Below, piece after piece: positions 1 to 41,818 of a DNA stretch of 41,818 nucleotides. This DNA is from Verrucomicrobiota bacterium. GTDB taxonomy: Bacteria; Verrucomicrobiota; Verrucomicrobiia; Limisphaerales; JACQFS01. Each line of letters begins with the position of its first letter. Positions within the stretch are counted from its first letter, which is position 1. A program made the translations under genes and the position numbers. The notes under the pieces are model-generated. The model worked only from the letters and a program-made list of their open reading frames with translations. It did no database searches and had not been told where the DNA came from. Location: positions 1 through 41,818 of the forward strand of contig JACQFS010000101.1 of the NCBI GenBank assembly GCA_016199935.1, in the 5' to 3' direction.

Positions 1-547
1 CTTCGAGGTAACGGCCCATCTGCACCAGCGTTTTTTCCTCGCCGCGGAAATTCACCGTGAGCGAGCCGGACAGTTCCTGATACTTCTGCCCGAGCTTCGC
101 CTCCTCGGTTTCGAGCGCGACATTTTCCTCGCGGTAAAGTTCCACGTGCAGCTTCGTGTTGCGGTCGAGCACTTCGTAGCGCGCCTTGGGCAGTTGCGCG
201 CGGACGGGGTGCGCGAGGAAAAGTTGGGCGAGCTTGAACTGCCGCGGTTTCGTCTCCGGCTCGATCTTCTCGACGAACGCCAGATACGACTGCTTGGCCT
301 CCGCGCTGTCCGTGTGGCACGTCATGGCGATGTAGCGCTTGCTGCTCTCCTCATCGAGCGCGGCGCTGAGTTCGCCCCAGTCGAGCAGCCAGCGCTCGAA
401 CTCGGTGACGGACTTTGCGGCGGCGGCGTTCGCTTCGAGCCGGTCGAAGAGCGGCGCGAGCTGCGGCCACTCGCCGAGGTCAATCGCCGCGGGGACGAAG
501 CGGCGCGGGGTGTGGACGGGCAGTTTTCCGAACGGCAGCAGATTCAT
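1..547 (-). CDS. M3-family oligoendopeptidase (PepF-like), N-terminal part only
   Basis: About 182 N-terminal residues read from the ATG at 547; the rest lies beyond the left edge. The reading includes RYIAMTCHTDS and ETKPRQFKLAQLFLAHP, which I recognise from the N-terminal region of bacterial M3-family (PepF/thimet-like) oligoendopeptidases, cytoplasmic zinc peptidases that cut short peptides. The catalytic HExxH motif would be in the missing part, so activity cannot be judged. No Shine-Dalgarno sequence is visible; a promoter-like pair (556-586) sits just upstream and a strong hairpin at 602-629 lies in its leader. Family call is good; exact subfamily and substrate are unknown. Confidence 0.8.
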   Translation of the reverse strand, partial: MNLLPFGKLPVHTPRRFVPAAIDLGEWPQLAPLFDRLEANAAAAKSVTEFERWLLDWGELSAALDEESSKRYIAMTCHTDSAEAKQSYLAFVEKIEPETKPRQFKLAQLFLAHPVRAQLPKARYEVLDRNTKLHVELYREENVALETEEAKLGQKYQELSGSLTVNFRGEEKTLVQMGRYLE

Positions 548-555
548 GCGCGCGG

Positions 556-586
556 AAGATAGCGGAAGCGGAAGCGGGGGAAACAA
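556..586 (-). promoter_or_regulatory. Candidate sigma-70 type promoter of the M3 peptidase gene
   Basis: Read on the minus strand, TTGTTT (586-581) and TATCTT (561-556) are separated by 19 nt, and the -10 box ends 8 nt before the ATG at 547. The spacer is longer than ideal. If real, the transcript would be leaderless or nearly so. Confidence 0.3.
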
Positions 587-601
587 TTTTTCAGACAGGA
601 A

Positions 602-629
602 AAACCCCGGCGGACCTCCGCCGGGGTTT
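602..629 (-). terminator. Strong hairpin with T-run, intrinsic-terminator-like
   Basis: A 13-bp perfect stem (602-614 with 617-629) with a 2-nt loop is followed on the minus strand by a run of five T. It looks like an intrinsic terminator read leftwards, yet it sits between two divergent genes. It could end a short minus-strand transcript starting in 630-757, attenuate the peptidase gene, or insulate the divergent pair. Confidence 0.5.
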
Positions 630-721
630 CATCTTCGTTTCCGAGCTGCTTTCTAATCAGCGCGGCCACGCTAACCGCTGCGGAGTCTCTGTCCAACATC
701 ATCGGCGATTCATTTGAACCC

Positions 722-750
722 TTTCCCCGCCGCTGCGTCAGTGGTAGGAC
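722..750 (+). promoter_or_regulatory. Candidate promoter of the TPR-redoxin gene
   Basis: TTTCCC (722-727), 17 nt, TAGGAC (745-750), then 7 nt to the ATG at 758. Both boxes are weak matches; the site is listed because the spacing matches several other genes here. Confidence 0.25.
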
Positions 751-757
751 AAGCCGC

Positions 758-3097
758 ATGAAATTCCGCGCCCTCCTCCTCGCGTTCACCGTTGCGCTCG
801 TTCTGCCGCCCGCGTTGCGCGCGGATCATCCCGATCCCGGCCACTCCGCGCTGGGCGAGGCGTTCGACGAAGGCCCGCGCCAGGCCGCCGTGCTCATGGG
901 CGGCACGGGCAAGGTGGATTTCCCCATCACCACCACGAACGCGCTAGCGAAGAAGTTTTTCAACCAGGGCGTCGGACAGCTCCACGGGTTCTGGTTCTTC
1001 GAGGCGGAGCGGAGCTTCCGGCAGGTCGCCGCGCTGGATACGAATTGCGCGATCGCCTACTGGGGCATGGCGATGGCGAATTTCGGCAATCAGAAGCGCG
1101 CGAAGGAATTCATCAAGGTCGGCACGCAGAAGAAATCGTCCGCGTCCAAGCGCGAGCAGCTCTACCTCGAGGGGTTGGCGAAGTTTTACGAGGACGACAA
1201 GCGCGAGCGAAAGGCACACGAGCGGGAGTTTGTCCGCAGCCTGGAGAACATCGTGCAGGAGCATCCGAAGGACATCGAGGCGAAGGCGTTCCTCGCGCGC
1301 TTCATCTGGGAGTATCGCGGCAACAACCCGATCAGCAGCCATCAGGCGGTGGACACGATCATTGACGAAGTCTTCCGCGCGGAGCCAATGCATCCGGCGC
1401 ATCATTTCCGCATCCACCTTTGGAACAGTGAGAAGGACAAGCGCGCGCTGGAGTCGGCGGCGCGTTGCGGCCAGAGCGCGCCCGGCATCGCGCACATGTG
1501 GCACATGCCTGGTCACACTTACTCCGCGCTCAAGCGTTACGACGATGCCGCGTGGCAGCAGGAGGCCAGCGCGCGCACGGACCACGCACAGATGATGAAA
1601 TACTGGGTGCTGCCCGACCAGATTCACAATTACGCGCACAACAACGAGTGGCTCATCCGCGACTTCAACCACATCGGGCGCGTCCACGATGCCGTGGAGC
1701 TGGCGAAAAACATGATCGAGCTGCCGCGTCATCCGAAGTGGAACACGCCCTCGAAGGGCAGCGCGAACTACGGCCGCACGCGCCTGCTCGACACGCTCAC
1801 GCGCTACGAGCTGTGGGACGAGTTGCTCGCGCTCAACGCGACCACCTACCTCGAACCCGTCACGAACAACGCCGCCGCTGAGATCGCCCGGCTCCGCGCC
1901 GTGGGCCTCGCGCAGTTCAACAAGGGCGACGTGGATGCGTTGAAGCAAAGCCTCGCCGCGCTCGAAGACGTGGCGAAGAAGGAACGCGGGCCGTCGCGCG
2001 GGCCGCGCGGTTCCGGTTCCGCCGGCACGAATTCCATCAGCGGCACGAGCACGAATCTCGCGAAAAGTTTTCCGAAAAGCGGGCCGAAGAAGGGACGCGA
2101 CACGGCCGCGGCACCCGCGGGCGATTACACTTCGACTAACGCCGCGCCCGCGCGCGCCGGCGGCAGCGCGGTCGCCGAGCTCAAGGCGCTGCTGGCCATC
2201 GCGAAGCAGGATCCCATCGGCGCGTGGCCGTTTCTCGACGAGGCGAAGGACATTCCGAAGGAGCGGCTCGCGCGGCATTACCTCCGGCTCGGCGGGAAGG
2301 ACAAGGCGGAGCAGACCGCGCTCGCCGCCCTGAAGGGTGCGACGAACGAGATCGTGCCGCTCGCCACCGCCGTCGAGATTCTTTTCCGCGTCGGAAAAAC
2401 GAACGAGGCGAAGGCGCGCTTCGAGGAGTTGCGGAAAATTTCCGGCCCCGCCGACACGGACGCGCCGCTCTTCGCGCGGCTCACGGAGATCGCCCCGAGC
2501 CTCGGCCTGCCGCGCGAGTGGAAGCAGCCCGCGCCCAAGCGCACCGACGTGGGCAAGCGCCCGGCCCTCGATTCGCTCGGGCCGATCCACTGGACGCCGC
2601 AGGCCGCGCCGAACTGGACGTTGCCCGGCGAGCACGGCCAGTCGCTCTCGCTCGCGGGCTACCACGGCAAGCCGGTCGTCGTGTTCTTCTACCTCGGCGC
2701 CGAGTGTCTCCACTGCGTCGAGCAGTTGAACGCCTTCGCGCCCATCGCGGACGACTTCGCGGCGGCGGGCATCTCGCTCGTGGCGATTGACGGCGGCCCG
2801 ACGAGCGACCTCGCCAAGACGCATGAGAAATGCAAGAGCGGCTCGGCGTTTCCGTTCCCGCTCGCGTGCGACGAGAAGCTCGCGGTCTTCAAGCAATGGC
2901 GCTGCTACGACGACTTCGAGCGCGCGCCGTTGCACGGGACCTTCCTCGTGGACGGCACGGGCCGCATCCGCTGGCTGGACATCAGCTACCAGCCGTTCAT
3001 GGATGTGAAATTTCTTCTGGCCGAATCGAAGCGCCTGCTGAAACTGCCGGACACGCGCGTGACGCAGGTGGGGCACGCGAAGGTCCGCGGGGAGTGA
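758..3097 (+). CDS. Secreted TPR protein with C-terminal redoxin (AhpC/TSA-like) domain
   Basis: A 779-residue protein with a signal peptide (about 1-22, ending PPALRA). Residues about 50-600 are helical TPR-like sequence (FFNQGVGQLHGFWFFEAERS, AIAYWGMAMANFGN), interrupted at about 410-475 by a Gly/Ser/Thr/Lys-rich stretch. Residues about 605-760 form a thioredoxin-fold redoxin domain with C650-L-H-C653, a CxxC pair suited to thiol-disulfide or peroxide chemistry. The role is probably envelope redox or protein-protein contact, but the substrate is unknown. Start ATG is supported by the signal peptide directly after it. It stands alone, divergent from the M3 peptidase gene. Domain call is firm; biological role is inference. 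Confidence 0.75.
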   Translation: MKFRALLLAFTVALVLPPALRADHPDPGHSALGEAFDEGPRQAAVLMGGTGKVDFPITTTNALAKKFFNQGVGQLHGFWFFEAERSFRQVAALDTNCAIAYWGMAMANFGNQKRAKEFIKVGTQKKSSASKREQLYLEGLAKFYEDDKRERKAHEREFVRSLENIVQEHPKDIEAKAFLARFIWEYRGNNPISSHQAVDTIIDEVFRAEPMHPAHHFRIHLWNSEKDKRALESAARCGQSAPGIAHMWHMPGHTYSALKRYDDAAWQQEASARTDHAQMMKYWVLPDQIHNYAHNNEWLIRDFNHIGRVHDAVELAKNMIELPRHPKWNTPSKGSANYGRTRLLDTLTRYELWDELLALNATTYLEPVTNNAAAEIARLRAVGLAQFNKGDVDALKQSLAALEDVAKKERGPSRGPRGSGSAGTNSISGTSTNLAKSFPKSGPKKGRDTAAAPAGDYTSTNAAPARAGGSAVAELKALLAIAKQDPIGAWPFLDEAKDIPKERLARHYLRLGGKDKAEQTALAALKGATNEIVPLATAVEILFRVGKTNEAKARFEELRKISGPADTDAPLFARLTEIAPSLGLPREWKQPAPKRTDVGKRPALDSLGPIHWTPQAAPNWTLPGEHGQSLSLAGYHGKPVVVFFYLGAECLHCVEQLNAFAPIADDFAAAGISLVAIDGGPTSDLAKTHEKCKSGSAFPFPLACDEKLAVFKQWRCYDDFERAPLHGTFLVDGTGRIRWLDISYQPFMDVKFLLAESKRLLKLPDTRVTQVGHAKVRGE

Positions 3098-3104
3098 AGG
3101 GGAA

Positions 3105-3205
3105 GTGTTCAGTCGGCAGTCAGCGCTCAGCGGTCAGAAATCAGAAGTCAGAAGTCAGCGTCGTTATTTCGGCAATCTCACAACTGACAACTGAACACTG
3201 AACAC
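3105..3205. repeat. Heptad repeat cluster with inverted ends
   Basis: Tandem and scattered 7-nt units of the form TCAGAAA/TCAGAAG occur at about 3134-3158, with degenerate neighbours from 3111, and reverse-oriented units of the form AACTGAC/AACTGAA occur at 3181-3203. The ends GTGTTCAGT (3105-3113) and ACTGAACAC (3197-3205) are exact inverted copies. The layout resembles short tandemly repeated heptamers described in cyanobacteria. No coding potential is seen. Confidence 0.75.
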
Positions 3206-3229
3206 GGCTGACTTCCCCCGGATTTTTTC

Positions 3230-3257
3230 TTGCCTCGCCGCGCGCTTGGCCTAGTTT
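3230..3257 (+). promoter_or_regulatory. Candidate promoter of the membrane TPR gene
   Basis: TTGCCT (3230-3235), 16 nt, TAGTTT (3252-3257), 20 nt before the ATG at 3278. It favours the 3278 start over the upstream in-frame TTG at 3230, which would lie inside the -35 box. Confidence 0.35.
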
Positions 3258-3277
3258 CGCCGCAACGCCGCGAGCGC

Positions 3278-4348
3278 ATGAAAAAACCGTTCTTCCTCCG
3301 ACTTTCCGCCGCCGTGACCACCGCGCTGGCCTCCCTCCAATTTGTCGTTGGCGCCGCTGAACCGGCCGCGCCCGCCGCCGCTGTCCCTGCATCCGCTGCT
3401 CCTGCCGTTCCCACTCCGTCCGTTGCCGCGACCAATGCCGAGGCGCCGCCGTTGCCGCCCGAGCTGACCCAGATGCTGCGCGACCTGCACGAGCAGCAAC
3501 GCGCCAACGCGCGCCAGATGGAACTGCTGCGCGAGCAGGCCGCGGCCGCGCGCCAGCAGGGCGAGATTGCCGGCGCGCGCCTCAAGATCATCGAATACAC
3601 GCTCACCGAGGCGCGGCAGGCCGAGTTGGCCGCGTTGCGCAACGACAACCGCCACACGCTTGGCGTCATCGCCGCCGTGGCCAGCGTGGGCGTGGCGGGC
3701 GTGTTCGTGCTCGCGATCTTTCTCTTCCGCTCGTTGCAGCGACTGGGCGGCGCGTCCGGGCAGCTTGCGCTCGCGTCCGGCGGCGAAATGGTTTCCCGCG
3801 GCGTGATACTCACGGGCGAGGCCGGCGAGCAGCAGATGCGCGTGTTCGGAGTGATGGATCAGTTGGAGAAACGCGTGAAGGAACTCGAGTCCACCCTCGA
3901 TCGCCGCGCCCTGCCGGCGTCCACGCCGCCGCCCAAACCCGTCGCCGTCGCGTCGCCCAAGAACGGCGCGGAAAAAATTTCCGAGACCGACGCGGATGAA
4001 ATTGTCACGCTGATGGCGAAGGGCCAGACGCTCCTCAACGCCGGCAACGCCTCCGAGGCGCTCGACTGCTTCGACTCCGTGCTCCGCTTCGACGCCCACA
4101 ACACCGACGCGCTCATCAAGCAGGGCAAGGCGCTGGAGAAACTCCGCCGCTTCGACGAGGCGCTGGAAAGTTTCGACCGCGCGCTCGCCACCGATGGCTC
4201 GCTCACCGTCGCCTACCTCAGCAAGGGCGGCGTGCTCAACCGGCTCGAACGATTCGACGAGGCGCTCCAGTGCTACGAGCAGGCGCTGCGCACGCAGCAG
4301 CACGGCGAGGGCGGCACGGTGACGGGGCCGATTGTGGTGCGGGAGTAG
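3278..4348 (+). CDS. Membrane-anchored TPR protein
   Basis: A 356-residue protein. The start at 3278 is chosen because it opens a clean signal-peptide-like segment (MKKPFFLRLSAAVTTALASL). An Ala/Pro-rich stretch (about 25-55) and a charged, probably coiled-coil segment (about 60-125, many Gln/Glu/Arg) precede one membrane helix (about 128-153, ending AIFLFRSL). A cytoplasmic or periplasmic tail carries about three TPR units (about 243-345; ALDCFDSVLRFD, ALESFDRALATD, ALQCYEQALRT). It resembles scaffolding proteins; no catalytic motif is present. A good intrinsic terminator follows at 4392-4426. Partner and function are unknown. Confidence 0.7.
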   Translation: MKKPFFLRLSAAVTTALASLQFVVGAAEPAAPAAAVPASAAPAVPTPSVAATNAEAPPLPPELTQMLRDLHEQQRANARQMELLREQAAAARQQGEIAGARLKIIEYTLTEARQAELAALRNDNRHTLGVIAAVASVGVAGVFVLAIFLFRSLQRLGGASGQLALASGGEMVSRGVILTGEAGEQQMRVFGVMDQLEKRVKELESTLDRRALPASTPPPKPVAVASPKNGAEKISETDADEIVTLMAKGQTLLNAGNASEALDCFDSVLRFDAHNTDALIKQGKALEKLRRFDEALESFDRALATDGSLTVAYLSKGGVLNRLERFDEALQCYEQALRTQQHGEGGTVTGPIVVRE

Positions 4349-4349
4349 G

Positions 4350-4471
4350 AAGCTCCAAATTCCAAGCACCAAGCTCCAGAGAAGTTCCAAGCTCCAAGCG
4401 AGATGACGCTTGGAGTTTTTGTTTTTGGTTTTGAGATTTCCCTGGAGCTTGGTGCTTGGAATTTGGAGCTT
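4350..4471. repeat. Long inverted repeat made of CCAAGC-type heptads
   Basis: Arms 4350-4379 and 4442-4471 are exact complements over 30 bp. Each arm is built from units such as GCTCCAA, ATTCCAA and GCACCAA, and further copies (TTCCAAG, CTCCAAG) lie inside. The inner part forms the terminator hairpin at 4392-4415. The last base of the right arm is the T of the TA target site of the adjacent island. Confidence 0.85.
4392..4426 (+). terminator. Intrinsic terminator of the membrane TPR gene
   Basis: A 9-bp stem CTCCAAGCG/CGCTTGGAG (4392-4400 with 4407-4415) with a 6-nt loop is followed by TTTTTGTTTTT. This is a textbook intrinsic terminator for the gene ending at 4348, and it appears to have been built from the local heptad repeat. 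Confidence 0.7.
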
Positions 4472-4472
4472 A

Positions 4473-4528
4473 GAGCGGTTTCAAAAATGTCGTAGCCGCG
4501 TTGGTTGGCGAACGCGTTCTCCCTCACC
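4473..4528 (+). repeat. Left terminal inverted repeat of the island
   Basis: Begins GAGCGGTTTCAAAAATGTCG and includes GTTCTCCCTCACC at 4516-4528. It pairs with 5173-5228, the best-conserved parts being the outer 20 bp and the inner 13 bp. Confidence 0.7.
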
Positions 4529-4568
4529 CCCGCCCTCTCCCGCCGGGAGCGGCATCGACCTTGTTTTG

Positions 4569-4928
4569 TTAATTTCTTCTGTGGCTCCGACTCTGTCGTC
4601 GAGCGGGATGATCTGGATTCAGCAAAATCCAATTTGGTCGCTGCCAAAAATGAAAAGCCGGAACCTCCAAGGCTTCGATGTCCTCTGAACCGAATGTCAG
4701 CATTGACGAGTCAATGTCGCCTTGTGCACCTCCGAGACCCGTTGCCATCCTGCCGAGAATGTAACCACGATCACTAACGATCAGCCTTTCGAGAATCTTG
4801 CCGCTAAACAATCTGAAGGAAGTGGAGAATCCTCCGGCTGGGCAACGGCGCATCCTTAACAGGCAAAACCACAATTCATCTGGAATTTCTACTTGTGGCA
4901 TTTCAACTAGGGAGTTGTCTTCGCTCAC
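4569..4928 (-). CDS. Unknown cargo protein of the TIR island (119 aa)
   Basis: Starts with GTG at 4928, preceded by GGAGAGG ending 6 nt upstream, a strong Shine-Dalgarno sequence unusual in this window. The protein has mixed composition with Trp/Phe-rich patches (DELWFCLLRMRRCP, FHFWQRPNWILLNPDHP) and no signal peptide or membrane helix. It begins 3 nt after the stop of the 59-residue gene upstream, so the two are probably cotranscribed. Codon use is much less biased to G/C third positions than in neighbouring genes, supporting foreign origin. I do not recognise the family. A toxin-antitoxin or immunity-type pair is possible from size and arrangement, but nothing in the sequence proves it. 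Confidence 0.6.
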   Translation of the reverse strand: MSEDNSLVEMPQVEIPDELWFCLLRMRRCPAGGFSTSFRLFSGKILERLIVSDRGYILGRMATGLGGAQGDIDSSMLTFGSEDIEALEVPAFHFWQRPNWILLNPDHPARRQSRSHRRN

Positions 4929-4931
4929 GGT

Positions 4932-5111
4932 TTACCTCTCCAAATCGTAACCGGCGTCAGTAATACTTCTCCGTGGGATTCTAACGTTTGAATATCTCAC
5001 GTGGAAAACTTCGGTGATTCCTCCCGGATGGTCAACACCTTGTGACGCCACAACACCTTCAACCGAAAATCCATCATTGAACAGCTTGTGATTGGCGATG
5101 GGTGATTGCAT
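4932..5111 (-). CDS. Unknown small cargo protein of the TIR island (59 aa)
   Basis: The ATG at 5111 gives a 59-residue protein containing FNDGFSVEGVVASQGVDHPG and ending ITDAGYDLER. An in-frame TTG at 5156 would add 15 residues; I prefer the ATG, which has AAGG just upstream (though close). Its stop lies 3 nt before the GTG of the 119-residue gene, forming a tight two-gene unit inside the inverted repeats. The sequence looks protein-like rather than random, but I do not know the family. Confidence 0.5.
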   Translation of the reverse strand: MQSPIANHKLFNDGFSVEGVVASQGVDHPGGITEVFHVRYSNVRIPRRSITDAGYDLER

Positions 5112-5172
5112 ATCCTTCTCGCACCTGCCTTCTGCTGAAAACTGTGCAAAAGCCAACAGCAGTTGAGGCTGG

Positions 5173-5228
5173 GGTGAAGGAGAACGGATTTTGCCGGCAA
5201 AGGTGGCTCCGACATTTTGAAACCGCTC
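5173..5228 (-). repeat. Right terminal inverted repeat of the island
   Basis: Complement of 4473-4528 with mismatches; ends CGACATTTTGAAACCGCTC at 5228. It abuts the TA at 5229-5230 and contributes the final C of the TAG stop (read on the minus strand) of the adjacent gene. Confidence 0.7.
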
Positions 5229-6658
5229 TAATTCATCTTCACCCTCGGCCCCTCCGCCTTCTCCTCCTCCATCTTCTGCTGCATCAGCGTGATCGTGGCC
5301 TGGAGCAGTTCGCGGTTTTCCTGGCCGCGCCGTTCGAGGTCGGCCTCCAACTCGGCGATGCGTTTCTCGTAAATGTCGAGCCGCTCCTGCAGCGGCGCGT
5401 GCAGCCGCTCGAGCCGCGCCTCCAGATCGGCCAACTCCGCCTGCGCCACGCGCTGGGCGTCGATCATCCCGCGGCGTTGCGCGAGCAGCGCGACCACGAA
5501 GCGGTCGCGCACCAACTCCATCATGCCGGCGCGCGCGCGTTCCACCGGCGTCGCGTCGGCCGCGAGCACCGGGAGGCTCGGCTGCTCATCCACGATCACG
5601 ACCTCTTCGCTGACGTGGCGCGCGCGCGACCAGCGCCACAGGCCGAGGAAGAGCAGCACGAGGAGCAACGCGGCCGCGCCCGCGGCGAGCAACGCGGTGG
5701 TCAGCCGCTCGCGCCGCTCCGCGTCCGCCGTCGGCGCGGTGGCGAGCGGCATCTGCGCGGCGAGTTGTTCGAGCACCGCCTTCACCTGCGGCGTGACGGT
5801 TCCGCCCGCGGTGACGATCGTCTGCCCGCGCTCGTAGTGGAGCGTGACGCGCAGCGGCGTGGTCCGTTCGTCGCGCAGCCGGCGCGTGAGCGCGAGATCG
5901 AACTCGCAGTCCGGCTCGAGCAGCGTCGCGAGAAATTCATTCACGCCCCGCGGCGTCTCCGGGTCGTTCGCGGCGATGAATTCCGCGCGCGCGCGCGAAA
6001 TGGGCGCGAGGTCGGTCAGCGGCACCAACTCGCTCTCGCTCGGCGCCGCGTTCGCCGCGAGCCGGGCGGCGTCGAAGGCGGCGGGAAGCAGCCGGGCCTG
6101 CGGCGGGCCGTTCCAGGCTTCGGGCGGGAGCGCGTCGGGCCGGAGATGTTTGCCGCGGCGCGCGGCTTCGAGGCGCGCGGCCCAGGTGGTGAGCGTCTGG
6201 TCGGCGGTGCGGCCCATCGCCCAGGTTTTCGCGAGCGGCGCGTCGAGTGGAAACGGCGCGAGGTCCTCGCGCAGCTTGGTGCGGAAGCGCGTGAACGGCT
6301 CGCCCTCCGTCTCGGCGTCGGTGAGTTTTCCTTTTCCAAACTCGGTGGCGAGCGTGGCGGTGAACCGCTCGCGGTTGACGATGAACGCCGTGCGCAGCGC
6401 GGCCGCGGCGTCGGTGGCGGCGTCCGGTTTCACGCGGACGATCACGGGCAGGCGCGCGGCCTCCTTCGCCCGCAGCGCGGCGGTCGCGTCCGGGTCCACG
6501 GCGGTGAAGTCGAACGGCGCGGTGAAAGTGGCGGGTGAAATTTCGCCGACGCGCACACTGGCGAGCGAGGGAGAAGCGGGCTGCGCCTGTGCGGGTTTCG
6601 CAATCAGGCTGGCGAGGCAAACGGCGGCCAGGGCGGAGCAGCGCCGCAAATGAATCAT
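5228..6658 (-). CDS. Membrane protein with 7TMR-HDED-like periplasmic region and C-terminal coiled coil
   Basis: A 476-residue protein from the ATG at 6658, which opens a signal peptide (MIHLRRCSALAAVCLASL, cleavage near AQA). Residues about 30-310 are presumably periplasmic; the segment YERGQTIVTAGGTVTPQVKA resembles the repeated motif in 7TMR-HDED extracellular domains (RxGEVIVxxGxxVT). One membrane helix follows at about 319-345, then a soluble tail that ends in a long heptad coiled coil (about 405-465, AELEADLERRGQENRELL). No HD phosphohydrolase domain follows, unlike full 7TM-HD proteins. The stop TAG is partly supplied by the inserted island; before insertion it would have read TAA. Domain call is moderate; function is unknown. 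Confidence 0.6.
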   Translation of the reverse strand: MIHLRRCSALAAVCLASLIAKPAQAQPASPSLASVRVGEISPATFTAPFDFTAVDPDATAALRAKEAARLPVIVRVKPDAATDAAAALRTAFIVNRERFTATLATEFGKGKLTDAETEGEPFTRFRTKLREDLAPFPLDAPLAKTWAMGRTADQTLTTWAARLEAARRGKHLRPDALPPEAWNGPPQARLLPAAFDAARLAANAAPSESELVPLTDLAPISRARAEFIAANDPETPRGVNEFLATLLEPDCEFDLALTRRLRDERTTPLRVTLHYERGQTIVTAGGTVTPQVKAVLEQLAAQMPLATAPTADAERRERLTTALLAAGAAALLLVLLFLGLWRWSRARHVSEEVVIVDEQPSLPVLAADATPVERARAGMMELVRDRFVVALLAQRRGMIDAQRVAQAELADLEARLERLHAPLQERLDIYEKRIAELEADLERRGQENRELLQATITLMQQKMEEEKAEGPRVKMN

Positions 6659-6720
6659 GCTGCGGCTTAGGTCGGCCAAATCGGGCGGAGGGTCAAGCAA
6701 GTTTTCGGTTTTGTTGGCGC

Positions 6721-6749
6721 TTGATTCTCGACGCCAGCATCCGCTCAAT
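6721..6749 (+). promoter_or_regulatory. Candidate promoter of the tricorn-like gene
   Basis: TTGATT (6721-6726), 17 nt, CTCAAT (6744-6749), then 7 nt to the ATG at 6757. The -10 box is weak, but the geometry matches other genes here. Confidence 0.3.
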
Positions 6750-6756
6750 TCGCCCC

Positions 6757-9700
6757 ATGTTCTCACTGCCCATCCGCCGGCTCGCGATCCTCAGTCTGCT
6801 CTCCGCGTTTTGCGTTTCACTTCGCGCCGCCGAGGCCAACGGCACCATCCACGGCCGCATTGACGCGCATCTCATGCGCCAGCCCGACGTGTCGGCGACG
6901 CAGATCGCGTTCGTGTATGCCGGCGACATCTGGGTCGCGCCCAAGTCGGGCGGGACGGCGGTGCGGCTGAGTTCGCCGCGCGGCGAGGAAATGTTTCCGC
7001 GCTTCTCGCCGGATGGTTCGCTCATCGCGTTCAGTGGAAATTACGACGGTAACACGGACATCTACGTGATGCCCGCGAGCGGCGGCCTGCCCAAGCGCAT
7101 CACGCATCACGGCGCGAGCGACCGCGTGGTCGGCTGGTATCCCGACGGGAAGCACATCCTCTTCGCGAGCCAGATGACCAGCCCGCGCAATCGCTTCAAC
7201 CAGCTCTGGAAAATTTCCGCCGAAGGCGGGTTGCCCGAGCGGCTGCCGATTCCCTACGGTGAGTTCGGCGCAATCTCGCCGGACGGCACGACGCTTGCCT
7301 ACACGCCCATCAGCGTGGATTTCCGCACGTGGAAACGCTACCGCGGCGGCATGAACCCGGACATCTGGTTCTTCGATCTCGAGAAGGGCACGGCGAAAAA
7401 CATCACGAACGATGATGCCGCGGACGCGCAGCCGATGTGGCACGGGACGATTTTGTATTTCCTCTCCGACCGCGACGCGTCGCGCCGCGCGAACATCTGG
7501 GCCTACGACACGCGGGCGGCCAAGTTCCGGCAGATCACGTTCTTCAAGGACTTCGACGTGCATTTTCCGAGCATCGGGCCGGACGCGATCGTGTTTGAAA
7601 ATGCGGGCCAGCTTCACCTGCTCGACCTCGCGACGGAGAAAAGCCACGCGATTGAAATTACCGTCGTCACCGACCGCGCCACGCTCAAGCCGCACGTGGA
7701 AAATGTCTCGAAGCTCATCCAGAACGGCGACCTCTCGCCGACCGGCAAGCGCGCGGTGTTCGAGGCGCGCGGCGAAATTTTCACCGTGCCCGCCGAGAAC
7801 GGCGTGGTGCGCAACCTCACGCGCACCAGCGGCGCGGCGGAGCGTTACCCCGCGTGGTCGCCGGACGGAAAGTGGATCGCGTATTTCACCGACCGCACCG
7901 GCGAATACGAACTGGCCATCCGCCCGAGCGACGGCACGGGCGAGGAGCAGGTGCTCACGAAGCTCGGCGGCGGCTACCGCTTCACGCCGCAATGGGCGCC
8001 CGACAGCAAGAAGCTCGTGTTCATTGACAAGGCGATGAAGGTGCAACTCTTCGATCTCGCGACGAAGGTGACCACCGTCGTCGGTCAGCAGCTCTGGATG
8101 TATCACGGCGAACTGCGCGACTTCCGCGTGAGCTGGAGCACGGACAGCCGCTGGCTCACCTACGCGGGCGACTTGGAGAACCGCCACTCGGCGATCATGC
8201 TCTACGACGTGAAGGCGGCGAAGCGCCATCAGGTCACGAGTGGCTTTTACGACGACGACCAACCGGCCTTCGTCCCGGGCGGGCAGTATTTGTTTTATCG
8301 GAGCGGCCGCGCCTTCAACGCGATCTACAGCGACCTCGACAACACTTGGATTTATCCCAACTCGCAAGTGCTCGTCGTCGCGCCGCTGCGCAAGGACGTG
8401 CCCTCACCTCTCGCGCCGAAGAACGACGAGGAGCCGTTGAAGAAGGACGACGAGAAAAAGCCGGAGCCGAAGAAAGACGAAAAGAAACCGGCGAGTGGTG
8501 AGGTCATCGTGGTCGGGTCACCCGGGACCGACCGAGGAATTGAGACCGAAACCGCGCCGCCGACGCGCGTTCAATCCGAAGGCAAAGCGAAGGAAAAATC
8601 CGCGGCGAAAACCTCCGCACCCAGCCCCAACGCAAACAGCACGGACTCCCCGACGAATGGCCCCGCCGCTTCCACCAACGCTTCCGCCACGCTGGTCATT
8701 GACCTCGATGGCTTCGAGCAGCGCGGGGTGATTCTGCCGACCAAGCACGGGCGCTACGACAACCTCACCGCCGTCAAAGGCAAGCTGCTCTTCCGCTGGC
8801 TGCCGCGCGCCGGCTCGGACACGGAGACCAGCTCGATTGAGTTTTGGGACATTGACGACCGCAAGGCCAAGCGCGTGCTCGACGACGCGAGCGGCTTCAG
8901 TGTCTCGGCCAACGGCCAGAAGTTGCTCGTCGCGCGCAAGGGCGAGTGGTTCATCCTCGACGTGAAGGAAGGCGCCGTGCTCGGCAAGAAACTCGCGACC
9001 GACAAGCTGGAGGCGATCGTGGACCCGGTCGCCGAGTGGAAGCAAATCTTCACCGACGCGTGGCGCATCGAGCGCGATTTCCTCTACGACCCCGCGCTGC
9101 ACGGCGTGGATTGGAAAAAGATGCGCGAGCGTTACGGCAAACTGCTCGAAGACGCCGTCACGCGCTGGGACGTGAACTATCTCATCGGCGAACTCATTTC
9201 CGAATTGAACGCGTCGCACACCTACCACGGCGGCGGCGATCTCGAAGCGGCCACGACGCGCGGCGTCGGCTATCTCGGCTGCGACTTCGCGCTGGAGGAT
9301 GGCGCGTATCGCATCAAGCAGATCGTCAACGGCGCACCGTGGGACATCAGCGTGCGCTCGCCGCTCAAGCAGCCCGGCGCGAACGTGAAGGAAGGCGACT
9401 ACCTGCTCGCCGTGAACGGCATCCCGATGGACACGAGCAAGGATCCGTGGGCCGCGTTTCAGGGACTCGGAAAGCAAACCGTCGCGCTCTCGGTCAACTC
9501 GAAGCCGGAGCTGAAGGGCGCGCGCGAAATTTTTGTCGAGACGCTCGACGACGAACAGCCGCTGCGCTACCGCGCGTGGATCGAGGCGAACCGCCTGCGC
9601 GTGGACAAACTCAGCGGCGGCAAGATCGGCTACATTTACGTCCCCGACACCACGACCGTGGGCCAGACCGATCTCGTGCGGCAGTTCCGCGCGCAGTTCA

Positions 9701-10227
9701 CCAAGCCCGGCCTGATCGTGGACGAGCGCTTCAACAGTGGCGGGCAGATTCCTGATCGCTTCGTCGAGTTGCTCGGCCGTGGCGTGCAGAATTTCTGGGG
9801 CGTGCGCGACGGCGAAGACTGGCAGTGGCCGCAGATCGCGCACGCCGGCCCGAAGGCGATGCTGATGAACGGCTGGAGCGGCAGCGGCGGCGATTGTTTC
9901 CCGTATTACTTCAAGCAGCGCGGTCTCGGCCCGCTCATCGGCGCACGCACTTGGGGTGGACTCATCGGCATCACCGGCGCGCCGCCGCTGATTGACGGCG
10001 GCCACGTCACCGTGCCGACCTTCGGCATCTACAACAACAAGGGCGAATGGATCATCGAAGGCTACGGCGTGGACCCCGACATCGCCGTCGTGGACGACCC
10101 GGCGAAAATGGCAAAGGGCGGCGACCCGCAACTCGAACGCGCCGTGGCCGAGGTGATGAAGTCGTTGAAAAACAAACCGCCGATGCCCGCGAAGAAGCCG
10201 CCGTATCCGAAGCGGGCGGGGAATTAG
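6757..10227 (+). CDS. Tricorn-like S41-family peptidase with beta-propeller
   Basis: A 1156-residue exported protein (signal peptide about 1-24, ending SLRAAEA). Residues about 40-560 carry WD40-like/PD40 propeller repeats (FPRFSPDGSLIAFSG, YPAWSPDGKWIAYFTDR). A Lys/Glu/Pro then Ser/Thr/Ala-rich linker spans about 550-645. Further propeller-like sequence, a tricorn core segment (WRIERDFLYDPALHGVDW), a PDZ-like region and the S41 catalytic domain follow. G-S1043-G-G-D matches the tricorn nucleophile context (G-S-D-G-D). Tricorn-type enzymes degrade peptides; here the signal peptide places it outside the cytoplasm. Start ATG is set by the signal peptide; the upstream open frame overlaps the divergent gene and is a shadow. 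Confidence 0.88.
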   Translation: MFSLPIRRLAILSLLSAFCVSLRAAEANGTIHGRIDAHLMRQPDVSATQIAFVYAGDIWVAPKSGGTAVRLSSPRGEEMFPRFSPDGSLIAFSGNYDGNTDIYVMPASGGLPKRITHHGASDRVVGWYPDGKHILFASQMTSPRNRFNQLWKISAEGGLPERLPIPYGEFGAISPDGTTLAYTPISVDFRTWKRYRGGMNPDIWFFDLEKGTAKNITNDDAADAQPMWHGTILYFLSDRDASRRANIWAYDTRAAKFRQITFFKDFDVHFPSIGPDAIVFENAGQLHLLDLATEKSHAIEITVVTDRATLKPHVENVSKLIQNGDLSPTGKRAVFEARGEIFTVPAENGVVRNLTRTSGAAERYPAWSPDGKWIAYFTDRTGEYELAIRPSDGTGEEQVLTKLGGGYRFTPQWAPDSKKLVFIDKAMKVQLFDLATKVTTVVGQQLWMYHGELRDFRVSWSTDSRWLTYAGDLENRHSAIMLYDVKAAKRHQVTSGFYDDDQPAFVPGGQYLFYRSGRAFNAIYSDLDNTWIYPNSQVLVVAPLRKDVPSPLAPKNDEEPLKKDDEKKPEPKKDEKKPASGEVIVVGSPGTDRGIETETAPPTRVQSEGKAKEKSAAKTSAPSPNANSTDSPTNGPAASTNASATLVIDLDGFEQRGVILPTKHGRYDNLTAVKGKLLFRWLPRAGSDTETSSIEFWDIDDRKAKRVLDDASGFSVSANGQKLLVARKGEWFILDVKEGAVLGKKLATDKLEAIVDPVAEWKQIFTDAWRIERDFLYDPALHGVDWKKMRERYGKLLEDAVTRWDVNYLIGELISELNASHTYHGGGDLEAATTRGVGYLGCDFALEDGAYRIKQIVNGAPWDISVRSPLKQPGANVKEGDYLLAVNGIPMDTSKDPWAAFQGLGKQTVALSVNSKPELKGAREIFVETLDDEQPLRYRAWIEANRLRVDKLSGGKIGYIYVPDTTTVGQTDLVRQFRAQFTKPGLIVDERFNSGGQIPDRFVELLGRGVQNFWGVRDGEDWQWPQIAHAGPKAMLMNGWSGSGGDCFPYYFKQRGLGPLIGARTWGGLIGITGAPPLIDGGHVTVPTFGIYNNKGEWIIEGYGVDPDIAVVDDPAKMAKGGDPQLERAVAEVMKSLKNKPPMPAKKPPYPKRAGN

Positions 10228-10340
10228 CGGAGCGCGGACGGTCCCCGTCCGCAGCGGCTTCGCACTGAATGGCGCGTCCGAATCATTCCAACGTCCGTTC
10301 GCGTCCGTGGCCGCTGCGGGCCGGGACGGCCCGCGCTCCG
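10228..10340. repeat. Double-hairpin inverted repeat (family copy A)
   Basis: Arms 10228-10257 and 10311-10340 are inverted copies matching at 26 of 30 positions. Each arm is itself a hairpin (GCGGACGG/CCGTCCGC on the left, GCGGGCC/GGCCCGC on the right). The four mismatches between arms fall in the inner stems and keep each stem paired. Outer flank reads GGAGCGCGG. It fills most of the gap before nadE. Confidence 0.8.
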
Positions 10341-10397
10341 GCCAAATCCCCGCTTGGCCGCGCGCTTTCGTTATGACACCTTCCGCGCGGGCAAACT

Positions 10398-12473
10398 ATG
10401 CGACCACGCTTCGATTCGATCTACTCCCACGGGTTCCTCCGCGCCGCCGTCGCCGTGCCGGCATTGCGCGTGGCCGATCCGGTGTTCAATGCGGAGCGCA
10501 CCATCGCGCTCGCGAAGCAGGCGCACAAGGCCGCCGCCGCGCTCGTGCTCTTTCCCGAACTCGGCCTCTCCGCCTACTCGAACGAAGACCTCTTCCACCA
10601 GAGCGCGCTGATCGAGGCGAGCCGCAAGGCCGTCGCGCGCGTGGTCAAGGCGAGCCGCACGCTGACGCCCGTGCTGCTCGTCGGCGCGCCGCTGCGGTTT
10701 GATGGAAAACTTTTCAACTGCGCCGTGGTCATCCATCGCGGGCGCGTGCTCGGTCTCGTGCCGAAGAGCTACCTGCCGAACTACCGCGAGTTTTACGAGA
10801 AGCGGCAGTTCACCGCCGCGCGGCAGGCGATTGCTAAAGAAGTTTCGTTCCTCGGCGAGCGCGTGCCCTTCGGCACCGATCTCGTCTTTGCCGCGAACAA
10901 CTTCGAGGGCTTCAAGCTGCACGTCGAAATCTGCGAGGACGTCTGGGTGCCCGTGCCGCCGAGCACGTGGGGCGCGCTCGCGGGCGCGACGGTGCTCGCG
11001 AATCTCTCGGCCAGCAACATCACCATCGGCAAGGCCGAGTATCGCCGCGCGCTCTGCGCCAGCCAGTCGGGCAAGTGCATCGCCGCGTATCTTTATTCCG
11101 CCGCCGGTCCTGGCGAATCCACCACCGACCTCGCGTGGGACGGCCATGCGATCGTTTATGAAAACGGCGAGCGCCTCGCCGAGTCGGAGCGCTTTGCCGG
11201 CGACGAGCAACTCGTCACCGCCGACATTGATCTCGAACGCCTCCTCCAGGACCGGATGCGCACGACGAGCTTCGCCGACACCGCCGCCGACCATCGCGAC
11301 CGGCTCAAGGCGATGCGCGAGGTGCGTTTCGACTTCACGCCGCCGACCGGCCGCGTGCCGCTCCAGCGCAACGTCCCGCGTTTCCCCTACGTCCCCGGCG
11401 ACGCGCGCCTGCGCGACCAGCGTTGCTACGAGGCTTACAACATTCAGGTCCACGGTCTGCTCAAGCGCCTCGCCAGCACCGGCCTCAAAAAAATTGTCAT
11501 CGGCGTCAGCGGCGGACTCGACTCGACGCACGCGCTCATCGTCGCCGCGAAGACGATGGACCGGCTGAAGCTGCCGCGGAAAAACATTCTCGCCTACACC
11601 ATGCCCGGCTTCGCGACGAGCGACCACACGCTCGCGAATGCCCACGCGCTCATGCGCGCGCTCGGCGTCAGCGGCGAGGAAATTGACATCAAGCCCGCGT
11701 GCCTCCAGATGTTCCGCGACATCAAGCATCCCTTCTCAGGCGGCCAGCCGGTCTATGACGTGACGTTTGAAAACGTGCAGGCCGGCGAGCGCACGTCGCA
11801 TCTCTTCCGCCTCGCCAACCAGCACGACGCGCTCGTGCTCGGCACCGGCGACCTGAGCGAACTCGCGCTCGGCTGGTGCACCTACGGCGTGGGCGACCAC
11901 ATGTCGCATTACAACGTGAACGTCTCCGTGCCCAAGACGCTCATCCAGTTCCTGCTGCGCTGGGTCATTTCCTCGGCGCAGTTCGACGCCGCGACGAACA
12001 CGACGCTGCAAAGCATTCTCGACACGGAAATTTCCCCCGAGCTGGTGCCGCACACCGGCGGCGACAAATCGAAGCCCGCGCAGCTCACAGCCGACAAAAT
12101 CGGCCCGTATGAATTGCAGGACTTCAACCTGTATCACCTCACGCGCTTCGGCTCCAAGCCGAGCAAGGTCGCCTTCCTCGCGCTGCACGCGTGGGGCGAC
12201 CGCACGCGCGGCGCGTGGCCCGATCTGCTGCCCGCCGAACTGCACGCGCAATACGACCTCGCGACGATCAAGAAGTGGCTGGAGGTTTTCCTCTTCCGCT
12301 TTTTCAAGACGAGCCAGTTCAAGCGCAGTTGCATCCCGAACGGCCCGAAGGTCGGCAGCGGCGGCTCGCTTTCCCCGCGCGGCGACTGGCGCGCGCCGAG
12401 CGACTCAGAAGCGAGCGTGTGGCTGGAGGAGTTAAAGGCGAACGTGCCGGATGCCGCTCCACGACGCCGCTGA
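10398..12473 (+). CDS. nadE: Glutamine-dependent NAD(+) synthetase
   Basis: A 691-residue two-domain enzyme for the last step of NAD synthesis (deamido-NAD to NAD using glutamine and ATP), in the cytoplasm. The N-terminal nitrilase-type amidase domain shows the Glu-Lys-Cys triad: E54 ([11 protein letters not shown]), K123 ([18 protein letters not shown]) and C179 (VEICEDVW). The C-terminal synthetase domain has the ATP pyrophosphatase P-loop S371-G-G-L-D-S376. Length matches the long glutaminase-fused NadE form. ATG at 10398 begins right at the family start. It stands alone after repeat A; no clear promoter or Shine-Dalgarno sequence was found. Confidence 0.95.
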
Positions 12474-12481
12474 GCGCGTGA

Positions 12482-12509
12482 TTGCCAATTGTCCTCCGCG
12501 CACTATACT
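12482..12509 (+). promoter_or_regulatory. Strong sigma-70 type promoter for the HNH operon, leaderless geometry
   Basis: TTGCCA (12482-12487, 5 of 6 to TTGACA), 16 nt, TATACT (12504-12509, 5 of 6 to TATAAT). Only 6 nt separate the -10 box from the ATG at 12516, so transcription should begin at or next to the start codon. Confidence 0.6.
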
Positions 12510-12515
12510 CCCGGC

Positions 12516-12779
12516 ATGAGAAACGAACGTGGCAGCGCGGTTTTGGATGAGTTGCTCGAACCGGTGAGCCGTTGTTTCAATCTCGACGTGGCGCGCGCGC
12601 TGGCCGCCTTGCGCGCGAGTGATACCACGCAGGCCCGCGTGGATGAACTCGCCGAGAAATGCAACGAAGGCCGGCTCACCGCCGACGAGCAGAAGGAATA
12701 CGAGGCTTACGTCCAGGCCAGCACGCTCATCGGGATTCTCCAGGCCAAGGCCCGCCGCATTCTCGCCCAAGCCGGCTGA
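12516..12779 (+). CDS. Small conserved protein preceding an HNH endonuclease
   Basis: An 87-residue acidic, mostly helical protein (ALRASDTTQARVDELAEKCN, LTADEQKEYEAYVQASTLIG). It has no signal peptide, membrane helix or metal motif. I have the impression that this type of protein recurs next to small HNH genes in planctomycete-verrucomicrobial and cyanobacterial genomes, but could not check. Its TGA shares its A with the ATG of the HNH gene (TGATG), indicating translational coupling. ATG at 12516 is chosen because the promoter -10 box ends 6 nt upstream; an in-frame TTG at 12489 would lie inside that promoter. Function unknown; a partner or regulator of the nuclease is possible. Confidence 0.75.
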   Translation: MRNERGSAVLDELLEPVSRCFNLDVARALAALRASDTTQARVDELAEKCNEGRLTADEQKEYEAYVQASTLIGILQAKARRILAQAG

Positions 12780-13156
12780 TGGACGCCGCCCTCCGCCAGT
12801 TCGTCCGCCGACGCGCGGACAACGACTGCGAGTATTGCAGCCTGCCGCAGGAGAAGGAGCCGCTTACCTTTCACATCGAACACATCGTCCCACGCCAGCA
12901 CGGCGGCGATGACTCCCCTGAAAATCTCGCGCTGGCCTGCCAGCACTGCAACCTGCGCAAAGGGACCAACCTCAGCGGACTCGACCCGGAGACCGGAGCG
13001 GCCACGCGATTGTTTCATCCGCGGCAGGATGTCTGGGCGGAGCACTTCACTGAGAGCGAAGGGGAAATCACCGGACGCACGGCCATCGGGCGCGCGACGA
13101 CGAGGTTGTTGAAAATGAACGAGGACGGTCGGCTCGAACTGCGCGCTGGAACATAG
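12779..13156 (+). CDS. HNH endonuclease
   Basis: A 125-residue metal-dependent nuclease-fold protein. A zinc pair C17-E-Y-C20 and C54-Q-H-C57 bracket the HNH core: H32-I-E-H35-I-V-P, N49-L and N58. This order is the standard HNH layout of stand-alone bacterial HNH proteins. The C-terminal part (AATRLFHPRQDVWAEHF) also recurs in this subfamily. It is the second gene of a two-gene unit, overlapping the upstream 87-residue gene by one base. Biological target (defence, mobile DNA or repair) cannot be deduced. Confidence 0.88.
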   Translation: MDAALRQFVRRRADNDCEYCSLPQEKEPLTFHIEHIVPRQHGGDDSPENLALACQHCNLRKGTNLSGLDPETGAATRLFHPRQDVWAEHFTESEGEITGRTAIGRATTRLLKMNEDGRLELRAGT

Positions 13157-13179
13157 GCGTCAAGCGGGCTGGTTTGGTT

Positions 13180-14589
13180 TCAAATCTTCAAGGTCCGCAC
13201 AATCGTCTCCTTCATCGCCGACTCCGCGCCGGGGTCCACCCAGCACCAGTCGTGGAGATTTGAATCCAGTTCGGCGCGCGCCTTCTCGATGGGGATGTAG
13301 CCGGGCGCGCACTCGCCGTAGCCGGCGACGAGCGTGAAGATTTCGGGGCGCACCCATTGCGCGAAAAGTTGGAACTCCACGTAGCTCTCCGCCGGCAGCA
13401 GCAGAATCTGCGCGGGACCGAAATCGATCACCGGCACCCCGATGGGCTGGCCGCGCCCGACGCGCTCGCGCCAGCTCAGGTTCATCGCGGCGAGACATTT
13501 GGCGAACGACTTGGCGTTCGGGTCGGCGAGAATTTTCAGCGAGTCATTGCTGCTGAAGCCGGCACCAGAGCGCGGAGTGAGATGCAGCTCCGAGGCGCGC
13601 CAGTTCACCTGACACAGCGGGTGGCGCTCGGTGCTTTTCTCCGCGGCAACCATCGCGTCGTAGATGCGCTGCGTGAGCTGCGTTCGCGCGGCGGGTGAGC
13701 CGTCGTTGAACTTTCCCGCCGTCACGTTGCCGGAGCAGCCACTGGCGTAAATCTGGAAGCAGCCCGCGTCGTCCGCCTGTCGGCGGTTGCGCGCGAGGCC
13801 GACGAAATCGCATGACACCTGCCCTTGGCCGTAGTGGCTCATCGGATGCGTCGCGTAGCTGTGCAGCGAACACACGGCGCGGTTGCCGTTCCAGAAACTC
13901 ACGGTCTTGAGGAACGGATCAATCGTCCCCTCCGGCGCGGCCGTCGCCTGCCCCATCACCGCGCGGCTCATGCGCGCGTAGGAAATCCCGCCCGAGTCGG
14001 GAATGAACCGCCGGTTCGACGCCACGCCCTCCACGCGCGCCTCGCCGGTGCCGATGTGCGTAACGAGTTGCGCGCGCTTCAGCCCTTCACGCAACGCGGA
14101 CGCGACGCGCTGCACTGCGGATTCGTGAAACGCGAGGTCCGTGATGTTCACGCCGGGTGAGTGCTCGTCGAGCAACCGCTGCGCGCGCAGGTCCGCCACC
14201 GGCGCATCGTGGCAATGCGTGCTCGTGACCAGCACGCGGTCGGGCGAAGTTCCGGCAGCCTCCGCGAGCACGGTGCGCCAGCGGTCGAAGGCGTCGTTTC
14301 TGATTTCGCACCAGTCCACTGAGACGAGCACCAGCGGCCGCTCGCCGCCGAGCAGTGCGAAGCCGCGCGCGAGCAACAGGTCCACGACGCGCTCCGCCGG
14401 TTTGATGCCGCCGCCCATCAGCGCGTGCCCCATCGGCACCGTCACTTCAGCGGAGAACGTGGCGAGGCGAAATGCGGTGGCCGTGGCCGCGCGCGGGCGA
14501 ATCGCGAATGCGCCCATGCCCACAGTGATGCCGGCGCGTTTCAGAAACTCGCGGCGGGCGAAGCGGCCGGATTCGGGTCTGAGATTCAT
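13180..14589 (-). CDS. Tat-exported neutral/alkaline ceramidase-like protein
   Basis: A 469-residue protein from the ATG at 14589. The N-terminus shows a twin-arginine signal (RREFLKRAGITVGMGAF), so it is predicted to be exported folded. The body resembles the neutral/alkaline non-lysosomal ceramidase N-terminal domain: VLVTSTHCHDAPVADL and HSYATHPMSHYG supply zinc-ligand-type histidines, and GCSGNVTAGKFNDG resembles the active-site segment. It is shorter than full ceramidases (about 700 residues) and seems to lack the C-terminal immunoglobulin-like domain, which is common for the environmental paralogs. Actual substrate is unknown. It is divergent from the metal-binding gene at 14714; the longer upstream open frame would overlap that gene and is not used. 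Confidence 0.8.
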   Translation of the reverse strand: MNLRPESGRFARREFLKRAGITVGMGAFAIRPRAATATAFRLATFSAEVTVPMGHALMGGGIKPAERVVDLLLARGFALLGGERPLVLVSVDWCEIRNDAFDRWRTVLAEAAGTSPDRVLVTSTHCHDAPVADLRAQRLLDEHSPGVNITDLAFHESAVQRVASALREGLKRAQLVTHIGTGEARVEGVASNRRFIPDSGGISYARMSRAVMGQATAAPEGTIDPFLKTVSFWNGNRAVCSLHSYATHPMSHYGQGQVSCDFVGLARNRRQADDAGCFQIYASGCSGNVTAGKFNDGSPAARTQLTQRIYDAMVAAEKSTERHPLCQVNWRASELHLTPRSGAGFSSNDSLKILADPNAKSFAKCLAAMNLSWRERVGRGQPIGVPVIDFGPAQILLLPAESYVEFQLFAQWVRPEIFTLVAGYGECAPGYIPIEKARAELDSNLHDWCWVDPGAESAMKETIVRTLKI

Positions 14590-14713
14590 GGATGGGTGAA
14601 GCGAAGAGTCGGGGAGCAATATCTCGCGGGCAACTGCCTTTTGAGCGGCTGGTTTCCCTCCGGTGAATTTCCCGTCCCACCCCGCAGTCGAATTGCCCGC
14701 ACTTAAAACCAAC

Positions 14714-15319
14714 ATGAAAAAAATCCTCCTCCCCCTGTTCACCATCGCCGCGCTTTCGCTGCCGACTTCTGCCGCTGAGAAGAAGGCACCCGAGCCGCAT
14801 CCCACCACGCAGACGTTTTACGTTTCCGGCGTCGAGTGCGGCAACTGCGTGGACGCCATCACCGAGTCCATCAAAAAGGTCAAGAGCGTCACGAAGGTCG
14901 AGGGCCTTTCGGCCGCGAGCGGCTGGGTGAACGTCTCGTTCGACTCGCACAAGGACAGCTTCCACCAGATCGCGCAGGCCATCGCCGACGCCGCGCCGCA
15001 GCACGGCAACAAATATGTCGCCACGATGAAAGTGCGCGTGCCGGATTACGCGAAGGCCGACAACGCTGCGAAGGTGGAAGGCGTCTTCGCCAAATCGAAG
15101 GACCTCGTGAAGGTCGAGGCGACGGACAAGGCGAAGGGTGAATTCGTCATGAGCTTCCTCCCGCTCACCGTGGACAAGTCGAAGGAAGGTCCGCAGGGCT
15201 GGAACGGCGGGCGTTTCGGTCATCCGATTGGTGATCCGGCGCCGAAAGGGCTCGGACTAAAATTCAACATCGTCCGCGAAGGCGCGACGGTGGCGAAGGC
15301 TCCGGCAAAGAAAAACTAA
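14714..15319 (+). CDS. Secreted heavy-metal-associated (HMA)-domain protein
   Basis: A 201-residue protein with a Sec signal peptide (MKKILLPLFTIAALSLPTSA). Residues about 33-105 form an HMA-like fold with C42-G-N-C45 in FYVSGVECGNCVDAI, the usual Cu(I)/heavy-metal binding pair of such domains. A second region (about 108-190) has a similar alpha/beta rhythm but no CxxC. Free HMA proteins carry copper or other soft metals; here it would act in the periplasm or outside. No P-type ATPase or other copper gene is nearby, so the partner is unknown. An intrinsic terminator follows at 15353. Confidence 0.78.
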   Translation: MKKILLPLFTIAALSLPTSAAEKKAPEPHPTTQTFYVSGVECGNCVDAITESIKKVKSVTKVEGLSAASGWVNVSFDSHKDSFHQIAQAIADAAPQHGNKYVATMKVRVPDYAKADNAAKVEGVFAKSKDLVKVEATDKAKGEFVMSFLPLTVDKSKEGPQGWNGGRFGHPIGDPAPKGLGLKFNIVREGATVAKAPAKKN

Positions 15320-15352
15320 GCCGCCAAGCCGCATCATCATCTCACCCGCGCG

Positions 15353-15382
15353 CTGCCGGCTGCTTGCCGGCAGTTCGCTTTT
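15353..15382 (+). terminator. Intrinsic terminator after the HMA gene
   Basis: 8-bp stem CTGCCGGC/GCCGGCAG (15353-15360 with 15366-15373), 5-nt loop, followed by TTCGCTTTT. It overlaps the candidate promoter of the next gene. Confidence 0.5.
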
Positions 15383-15392
15383 CGGCTTCACT
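15364..15392 (+). promoter_or_regulatory. Candidate promoter of the CocE/NonD hydrolase gene
   Basis: TTGCCG (15364-15369), 17 nt, TTCACT (15387-15392), 11 nt before the ATG at 15404. The -35 box lies inside the upstream terminator stem. Confidence 0.3.
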
Positions 15393-15403
15393 CATCGCGC
15401 CCC

Positions 15404-17065
15404 ATGAAAAACTCGCTGTCCCTCGTTGCTCTCGCCCTGCTCACGTTCGCCGCGACCGCCGCCGAAGCGCCGCTGCCCAAGCTCGACCTCGGCTCCGTGC
15501 GCGAGGAGCACCTGATGATTCCCATGCGCGATGGCACGCGCCTTTCCGCCTACGTTTATTTCCCGCCGGGCGAGGGGCCGTGGCCGACCCTCTTCGAGCA
15601 GCGCTACGCCGTCATCACGAGCGCCGGCTCGCGCAAGGAACTCGCCGCGCTCGCGTCGCACGGCTACATCGCGGCGCGCGTCAGCTTTCGCGGCGCGCAG
15701 TTGAGCGAGGGCACGTGGGTCGGCTATCGCGCGCTGGCGTGGGGCGAATTACGCGACGGCTACGATCTCTGCGAATGGTTTGCCGCGCAGCCGTGGAGCG
15801 ACCGCAAGGTCGGCACCTTCGGCGGGTCGCAGGGTGGCTTCGCGCAAAACTTCCTCGCCGTCACGCAGCCGCCGCACCTCGTCTGCCAATACATGACCGA
15901 CACGGGCCTCAGTCTTTTTCAGGAAGGCTACCGCCTCGGCGGCATGTCCAAGCCCGAGCGCTTCAAGAAAATGTCCGACGTGTGCCGCAACCCCGCCGAC
16001 AACCTCACGCTCATGGAGGAATGGTATCGCCACCAGGCCTACGACGACTACTGGCGCGACGAGGATTGCTCGCTGCACTTCGGGAAAATGAACGTGCCGT
16101 GTTTCACCGTCGGCAGTTGGTATGACTTCATGAGCCAGGGCAGCCTCGCGAGCTTCGTGGGCCGGCAGCACCGCGGCGGACCGAATTCGCGCGGGCAGCA
16201 GCAACTCCTCGTCGGCCCGTGGCTCCACGGCGGCCTGCCCAAGTCGAACAAGATTGGCGAGATGGTTTATCCGGAGAACGCGAAGTTCGACACGCAGGAG
16301 CACATGATGCGCTGGTTCGATCATTTCCTGAAGGGCGTGAACAACGGCGTCGAACGCGAGCCGACCGTCCGCTACTACGTCATGGGCGCCGTGGGCGAAC
16401 CCGGCGCGCCCGGCAACGAATGGCGCACGGCGAAAGACTGGCCCGTGCCCGCGCAGGACACCGCGTATTATTTTCACGAAGGCGGAAAACTCGACACGGC
16501 GAAGCCCGTTGAAAACAAATCCTCCACCAGTTACCTGAGCGACCCGCGGCATCCGATGGAGATTCCGTTCACGTCATTTCCCGGCGCGCGCGATGCGCGG
16601 AAGTTCGAGGAGCAAAAGGAAGTGCGCACCTTCACCACCGCGCCGCTCGCCGCGCCCGTCGAGTGGACCGGCAGGGTGCGCGCGGAGCTTTACGTCGCCT
16701 CCACGGCGCGGGACACCGATTTCTTCGTGCGCGTGAGCGATGTGTATCCCGACGGGCGGAGCATCCTCATTGCGGACTACGTGCGGCGCGCGCGCTATCG
16801 CGAGGGCTTCGAGCGGGAGGTGCTGATGCAGGCGGGGAAAATTTATCGCGTCGCGTTTGAGGTCGGCTCGCTCAGCCAGAATTTCAACACGGGCCACCGC
16901 ATCCGCATCACGGTGGCAAGCACCGGCGCGCCGTTTTACGAACCCAACCCGCAGACCGGCGAACCGCTGACCATCGAATTCCCCGCCAACGCCGTCACCG
17001 CCACGAACACGATTTTCCACGAGCAAAGCCACGCGTCGCGGGTCATTGCGCCGGTGGTGAAATGA
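15404..17065 (+). CDS. CocE/NonD-family hydrolase (X-Pro dipeptidyl-peptidase S15-like), secreted
   Basis: A 553-residue alpha/beta hydrolase with signal peptide (MKNSLSLVALALLTFAATAA). The N-terminal catalytic domain shows the opening LMIPMRDGTRLSAYVYFP and the nucleophile elbow G-G-S142-Q-G-G; the C-terminal half (about 390-550) is the jelly-roll domain of S15/CocE enzymes (WTGRVRAELYVASTARDTDF, FNTGHRIRITVASTGAPFY). The family cleaves acyl or peptide bonds of small exported substrates; the exact substrate is unknown. The last 24 codons have a near-copy at 17569-17636, the relic of a second gene of this family. Confidence 0.88.
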   Translation: MKNSLSLVALALLTFAATAAEAPLPKLDLGSVREEHLMIPMRDGTRLSAYVYFPPGEGPWPTLFEQRYAVITSAGSRKELAALASHGYIAARVSFRGAQLSEGTWVGYRALAWGELRDGYDLCEWFAAQPWSDRKVGTFGGSQGGFAQNFLAVTQPPHLVCQYMTDTGLSLFQEGYRLGGMSKPERFKKMSDVCRNPADNLTLMEEWYRHQAYDDYWRDEDCSLHFGKMNVPCFTVGSWYDFMSQGSLASFVGRQHRGGPNSRGQQQLLVGPWLHGGLPKSNKIGEMVYPENAKFDTQEHMMRWFDHFLKGVNNGVEREPTVRYYVMGAVGEPGAPGNEWRTAKDWPVPAQDTAYYFHEGGKLDTAKPVENKSSTSYLSDPRHPMEIPFTSFPGARDARKFEEQKEVRTFTTAPLAAPVEWTGRVRAELYVASTARDTDFFVRVSDVYPDGRSILIADYVRRARYREGFEREVLMQAGKIYRVAFEVGSLSQNFNTGHRIRITVASTGAPFYEPNPQTGEPLTIEFPANAVTATNTIFHEQSHASRVIAPVVK

Positions 17066-17094
17066 ATGGCCGTTGAGCCGGTGGGAAATCCGCC

Positions 17095-17313
17095 TCAGCG
17101 GAAATCATCCGCCGCGAGGCCGGAGCCTTCGATGATGCTCTTGAGGGTGCCGATGGGGATGGGTTTGCTGCCGTGCATCGCGACGATCACCTGCCGGCCG
17201 TTTGCGTGACGCCACTTCTGATGGCTGCCGGACTGACCCACGAGGAGGAATCCCTGTTTGCGCAGGACGCGGACAACCTCCTTCGCGTTGCAAACTGGAA
17301 ACCGCTGGCTCAC
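17095..17313 (-). CDS. hicA: HicA toxin (type II toxin-antitoxin mRNA interferase)
   Basis: A 72-residue protein with the HicA dsRNA-binding-like fold signature: VVRVLRKQGFLLVGQSGSHQ with catalytic-type H31 in G-S-H-Q-K, followed by VIVAMHGSKPIPIGTLKSII. HicA proteins cleave mRNA and tmRNA when not held by HicB. The start overlaps the stop of hicB by 4 nt, so antitoxin is made first, in the HicBA gene order. All hallmark residues are present, so the toxin may be active. Confidence 0.92.
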   Translation of the reverse strand: MSQRFPVCNAKEVVRVLRKQGFLLVGQSGSHQKWRHANGRQVIVAMHGSKPIPIGTLKSIIEGSGLAADDFR

Positions 17314-17513
17314 GGCAGCGCGACTTCGAGGAGTTTCGCGCCCTTGTGCGGCTTCAACTCAGTTGGCTCGAACCACAGCGCGAGCGCTTCCCGCGCATTG
17401 TCAATCGCCTCTGTTTCCGTGTCCCCCGCCGATGCGCAGCCGGGCAGTTCCGGAAACACAGCGGACCAGCGTTTGGCGTCCTTGTCGAACTCGACGAGCA
17501 GGCGGAATTTCAT
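17310..17513 (-). CDS. hicB: HicB antitoxin, short form
   Basis: A 67-residue protein with the HicB partial RNase H-like fold (FRLLVEFDKDAKRWSAVFPE, LPGCASAGDTETEAIDNARE). The C-terminal DNA-binding domain of longer HicB proteins is absent, so it may not repress its own promoter alone. It is the first gene of a hicB-hicA unit with a 4-nt overlap. A promoter-like pair lies immediately upstream at 17520-17548. The module sits between an intact CocE gene and the 3' relic of another. Confidence 0.9.
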   Translation of the reverse strand: MKFRLLVEFDKDAKRWSAVFPELPGCASAGDTETEAIDNAREALALWFEPTELKPHKGAKLLEVALP

Positions 17514-17519
17514 GGCGGC

Positions 17520-17548
17520 AAACTACGGCATCGCGCGTTTCTTGACAA
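17520..17548 (-). promoter_or_regulatory. Candidate hicBA promoter, leaderless geometry
   Basis: On the minus strand TTGTCA (17548-17543), 17 nt, TAGTTT (17525-17520), then 6 nt to the ATG of hicB. -35 matches 5 of 6; -10 is weak in the sigma-70 sense. Confidence 0.4.
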
Positions 17549-17553
17549 GCGTT

Positions 17554-17645
17554 CCCCCGCCCCCGCCGTCACGGCGACCAACACGATCTTCCACGAGCAA
17601 AGCCATGCCTCGCGCGTGATTGCGCCAGTTGTGAAGTTGAGGTAA
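17554..17645 (+). pseudogene. 3' relic of a second CocE/NonD hydrolase gene
   Basis: The frame reads AVTATNTIFHEQSHASRVIA then PVVKLR and a stop, matching the C-terminus of the 15404-17065 protein residue for residue over the 24 codons before its stop. The two DNA stretches differ at 11 sites, all third codon positions and all synonymous, so the ancestor of this fragment was a protein gene under selection. The rest of that gene is missing and the hicBA module lies where its body would be. The alignment fades near 17554. Confidence 0.75.
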
Positions 17646-17648
17646 AAC
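17620..17648 (+). promoter_or_regulatory. Candidate promoter of the zinc-ribbon membrane gene, inside the CocE relic
   Basis: TTGCGC (17620-17625), 17 nt, TAAAAC (17643-17648), 10 nt before the ATG at 17659. It lies within the last codons of the CocE relic. Confidence 0.3.
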
Positions 17649-17658
17649 TTTCGTCGTC

Positions 17659-18111
17659 ATGACGACGGGACCACAACCGATGGTCAGCGAGGTGGGCTTC
17701 GCTGTGATCGTGGTTTTGGCCGTCATGATTTACCTTGTCGTCCGCTGGTTCCGGCAGGGCGTGCCGCCACCCGATCCGTGGGAGCAGGCAGGAGAAACTT
17801 CACCGCTGAATGACGACACGCCCATGGCCTGCCATCGCTGCTCGACGCCGCAGGCGCCCGGCGCGAACTTCTGCCCGCAGTGTGGCGCAGCGGTCGGGCC
17901 TTACAACAACTGGATGCCGTTCGAGCAAATTTTTTCCGAAGGTGAGGTTCTGCGCAATGGGACCACGCAACGGATGCCTCCGACGCCACTGATCATCATC
18001 GGCTACGTGCTGCTGTCGCTTTCGGGTTTCCTGTTCTTCGCGCCACTCTACTGGATCATGCTCGCGAAGAATCTCCAGCGCTGGCGCCGTCATGCTGCCG
18101 AGGTGGACTGA
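17659..18111 (+). CDS. Zinc-ribbon membrane protein
   Basis: A 150-residue protein with an N-terminal membrane helix (about 11-30), a double-CxxC zinc ribbon (C58-H-R-C61 and C72-P-Q-C75), and a C-terminal hydrophobic hairpin or helix (about 107-135, LIIIGYVLLSLSGFLFFAPL). Such ribbon-plus-helix proteins are common and poorly characterised; no enzymatic motif is visible. It converges on the 84-residue membrane gene, with 12 nt between their stops. Function unknown. Confidence 0.7.
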   Translation: MTTGPQPMVSEVGFAVIVVLAVMIYLVVRWFRQGVPPPDPWEQAGETSPLNDDTPMACHRCSTPQAPGANFCPQCGAAVGPYNNWMPFEQIFSEGEVLRNGTTQRMPPTPLIIIGYVLLSLSGFLFFAPLYWIMLAKNLQRWRRHAAEVD

Positions 18112-18123
18112 GGCGAGAGGAAT

Positions 18124-18378
18124 TCAGGACCGATTGTTTTGTCCGCGATACAGCACTAAAGCGGCTATCCCTCCGCCGATGAGCACGCAGAGCGAGCCAT
18201 AAAAGCGCATCTGATTCGGCGTCACCAGTTCCACGAAATCACGAGGCCGGTCACTTGCGTCGTAGGCTTGATGTCGGATGATCGTCTGCTTTGGAAAGGC
18301 GATGATCCAAAATCCAACGAACAAAAGTAACGCTGCCAAAATCAACGCGCCGATTTCCGTGGCCGTGAAGCGGTTCAT
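18124..18378 (-). CDS. Small two-helix membrane protein coupled to metG
   Basis: An 84-residue protein with helices at about 8-27 (EIGALILAALLLFVGFWIIA) and about 59-78 (FYGSLCVLIGGGIAALVLY) and a polar loop between. The ATG at 18378 overlaps the metG stop by one base (TAATG), so it is translated as the distal gene of the metG transcript. No family recognised. The longer frame reaching to 18561 is a metG shadow. Confidence 0.6.
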   Translation of the reverse strand: MNRFTATEIGALILAALLLFVGFWIIAFPKQTIIRHQAYDASDRPRDFVELVTPNQMRFYGSLCVLIGGGIAALVLYRGQNNRS

Positions 18379-19991
18379 TATTTCTTCGGCTGATCCTTGC
18401 GCGGGAAGAGGGCGGCGGGTTCGCCGATGACGTGGCCGGCGGGCAGCCCGCCCCACGCGGCGGCGGAGAGTTTCGTTTCCAACGGGAGGTTCAGTTGCGC
18501 GAAAATTTTCGCCGAGGTCTCCGGCAGGAACGGCCCGATGAGCACGGCGAGCACGCGGCACGTCTCGGTGAGGTTGTAGAGGACTTCGTCGAGGCGCGAA
18601 CTTTGCGCGGGGTCCTTGGCGAGTTTGAACGGCGCGGTCTGGTCCACGTATTGGTTGGCGCGCGTGACCAAATGCCAGATGTTAACCAGCGCTAGTTGAA
18701 GACTAATGCTGTTGCTCTCTGTCGTCTTGAGCACGACTCCGAGCCGTTCTGAAAAGTATGCGGGATCAAGGTTCCCCAAAAACTGGCGGACTATAGCTGT
18801 TGGATCTTCAGCGTTTGTTTTTAATTCATCATGCCGCGCGGGCACGACGCCGTGTCGGTAGCGTTTGAGCATCGCGAGCGAGCGGTTGACGAGATTGCCG
18901 AGGCCGTTCGCCAATTCCGCGCTGTAACGCGCCGCAAAACCGGCATCGGTCCAGTTGCCATCGGGGCCGATCTCGAGTTCGCGCACGACATAATAGCGGA
19001 ACGCGTCGAGACCCCACTCATTGATGATGGCAACCGGATCTACGAGGTTGCCGGTGCTCTTGCTGATTTTCGCGCCGTCCTTCTGCCACCAGCCGTGGAC
19101 GAGGAGTTTGTGCGGCAGCGGCAGGCCCATTGCCTTGAGCATGATGGGCCAGTAAACGGCGTGAAACTTCACGATATCCTTGCCGATGACGTGGATGTCG
19201 GCGGGCCAGAGCTGGATTCCGGATGCTGAAATGCCGAGCGCACGGCAGACGACCGGATCGCCGTGGGCGGCGGGGATGGAAATGTAATTCACCAGCGCGT
19301 CGAACCAGACGTAGGTGACGTAAGCCGGGTCGAACGGAATCGGGATGCCCCAGTTCAGGCGCGCGGCGGGGCGCGAGATGCAGAGGTCTTCGAGCGTGTG
19401 GTTCTTCAGGAAGCCGAGGATTTCATTGCGGCGCGATTCGGGCTGGATGAAGGCCGGATTTTTCTCGATGTGTTCGATGAGCCACGCTTGGTGCGCGCCG
19501 AGTTTGAAATACCAGTTGGTCTCGGAGAGTTTCACGACCTCGCCGTAGTGCGCGGGGAAGGAGCCGTCGGGCAGGCGCTCCTTTTCGGTGACGAACGTCT
19601 CCTCTCGCGCGGAGTAAAATCCCTCGCGAGTGTCCTGATAGAAATGTCCCTCGCGGTGGAGCTTGGCGAGGATCGCCTGCACGACTTCCTTGTGTCGCGG
19701 CTCCGTGGTGCGGACGAAATCGTCGTTGGTGAGCTTGAGGGTTGTGGCGAAGCGCTGCCAGTCGGCGGCGAGGGCATCGCAATAGGCCTGCGCGTCTTGC
19801 TGCTCCGCCTGCGCGGCCTGCTGGACCTTTTGCCCGTGCTCATCGAGGCCGGTGAGAAAAAAAACCTCCTCACCGAGCGCGCGGCGGCTGCGGGCGATCA
19901 CGTCGGCGACAATTTTCTCGTAGGCATGGCCGAGGTGCGGCTGGCCGTTGACGTAATCAATCGCCGTGGTGAGGTAGAAACGTTTGCTCAT
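18378..19991 (-). CDS. metG: Methionyl-tRNA synthetase
   Basis: A 537-residue class I synthetase that charges tRNA-Met in the cytoplasm. HIGH motif is H19-L-G-H22 (NGQPHLGHAYEK) and the KMSKS motif reads K308-I-S-K-S312 in GAKISKSTGN. The anticodon-binding helical domain follows (LNWGIPIPFD and WFDALVNYIS precede it). I see no CxxC knuckle in the connective insert (about 115-180) and no C-terminal tRNA-binding appendix, so it is a compact form. ATG at 19991 is the family start. It lies 114 nt after the DUF2723/TPR gene on the same strand, with a repeat between. Confidence 0.95.
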   Translation of the reverse strand: MSKRFYLTTAIDYVNGQPHLGHAYEKIVADVIARSRRALGEEVFFLTGLDEHGQKVQQAAQAEQQDAQAYCDALAADWQRFATTLKLTNDDFVRTTEPRHKEVVQAILAKLHREGHFYQDTREGFYSAREETFVTEKERLPDGSFPAHYGEVVKLSETNWYFKLGAHQAWLIEHIEKNPAFIQPESRRNEILGFLKNHTLEDLCISRPAARLNWGIPIPFDPAYVTYVWFDALVNYISIPAAHGDPVVCRALGISASGIQLWPADIHVIGKDIVKFHAVYWPIMLKAMGLPLPHKLLVHGWWQKDGAKISKSTGNLVDPVAIINEWGLDAFRYYVVRELEIGPDGNWTDAGFAARYSAELANGLGNLVNRSLAMLKRYRHGVVPARHDELKTNAEDPTAIVRQFLGNLDPAYFSERLGVVLKTTESNSISLQLALVNIWHLVTRANQYVDQTAPFKLAKDPAQSSRLDEVLYNLTETCRVLAVLIGPFLPETSAKIFAQLNLPLETKLSAAAWGGLPAGHVIGEPAALFPRKDQPKK

Positions 19992-20044
19992 CGTGCGCGG
20001 GAAAGGAGACACGAATCGGGGAAAGTTCCAAGCGGGATTCGGGG

Positions 20045-20103
20045 GTAACGAGTAAGGAGTAATCCGTAAGCAGTCAGTTACGGATCTCTCCTTGCTCGTT
20101 GCT
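20045..20103. repeat. Inverted heptad repeat (ACGAGTA-type), copy 1
   Basis: Arms about 20045-20070 and 20077-20103 are imperfect inverted copies. Each has 7-nt units ending in GTA: ACGAGTA, AGGAGTA, ATCCGTA. The same family occurs at 22993-23050 on the other side of the intervening gene. Confidence 0.7.
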
Positions 20104-20104
20104 T

Positions 20105-22927
20105 TCACTTCTTCCCCTTGAGCTGGGAGACGCGCTGGACGACCTCGGCGTGTTCGGTGGAATTGCTCGGCGCGAATTTCAGATACTCCTGGTAGTTGCT
20201 CAGCGCACCTCGCGAGTCATTGCGCTTCCATGCGATCTCGCCGAGGCCGTAGTGCACGGCGTAGGCGCGCGGCGCGAGCGCGCGGAGCGCCTGGTAGTCG
20301 CGCTCGGCGGCGTTGAGGTTGCCCGAGAGCAGGTGGGCGATGGCGCGGTTCATCAACGCGGCCTGGTTCTCCGGCTGAAGCTGGAGAACGAGATCGAGCG
20401 GCGGCACGGCGGCGGCGTAGTCTTTGTTCTGAATGGCGAGCGCGCCCTTGTTGAGCAGCGTGCGGACGTTGTTCGGCGAGAGCTTGAGCTGGCGTTCCAT
20501 CGTGGCGAGCGCGTTGGTGAAGCGGCCCGCGAGCAGATACATCTGCGAAAGCGTTTCGAGCGGGCCTTCGAGCGTCGGGTGGTCGCGCGCGGTGTTTTCG
20601 AGCAGGCTCTCGGCGGTGGTGAAATCGCCGCGCCGGAAAAACGACCACGCCTCGACGCGCACCAGTTCGGCCTGCTGCGCGGCGGTGAGCGGGCGGAAGT
20701 TGGAATGAATCTCGGACGCGGCGCCGAGCGCGGCGTTCGGCAGATTGGCCTGCAAGAGCGCGTCGGCGTAGGCAAAGCGCGCGTTGACATTCTGCGGCTC
20801 GAGTTCGATCACGCGTTGCAAGAGGACCGCGGCCTGATGGAACTGAAGATTGCCCGCCAAGGTCTGGCCGAGGCGGTAGAGCAGGGCGGGTTCGTCGAGC
20901 GGTCCGCTCGCGCCGAGCGCGGCGTCCCACGTGCGATATTTGCCGAGCAGGTCCTGGATGGGTTTGCCCAGCTCGACGGAGGTGTGGCGTCCGGCCTGGA
21001 GGTTGCGGTTGAACTGCTGGTTGACGAGCGCGGCGACGTTGTCCGGATTCACGCGCAGCGCCAGCGAGAACATTTCACCGGCCTCCTTCACCTGATTCAA
21101 CCGCTGAAGCGTCACGCCCCAGTGGTCGATCGCGCGCGCGTAATCGCGGGCGATCTCCGCGTGCGTGAGATCCTTCGAGTCGCCGGTGTCGGCGATCGCG
21201 CGCAGCGTCGGACCGAGCCGCTGCCAGAAGGCGTTGTTGTCATCCACCTCGCCCTTGGTCAACGGCGGCGGCGCCACCGTGCCGGGCTTGAAAAGTTCCA
21301 TCCGGTAGGCCGCGCCGCGCGGCACGAGATAAAACGCCTCGAAGTAGTAGCCGAAACTCGGATGCAGATAATAGATCGCGTTGCTCTGCGCGGCGCGCAC
21401 GAGCAGGTTGATGAGGGCCGGCGAATCGAACTGCACCGGCGCGTTGGTCGTGACGGCGTCGGGCCAGCGGCCGTGCGCGCTGCGGAGCACGTGGCGATGG
21501 TAGGCGGGAAACGGCAGCGCTCCCGTGTCGAGCACGACGTAGTTCGCGTCGCGCCCCTCGCCGCGCAGCGCGGTGCGCGTGAGCCGCGTGAGGACCGGGT
21601 CGTCACCCAGCACAATCGCGCCGTCGGTCGGCAGGACCGCGGTCTTGAGCCGGATCAGGTCGCGCAACGCGGGGCCGTTGGTGGCGCGGATCGCCGGGAG
21701 GTTTTTGACGATCAGGCCGAGCGGCAGCACGACGAGCGCGATCCGCATTGCCCACGTCAGGCCGGTCTTGGCGGTTTTTTCCAGGCGCGTCATGCGTTGC
21801 CACGCGCGCGGAACCGTTTCGCCGATCAGCACGAAGTAGCCGGCGAAGTAACCGATCGCGAGGGCGCTGAGCAGGTAAATGGAAAGAAACGAATACGGAT
21901 AGTTCATCGCGCGCGGGCTGAACGCGGGATCGAACGCCACCCAGCCGCAGACGATCAGCAGCACCGCGTGCATCACGCGGAACATCACCGAAGTGAGCAC
22001 CAGCCCGGCCTGGCTCGTTTCCCCCAGCGACGATGGCCAGCGGATCGCCATCAGCAGCACCGAGAGCAGCGGCACCAGCACGCCCAGGCGCAACAGCACG
22101 CCCTTGGGATCGCCCAGGAGGAACATTTTCTGAAACGAAAGATTTGCTTTCAGCCACGGCCAGAAGGTGAACGTGGCGTCGCCGGCCGAGTTGAGCGCGG
22201 GCAGCAGCAGGTAGAGCGAAAGCCCGAGCAGGCCGCAGAGCAGCATCCGCGCGACAAATCCGAACCGCAGGATTTGTCGCTCCATCGTCCACGCAATCGC
22301 CAGGGTGAAGGCGGGGAAGATGGCGATCAGCGCGTAGTTGTTCGGCGTGCCGAGTCCGAAGGCAAACGCGAGGAGAAACAGCCGGCCCTCCCGACGATCC
22401 AGCCGGTATTCCAATAGCGACCAGATGCAGAACGTGAGGACGAACGCATCGAGCATTTCGCCGGTGAACGCGGTGGCGTTTTCCCAGAAGGTGGATTGCA
22501 GTCCGCACGCCAGCGCGGCGAGCACGGGGGCGATCCACGCGCCGCGCGCGCTCAGGAGCGAGTGCTCGCTCTGCTCCGCGCGCCGCTGCTCCTTCGTCCG
22601 GTCGTGCGGGAGCAGTTGCACCGAGCGCGCGAGCAGGCCGAGCGTGGCGGCGGCCAGCGCGGCGGCGAAAACGTTCAGCGCCAGCGGCTGCCACGCCGCG
22701 GGCAGCAGGCGCAATGGCTGCGTCACCAGCCAACTCAGTGGCGCGTAGGCGGTCGGCATCCATTCGCCGCCGGCGACGCGCGAGAGAAACATCACGCTCG
22801 AAGCGGAGGCCCAGTGGTTGAGCGTGAGCAGGAAAACCACGAGCGCCGCGGTCGCGACCGCCCACGGCAGCAGCGAGAGATTTGGGCCTGGCGATGGCGG
22901 CGGTTGATGTTGTTCCTGCGTCTGCAT
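20105..22927 (-). CDS. DUF2723-like multi-spanning membrane protein with C-terminal TPR domain
   Basis: A 940-residue protein. The N-terminal half (about 20-420) has some ten hydrophobic helices and resembles DUF2723 (protein O-mannosyltransferase-like, GT-C fold) in FWENATAFTGEMLDAFVLTF and GLGTPNNYALIAIFPAF. The acidic motif expected in the first periplasmic loop of DUF2723 proteins is not evident, so transferase activity is uncertain. After a soluble middle part (about 430-590), TPR repeats run from about 600 to 930 (EAGEMFSLALRVNPDN, AAVLLQRVIELEPQNVNARF). Probable role is envelope glycan or protein modification (inference). AGGA lies 8 nt before the ATG. Repeats flank it on both sides. 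Confidence 0.7.
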   Translation of the reverse strand: MQTQEQHQPPPSPGPNLSLLPWAVATAALVVFLLTLNHWASASSVMFLSRVAGGEWMPTAYAPLSWLVTQPLRLLPAAWQPLALNVFAAALAAATLGLLARSVQLLPHDRTKEQRRAEQSEHSLLSARGAWIAPVLAALACGLQSTFWENATAFTGEMLDAFVLTFCIWSLLEYRLDRREGRLFLLAFAFGLGTPNNYALIAIFPAFTLAIAWTMERQILRFGFVARMLLCGLLGLSLYLLLPALNSAGDATFTFWPWLKANLSFQKMFLLGDPKGVLLRLGVLVPLLSVLLMAIRWPSSLGETSQAGLVLTSVMFRVMHAVLLIVCGWVAFDPAFSPRAMNYPYSFLSIYLLSALAIGYFAGYFVLIGETVPRAWQRMTRLEKTAKTGLTWAMRIALVVLPLGLIVKNLPAIRATNGPALRDLIRLKTAVLPTDGAIVLGDDPVLTRLTRTALRGEGRDANYVVLDTGALPFPAYHRHVLRSAHGRWPDAVTTNAPVQFDSPALINLLVRAAQSNAIYYLHPSFGYYFEAFYLVPRGAAYRMELFKPGTVAPPPLTKGEVDDNNAFWQRLGPTLRAIADTGDSKDLTHAEIARDYARAIDHWGVTLQRLNQVKEAGEMFSLALRVNPDNVAALVNQQFNRNLQAGRHTSVELGKPIQDLLGKYRTWDAALGASGPLDEPALLYRLGQTLAGNLQFHQAAVLLQRVIELEPQNVNARFAYADALLQANLPNAALGAASEIHSNFRPLTAAQQAELVRVEAWSFFRRGDFTTAESLLENTARDHPTLEGPLETLSQMYLLAGRFTNALATMERQLKLSPNNVRTLLNKGALAIQNKDYAAAVPPLDLVLQLQPENQAALMNRAIAHLLSGNLNAAERDYQALRALAPRAYAVHYGLGEIAWKRNDSRGALSNYQEYLKFAPSNSTEHAEVVQRVSQLKGKK

Positions 22928-22945
22928 CCGGTAAATCCTGCGCCA

Positions 22946-22974
22946 GTTGAAACCGACCGCCGCGCATTTGGCAA
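22946..22974 (-). promoter_or_regulatory. Candidate promoter of the DUF2723-like gene
   Basis: On the minus strand TTGCCA (22974-22969), 17 nt, TTCAAC (22951-22946), 18 nt before the ATG. The -35 box lies in the loop of the palindrome at 22956-22984. Confidence 0.35.
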
Positions 22975-22984
22975 GCGCGGCGGT
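22956..22984. repeat. Perfect 10-bp palindrome around a -35 box
   Basis: ACCGCCGCGC (22956-22965) and GCGCGGCGGT (22975-22984) are exact inverted copies around a 9-nt loop containing TTGCCA on the minus strand. It may be an operator or a cruciform-type element. Confidence 0.5.
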
Positions 22985-22992
22985 GCTTTCGG

Positions 22993-23050
22993 GTTACGGA
23001 TTACTGCTTACTCGTTACGGCGCGTGACGAGTAAGTAGTAATCCGTAAAC
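22993..23050. repeat. Inverted heptad repeat (ACGAGTA-type), copy 2
   Basis: Arms 22993-23018 and 23024-23050, imperfect inverted copies with the same units as the 20045-20103 repeat (TTACGGATTACT, ACTCGTTAC and complements). It ends just downstream of the RNA methyltransferase gene. Confidence 0.75.
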
Positions 23051-23051
23051 T

Positions 23052-24209
23052 TCATCCCACGCGCCGCACGTCCGCCACGCACTCGACGTGCTGCGTCTGC
23101 GGAAACATGTCCAGCGGCGTCACGCGTTTCAACTCATAGACCCCGCCCTCGCAAAGAAGGTTCAAATCCCGCGCGAGCGTCGCCGGATGACACGAGACGT
23201 AGATCACCTGCGCCGGTCCGGCCGCGCGCAACATCCTGATCGCCGTCTCGTCGCAGCCGCGCCGCGGCGGGTCAATCACCACGGTTGTCGCGTCCGGAGA
23301 AAACTTCGCGCACAGCGACGCCAGGTGCTCCTCGGTCTTGCCCTGGATGAACTCGCCGTTCGTCACGGCGTGCGACTGCAAGTTTTTCCGCGCGGCTCGG
23401 ATCGCCATCACGTCGTATTCCACGCCAGCAAATGACTCCACGTCGCGCGCCAACTCGATGCCGAAGAAGCCGACGCCGCAGTAAGCGTCCACCAGATGCT
23501 TCGTCCCCGCGTCGCGGACTCGCTCGCGCACCGTCGCGACGAGGTTCGGAAGTTGGTGGAAATTATTTTGGAAAAAGGAATCCTTCGGCACCTCCCAGCC
23601 TTCCGGCGCGACGCGCAGCACCACTTTCAACCCGCCCTTCGGCGGCGGATTTTTGCGCACGTGCGCGATCTGTTCGTTCAGCACCGGCTCCGCGATCGCG
23701 CACTCGAAGATGTCCTCGACCAACCCACCGTCGTGGCGGATGAAGCCGATGTTCAACCGCTGCTCCGGCTTGTTCCACTGCGAGCGGATCATGATTCGGT
23801 TGCGGTAGCCATAAGGGGCAGGGCAGGGGACGGCCGCATCGATGACAGTCTGCGCGAAGCCGCCGACGCGCTGAAACAAATCCGCAATCTGCTTCTGTTT
23901 GAAGCGGAGCTGCTCCCCGTAGGCGATGTGCTGATACTGGCAGCCGCCGCACGCGCCGTAGTGTTTGCACTGTGGCTCGACGCGATTCGGCGACGGCTTG
24001 AGCACGCGCACGAGCTTCGCCCGCGCAAATTGTTTCTTCACCTCGGTCACCTCCGCCTCGACCTCCTCGCCGACAATGACGAACGGAATGAACACGACAA
24101 AATTTTCGACGCGCGCCACGCCCTCGCCGCCGAACGCGATGTCGTGAATCGTCGCGGTCAGCTTCTGGCCGACGGCGACGGTGGGTTGGACGGGATCAAA
24201 TGGCAGCAC
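23052..24209 (-). CDS. rlmD: TrmA/RlmD-family RNA (uracil-C5)-methyltransferase
   Basis: A 385-residue SAM-dependent enzyme that methylates uracil C5 in RNA, most often 23S rRNA. An N-terminal TRAM domain (about 10-70, GGEGVARVENFVVFIPFVIV) binds RNA. C81, C87 and C90 (CxxxxxCGGC) with a later Cys near 169 fit the 4Fe-4S site. SAM motif VDAYCGVGFFGIELA, DPPRRG and the catalytic C340 (YVSCHPATLARDL) are all present. The start is GTG at 24209; no ATG fits. The symbol follows common naming; RlmC or RlmCD specificity cannot be excluded by eye. Confidence 0.88.
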   Translation of the reverse strand: MLPFDPVQPTVAVGQKLTATIHDIAFGGEGVARVENFVVFIPFVIVGEEVEAEVTEVKKQFARAKLVRVLKPSPNRVEPQCKHYGACGGCQYQHIAYGEQLRFKQKQIADLFQRVGGFAQTVIDAAVPCPAPYGYRNRIMIRSQWNKPEQRLNIGFIRHDGGLVEDIFECAIAEPVLNEQIAHVRKNPPPKGGLKVVLRVAPEGWEVPKDSFFQNNFHQLPNLVATVRERVRDAGTKHLVDAYCGVGFFGIELARDVESFAGVEYDVMAIRAARKNLQSHAVTNGEFIQGKTEEHLASLCAKFSPDATTVVIDPPRRGCDETAIRMLRAAGPAQVIYVSCHPATLARDLNLLCEGGVYELKRVTPLDMFPQTQHVECVADVRRVG

Positions 24210-24234
24210 GGCGGGAGGTTAGCGCGGGCGTCAA

Positions 24235-24305
24235 GGAGCGGCGACATTCTTGTCGCCTCGTCATTCAATTATGAAAACAAACGGCGACAAGAGTGTCGCC
24301 GCTCC
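24235..24305. repeat. Double-hairpin inverted repeat (copy E)
   Basis: Arms 24235-24257 and 24283-24305 are inverted copies matching 22 of 23. Each arm holds an inner 6-bp stem GGCGAC/GTCGCC. Outer flank reads GGAGC, like copies A and C. Confidence 0.75.
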
Positions 24306-24307
24306 AT

Positions 24308-25375
24308 TCACTTCGCGTGCGATTCCGCGTAGTGCTTGGCGAGGAGGTCCGCGCCGAAGTCGCCCTGGAAATCGCGCCAGACCGAGTGGACGTGGTTCGC
24401 CTCATTCTGCGTGTTGTCGTATTCGATCAGGAAGGTCGGCCCCTGCACGCGATAGTAATGTCCCTGCCCGCGCTCGGTGCCGCCAGCCCAAGCGAAGTGA
24501 ACCTTGTCCCAGCCGGCCTTCTCGATTTTCGCGAGATCAGCCTTGGCGAGATCGGGGCGGATGCGGTGGGCGAATTCCTCGACGAGCCCCTTGAGCTGCT
24601 TCTGCTGATCTTTCGTAAGCTTGGCCGACGCGATTCCTTCCGGCGTGAGCGGCGAAACTTTCGCCGGCGGCCCATCTGGCCCCGTCGTGATGATTTCCTT
24701 CGGCGCGTCCTTGTCGAAGATGGCCGTGGCGCTCTGTTCCGCGTTGAGCGATTTCACGAGCTGGCGCGCGCGATCCTCGTCGCGGCCGAGCACGCGCACG
24801 CCCTTGCGCGGGCCTTCGCGGACTTCCGCCGGGTTCGTGCCCATGAACGTCGGCGACGTCGAGATCGCCTTGCCGTCCACGATGGTGAAGACGAGCGACA
24901 TGTGGTGCCCCTCGAAGCGCCAGCCCCACGTGCCCTTCGGATCGGGCGTGCCGTAGATGCTGACGAAATACTTGATCGGGTTGCGGTCCACCTTGCCGCC
25001 GGGTTTCTCGATCTGCCGGAGCACGGCTTCGAGGCTCATGATGTTCGTCGCCTTCGCGTAGCCGTCGGCGCTCAGGCCGGTGCGCAGGAGCGCGAGCGCG
25101 AGTTTGCGCTGCTCCTCGCTGAGTTCGATGAACGTCACGCCCTTGCGCCCGAACTTCACCATCTCGCTCGGGATGAAATGCCACTGCTGCCGCGCCTCCG
25201 CCTTCACGTCGGGGTAAAGCGCCTTGGCTTTCTGCTCCGCCGTGAGCGTCGCGGCAAACTTGGCGGCAGCCGCGGCCATCTCATCGGCGGCGGGATGAGC
25301 GCGGAGGGAAACGGTGGTGAAGTGTGCGGCGGCGAGCAACGCCAGCGCGCCCCGGAGTGCGATTGGAAATTTCAT
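24308..25375 (-). CDS. DUF3500-family secreted protein
   Basis: A 355-residue protein with signal peptide from the ATG at 25375 (MKFPIALRGALALLAAAHFT, cleavage near LRA). Family-typical segments are WHFIPSEMVKFGRKGV, WGWRFEGHHMSLVFTIVDGK and FAWAGGTERGQGHYYRVQG. The end EYDNTQNEANHVHSVWRDF is also typical. DUF3500 proteins are widespread in soil and marine bacteria; no activity is established to my knowledge. Conserved His and Asn suggest metal binding (inference). A promoter-like pair lies at 25382-25410. The longer open frame upstream (to 25429) runs through the repeat and is not used. Confidence 0.85.
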   Translation of the reverse strand: MKFPIALRGALALLAAAHFTTVSLRAHPAADEMAAAAAKFAATLTAEQKAKALYPDVKAEARQQWHFIPSEMVKFGRKGVTFIELSEEQRKLALALLRTGLSADGYAKATNIMSLEAVLRQIEKPGGKVDRNPIKYFVSIYGTPDPKGTWGWRFEGHHMSLVFTIVDGKAISTSPTFMGTNPAEVREGPRKGVRVLGRDEDRARQLVKSLNAEQSATAIFDKDAPKEIITTGPDGPPAKVSPLTPEGIASAKLTKDQQKQLKGLVEEFAHRIRPDLAKADLAKIEKAGWDKVHFAWAGGTERGQGHYYRVQGPTFLIEYDNTQNEANHVHSVWRDFQGDFGADLLAKHYAESHAK

Positions 25376-25381
25376 GGGCCG

Positions 25382-25410
25382 ATGGAAATCCATTCGCAAG
25401 GAGGCCGCAA
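25382..25410 (-). promoter_or_regulatory. Candidate promoter of the DUF3500 gene
   Basis: On the minus strand TTGCGG (25410-25405), 17 nt, TTCCAT (25387-25382), 6 nt before the ATG. The -35 box is the foot of the hairpin at 25407-25422. Confidence 0.3.
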
Positions 25411-25542
25411 GCTTTAGCTTGCGCTCCATCTCCCGCGTAGCGCAGGCATCCTGCCTGCGGGTTCACGAAACATCTTGTTTCGTGTCTCTCGGACCGGGGA
25501 GCAGGATGCTCCCCAAACCCGCAAGCAGGATGCTTGCGCTAC
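25407..25542. repeat. Array of hairpins including double-hairpin repeat copy B
   Basis: Five hairpins follow one another: 25407-25422 (GCAAGC/GCTTGC), 25442-25458 (GCAGGC/GCCTGC), 25464-25484 (CACGAAA/TTTCGTG), 25496-25514 (GGGGAGC/GCTCCCC) and 25521-25537 (GCAAGC/GCTTGC). Arms 25437-25461 and 25518-25542 are inverted copies matching 23 of 25. The two differences are the paired G-C/A-T change in the inner stem. Confidence 0.85.
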
Positions 25543-25561
25543 TCTTCGGCTTGCCTACTCT
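25534..25561 (+). promoter_or_regulatory. Candidate promoter of the YmdB-type gene, leaderless geometry
   Basis: TTGCGC (25534-25539), 16 nt, TACTCT (25556-25561), 6 nt before the GTG at 25568. The -35 box lies in the last hairpin of the repeat array. Confidence 0.4.
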
Positions 25562-25567
25562 CCGCCC

Positions 25568-26350
25568 GTGCGAATCCTTTTCCTCGGCGACATCGTGGGC
25601 GAACCCGGCCGGCGCGTGACGAAACAACTCGTCCCGCGCCTGCGCGAACGCCACGGTGTCGCCTTCGTCATCGCCAACGGCGAGAACAGCGCGGGCGGCT
25701 CCGGCATCACGCCCGACACTGCGTCGGAGATTTTTTCCGCCGGCGTGGATGTCATCACCACCGGCGATCATTTGTGGGATCAGAAGGAAGTGACCGAACT
25801 GCTGATCAACGAGCGGCGCTTCCTCCGCCCGCTCAATTATCCCGCCGGCACGCCCGGCTCGGGTGCGGGGCTTTTCCAAATTCAAGGCGGTCTCACCATC
25901 GGCGTCATCAACGCGCAGGGCCGCACGTTCATGCCCGACCTCGACAATCCCTTCTCCCGCATCCGCGCCGAGGTCGAGCAGCTTCGCCGGCAGACGCCGA
26001 TCATCTTCGTGGACTTCCACGCCGAGGCGACGTCGGAAAAAATCGCCTTCGCGCGGATGCTCGACGGCACCGTGAGCGCGGTGGTCGGCACGCACACGCA
26101 CGTGCAGACGGCGGACGAGCAGATTTTCCCCGGCGGCACCGCGTATCTCACCGACGCGGGCTTCACCGGCCCGCACGAGAGCGTGCTCGGCCGCGAGATC
26201 GAGCCGGTGATCAAGCGCTTCCTCACCAACCAGCCGCAGCGTTTCCCCGTCGCGCGCGAGCGCGTGCTGCTCCAGGGCGCGGTGATCGAAGTGGATGAAA
26301 CTTCCGGCAAGGCACTGAGCATCGTGCGCGTGTCGGAGCCGTTGAGTTGA
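25568..26350 (+). CDS. YmdB/TIGR00282-family metallophosphoesterase
   Basis: A 260-residue cytoplasmic dinuclear metallophosphoesterase. Metal-ligand segments appear in order: LGDIVGEPG (D8), IANGENSAGGSG (Glu-Asn), TTGDHLWDQKE (Asp-His), VDFHAEATSEK, and VVGTHTHVQTADEQIFPGG. Bacillus YmdB, the characterised member, hydrolyses cyclic nucleotides and affects RNA turnover and development; the substrate here is unknown. Start GTG at 25568 begins right at the family start (MRILFLGDIVG). Downstream is xseA, 101 nt away after an inverted repeat. The symbol is left open because the family name rather than function is what I recognise. Confidence 0.92.
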   Translation: MRILFLGDIVGEPGRRVTKQLVPRLRERHGVAFVIANGENSAGGSGITPDTASEIFSAGVDVITTGDHLWDQKEVTELLINERRFLRPLNYPAGTPGSGAGLFQIQGGLTIGVINAQGRTFMPDLDNPFSRIRAEVEQLRRQTPIIFVDFHAEATSEKIAFARMLDGTVSAVVGTHTHVQTADEQIFPGGTAYLTDAGFTGPHESVLGREIEPVIKRFLTNQPQRFPVARERVLLQGAVIEVDETSGKALSIVRVSEPLS

Positions 26351-26366
26351 TGAAGCGTTTTCTTTC

Positions 26367-26443
26367 AACGCAAAGACGCAAAGACGCAAAGGCGCAGGCC
26401 AAAGAATTCCTCCCGCGTCTTTGCGTCTTTGCGTCTTTGCGTT
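26367..26443. repeat. Inverted octamer repeat (ACGCAAAG-type)
   Basis: Arms 26367-26395 and 26415-26443 are inverted copies matching 28 of 29, each made of three 8-nt units ACGCAAAG. It occupies nearly the whole gap between the YmdB-type gene and xseA. Confidence 0.85.
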
Positions 26444-26451
26444 AAATCCCC

Positions 26452-27801
26452 ATGCCCCGAAGCGCCAAAAGCCAGTGGGAGTTCGCCGAGTTGTTCCCGG
26501 CGGCCGAGACGCGGCAGGTTCTTTCCGTTTCCGAACTCACCACGCAGGTCAAGCGGCTGCTCGAAAAGCAAATCGGCTCCGTCTGGGTCACGGGCGAAAT
26601 CAGCAACCTCCGCCTCCAGCCCTCGGGCCACGCCTACTTCACGCTCAAGGACGCCGGCGCGCAGCTCTCGTGCGTGCTCTTCCGTGGCGAGGCTGCCGCG
26701 AATCGCGACGCGCTCGCCGAGGGCCGCAAGGTCAACCTCCGCGGCGACGTGACGGTGTATGAGGCGCGCGGCCAGTATCAGCTCCGCGTGATGGAGGTGG
26801 AGCCGGTGGGCATCGGCGCGTTACAGGCGGCATTCGAGAAGCTCAAGCAGAAGCTTAATGCCGAAGGACTCTTCGCCACCGAACGCAAACGTCCGCTGCC
26901 GCGCTTCCCGGAGCGCATTGGCATCGTCACTTCGACCGCGGCGGCGGCGTTGCAGGACGTGCTGCACGTGATCGAACGGCGTCATCGCGGGCTGGAAATT
27001 TTTCTCGCGCCCAGCCGCGTGCAGGGTGATGGGGCGGCGGCGGAGATTGCGGAGGCGATCCGGATGCTGAATGACTTTTCAGCCAACTCGGGCGGCAAGC
27101 TCGACCTCATCCTCGTGACGCGCGGCGGCGGGAGCCTCGAAGACCTGTGGGCGTTCAACGAGGAAGCCGTCGCGCGCGCCATCTTCGAGTCCGTGCTGCC
27201 GGTCGTCTCCGCAGTCGGGCACGAGATTGATTTCACCATTGCCGACTTCGTGGCCGACGTGCGCGCGGCAACGCCGAGCGCGGCGGCGGAAATCATCACC
27301 GAGGGATTTTTCTCCAGCCGCGGGTTCGTGGGTGAATCGCTCGCGTGGCTCTTCCGCCGCGTCCGCCAGCGAGTCGAGGAGGACCGCGAATCGCTCGACG
27401 CCCTGCGCTCGCGCCTCGCACGCGTCCACCCGCGGCGCTCGCTGGAGGAACAGGCGCAGCGCCTCGACGAGTTGCACGTCTCGCTCCTGCGCGGCGCACG
27501 TTCGCAACTGCGGGCGAGCCAGTCCGCGTGGCAACTCGTGCGGCAACGCTTGCTCCACCTCCGCCCCGCGCGGCAACTGAAGCAGCACCGCGAGCGCCTC
27601 GCCTCGCTCAACGCGCGGCTCCGCCTGCTCTCGCCCGAGAACGTCCTCGCGCGCGGCTACTCGATCACGATGGATGCAAAGACCGGCGAGCCGATCCGCA
27701 ATGCCCGAAAGGTGAAAGCCGGGCAGAGGCTGCGGACCAAGCTCCAAGTCGGGGAAGTATTGAGTCTGACCGAGACGGTCAATACTCAGGTCAAACGGTG
27801 A
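26452..27801 (+). CDS. xseA: Exodeoxyribonuclease VII large subunit
   Basis: A 449-residue subunit of the single-strand-specific exonuclease used in mismatch and damage repair. The N-terminal OB-fold (about 20-110, VSELTTQVKRLLEKQIGSVW, SGHAYFTLKDAGAQLSCVLF), the nuclease core (IGIVTSTAAAALQDVL, TRGGGSLEDLWAFNEE at about 223, VSAVGHEIDFTIADFVADVR) and the long C-terminal helical region are all present, so it is full length. The small subunit gene xseB, often adjacent, is not seen. The segment just before the ATG is the octamer repeat; no Shine-Dalgarno sequence is visible. Confidence 0.95.
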   Translation: MPRSAKSQWEFAELFPAAETRQVLSVSELTTQVKRLLEKQIGSVWVTGEISNLRLQPSGHAYFTLKDAGAQLSCVLFRGEAAANRDALAEGRKVNLRGDVTVYEARGQYQLRVMEVEPVGIGALQAAFEKLKQKLNAEGLFATERKRPLPRFPERIGIVTSTAAAALQDVLHVIERRHRGLEIFLAPSRVQGDGAAAEIAEAIRMLNDFSANSGGKLDLILVTRGGGSLEDLWAFNEEAVARAIFESVLPVVSAVGHEIDFTIADFVADVRAATPSAAAEIITEGFFSSRGFVGESLAWLFRRVRQRVEEDRESLDALRSRLARVHPRRSLEEQAQRLDELHVSLLRGARSQLRASQSAWQLVRQRLLHLRPARQLKQHRERLASLNARLRLLSPENVLARGYSITMDAKTGEPIRNARKVKAGQRLRTKLQVGEVLSLTETVNTQVKR

Positions 27802-27845
27802 GGTTTTGACTTGTTGCGGCAGGACGGCCGTCGTTGTCTCCCGCC

Positions 27846-28459
27846 ATGCCAGAAGAGCAACAACACGGTTTCGCCTTCCAAGGTTTCGTCAAGCAACTCG
27901 CCATCCGCCTCACGGGTTGCGAGATCACAGATGAAGACTACACAGGAAAATGGGACTTGCCGCCGGAGGCGAATCCCGTGGCGGGCGGCGGACCAATTTC
28001 CATCAAGACGGCGCAATGGGGAACCGGCATTGGTTTCGGCGATGCATTGCGACAGTTCGATGTCGCCGAGCGGTTCACCCTAGTCGTCGGCTTTTGGGAA
28101 TGGAGGAGTGGCGTAAAGCATGTTGTCAAAGTCGTGGCAGTATCGGTCCAACCGGAAATCTGGCGCGGATTGTGGCATCCCATTCTACGGGACGATCTGG
28201 TGCGATTGAATGCCGAGGTGAAGCCCGTCGCGCCGCGCAGGCCATCGTGTCGTGTGCGCCCTTCACCGGCGCGATCTTCACCGTGAACCGGAAGATTGAT
28301 TCCAAGAGTCAGAGACGGGTGCAGTGCAGTTTCACTCAGGCGCATCTCTTCACGCGCCTTGCTCCGCAAGTTCCGGCGAAGTCCGATGCCGAACCGTCGT
28401 TGTGGGGTGAACGCGCCCCGCTCGCGTTGCCGGGACGGAAGCGTTTTGGCGCGGTGTGA
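27846..28459 (+). pseudogene. Frameshifted restriction-endonuclease-like gene beside a DNA methylase
   Basis: From the ATG at 27846 the frame reads FAFQGFVKQLAIRLTGCEIT, then ISIKTAQWGTGIGFGDALRQ and FTLVVGFWEWRSG, reminiscent of nuclease-like proteins paired with DNA methylases (the SIK may be the PD-(D/E)xK lysine). Near 28220-28245 this frame loses sense and ends at 28286. The frame one base back continues sensibly as RRAAQAIVSCAPFTGAIFTV then NRKIDSKSQRRVQCSF to a stop at 28459. A one-base deletion explains this; a programmed shift is possible but no slip site is seen. Its 3' end overlaps the methylase gene on the other strand by about 110 bp. Family call is tentative. Confidence 0.55.
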
Positions 28460-29699
28460 GCGTGGATTGGCTCGCGATGAAGCGCGCTGGGAGGCGCAGT
28501 TCGGCCAGCGACGACTTTGACACGCTCAACGTGCCCACACCTTTTGCGAGCCGGCGAATTTGACTTTGCCCTTCCGTGCCCGACAGCCACGCCGCGACCG
28601 CGGGCGCATCCAATTTCACCGTCGGCGTCAGCACGTGCAGCCAGTCGTCCGCCTGCGCCTCCAGGCCGCGCGGCACCACGGCCACGCGGCCGTAGCAGCC
28701 CGCGCCCACGCGCACGAACAGCAGTTCGCCCGCCGCGACCAGCGCGCCCGCCTTGAACATCACGCCGGCCCGGCTGATGTAAGCCAGTTTTTCCTTGAGC
28801 CGCAACCCGCCGCCGGGCGCGAGGTTCTTGGCGCGGAGCAACAGCAGCCGGCCGCGTGCGGGCTTGTCGAAAAGTTTGCGCGCACCGCCATACTTGGCCG
28901 CGCCGGTGCGCAGCGTGAACACGTCGCCGAGCCGCACGGTTTCGGCGTGGTGCGTCGCGTATTGCCCATTGTGAGCTTCGGGACGCCAGTCGCGCGCGTC
29001 CGCGAGGACAGCGGAACAGGTGAAGGCCGTTTCGTTGGCGGTGACGAGGAGTGAATCCAGTTCCGCCAGTTCTTCACACATCACGAGTCGTGTCGGCTCG
29101 CGGTTGGGTTGGTGGCTGGGCGTCAGTTTGCGCGCGATGAGAATGTTGGCCTTGGCGGTCGTGCCGTGGAACGTGCCGCGCGGCAGGCTGACGATGGTCT
29201 CCACGTGCGCGTGTCGAAGCAGCCACGCACGCACGCCGCTGAACGGCGCGTTGCTCAGCGGCCCGTCCGGCAAAATGATGGCGATGCGCCCGCGCGGTTT
29301 GGCGAGCTTGAGGAAAAGTTCGAGGAACAGGACTTCGAGACATTGCGAGGGCCGGCCCGCGCCCAGGTCGTATCCTTGCAGCACCTCGGCGCGCCGCTCC
29401 AAGCTGGCCTGCGCGCTGAATGGTGGATTGCCAATCACCAGTTCGAACGTGCCCCACACCGGGACGAGGCTGGTCAGGGCATCGCCGTGGATGAAACATT
29501 TCGAGCGTAGAATTGGGCTGACGACCGCGGCGTAACGCGGGTCGCACTCACAGCCGTGAACTTCAGGGTGGCCGGCGATGGGTCGGAGAAACGCGCCGTC
29601 ACCGCAACTCGGGTCGATGACGCGCAGCCCCGGCCGGTAACGCGCGAGCCGGAGCATGGCCCGCGTGACGATTTCCGGCGTAAAAAACTGACCGACCAT
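28350..29699 (-). CDS. N6-adenine DNA methyltransferase with C-terminal target-recognition domain
   Basis: A 449-residue type II/I-like methylase. Motif I is VIDPSCGDGAFL (about 27-38) and catalytic motif IV is N91-P-P-F94, the gamma-type order. QFFTPEIVTRAMLRLA precedes it, as in HsdM/Eco57I-like enzymes. From about 250 the sequence resembles a type I specificity-type recognition domain (AETVRLGDVFTLRTGAAKY, GVGTLSVSKSSLAELRLP). The last 45 residues after LPARFIASQS are low-complexity and coincide with the complement of the nuclease-like gene, so they may be a read-through tail. ATG at 29699 is preferred to GTG at 29714. With its partner broken, it may be an orphan methylase. Confidence 0.82.
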   Translation of the reverse strand: MVGQFFTPEIVTRAMLRLARYRPGLRVIDPSCGDGAFLRPIAGHPEVHGCECDPRYAAVVSPILRSKCFIHGDALTSLVPVWGTFELVIGNPPFSAQASLERRAEVLQGYDLGAGRPSQCLEVLFLELFLKLAKPRGRIAIILPDGPLSNAPFSGVRAWLLRHAHVETIVSLPRGTFHGTTAKANILIARKLTPSHQPNREPTRLVMCEELAELDSLLVTANETAFTCSAVLADARDWRPEAHNGQYATHHAETVRLGDVFTLRTGAAKYGGARKLFDKPARGRLLLLRAKNLAPGGGLRLKEKLAYISRAGVMFKAGALVAAGELLFVRVGAGCYGRVAVVPRGLEAQADDWLHVLTPTVKLDAPAVAAWLSGTEGQSQIRRLAKGVGTLSVSKSSLAELRLPARFIASQSTLTPRQNASVPATRAGRVHPTTTVRHRTSPELAEQGA

Positions 29700-29785
29700 G
29701 CGGGGTATGTACACCGTCGGTACAAGGCTGGCAAATTATTTCCGACCTCCAACTGATTTTTTCCAAGGGACAGCGCGGTGGGCGC

Positions 29786-32527
29786 TCAGACATTCGCCGC
29801 CGGTTGCGTTGGCGCGTTGCCATCGGCCCCGCCGCCGTCGAGATCAATGAGGATTTCGCGCGGCTCGGCGCCGTTGTTGGGGCCGACGATGCCGCGGCCC
29901 TCCAACTCATCCATGATGCGCGCGGCGCGGCCGTAGCCGAGGCGCAGGCGGCGTTGCAGCAACGACACGCTCGCCTTCTGCTCGCTGCGGATGACCTCGA
30001 TGCAGTCCTGGATGATTTTCTCGTCCTCGCCGCAGCCGGATTCCTCCAAGTCGAAGCTCTGGCCGGCGCTGCCCTGCATTTTTTGCAGCGCGTTGTGGAA
30101 GTCCATCTCGTAGCTCGGTTTGCCCTGCTTGGCGATGAAGTCCACGATGCCCTGCAATTCCGAATCGGTGATGAGCGCGCCCTGCGCACGGTTCAACTTC
30201 GCCGAGCCGGGCGGGAGGAAAAGCATGTCGCCCTTGCCGAGCAGCTTGTCCGCGCCCATCGCGTCGAGAATGGTGCGCGAGTCCACGCGGCTCGCGCACT
30301 GGAAGGCAATGCGCGCCGGGATGTTCGCCTTGATGACGCCGGTGATGACATCCACCGAGGGCCGCTGCGTCGCGACGATGCAATGGATGCCGGCGGCGCG
30401 CGCCATCTGCGTGATGCGCGCGATGGCCATCTCCACGTCGGCGGGCGCGACGAGCATGAGGTCCGCGAGTTCGTCAATGATGACGACGATGTAGGAAAGT
30501 TTTTCGGGGATGACGATGTCCTCGTCGCGCGGCACCACAATTTCCTCGTCCACCTCGACGGCGAAACCATCCGCGCCGGCCTCCACTTTTTCCTTTTTCG
30601 CGGAGAGCGGCAGCTCGGGCTGCGACTGCGGCAGCGGCTTGTCCTTGGGGCGCCCGTTGAAGGAGCTGATGTTGCGGACGCCGACGCGTGCGAAAATCTG
30701 GTAGCGCTTTTCCATTTCGTTCACCACCCAGCGCAGCGCGAGGATGACCTTCTTCGGGTCGGTGACGACAGGGACGACGAGGTGCGGGAGCGCGTTGTAT
30801 TGCTGAAGCTCGACGACCTTGGGGTCAATCATCACAAAGCGGAGCTGGTCGGGCGAGAACCGGTAAAGCAGCGACGCGACGATGGAGTTGATGCAGACGG
30901 ATTTGCCCGAGCCGGTGCTGCCGGCGATGAGCATGTGCGGCATCTCGCCGAGGTCGGCGATGATGGGATGGCCATAGACGTCCTTGCCGAGCGCGAGCGG
31001 GATGCGCGCCTTGGTGGTCCGCCACTCCTCAGATTCGAGCAGGTCGCGCATGATGACCTTGGTCTTCACGGCGTTGGGGACCTCGACGCCAACGGAGGAT
31101 TTGCCGGGCACGGGCGCGAGAATGTTGATGCGCTCGGCCTTGAGCGCGGCGGCGATGTTGTTGGAAAGGGCGGTGATTTTTTCCAGCTTCACGCCGGGCA
31201 CGGGATGCAACTCGTAGCGCGTGATGGTCGGCCCCTTGGTGATGTCGCCGAGCGAGACCTCGATGTCGAATTCCGCGAGCGTCTTCTGCATCAGCCGCGC
31301 GCGCTCCATGAGCTGCTCCTTGGTCTCGCTGGGGACGAGGTTTGGCTCGGCGTGGTTGAGCAAATCCACCGAGGGCAACTGGTAATTGCCGATGAGCGGC
31401 GTGCTCGCGACGGTGAGGGGTTTTTTCCTTTTCGGCTGCGGCCGCGCGGTGCTGCCGGAGTTGTCGGTGATGGTGGGCTTGGCGGTCGCGTCGGCCGGCG
31501 CGGTGACGGCGGCGGCCACGGCCGGCTCCGGTGAGACTGGAGCTTCCGGCTTTTCTGAATCGGCTCCCCGGGATTTTTCGGCGTCCTTGTCTTTGTCCTT
31601 CTCTTTCTCCGCCGCGGATTTTTTTCCGAGAATGTCGGCGGTGCTCGCCTTGCCGATGATTTCATCGGCCTTGATGATTTCGCCCTCGGCGCCGGATTCC
31701 TCGATGGGCACCAGCGCGATGGCGGGCTTCTCGCCGCGTTTGCGGACAGCGGGCTTCGCCTGCGTGATGCTCAGGTCGCGCACGGTCGGCTCGGGGACGG
31801 GCTGGAGGTCCTGGCCGAGGCCGGAGCGTTCGTCCTTCGCCTCGGGGGCGGATTTTTCGGCGCGCTCGACTTGTTTGCGGAGGCGCTCGGCCTGGGCTTC
31901 GAGTTCGCGGGCCTTGCGCTGGAGGGCGCGTTCCTCGGGCGAGAGCGCGGCGTCTTTCGCGGCGGCTTCCTTGTTGAAAAAATTATCCCACGCGGTGCGG
32001 AACCATTGGCCGAACTGGAAGTTCGTCAGGAAAATAATGCTGACGAGGTAGATGGTCGCGTAGATGACGGTCGCGCCGACGGTGCCGAACATGCGGAAGA
32101 AACCGTTCAAGCCCATGCCGATGAAGCCGCCCGCGCTGCCGGCGTCGGCGGTGAGTTGGAGGCTGAGCCGGTCGGAATAAAGCGCGAGCAGGCCCATGCA
32201 CGCGAGCATCATGACGACGCCCCAGGGCCAGCGGCGGCGCAGGTAGCCGAGGAGTTTCAGCAGATGCCCGAGGCCGACGCCGAGCAGGAGCAACGGCAGC
32301 AGGTAGGCCGCGCCGCCCATGAGCCGGAACGCGCCATACCCGCCCCACGCGCCGACGGCGCCGATGAGGTTGTGTTTGACGCGGTTGACCTCGGTGGTGT
32401 TGTAGCCGATGTCCCGGCGGTCGTAGCTGAACAGGGCGATGGCGAGCAGCAACGCGACGGCGACGAGCACGATGCCGATGACATCGTGCCAGCCGTGATG
32501 TTGCTCCGCTTCGTCTTTGCGCGCCAT
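29786..32527 (-). CDS. ftsK: FtsK/SpoIIIE DNA translocase
   Basis: A 913-residue septal DNA pump that clears chromosome ends at division. Four or five N-terminal membrane helices (about 15-190) are followed by a charged Lys/Glu/Pro-rich linker (about 200-395). The motor has Walker A G-S-T-G-S-G-K542-S and Walker B YIVVIIDELADLM (about 677-690). The C-terminal winged-helix gamma domain (EKIIQDCIEVIRSEQKASVS, RAARIMDELEGRGIVGP) reads KOPS-type sites. ATG at 32527 gives MARKDEAEQHHGWHDVIG. A promoter-like pair precedes it, its -35 box taken from a heptad repeat. Full length for the family. Confidence 0.95.
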   Translation of the reverse strand: MARKDEAEQHHGWHDVIGIVLVAVALLLAIALFSYDRRDIGYNTTEVNRVKHNLIGAVGAWGGYGAFRLMGGAAYLLPLLLLGVGLGHLLKLLGYLRRRWPWGVVMMLACMGLLALYSDRLSLQLTADAGSAGGFIGMGLNGFFRMFGTVGATVIYATIYLVSIIFLTNFQFGQWFRTAWDNFFNKEAAAKDAALSPEERALQRKARELEAQAERLRKQVERAEKSAPEAKDERSGLGQDLQPVPEPTVRDLSITQAKPAVRKRGEKPAIALVPIEESGAEGEIIKADEIIGKASTADILGKKSAAEKEKDKDKDAEKSRGADSEKPEAPVSPEPAVAAAVTAPADATAKPTITDNSGSTARPQPKRKKPLTVASTPLIGNYQLPSVDLLNHAEPNLVPSETKEQLMERARLMQKTLAEFDIEVSLGDITKGPTITRYELHPVPGVKLEKITALSNNIAAALKAERINILAPVPGKSSVGVEVPNAVKTKVIMRDLLESEEWRTTKARIPLALGKDVYGHPIIADLGEMPHMLIAGSTGSGKSVCINSIVASLLYRFSPDQLRFVMIDPKVVELQQYNALPHLVVPVVTDPKKVILALRWVVNEMEKRYQIFARVGVRNISSFNGRPKDKPLPQSQPELPLSAKKEKVEAGADGFAVEVDEEIVVPRDEDIVIPEKLSYIVVIIDELADLMLVAPADVEMAIARITQMARAAGIHCIVATQRPSVDVITGVIKANIPARIAFQCASRVDSRTILDAMGADKLLGKGDMLFLPPGSAKLNRAQGALITDSELQGIVDFIAKQGKPSYEMDFHNALQKMQGSAGQSFDLEESGCGEDEKIIQDCIEVIRSEQKASVSLLQRRLRLGYGRAARIMDELEGRGIVGPNNGAEPREILIDLDGGGADGNAPTQPAANV

Positions 32528-32533
32528 GCGGGG

Positions 32534-32562
32534 AAGGTAGGGGACGCGTGAGGAAAGTTCAA
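32534..32562 (-). promoter_or_regulatory. Candidate ftsK promoter, leaderless geometry
   Basis: On the minus strand TTGAAC (32562-32557), 17 nt, TACCTT (32539-32534), 6 nt before the ATG. The -35 box is one unit of the TTTGAAC heptad repeat at 32557-32577. Confidence 0.45.
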
Positions 32563-32577
32563 AGTTCAAAGTTCAGA
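32557..32577. repeat. Three tandem heptads GTTCAAA
   Basis: GTTCAAA, GTTCAAA, GTTCAGA in direct tandem between divergent ftsK and yihY-like genes; same 7-nt period as repeats elsewhere in the window. Confidence 0.75.
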
Positions 32578-32642
32578 GTTTCCACTGCGTCCAGCGGATT
32601 TGCGGCTTGGAACTTTCGTCCGTGGCGGGCATCGTTCGCGCC

Positions 32643-34055
32643 ATGCCCGAACAGCCGACCTCCAGGCTCAAGCGGTTCCAGGATTTTCTCGACGAGCGCG
32701 GCCTCGAAGCGCGCGAGCACGAGAAGATGCCGCGGCTGGAACGGTTCGCGCATTTCTGGCTGGTGGTGACGAAGTGGTTCGTGGGCAACCGCTGCCCCGT
32801 GCGCGCGTCGGCGCTGGCTTACACCACGCTGCTCGCGCTCGTGCCGTTGCTGGCGGTGGCCATCGGCGTGTCGTCGAGCTTCCTCAAGAAGGGCGGCGAG
32901 GAGCCGATCGAGCGCTTGATTGACGGTTTCGTGGCGAACGTCGCGCCGCAGTTGAATCTGGAGATGAAGGGCGAGGGCGCACAGGCGGAGGCCAAGCGCG
33001 CGGAGGTCGTCGCGAAGATCAAGGACTTCGTGGACAACATCCAGTCCGGCAAGCTGAACACGACGGGCATGATCGGGCTGGTGTTTGTCGCCATCATGCT
33101 GTTGAGCAACATCGAGGTCGCCTTCAATGACATCTGGGGCGTCTCGACCGGGCGCAACTGGGTCGGGCGCGTGGTGAATTACTGGGCCGCGCTGACGCTC
33201 GGGCCGATCCTCATCGCACTCGTCGTCGGCCTGACCAGCGGTCCGCATATCGAGTCCACGAAAGATTTTTTCGCCGGGATGCCGGTGCTGGGGAACCTGC
33301 TGTTTCGCTTCGTGCCCTTTGTGATTCCGTCGCTCGGCTTCGCGCTGTTCTACAAGCTGATGCCGAACACGCGGGTGGATCTTTCGGCTGCGCTCGTGGG
33401 CGGCGTCACCGGCGGCGTGCTGTGGCAGTTGAACAACCTGCTCAATGTCGCCTACCTCTCGAACGTCGTGACCTACAGCAAGATTTACGGAAGCCTCATG
33501 GCGCTGCCGCTGTTCCTCGCGGGACTCTACATGTCGTGGCTCATCCTTTTGTTCGGGGCGCAGGTCGGCTACGCGTTCCAGAACCGCAGCCTTTACCTCG
33601 ACGCGCTCAAGGCCGGCAGCGTGAATCAGCGCGGGCGCGAATTCATCGCGCTGCGGATGATGACGCTCATCGCGGCGCGGTTCGACGTGGGGCAGAGCGC
33701 CGCGCAGACTGAGTTGTCGCGCGAACTCGGCGTGCCTGGCCGGCTGGTCTCGGAAATTCTCTCGGTGTTGCTGAAGTCCGATCTGGTGCAGGAGGTCAGT
33801 GACGAAGGCGGGGCGTTTGTCCCGGCGCGACCGCCCAGCCAGATCACCGTCCACGAGATCTTGATGGCGATACGCGCCGGTCAAGGACAGGAGCTTGCCA
33901 CGCGCGAGGATACGGCCCGGGAAAAAATCCGCGCCGAGCACGAGCGCGTGCAGCAAGCCGAGGCCGACGCGGCGAAGTCGGTGACTTTGGAGGCGCTCGT
34001 GGACCGTTGCGGCACCGAAGATCAGGACCCGAGGCCGCCGGCGTCCGGCGCGTGA
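32643..34055 (+). CDS. YihY/BrkB-family inner membrane protein
   Basis: A 470-residue protein. The YihY/UPF0761 core has about six membrane helices (RASALAYTTLLALVPLLAVA, TTGMIGLVFVAIMLLSNIEV, YKLMPNTRVDLSAALVGGVT, GLYMSWLILLFGAQVGYAFQ). An extra soluble segment between helices 1 and 2 is rich in Lys/Glu. Residues about 345-425 form a winged-helix-like domain (TELSRELGVPGRLVSEILSV). Despite the old ribonuclease BN label, the family is now regarded as a membrane protein of unsettled function, possibly transport. ATG at 32643 begins MPEQPTSRLK. It is divergent from ftsK. Confidence 0.85.
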   Translation: MPEQPTSRLKRFQDFLDERGLEAREHEKMPRLERFAHFWLVVTKWFVGNRCPVRASALAYTTLLALVPLLAVAIGVSSSFLKKGGEEPIERLIDGFVANVAPQLNLEMKGEGAQAEAKRAEVVAKIKDFVDNIQSGKLNTTGMIGLVFVAIMLLSNIEVAFNDIWGVSTGRNWVGRVVNYWAALTLGPILIALVVGLTSGPHIESTKDFFAGMPVLGNLLFRFVPFVIPSLGFALFYKLMPNTRVDLSAALVGGVTGGVLWQLNNLLNVAYLSNVVTYSKIYGSLMALPLFLAGLYMSWLILLFGAQVGYAFQNRSLYLDALKAGSVNQRGREFIALRMMTLIAARFDVGQSAAQTELSRELGVPGRLVSEILSVLLKSDLVQEVSDEGGAFVPARPPSQITVHEILMAIRAGQGQELATREDTAREKIRAEHERVQQAEADAAKSVTLEALVDRCGTEDQDPRPPASGA

Positions 34056-34080
34056 CGACCGCATTTCCCTGACTCCGCGC

Positions 34081-34109
34081 TTGGCGTCCGGCACCGCGTT
34101 CCCTAAACT
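34081..34109 (+). promoter_or_regulatory. Candidate promoter of the DUF4149-like gene
   Basis: TTGGCG (34081-34086), 17 nt, TAAACT (34104-34109), 9 nt before the GTG at 34119. Confidence 0.4.
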
Positions 34110-34118
34110 CGCGTCCGA

Positions 34119-34664
34119 GTGATAGCGTTTCTGCGATTTGTCGGAGTGCTCAATGCCGCCGTGTGGTTCGGCGGCGCGGTGTTCTTCACGCTGGCAATCG
34201 GGCCAGCCATTTTCTCCGCGGAGATGCTCAACAACTTCCAGGTGTCAGACCCCTGGCCGCGTTTCTACGCCGGGTTGGTCGCGCAGGTGATGATCACGCG
34301 CTACTTCCACGTGCAACTCTGGTGCGCGGGCATCGCGTTTCTTCATCTGCTCGCCGAATGGCTCTACACCGGCCGGCGCATCCAGAGCCTGATGCTTTAC
34401 CTCTTGGGCGGACTGCTCGCGGCGGGACTCATCGGTGGATTCATTCTCCAGCCGCGGATCAAGGCGCTGCACGTGACGAAATACGACGCCGCGACGACGC
34501 CCGTCGTGCGCGAACAGGCGGCGAAATCCTTCAGCCTCTGGCACGGCGTTTCGCAGACGCTCAACCTCCTCGTGATCGGCGGCCTGGCGTTCTATCTGTG
34601 GCGGACGGCCAACCCGAGCGACCCCCTTCGCTTCATCGGCTCGCAGCAACAATTCAGGGGTTGA
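34119..34664 (+). CDS. DUF4149-like four-helix membrane protein
   Basis: A 181-residue membrane protein starting with GTG at 34119. Four helices: about 4-28 (FVGVLNAAVWFGGAVFFTLA), 65-85, 93-112 (LMLYLLGGLLAAGLIGGFIL) and 148-166. The opening VWFGGAVFFTLAIGPAIFS with a polar loop resembles DUF4149/TMEM205-like proteins. Function unknown. The stop is 67 nt from the PUR-type gene downstream, and a promoter-like pair precedes the start at 9 nt. Confidence 0.6.
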   Translation: MIAFLRFVGVLNAAVWFGGAVFFTLAIGPAIFSAEMLNNFQVSDPWPRFYAGLVAQVMITRYFHVQLWCAGIAFLHLLAEWLYTGRRIQSLMLYLLGGLLAAGLIGGFILQPRIKALHVTKYDAATTPVVREQAAKSFSLWHGVSQTLNLLVIGGLAFYLWRTANPSDPLRFIGSQQQFRG

Positions 34665-34730
34665 CTTTCTTTTACGCGGGGTGAATTTCTCACCGGTTCG
34701 GAATTCTCCGGGTCACAAACAAAACGTCGT

Positions 34731-35090
34731 ATGATATCGAATGAAAGGCCATCCCCATTCCGCCGGCACTCATCACACGAGCAGCACGGCTACGGACAAC
34801 ACGGTTACGCCCCCAAGCCCCACGTCCCCGAGGACACGTTGCGGACGGAAAAACTCCAGGTCGAACGCAAGACGTTCGTCTTCACCCTGAAGGCCAACGC
34901 GCGCGGCCGGTTCCTCCGCATCACCGAGGACGTCAACGGTCGCCGGGACAACATCATCATCCCCACCTCCGGGCTCGTGGAGTTCAAACAAATCCTCGAG
35001 TCAATGGTGGAGGAGGCGATGAAGACCGAGCCGGCGGAGTCAGCCGAGCCGGGCAACGAAGCGGACGAGGCGCCGCCGTCCCACGAATAG
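34731..35090 (+). CDS. PUR-family (DUF3276-like) DNA/RNA-binding protein
   Basis: A 119-residue protein. The central part (about 44-95, KTFVFTLKANARGRFLRITE then IIIPTSGLVEFKQIL) matches a single bacterial PUR repeat as in DUF3276/Pur-alpha-type proteins, which bind single-stranded nucleic acid. The N-terminus is His/Gly/Tyr-rich (HEQHGYGQHGYAPKPH) and the tail is acidic (EPAESAEPGNEADEAPP); both are probably disordered. Role in RNA or ssDNA handling is inferred from the fold. It converges on rsfS. Confidence 0.75.
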   Translation: MISNERPSPFRRHSSHEQHGYGQHGYAPKPHVPEDTLRTEKLQVERKTFVFTLKANARGRFLRITEDVNGRRDNIIIPTSGLVEFKQILESMVEEAMKTEPAESAEPGNEADEAPPSHE

Positions 35091-35093
35091 TTT

Positions 35094-35110
35094 CCGCGGT
35101 CAGGCCGCGG
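35094..35110. terminator. Hairpin between convergent genes, possible terminator
   Basis: CCGCGG on both sides of a 5-nt loop (35094-35099, 35105-35110) in the 25-bp gap between convergent genes. It lacks a T-run, so it may only weakly terminate. Confidence 0.3.
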
Positions 35111-35115
35111 GGTGA

Positions 35116-35514
35116 TCAAGCTCTGCCGGAGTCTTCTGGCGGAGTTTTGTATTCGGACGCGGCGGCCTTGGCGCGGGTGCGCACCTTGGGCGCGTCGCGC
35201 CACAGGCCTTCCAGGTCAAATTTCTTCCGCACCTCTGGCCGCATGACGTGGACGATCACGTCGAAGTAATCGAGCACCACCCAGTTGATGGGCATCCGGC
35301 CGTCGGTCGCGCGCGGGCGCTGGCCGTGTTCGATCTCCAGCGTGTCGGCGATTTCCTCCACGATCGCGCGCAGGTGCGGGTCGCTGGTGCCGCTGGCGAT
35401 GACAAAATAATCCGTCACGGAGGAGATTTTCCGCACGTCGAGAATGACGATGTCTTCAGCCTTCCGGTTGTCCGCCAGTTCGCGGCAGAGCAGGGCGAGT
35501 TTCTTTGAATCCAT
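35116..35514 (-). CDS. rsfS: Ribosomal silencing factor RsfS (Iojap)
   Basis: A 132-residue protein of the RsfS/Iojap/DUF143 family, which binds ribosomal protein L14 and blocks subunit joining when nutrients are scarce. Signature runs are KAEDIVILDVRKISSVTDYF, VIASGTSDPHLRAIVEEI and NWVVLDYFDVIVHVM. ATG at 35514 (MDSKKLALLCREL) is the family start. The C-terminal tail is Lys/Ala-rich. It is often next to nadD or rlmH in other genomes; neither is seen here. Confidence 0.93.
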   Translation of the reverse strand: MDSKKLALLCRELADNRKAEDIVILDVRKISSVTDYFVIASGTSDPHLRAIVEEIADTLEIEHGQRPRATDGRMPINWVVLDYFDVIVHVMRPEVRKKFDLEGLWRDAPKVRTRAKAAASEYKTPPEDSGRA

Positions 35515-35623
35515 TTTGGTCGGCAGACTAAACCACAGCGCGCCGGGATTGCACACGGATTATTTGCACCCGTGATCGTCGCGCTGTTTTGGGACACCGT
35601 GCAGGCGGGGCAGGCGATAAGAT

Positions 35624-35652
35624 TTGAACCGGGTCCCGGCCGCACCTAATGC
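35624..35652 (+). promoter_or_regulatory. Candidate promoter of the ECF sigma gene
   Basis: TTGAAC (35624-35629), 17 nt, TAATGC (35647-35652), 39 nt before the ATG at 35692. The longer leader differs from the leaderless-type sites elsewhere. Confidence 0.3.
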
Positions 35653-35691
35653 TTCCGGCCGACACCGACGATCCGCACCTGTTCGCACGCC

Positions 35692-36450
35692 ATGAGCGAC
35701 TCCTCATCCAATCCCGCCGACTCGGGCCCCGGCAGCCACGGCCAATTTGCCGAGACGCGCTGGAGCATGGTGCTCGCGGCGCGGCGCGGCGGCGACTCCT
35801 CGCGCGCCGGTGACGCGCTCGCCAAACTCTGCCAGGCCTACTGGTATCCGCTTTACGCCTTCGTCCGCCGGCAGGGCCACGCGCCGCACGACGCGCAGGA
35901 TCTCACGCAGGAATTTTTCGCGCGCCTGCTGGAGAAAAACTGGCTCGCCGACGTGGACCGTGCCAAGGGCCGCTTCCGTTCCTTCCTGCTTGCCGCGCTC
36001 AAACATTTCCTGGCCAACGAATGGGACAAATCCAAGGCGCTCAAGCGCGGCGGCGGCATCCACAATTTCATCTCGCTCGACGCCGAGTCAGCCGAATCGC
36101 GCTACGCCATGGAACCGGCGGACGCCGTCACCGCTGACAAACTCTACGAACGCCGCTGGGCGCTCACGCTGCTCGACACCACGCTCGCACGGCTGCGCGC
36201 CGAGTTCGTGGCGGACGGAAAGGCGAAGCAGTTTGATGAGCTGAAGTTCACCCTCACCGGCGGCCGTGGCGAGACGCCCTACTCCGAACTCGCCGCCAAG
36301 TTCGGCATGAGCGAGGGCGCGGTGAAAGTGAGTGTGCATCGTCTGCGCCAGCGCTACCGCGAAGTCCTGCGCGCGCAGATTGCCGAGACCGTCGCGACCG
36401 CGGCGGAGGTGGAGGAGGAATTGCGGCATCTCTTCGCGGCGCTGAGCTGA
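35692..36450 (+). CDS. ECF-type sigma-70 family RNA polymerase sigma factor
   Basis: A 252-residue sigma factor. Region 2 is at about 30-115 (LCQAYWYPLYAFVRRQGHAP, DAQDLTQEFFARLL, FRSFLLAALKHFLANEWDK) and region 4 at about 190-235 (PYSELAAKFGMSEGAVKVSV, HRLRQRYREVLR). The spacer between them is longer than in classic ECF factors, as in planctomycete and verrucomicrobial groups that sit next to Ser/Thr kinases. No zinc-binding anti-sigma gene follows. Instead an FHA-cyclase and a Ser/Thr kinase follow on the same strand, so control through phosphorylation is likely (inference). Confidence 0.9.
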   Translation: MSDSSSNPADSGPGSHGQFAETRWSMVLAARRGGDSSRAGDALAKLCQAYWYPLYAFVRRQGHAPHDAQDLTQEFFARLLEKNWLADVDRAKGRFRSFLLAALKHFLANEWDKSKALKRGGGIHNFISLDAESAESRYAMEPADAVTADKLYERRWALTLLDTTLARLRAEFVADGKAKQFDELKFTLTGGRGETPYSELAAKFGMSEGAVKVSVHRLRQRYREVLRAQIAETVATAAEVEEELRHLFAALS

Positions 36451-36457
36451 GCGTGCA

Positions 36458-36562
36458 GGAGCGCGGCCTTCAGGCCGCTTCACTGCCCGATTGTCATTGG
36501 ACTTGAGACTTCTGGTGTTTCCTCTGCCTACGCGTGTCGAAGCGGGCTGAAGCCCGCGCTCC
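36458..36562. repeat. Double-hairpin inverted repeat (copy C)
   Basis: Arms 36458-36482 and 36538-36562 match inversely at 22 of 25 positions. Inner stems are GCGGCC/GGCCGC on the left and GCGGGC/GCCCGC on the right; each is perfect although they differ from each other. Outer flank GGAGCGC is shared with copy A. Confidence 0.85.
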
Positions 36563-36620
36563 GTGAGTCGCACTCAGGCTTCCCTTTCTCCCCGGTCCTT
36601 CTATCCTCCGGCCCAATCCC

Positions 36621-37484
36621 ATGAGCGATGCCGCCAAAAATTCCGTGTGGCTGGAAAATTCCGCCGGCGAAAAATTTCCCATCGTCGGCAACTGCTCCAT
36701 CGGCCGCGCGCCCACCAACCAGATCGCGCTCGCCGACGATCGCGCCTCGCGCCGGCACGCGCTCGTCCACGCGCAGGAGCAGCATGAGTATTGGCTCGTG
36801 GACCTGGGCAGCAGCAACGGCACGCTCCTCAACGGCCGCCGCGTCAGCCAGCCCACGCTCCTCCACGACGGCGACCGCATCGAGGTTGGCGCCAGCGCGC
36901 TCAGCTTCCGGCAGTCCGCCGCCGCGGGCCGCTCGGCCAGCCGCAACCCCATCAGCGACGAGACCGTGCTCGACATCAAATCCGAACCCTGCTGGCTGCT
37001 CGTCGCCGACATCGAGGGCTCGACGCGGTTGCATGAAAAATTTCGCGCCGAGGAAATTCCGGTGCTCACCGGTCGCTGGCTCGCCGAGTGCAAACAGCTC
37101 GTCGAGGAATGTGGCGGCAGCATCAACAAATTCCTCGGCGACGGTTTCTTCGCCTACTGGCAGGCGCGCGAAGGCTCGGCGCTCCAGGTCACCCGCGCGA
37201 TCGAGGCGCTGAAGCGGTTGCAGGACGGCTCGAAGCTGCCGTTCCGTTTTGTGCTGCACCACGGCACCGTGTTTCGCGGCGGCGCGTCGCTGGGCGAGGA
37301 AAGTTTGTCCGGCCGCGAGGTGAATTTTATTTTCCGGATGGAAAAACTCGCCGGCTCCCTGCGCGAGCCGCGGCTCGTGAGCGAGATGGCCGCGAGCCTG
37401 CTCGAAACGCAGCTCCCCGCGAACGACGCCGGCCGCCACGCGCTGCCGAGCTTCGAGGGCGAGTTCGGGTTTGTAAAATTTTGA
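36621..37484 (+). CDS. FHA-domain class III adenylate/guanylate cyclase
   Basis: A 287-residue cytoplasmic protein. Residues about 8-95 form an FHA phosphothreonine-binding domain: G28-R29, S43-R-R-H46 and DLGSSNGTLLNGR. Residues about 122-285 form a class III nucleotide cyclase domain: metal ligand D130 in LLVADIEGSTRLHEKF and D174 in NKFLGDGFFAYW, 44 residues apart as usual. It presumably makes cAMP or cGMP in response to a phosphorylated partner. The Ser/Thr kinase immediately downstream is the obvious candidate, and the sigma factor upstream a candidate for co-regulation (inference). TATCCT at 36602-36607 may be a -10 box but no good -35 is visible. Confidence 0.88.
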   Translation: MSDAAKNSVWLENSAGEKFPIVGNCSIGRAPTNQIALADDRASRRHALVHAQEQHEYWLVDLGSSNGTLLNGRRVSQPTLLHDGDRIEVGASALSFRQSAAAGRSASRNPISDETVLDIKSEPCWLLVADIEGSTRLHEKFRAEEIPVLTGRWLAECKQLVEECGGSINKFLGDGFFAYWQAREGSALQVTRAIEALKRLQDGSKLPFRFVLHHGTVFRGGASLGEESLSGREVNFIFRMEKLAGSLREPRLVSEMAASLLETQLPANDAGRHALPSFEGEFGFVKF

Positions 37485-37491
37485 CAGCGCT

Positions 37492-37549
37492 CGGTGTCCA
37501 CCCTTCAGGGTGTCGGGCCGGACTCCGACACGCTAAAGCGTGAACACCG
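37492..37549. repeat. Double-hairpin inverted repeat (copy D)
   Basis: Arms 37492-37516 and 37525-37549 match inversely except in the inner hairpins and at one outer base. Inner stems are CACCCT/AGGGTG on the left and CACGCT/AGCGTG on the right. Outer flank is CGGTGT instead of GGAGC. Confidence 0.8.
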
Positions 37550-37633
37550 AACGCCGCGCTCCCATGCGGTGAAGATTTTCAGTAACCTTTGCCCACCGTT
37601 TCTTCTGTAACGGGTGAACAGAAGACGAAACTT

Positions 37634-40537
37634 ATGAACACCGTGCGAATTTGCCAGTCCTGCAAAAAGCCGCTGCCCGCCGACGCGCCCGAAGGCTTGT
37701 GCCCCGAGTGCCTCGTCAAAGTCGCGCTCGGCTCGGGCGTGAGTCCGTCCGGCACGCCCTCCAGCGCGCCCACGAATTTTTCGCCCGCCGCGAGCGCGGC
37801 CTCCGCCGAGACGCCGTCGCTCGACGACGTGGCGAAACTTTTTCCGCAGCTCGAAATCCTCGAACTGCTCGGCCGGGGCGGGATGGGCGTCGTTTACAAG
37901 GCGCGGCAGAAGCAGCTCGACCGGCTCATCGCGTTGAAAATCATGCTGCCGCAGTTCAGCCGCGACCCGGCGTTCGTCGAGCGGTTCAACCGCGAGGCCC
38001 GCGCGCTCGCCAAGCTCAACCATCCGAACATCGTGGCCGTTTACGACTTCGGCCAGACCGGCGATGCCGCCGCTCCGCTCTGCTATTTCATCATGGAGTT
38101 CGTGGACGGCGCGAATCTCCGCAGCGTCATCCAATCCGGCAAACTCACTTCCGCCGAGGCGCTCGCCATCGTGCCCCGGCTCTGCGACGCGCTGCAATTC
38201 GCGCACGACGAGGGCGTGGTCCACCGCGACATCAAACCCGCGAACATCCTCGTGGACCGCCGGGGCCGCGTGAAGATCGCCGACTTCGGCCTCGCCAAGC
38301 TCGCGGGCGCGACCGACGTGTCGCTCACGCGCTCGCAGCAGGGCATGGGCACGCCGCAATACATGGCCCCCGAGCAGTTGTCGGACGCCAAGTCGGTGGA
38401 TCACCGCGCCGACATCTATTCGCTCGGCGTGGTCTTCTACGAAATGCTCACGGGCGAACTGCCGATGGGCCGCTTCGCCTTGCCGTCGGAAAAGGTGCAG
38501 ATTGACGTGCGGCTCGATGAAGTGGTGTTGCGTTCACTGGAGCGCAATGTGGAACTCCGCTACCAGCACGCGAGCGAGGTGCGGACGGATGTGGAAAACA
38601 TCTCCGCGCTCATGGCGAACGTGCCGCTCGCCGTGCGCCATTGGCTCGGCTGGGAATACAAGTCCAAGGCCACCTGCTTCGGCCTGCCGTGGATTCACGT
38701 GTGCAGCGGCGTTGATCCCGCGACGGGCAAACGGCGGGTGGCGAAGGGAATCATCGCCATCGGCGACACCGCGAAAGGAGTCTTCGCTTTTGGCGGAAAG
38801 GCTTTTGGTGTGGTGGCCTTTGGCGGAGTCGCTGTGGGCGGCTTCGCCTGCGGCGGTGTTGGACTCGGGCTGTTTTCGCTTGCCGGACTGGCGCTGGCGC
38901 TTGTGGCGGCTTACGGCGGTGTCGCGATTGCGCCGGTCGCGCTGGGCGGGCTTGCGGCCGGCTATTACGCGGCAGGCGGCGGAGCATTCGGAGCGCACGC
39001 CATCGGAGGAAACGCGAACGACCCGGACGCGGAGCGCTTCTTTTCCTCACTCAATACTAACGGGGAATACCTGACCATCGGCGGTCTCGCGTTCATGGCC
39101 TTAGCTTTCCTCGTGTCGATTGCCGGAACGGCCTGGGCGCGGCGAAAGGCGGCGGGCACGGAAAAACCAACGGCCTCCGCTGCGGAAATGAAACCCCTCG
39201 ACCACCGCGTCTCGGAGGCGCTCACCGTCGGCCTGCCCGGCTGGTTCAACCGCCGCGCGCCGTGGGCGCAGAAGCTGATCCAAGCTGCACTCACAATCAT
39301 CGTGGGATGCGCGACGCTGGTGTTCCTCGGCTTCAACATCCACTCCAAGACGGATGTGACCGCCGGCCAACAGATCACGAACAAAGGTGCGATTCAAATT
39401 GGCCAGCCCTCGCCGTGGTTCACCGTGGACTTCGGCGGCTCGTATCAGGGGATCACAATTCACTGGTTGTCCGCGTCGTTGTGGATCGGCCTCGCCGGCG
39501 TGGCGGCTGGCTTTCTCTCCGAACGGTTGCGCCGTTCGCGCCCCGGCTTCGACGAGGTGGTGGATCGCCGCAAGCGGCGGCGCTGGATGGTGGTGGCGAT
39601 CGTGGTCGCCGCGCTCTACGTGGCCTGCCTCGTGGTCAACGTGATGAGCATGAGCGGAGCCACCGGCAAAGCCGCGCGCACCGTGATGGATCGGGCAACC
39701 AACTCCGTCCCACCGGCCGCCACCAAGGACGCCAAGCCCGCGTCCGCCGCCACCGAACTGCTCCGCAAGGTGGACGAGAAGTATGGCGCTCTCTCCACCT
39801 TCAGCGCGGCGGGCAAAAACATTTCCCAAGTCACACTCGCGAGTGGCGGCACCCCGACCACGCTCGCACACACGTTCTCCCTCAACCTGGCGCGGCCCGA
39901 GTTTTACCGCGTCGAGTGGACGAACGTGATCATGCCCGGGGTCACCATGACGGGGGCCGCGTGGTCGGCCGGCGATGGCCACAAGGTTTTGATGAACGGC
40001 AAGGTGTCCACGTTCCTCAACCGCGAGATGTCGTTGGCCACGGCCACGGGCCTCTCCGGCGGCGCCACCCACACCGTGCCGAGCCTGTTCTTCAAGGACG
40101 AGGAGAGCAGCCTGCTCAAGTCCCTCACGAATGCCACGCTGCTGGCGGACGAGAGCGTGGGCGCGGACCTTTGCCATGTCATCACCGGCGACGGCCCCGC
40201 TGGCAAATACACGCTCTGGATCACGAAGAAGGATTTGTTCCTGAAACAATCCCGCACCGCCCACGCGGCAAACTCCGGCCTCGGCACCGCGTCGGCGACG
40301 GATCAGGTCAGCCCCGAGACGATGAGGAAGTTGATGAAGACGCTGGGCCAGGATTCCTCGCCCGAGGGCGTCAGCAAGATGACGAAGCAGATGGCCGACA
40401 TGAAACAGAAAGCCGGCGCGGTGCAGGTCACGATCACGGAAACCTTCGAGCACATCGCGGCGAACGAGTTGATGATCAAGGAGGATTTTGAAGTCGCGGT
40501 GCCGGCGGCGAGCGGCCCGGCACCGAAGAAACCATAG
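37634..40537 (+). CDS. Multi-domain Ser/Thr protein kinase with Gly-rich repeat, membrane helices and LolA-like sensor
   Basis: A 967-residue fusion. An N-terminal zinc ribbon uses C7, C10, C23 and C26. A complete Hanks-type kinase follows (about 73-350): P-loop G80-R-G-G-M-G85, K102, HRDIKPAN at 197-204 and D217-F-G. Residues about 370-455 are a Gly/Ala-rich repeat (GVFAFGGKAFGVVAFGGVAV). Four membrane helices follow between about 478 and 672. The C-terminal 260 residues (about 705-965; LRKVDEKYGALSTF, PEFYRVEWTNVIM) resemble periplasmic DUF2092/LolA-like folds and may sense lipoproteins or envelope stress (inference). ATG at 37634 starts the zinc ribbon directly. Confidence 0.88.
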   Translation: MNTVRICQSCKKPLPADAPEGLCPECLVKVALGSGVSPSGTPSSAPTNFSPAASAASAETPSLDDVAKLFPQLEILELLGRGGMGVVYKARQKQLDRLIALKIMLPQFSRDPAFVERFNREARALAKLNHPNIVAVYDFGQTGDAAAPLCYFIMEFVDGANLRSVIQSGKLTSAEALAIVPRLCDALQFAHDEGVVHRDIKPANILVDRRGRVKIADFGLAKLAGATDVSLTRSQQGMGTPQYMAPEQLSDAKSVDHRADIYSLGVVFYEMLTGELPMGRFALPSEKVQIDVRLDEVVLRSLERNVELRYQHASEVRTDVENISALMANVPLAVRHWLGWEYKSKATCFGLPWIHVCSGVDPATGKRRVAKGIIAIGDTAKGVFAFGGKAFGVVAFGGVAVGGFACGGVGLGLFSLAGLALALVAAYGGVAIAPVALGGLAAGYYAAGGGAFGAHAIGGNANDPDAERFFSSLNTNGEYLTIGGLAFMALAFLVSIAGTAWARRKAAGTEKPTASAAEMKPLDHRVSEALTVGLPGWFNRRAPWAQKLIQAALTIIVGCATLVFLGFNIHSKTDVTAGQQITNKGAIQIGQPSPWFTVDFGGSYQGITIHWLSASLWIGLAGVAAGFLSERLRRSRPGFDEVVDRRKRRRWMVVAIVVAALYVACLVVNVMSMSGATGKAARTVMDRATNSVPPAATKDAKPASAATELLRKVDEKYGALSTFSAAGKNISQVTLASGGTPTTLAHTFSLNLARPEFYRVEWTNVIMPGVTMTGAAWSAGDGHKVLMNGKVSTFLNREMSLATATGLSGGATHTVPSLFFKDEESSLLKSLTNATLLADESVGADLCHVITGDGPAGKYTLWITKKDLFLKQSRTAHAANSGLGTASATDQVSPETMRKLMKTLGQDSSPEGVSKMTKQMADMKQKAGAVQVTITETFEHIAANELMIKEDFEVAVPAASGPAPKKP

Positions 40538-40568
40538 CCGCCCTCGTTTGCATCATTGTCGGCGCGGC

Positions 40569-40598
40569 TTGCCTTCGTTTCAGTTCACTGGCTACGCT
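40569..40598 (+). promoter_or_regulatory. Candidate promoter of the LptF/G gene
   Basis: TTGCCT (40569-40574), 18 nt, TACGCT (40593-40598), 10 nt before the ATG at 40609. Confidence 0.3.
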
Positions 40599-40608
40599 GC
40601 GGCCCTTG

Positions 40609-41730
40609 ATGCGCCTGCTCGACCGATACCTGTTGCGCGAACTGCTCGTCCCGCTGGGCTATTGCTTCTTCGGGTTCCTCATTTTCTGGATGTCCTTCGA
40701 CGTGATCGGCGAGTTGGACGACTACAACGCGGCGCACTTGAAAGGGGGCGAGATCGCGCTGCTGTATCTCCTGCGCGTGCCGGAGTTCACGCTCACCGTC
40801 GGGCCGGTGGCGCTGCTGCTCGCGCTGCTCTACGCGCTGACGAACCTCGCGCGGCACCACGAACTCACCGCCATCCGCGCGGCGGGCGTGGGCCTTGCAC
40901 GGATGTGCGCGCCGTTTTTCGCGGTCGGGTTCATCGGCAGCCTGATGCTGCTCGTGTTGAATGAAGGCATCGCGCCCGCGTGCGCGGAGATGGCGGAGCA
41001 GGTGCGCACGCGGCACGTGCGCGAACTGCTCCGGCCGGAGTTGCGCGAGTGGCAGATGAATCTGAATTTCCACAACGCCCGCGAGCGCCGCTACTGGGCC
41101 ATTCAGGAATACAACACCGTCACCGCCGAGATGCGCCGGCCGCGCGTCATCTGGGTGCTGCTGGACGGCGCGCGCCGCGACATCACCGCGGAGAAGGCGC
41201 TGTATTTCGACGGAGCGTGGACATTCTACAACGTGCAGGAGCTGACCTACTCCGGCCAGCCGGGCGCACTGCCGGTGCCGTTCCAGACGAACCAGATCGT
41301 CTTCCCGGCCTTCAACGAGACGCCGGCGCAGATCAAAAGCGAAATCAAGATCGGAAACCTCACCGACATGAAGGCCGCGAAAAAAGTCCGGCTGACGACG
41401 AGCGAGATTCTCAATTACATCCAGCTTCACCCGCATCCCTCGCCGCGCGAGGAGGCGATGCTCTTCACGCAATTGCACACGCGCCTCGCGATGCCGTGGA
41501 CGGCGCTGGTCGTCGTGCTGGTGGCGATTCCGTTCGGCACGCCCGCGGGCCGGCGCAATGTGTTCGTCAGCGTGGCGGGCAGCATCTTCATCGTGTTCGC
41601 GTTTTTCGTTTTGCAACAGGTGGGCCTCACGCTCGGCACGGGCGGCTACGTCGCGCCGTGGCTGGCGGGCTGGGGGCCGAACGCGCTGTTCTCGATCATG
41701 GGCCTGGTGCTGACGCGGCGGGTGAGGTGA
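40609..41730 (+). CDS. LptF/LptG-family lipopolysaccharide export permease
   Basis: A 373-residue inner-membrane permease of the LPS export ABC system. N-terminal helices (MRLLDRYLLRELLVPLGYCF, LTVGPVALLLALLYALTNLA), the coupling segment RHHELTAIRAAGV, a periplasmic jelly-roll region (about 145-265), and C-terminal helices (LAMPWTALVVVLVAIPFGTP, GRRNVFVSVAGSIFIVFAFF) are in the usual order. LptF and LptG cannot be told apart with confidence here, and the partner is not within the window. ATG at 40609 is preferred to the adjacent upstream TTG. It supports a diderm cell with LPS-like lipids. Confidence 0.85.
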   Translation: MRLLDRYLLRELLVPLGYCFFGFLIFWMSFDVIGELDDYNAAHLKGGEIALLYLLRVPEFTLTVGPVALLLALLYALTNLARHHELTAIRAAGVGLARMCAPFFAVGFIGSLMLLVLNEGIAPACAEMAEQVRTRHVRELLRPELREWQMNLNFHNARERRYWAIQEYNTVTAEMRRPRVIWVLLDGARRDITAEKALYFDGAWTFYNVQELTYSGQPGALPVPFQTNQIVFPAFNETPAQIKSEIKIGNLTDMKAAKKVRLTTSEILNYIQLHPHPSPREEAMLFTQLHTRLAMPWTALVVVLVAIPFGTPAGRRNVFVSVAGSIFIVFAFFVLQQVGLTLGTGGYVAPWLAGWGPNALFSIMGLVLTRRVR

Positions 41731-41768
41731 CTTACGCGATCGGGCAGTAGTTTGGTGCTGCGATCCGA

Positions 41769-41818
41769 TAAAACTCTAGCCGGAGGTCGTAAAACTCTAG
41801 CCGGAGGTCGTAAAACTC
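41769..41818. repeat. 21-bp tandem repeat running off the right edge
   Basis: The unit starting TAAAACTCTAGCCGGAGGTC repeats at 41769, 41790 and 41811 without any change, and continues beyond the window. Its period is three heptads. It lies 38 nt after the permease stop codon. Confidence 0.9.

Follow-up and report, generated by a model that had tools for sequence, protein, structure and literature searches.

The window, a stretch of 41,818 nucleotides that makes up contig C179 in a draft Verrucomicrobiota genome of 5.03 Mb, carries inverted pairs of small hairpins, and the question raised by this locus is which kind of element these pairs represent and what keeps their stems paired while the letters of the stems change. 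A preliminary description, made from the letters of the window, had reported nested inverted hairpins with coupled stem changes at four places (copies A to D). This anatomy was borne out at all four: each copy consists of an inverted hairpin pair, with stems that differ between the arms by coupled changes. A fifth inverted pair, absent from that description, was also observed. The features of the window are the following:

10229..10252, + strand: left REP arm of copy A, GGAGC.GCGGACGG[TCC]CCGTCCGC
10316..10339, - strand: right REP arm of copy A, GGAGC.GCGGGCCG[TCC]CGGCCCGC
24235..24305: fifth inverted REP pair, GGAGC.GGCGACA[TTCT]TGTCGCC (+ strand) and GGAG.CGGCGACA[CTCT]TGTCGCCG (- strand)
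25437..25459, + strand: left REP arm of copy B, GTAG.CGCAGGCA[TCC]TGCCTGCG
25464..25514: two extra hairpins in the spacer of copy B, CACGAAACA[TCT]TGTTTCGTG and GGGGAGCA[GGA]TGCTCCCC
25520..25542, - strand: right REP arm of copy B, GTAG.CGCAAGCA[TCC]TGCTTGCG
36458..36478, + strand: left REP arm of copy C, GGAGC.GCGGCC[TTCA]GGCCGC, with a GGAG tag
36482..36538, no strand: spacer of copy C, between the 24-nt arms
36542..36562, - strand: right REP arm of copy C, GGAGC.GCGGGC[TTCA]GCCCGC, with a GGAG tag
37492..37516, + strand: left arm of copy D, CGGTGTCCACCCTTCAGGGTGTCGG, with neither a GGAG nor a GTAG tag
37525..37549, - strand: right arm of copy D, CGGTGTTCACGCTTTAGCGTGTCGG

Between the two arms, two stem pairs differ in copy A (10228-10340), both of them coupled, and one coupled stem pair differs in copy B (25437-25542), while copy D (37492-37549) exhibits one coupled pair, one loop change, and one flank change. 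The arms of copy C are 24 nt long, 57 nt apart, and 92% complementary. Close to copy B, at 25400-25427, a lone hairpin, CGCAAGC[TTTA]GCTTGCG, has GGAG and CTCC at its two feet, i.e., it is a 'double foot' REP; a deletion within an inverted dimer has been suggested as a possible origin of such REPs (PMC6006769). A pair resembling the fifth pair of the window was observed elsewhere (L008 1935-1996).

The abundance of the arms was determined with genome-wide patterns in which the variable stem positions were left free, and reversed patterns served as controls. The genome contains 90 C-type arms (1 in the control), 156 A-type arms (0), 41 D-type arms (1), and 12 B-type arms (0), so that copies A to D are not due to chance, and the few further copies that would have spoken against a repeat family were not what the search returned. 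We extended it to 58 genomes, the genome under study included, each representing a separate family within the same order: C-type arms were present in 32 of them, with a maximum of 262 arms in one genome, and A-type arms in 15. The arms are thus short, many-copy palindromes of variable base composition, as expected of REPs. They also occur as two inverted REPs with preferred spacer lengths, as in REPINs; the spacers of C-type doublets measured 24, 48-52, or 56-61 nt, and the gaps of A-type doublets 54-58 nt. The gene between copies C and D has its nearest named homologue, with 78% identity, in a Pedosphaera sp. MAG (Verrucomicrobiota), whose FHA-domain gene aligns over window positions 36578-37482, stopping 16 bp short of copy C and 10 bp short of copy D. 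Neither movement of a doublet nor a clean empty site was observed, and the comparison is only suggestive because the sequence beside the FHA-domain gene does not align at all.

To avoid selecting perfect stems only, we sought the partners of known arms with the stem positions free, which located a partner for 79 of the 89 C-type arms and 84 of the 89 A-type arms. Among 38 distinct C-type doublets, 28 had unlike stems, as did 28 of the 35 A-type doublets. Where stem pairs differed, the change was mostly two-sided and paired (63 two-sided versus 28 one-sided for the C-type; 94 two-sided versus 18 others for the A-type), in counts that include a doublet twice, once from each end, when both of its arms match and that, because the copies are related, are not counts of independent changes. 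Covariation scores calculated on distinct arms reached 0.340 (C-type) and 0.330 (A-type); none of 500 shuffles scored as high, and slid controls reached at most 0.09. The statistical test proposed in the preliminary description was therefore positive, and stems that differ without kept pairing are not the prevailing pattern.

The distribution of the variants indicated what is kept. Five distinct perfect stem types were found in each of the C- and A-type families. All multi-copy stem variants were perfectly paired (4/4 and 5/5 in the C- and A-type families, respectively) and all imperfect variants were singletons (11/11 and 7/7), an association that was significant in both families (Fisher P 0.003 and 0.001). 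Pairing was intact in 97-98% of cells within local stems, versus 83-84% when the same positions were compared arm to arm. Copy C alone is predicted to form a large arm-to-arm fold, with internal mismatches. Since the coupled changes break the arm-to-arm fold, the kept unit is the single small hairpin and not the large fold. The suggestion that selection acts on a folded hairpin is supported by this local pairing and by the restriction of multi-copy variants to perfect stems. A preference for heterodimers, on the other hand, was not supported in either family (P 0.14 for the A-type, 0.33 for the C-type), with 9 same-stem doublets versus 10.5 expected in the C family and 6 versus 9.1 expected in the A family.

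A RAYT-type Y1 transposase, which the preliminary description had proposed to look for, was found both in the genome itself and in relatives. Contig C16 encodes a 241-amino-acid protein matching REP-associated tyrosine transposases, with a score of 79.4 bits against the NCBIfam model REP_Tyr_transpos, just below the cut-off of 80, and a score above the cut-off of the Pfam Y1_Tnp model; the C97 and L103 proteins exceeded the NCBIfam cut-off (92.9 and 84.9 bits, respectively). A REP-associated Y1 tyrosine transposase gene is therefore present, flanked by the same REPs in the case of B-like REPs (on C16) and, in relatives only, of C-type REPs. The C16 gene lies between GTAG.C-GCAG hairpins of the copy B kind, whose stems differ by coupled changes. 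The C97 gene (L117 1970-2800) lies between two inverted GTAG-GGACGA hairpin pairs, whose left and right stems again show coupled differences; at the edge of C172, a partial gene for the same RAYT likewise adjoins inverted GTAG-GGACGA hairpin pairs. C-type GGAG arms adjoin RAYTs in relatives of three families, namely L103 (G028), where they are present on both sides, L105 (G042), and L112 (G025), where the RAYT is a partial frame; GGAG hairpin pairs flank many more RAYTs of relatives. Overall, the density of tagged hairpins in RAYT flanks was twelve times that of the own-genome sample (1.9 versus 0.16 per kb). No directly flanking RAYT was found for A-type REPs, and no transposase was linked to copy D, which carries no GGAG or GTAG tag and otherwise has the anatomy of a REPIN. 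The RAYTs of interest were recovered by searching with the C16 and L103 proteins; the best Pfam Y1_Tnp matches in relatives were rejected, as these were mostly tyrosine transposases of about 150 amino acids with other flanking repeats.

The foot tags were compared with a tree of 35 RAYTs. One clade of 18 members (support 100/99) had GGAG tags in 13 cases and GTAG in none, and all eight members of its sister clade had GTAG or GTGG; two further GGAG-tagged cases fell outside the 18-member clade. The GGAG-tagged REPs that flank this clade in relatives include some of the C-type. No RAYT of the GGAG clade was found in the assembly under study (260 contigs, 97.7% complete), where the best match, at 46%, was the GTAG-type C16 gene. 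The enzyme for copies A and C is for this reason inferred from relatives.

Taken together, copies A, B, and C are very probably REPINs spread by a RAYT that uses folded, tagged hairpins, and copy D an untagged REP-like doublet of the same anatomy. The REP/RAYT lead of the preliminary description thus holds, with RAYT genes flanked by tagged REPs. According to this explanation, A, B, and C would be short non-autonomous elements of two inverted REP hairpins, each hairpin marked at its 5' foot by a tetranucleotide, which reads GTAG in B and GGAG in the other two. A RAYT (TnpA-REP), i.e., a transposase of the Y1/HuH kind, would bind each hairpin as folded single-stranded DNA, use the foot tag, and copy or move the doublet. 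An arm with a broken stem would not spread, and a stem changed on both sides would; because each hairpin would have to fold, the variants that remain in multiple copies would all be perfectly paired. The second side of a stem may change by two successive mutations or by one template switch in the hairpin. The single-stranded binding and cleavage, as well as the idea that complement swaps are tolerated and mismatches are not, are put forward by analogy with other published REP/RAYT pairs. The enzymes of E. coli, S. maltophilia, and Marinomonas bind and cut REPs as single-stranded DNA, and group 3 enzymes cleave far less, or hardly at all, when the stem contains a mismatch, whereas a complement swap has a moderate effect and is largely tolerated (PMC8266576).

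The nested layout had been taken not to be a standard annotated family. This was mistaken: inverted REP doublets were described in Pseudomonas fluorescens and named REPINs (PMC3116915), and head-head REP dimers have also been reported (PMC3733652). Like the copies of the window, REPINs consist of two inverted REPs with preferred spacer lengths, occur in many intergenic copies, show compensatory changes, and are tied to a RAYT; they differ in their tag, which is GT(A/G)G and not the GGAG of A and C, and in their compensation, which affects the hairpin between the two ends, whereas the coupling seen here lies inside the individual small REP stems. Palindromic repeats with a GTAG tag have been described from various prokaryotes, among them the verrucomicrobium Opitutus terrae (PMC3733652). 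They share stems of 5-13 bp, short loops, head-head dimers 20-100 bp apart, 'alternative complementary stem residues' in subfamilies, and heterodimers with unlike stems, and copy B fits them fully; their tag variants, however, are GYAG, GYRG, GTRG, GTMG, and GTGG, and do not include GGAG. Preserved palindromes 'suggesting selection for complementary mutations' were noted in 2010 (PMC2817692). Group 3 RAYT/TnpA-REP systems likewise combine HuH Y1 genes flanked by inverted REPs with perfect stems (PMC2817692, PMC8266576, PMC6006769), and mismatches harm cleavage by the enzymes tested (PMC8266576), but their tags are GT[AG]G (PMC2817692, PMC8266576, PMC6006769), in contrast to those of the GGAG clade found here in Verrucomicrobiota relatives. 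If REPs are strictly defined by a 5' GT(A/G)G foot tag, A and C, with GGAG, fall outside the definition, and B is the only one of the four copies to carry GTAG; A and C are for this reason better described as a variant of the REP/RAYT system that carries GGAG. Overall, the coupled stem changes are real, expected of REP/RAYT elements, and mostly known: publications from 2010-2013 already cover inverted doublets, dimers with mixed stems, and complementary changes in stems.

Coupled changes could also arise with no selection for folding, if a one-step template switch in the hairpin (quasipalindrome correction) used one stem side as the template for its partner. This is worth considering because C-G to G-C swaps, double transversions without a wobble intermediate, account for 59 of the 63 C-type coupled changes; at the most variable C-type pair, moreover, 21 of the 22 differing doublets differ on both sides. 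Many of the A-type changes, however, are A-T to G-C, and imperfect stems exist only as singletons. Broken arms thus arise but fail to multiply, so template correction alone is insufficient, and we regard it as an unlikely explanation of the pattern. Far less probable is a role of the hairpins in RNA, as transcript terminators or stabilisers whose stems are kept by selection on the RNA fold. Copies A, C, and D do sit directly 3' of a gene end, and copy C folds more stably than shuffled sequences do (z -4.35), but no Rfam family matched, and G-U was not enriched among the non-Watson-Crick cells (5 versus 9 and 3 versus 6), which weakly favours DNA over RNA; repeated doublets dispersed beside RAYTs would in any case require a mobile explanation. 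A copying mechanism that exchanges inner hairpins between elements in cassette fashion, raised earlier as an alternative, is equally improbable and found no support, since variants differ by single stem pairs and not by blocks, and since 13 of the 13 paired D-family copies share the same C/G arm combination, as expected of doublets spreading as units, despite left and right stem types that combine in several ways, near random, in the C and A families.

Beyond REPINs spread by a RAYT, which we retain as the explanation of A, B, and C, the GGAG tag deserves attention. About 250 GGAG-type arms are present in a genome whose assembly has no GGAG-clade RAYT; the arms of the A-type are often tagged GGAC or GGCG. 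As the start of a word, GGAG is absent from PMC3116915, PMC3733652, and PMC6006769, and a search for GGAG together with REPIN returned nothing relevant in a literature that covered few subscription papers, which is weak evidence of absence. With the same reserve, we found no record of a GGAG tag tracking one RAYT clade, nor of some 250 such arms without the corresponding RAYT. It is conceivable, albeit doubtful, that GGAG marks a separate, co-evolving REP/RAYT lineage of Verrucomicrobiota, whose REPs are near-identical across families and persist or multiply without a matching RAYT, either with another RAYT serving them in trans or by spreading between lineages.

The repeats of the window can be considered a natural experiment in substrate recognition by a RAYT. 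The rule that multi-copy variants are perfect and broken ones singletons, observed in two families, parallels, within a genome, the substrate rules that have been measured in vitro elsewhere, and the change from GTAG to GGAG, which tracks one RAYT clade, provides a handle for mapping the protein residues that read the tag.

Other repeats were observed in the window and in the remainder of the approximately 340 kb of the genome, window included, that was inspected as stretches. Inverted arrays of ACGCAAAG units, a separate repeat type, precede the exonuclease VII gene (26364-26446). An almost perfect inverted repeat, TTACGGATTACTGCTTACTCGTTACG, whose arms are 3 nt apart, is present at 22994-23048, with a shorter relative at 20062-20085, and a 41-nt inverted repeat, AAGCTCCAAATTCCAAGCACC..., 90% complementary and unrelated to the REPs, at 4350-4471. 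On L001 (1400-2160), a Y1 transposase of about 158 amino acids lies between short GC-stem hairpins (GCGCCGTAGGCGC, GCTCCGTAGGAGC), some of which precede GACATGTTTATAG; their stems vary in the same way as those of the REPs. Finally, pairs of CCCTCTCCC hairpins lying about 90 bp from each other (L005 14693-14801, L006 2237-2345, L016 5680-5787, and L022 4431-4549) represent another repeat type, found in several contigs of the own-genome sample.
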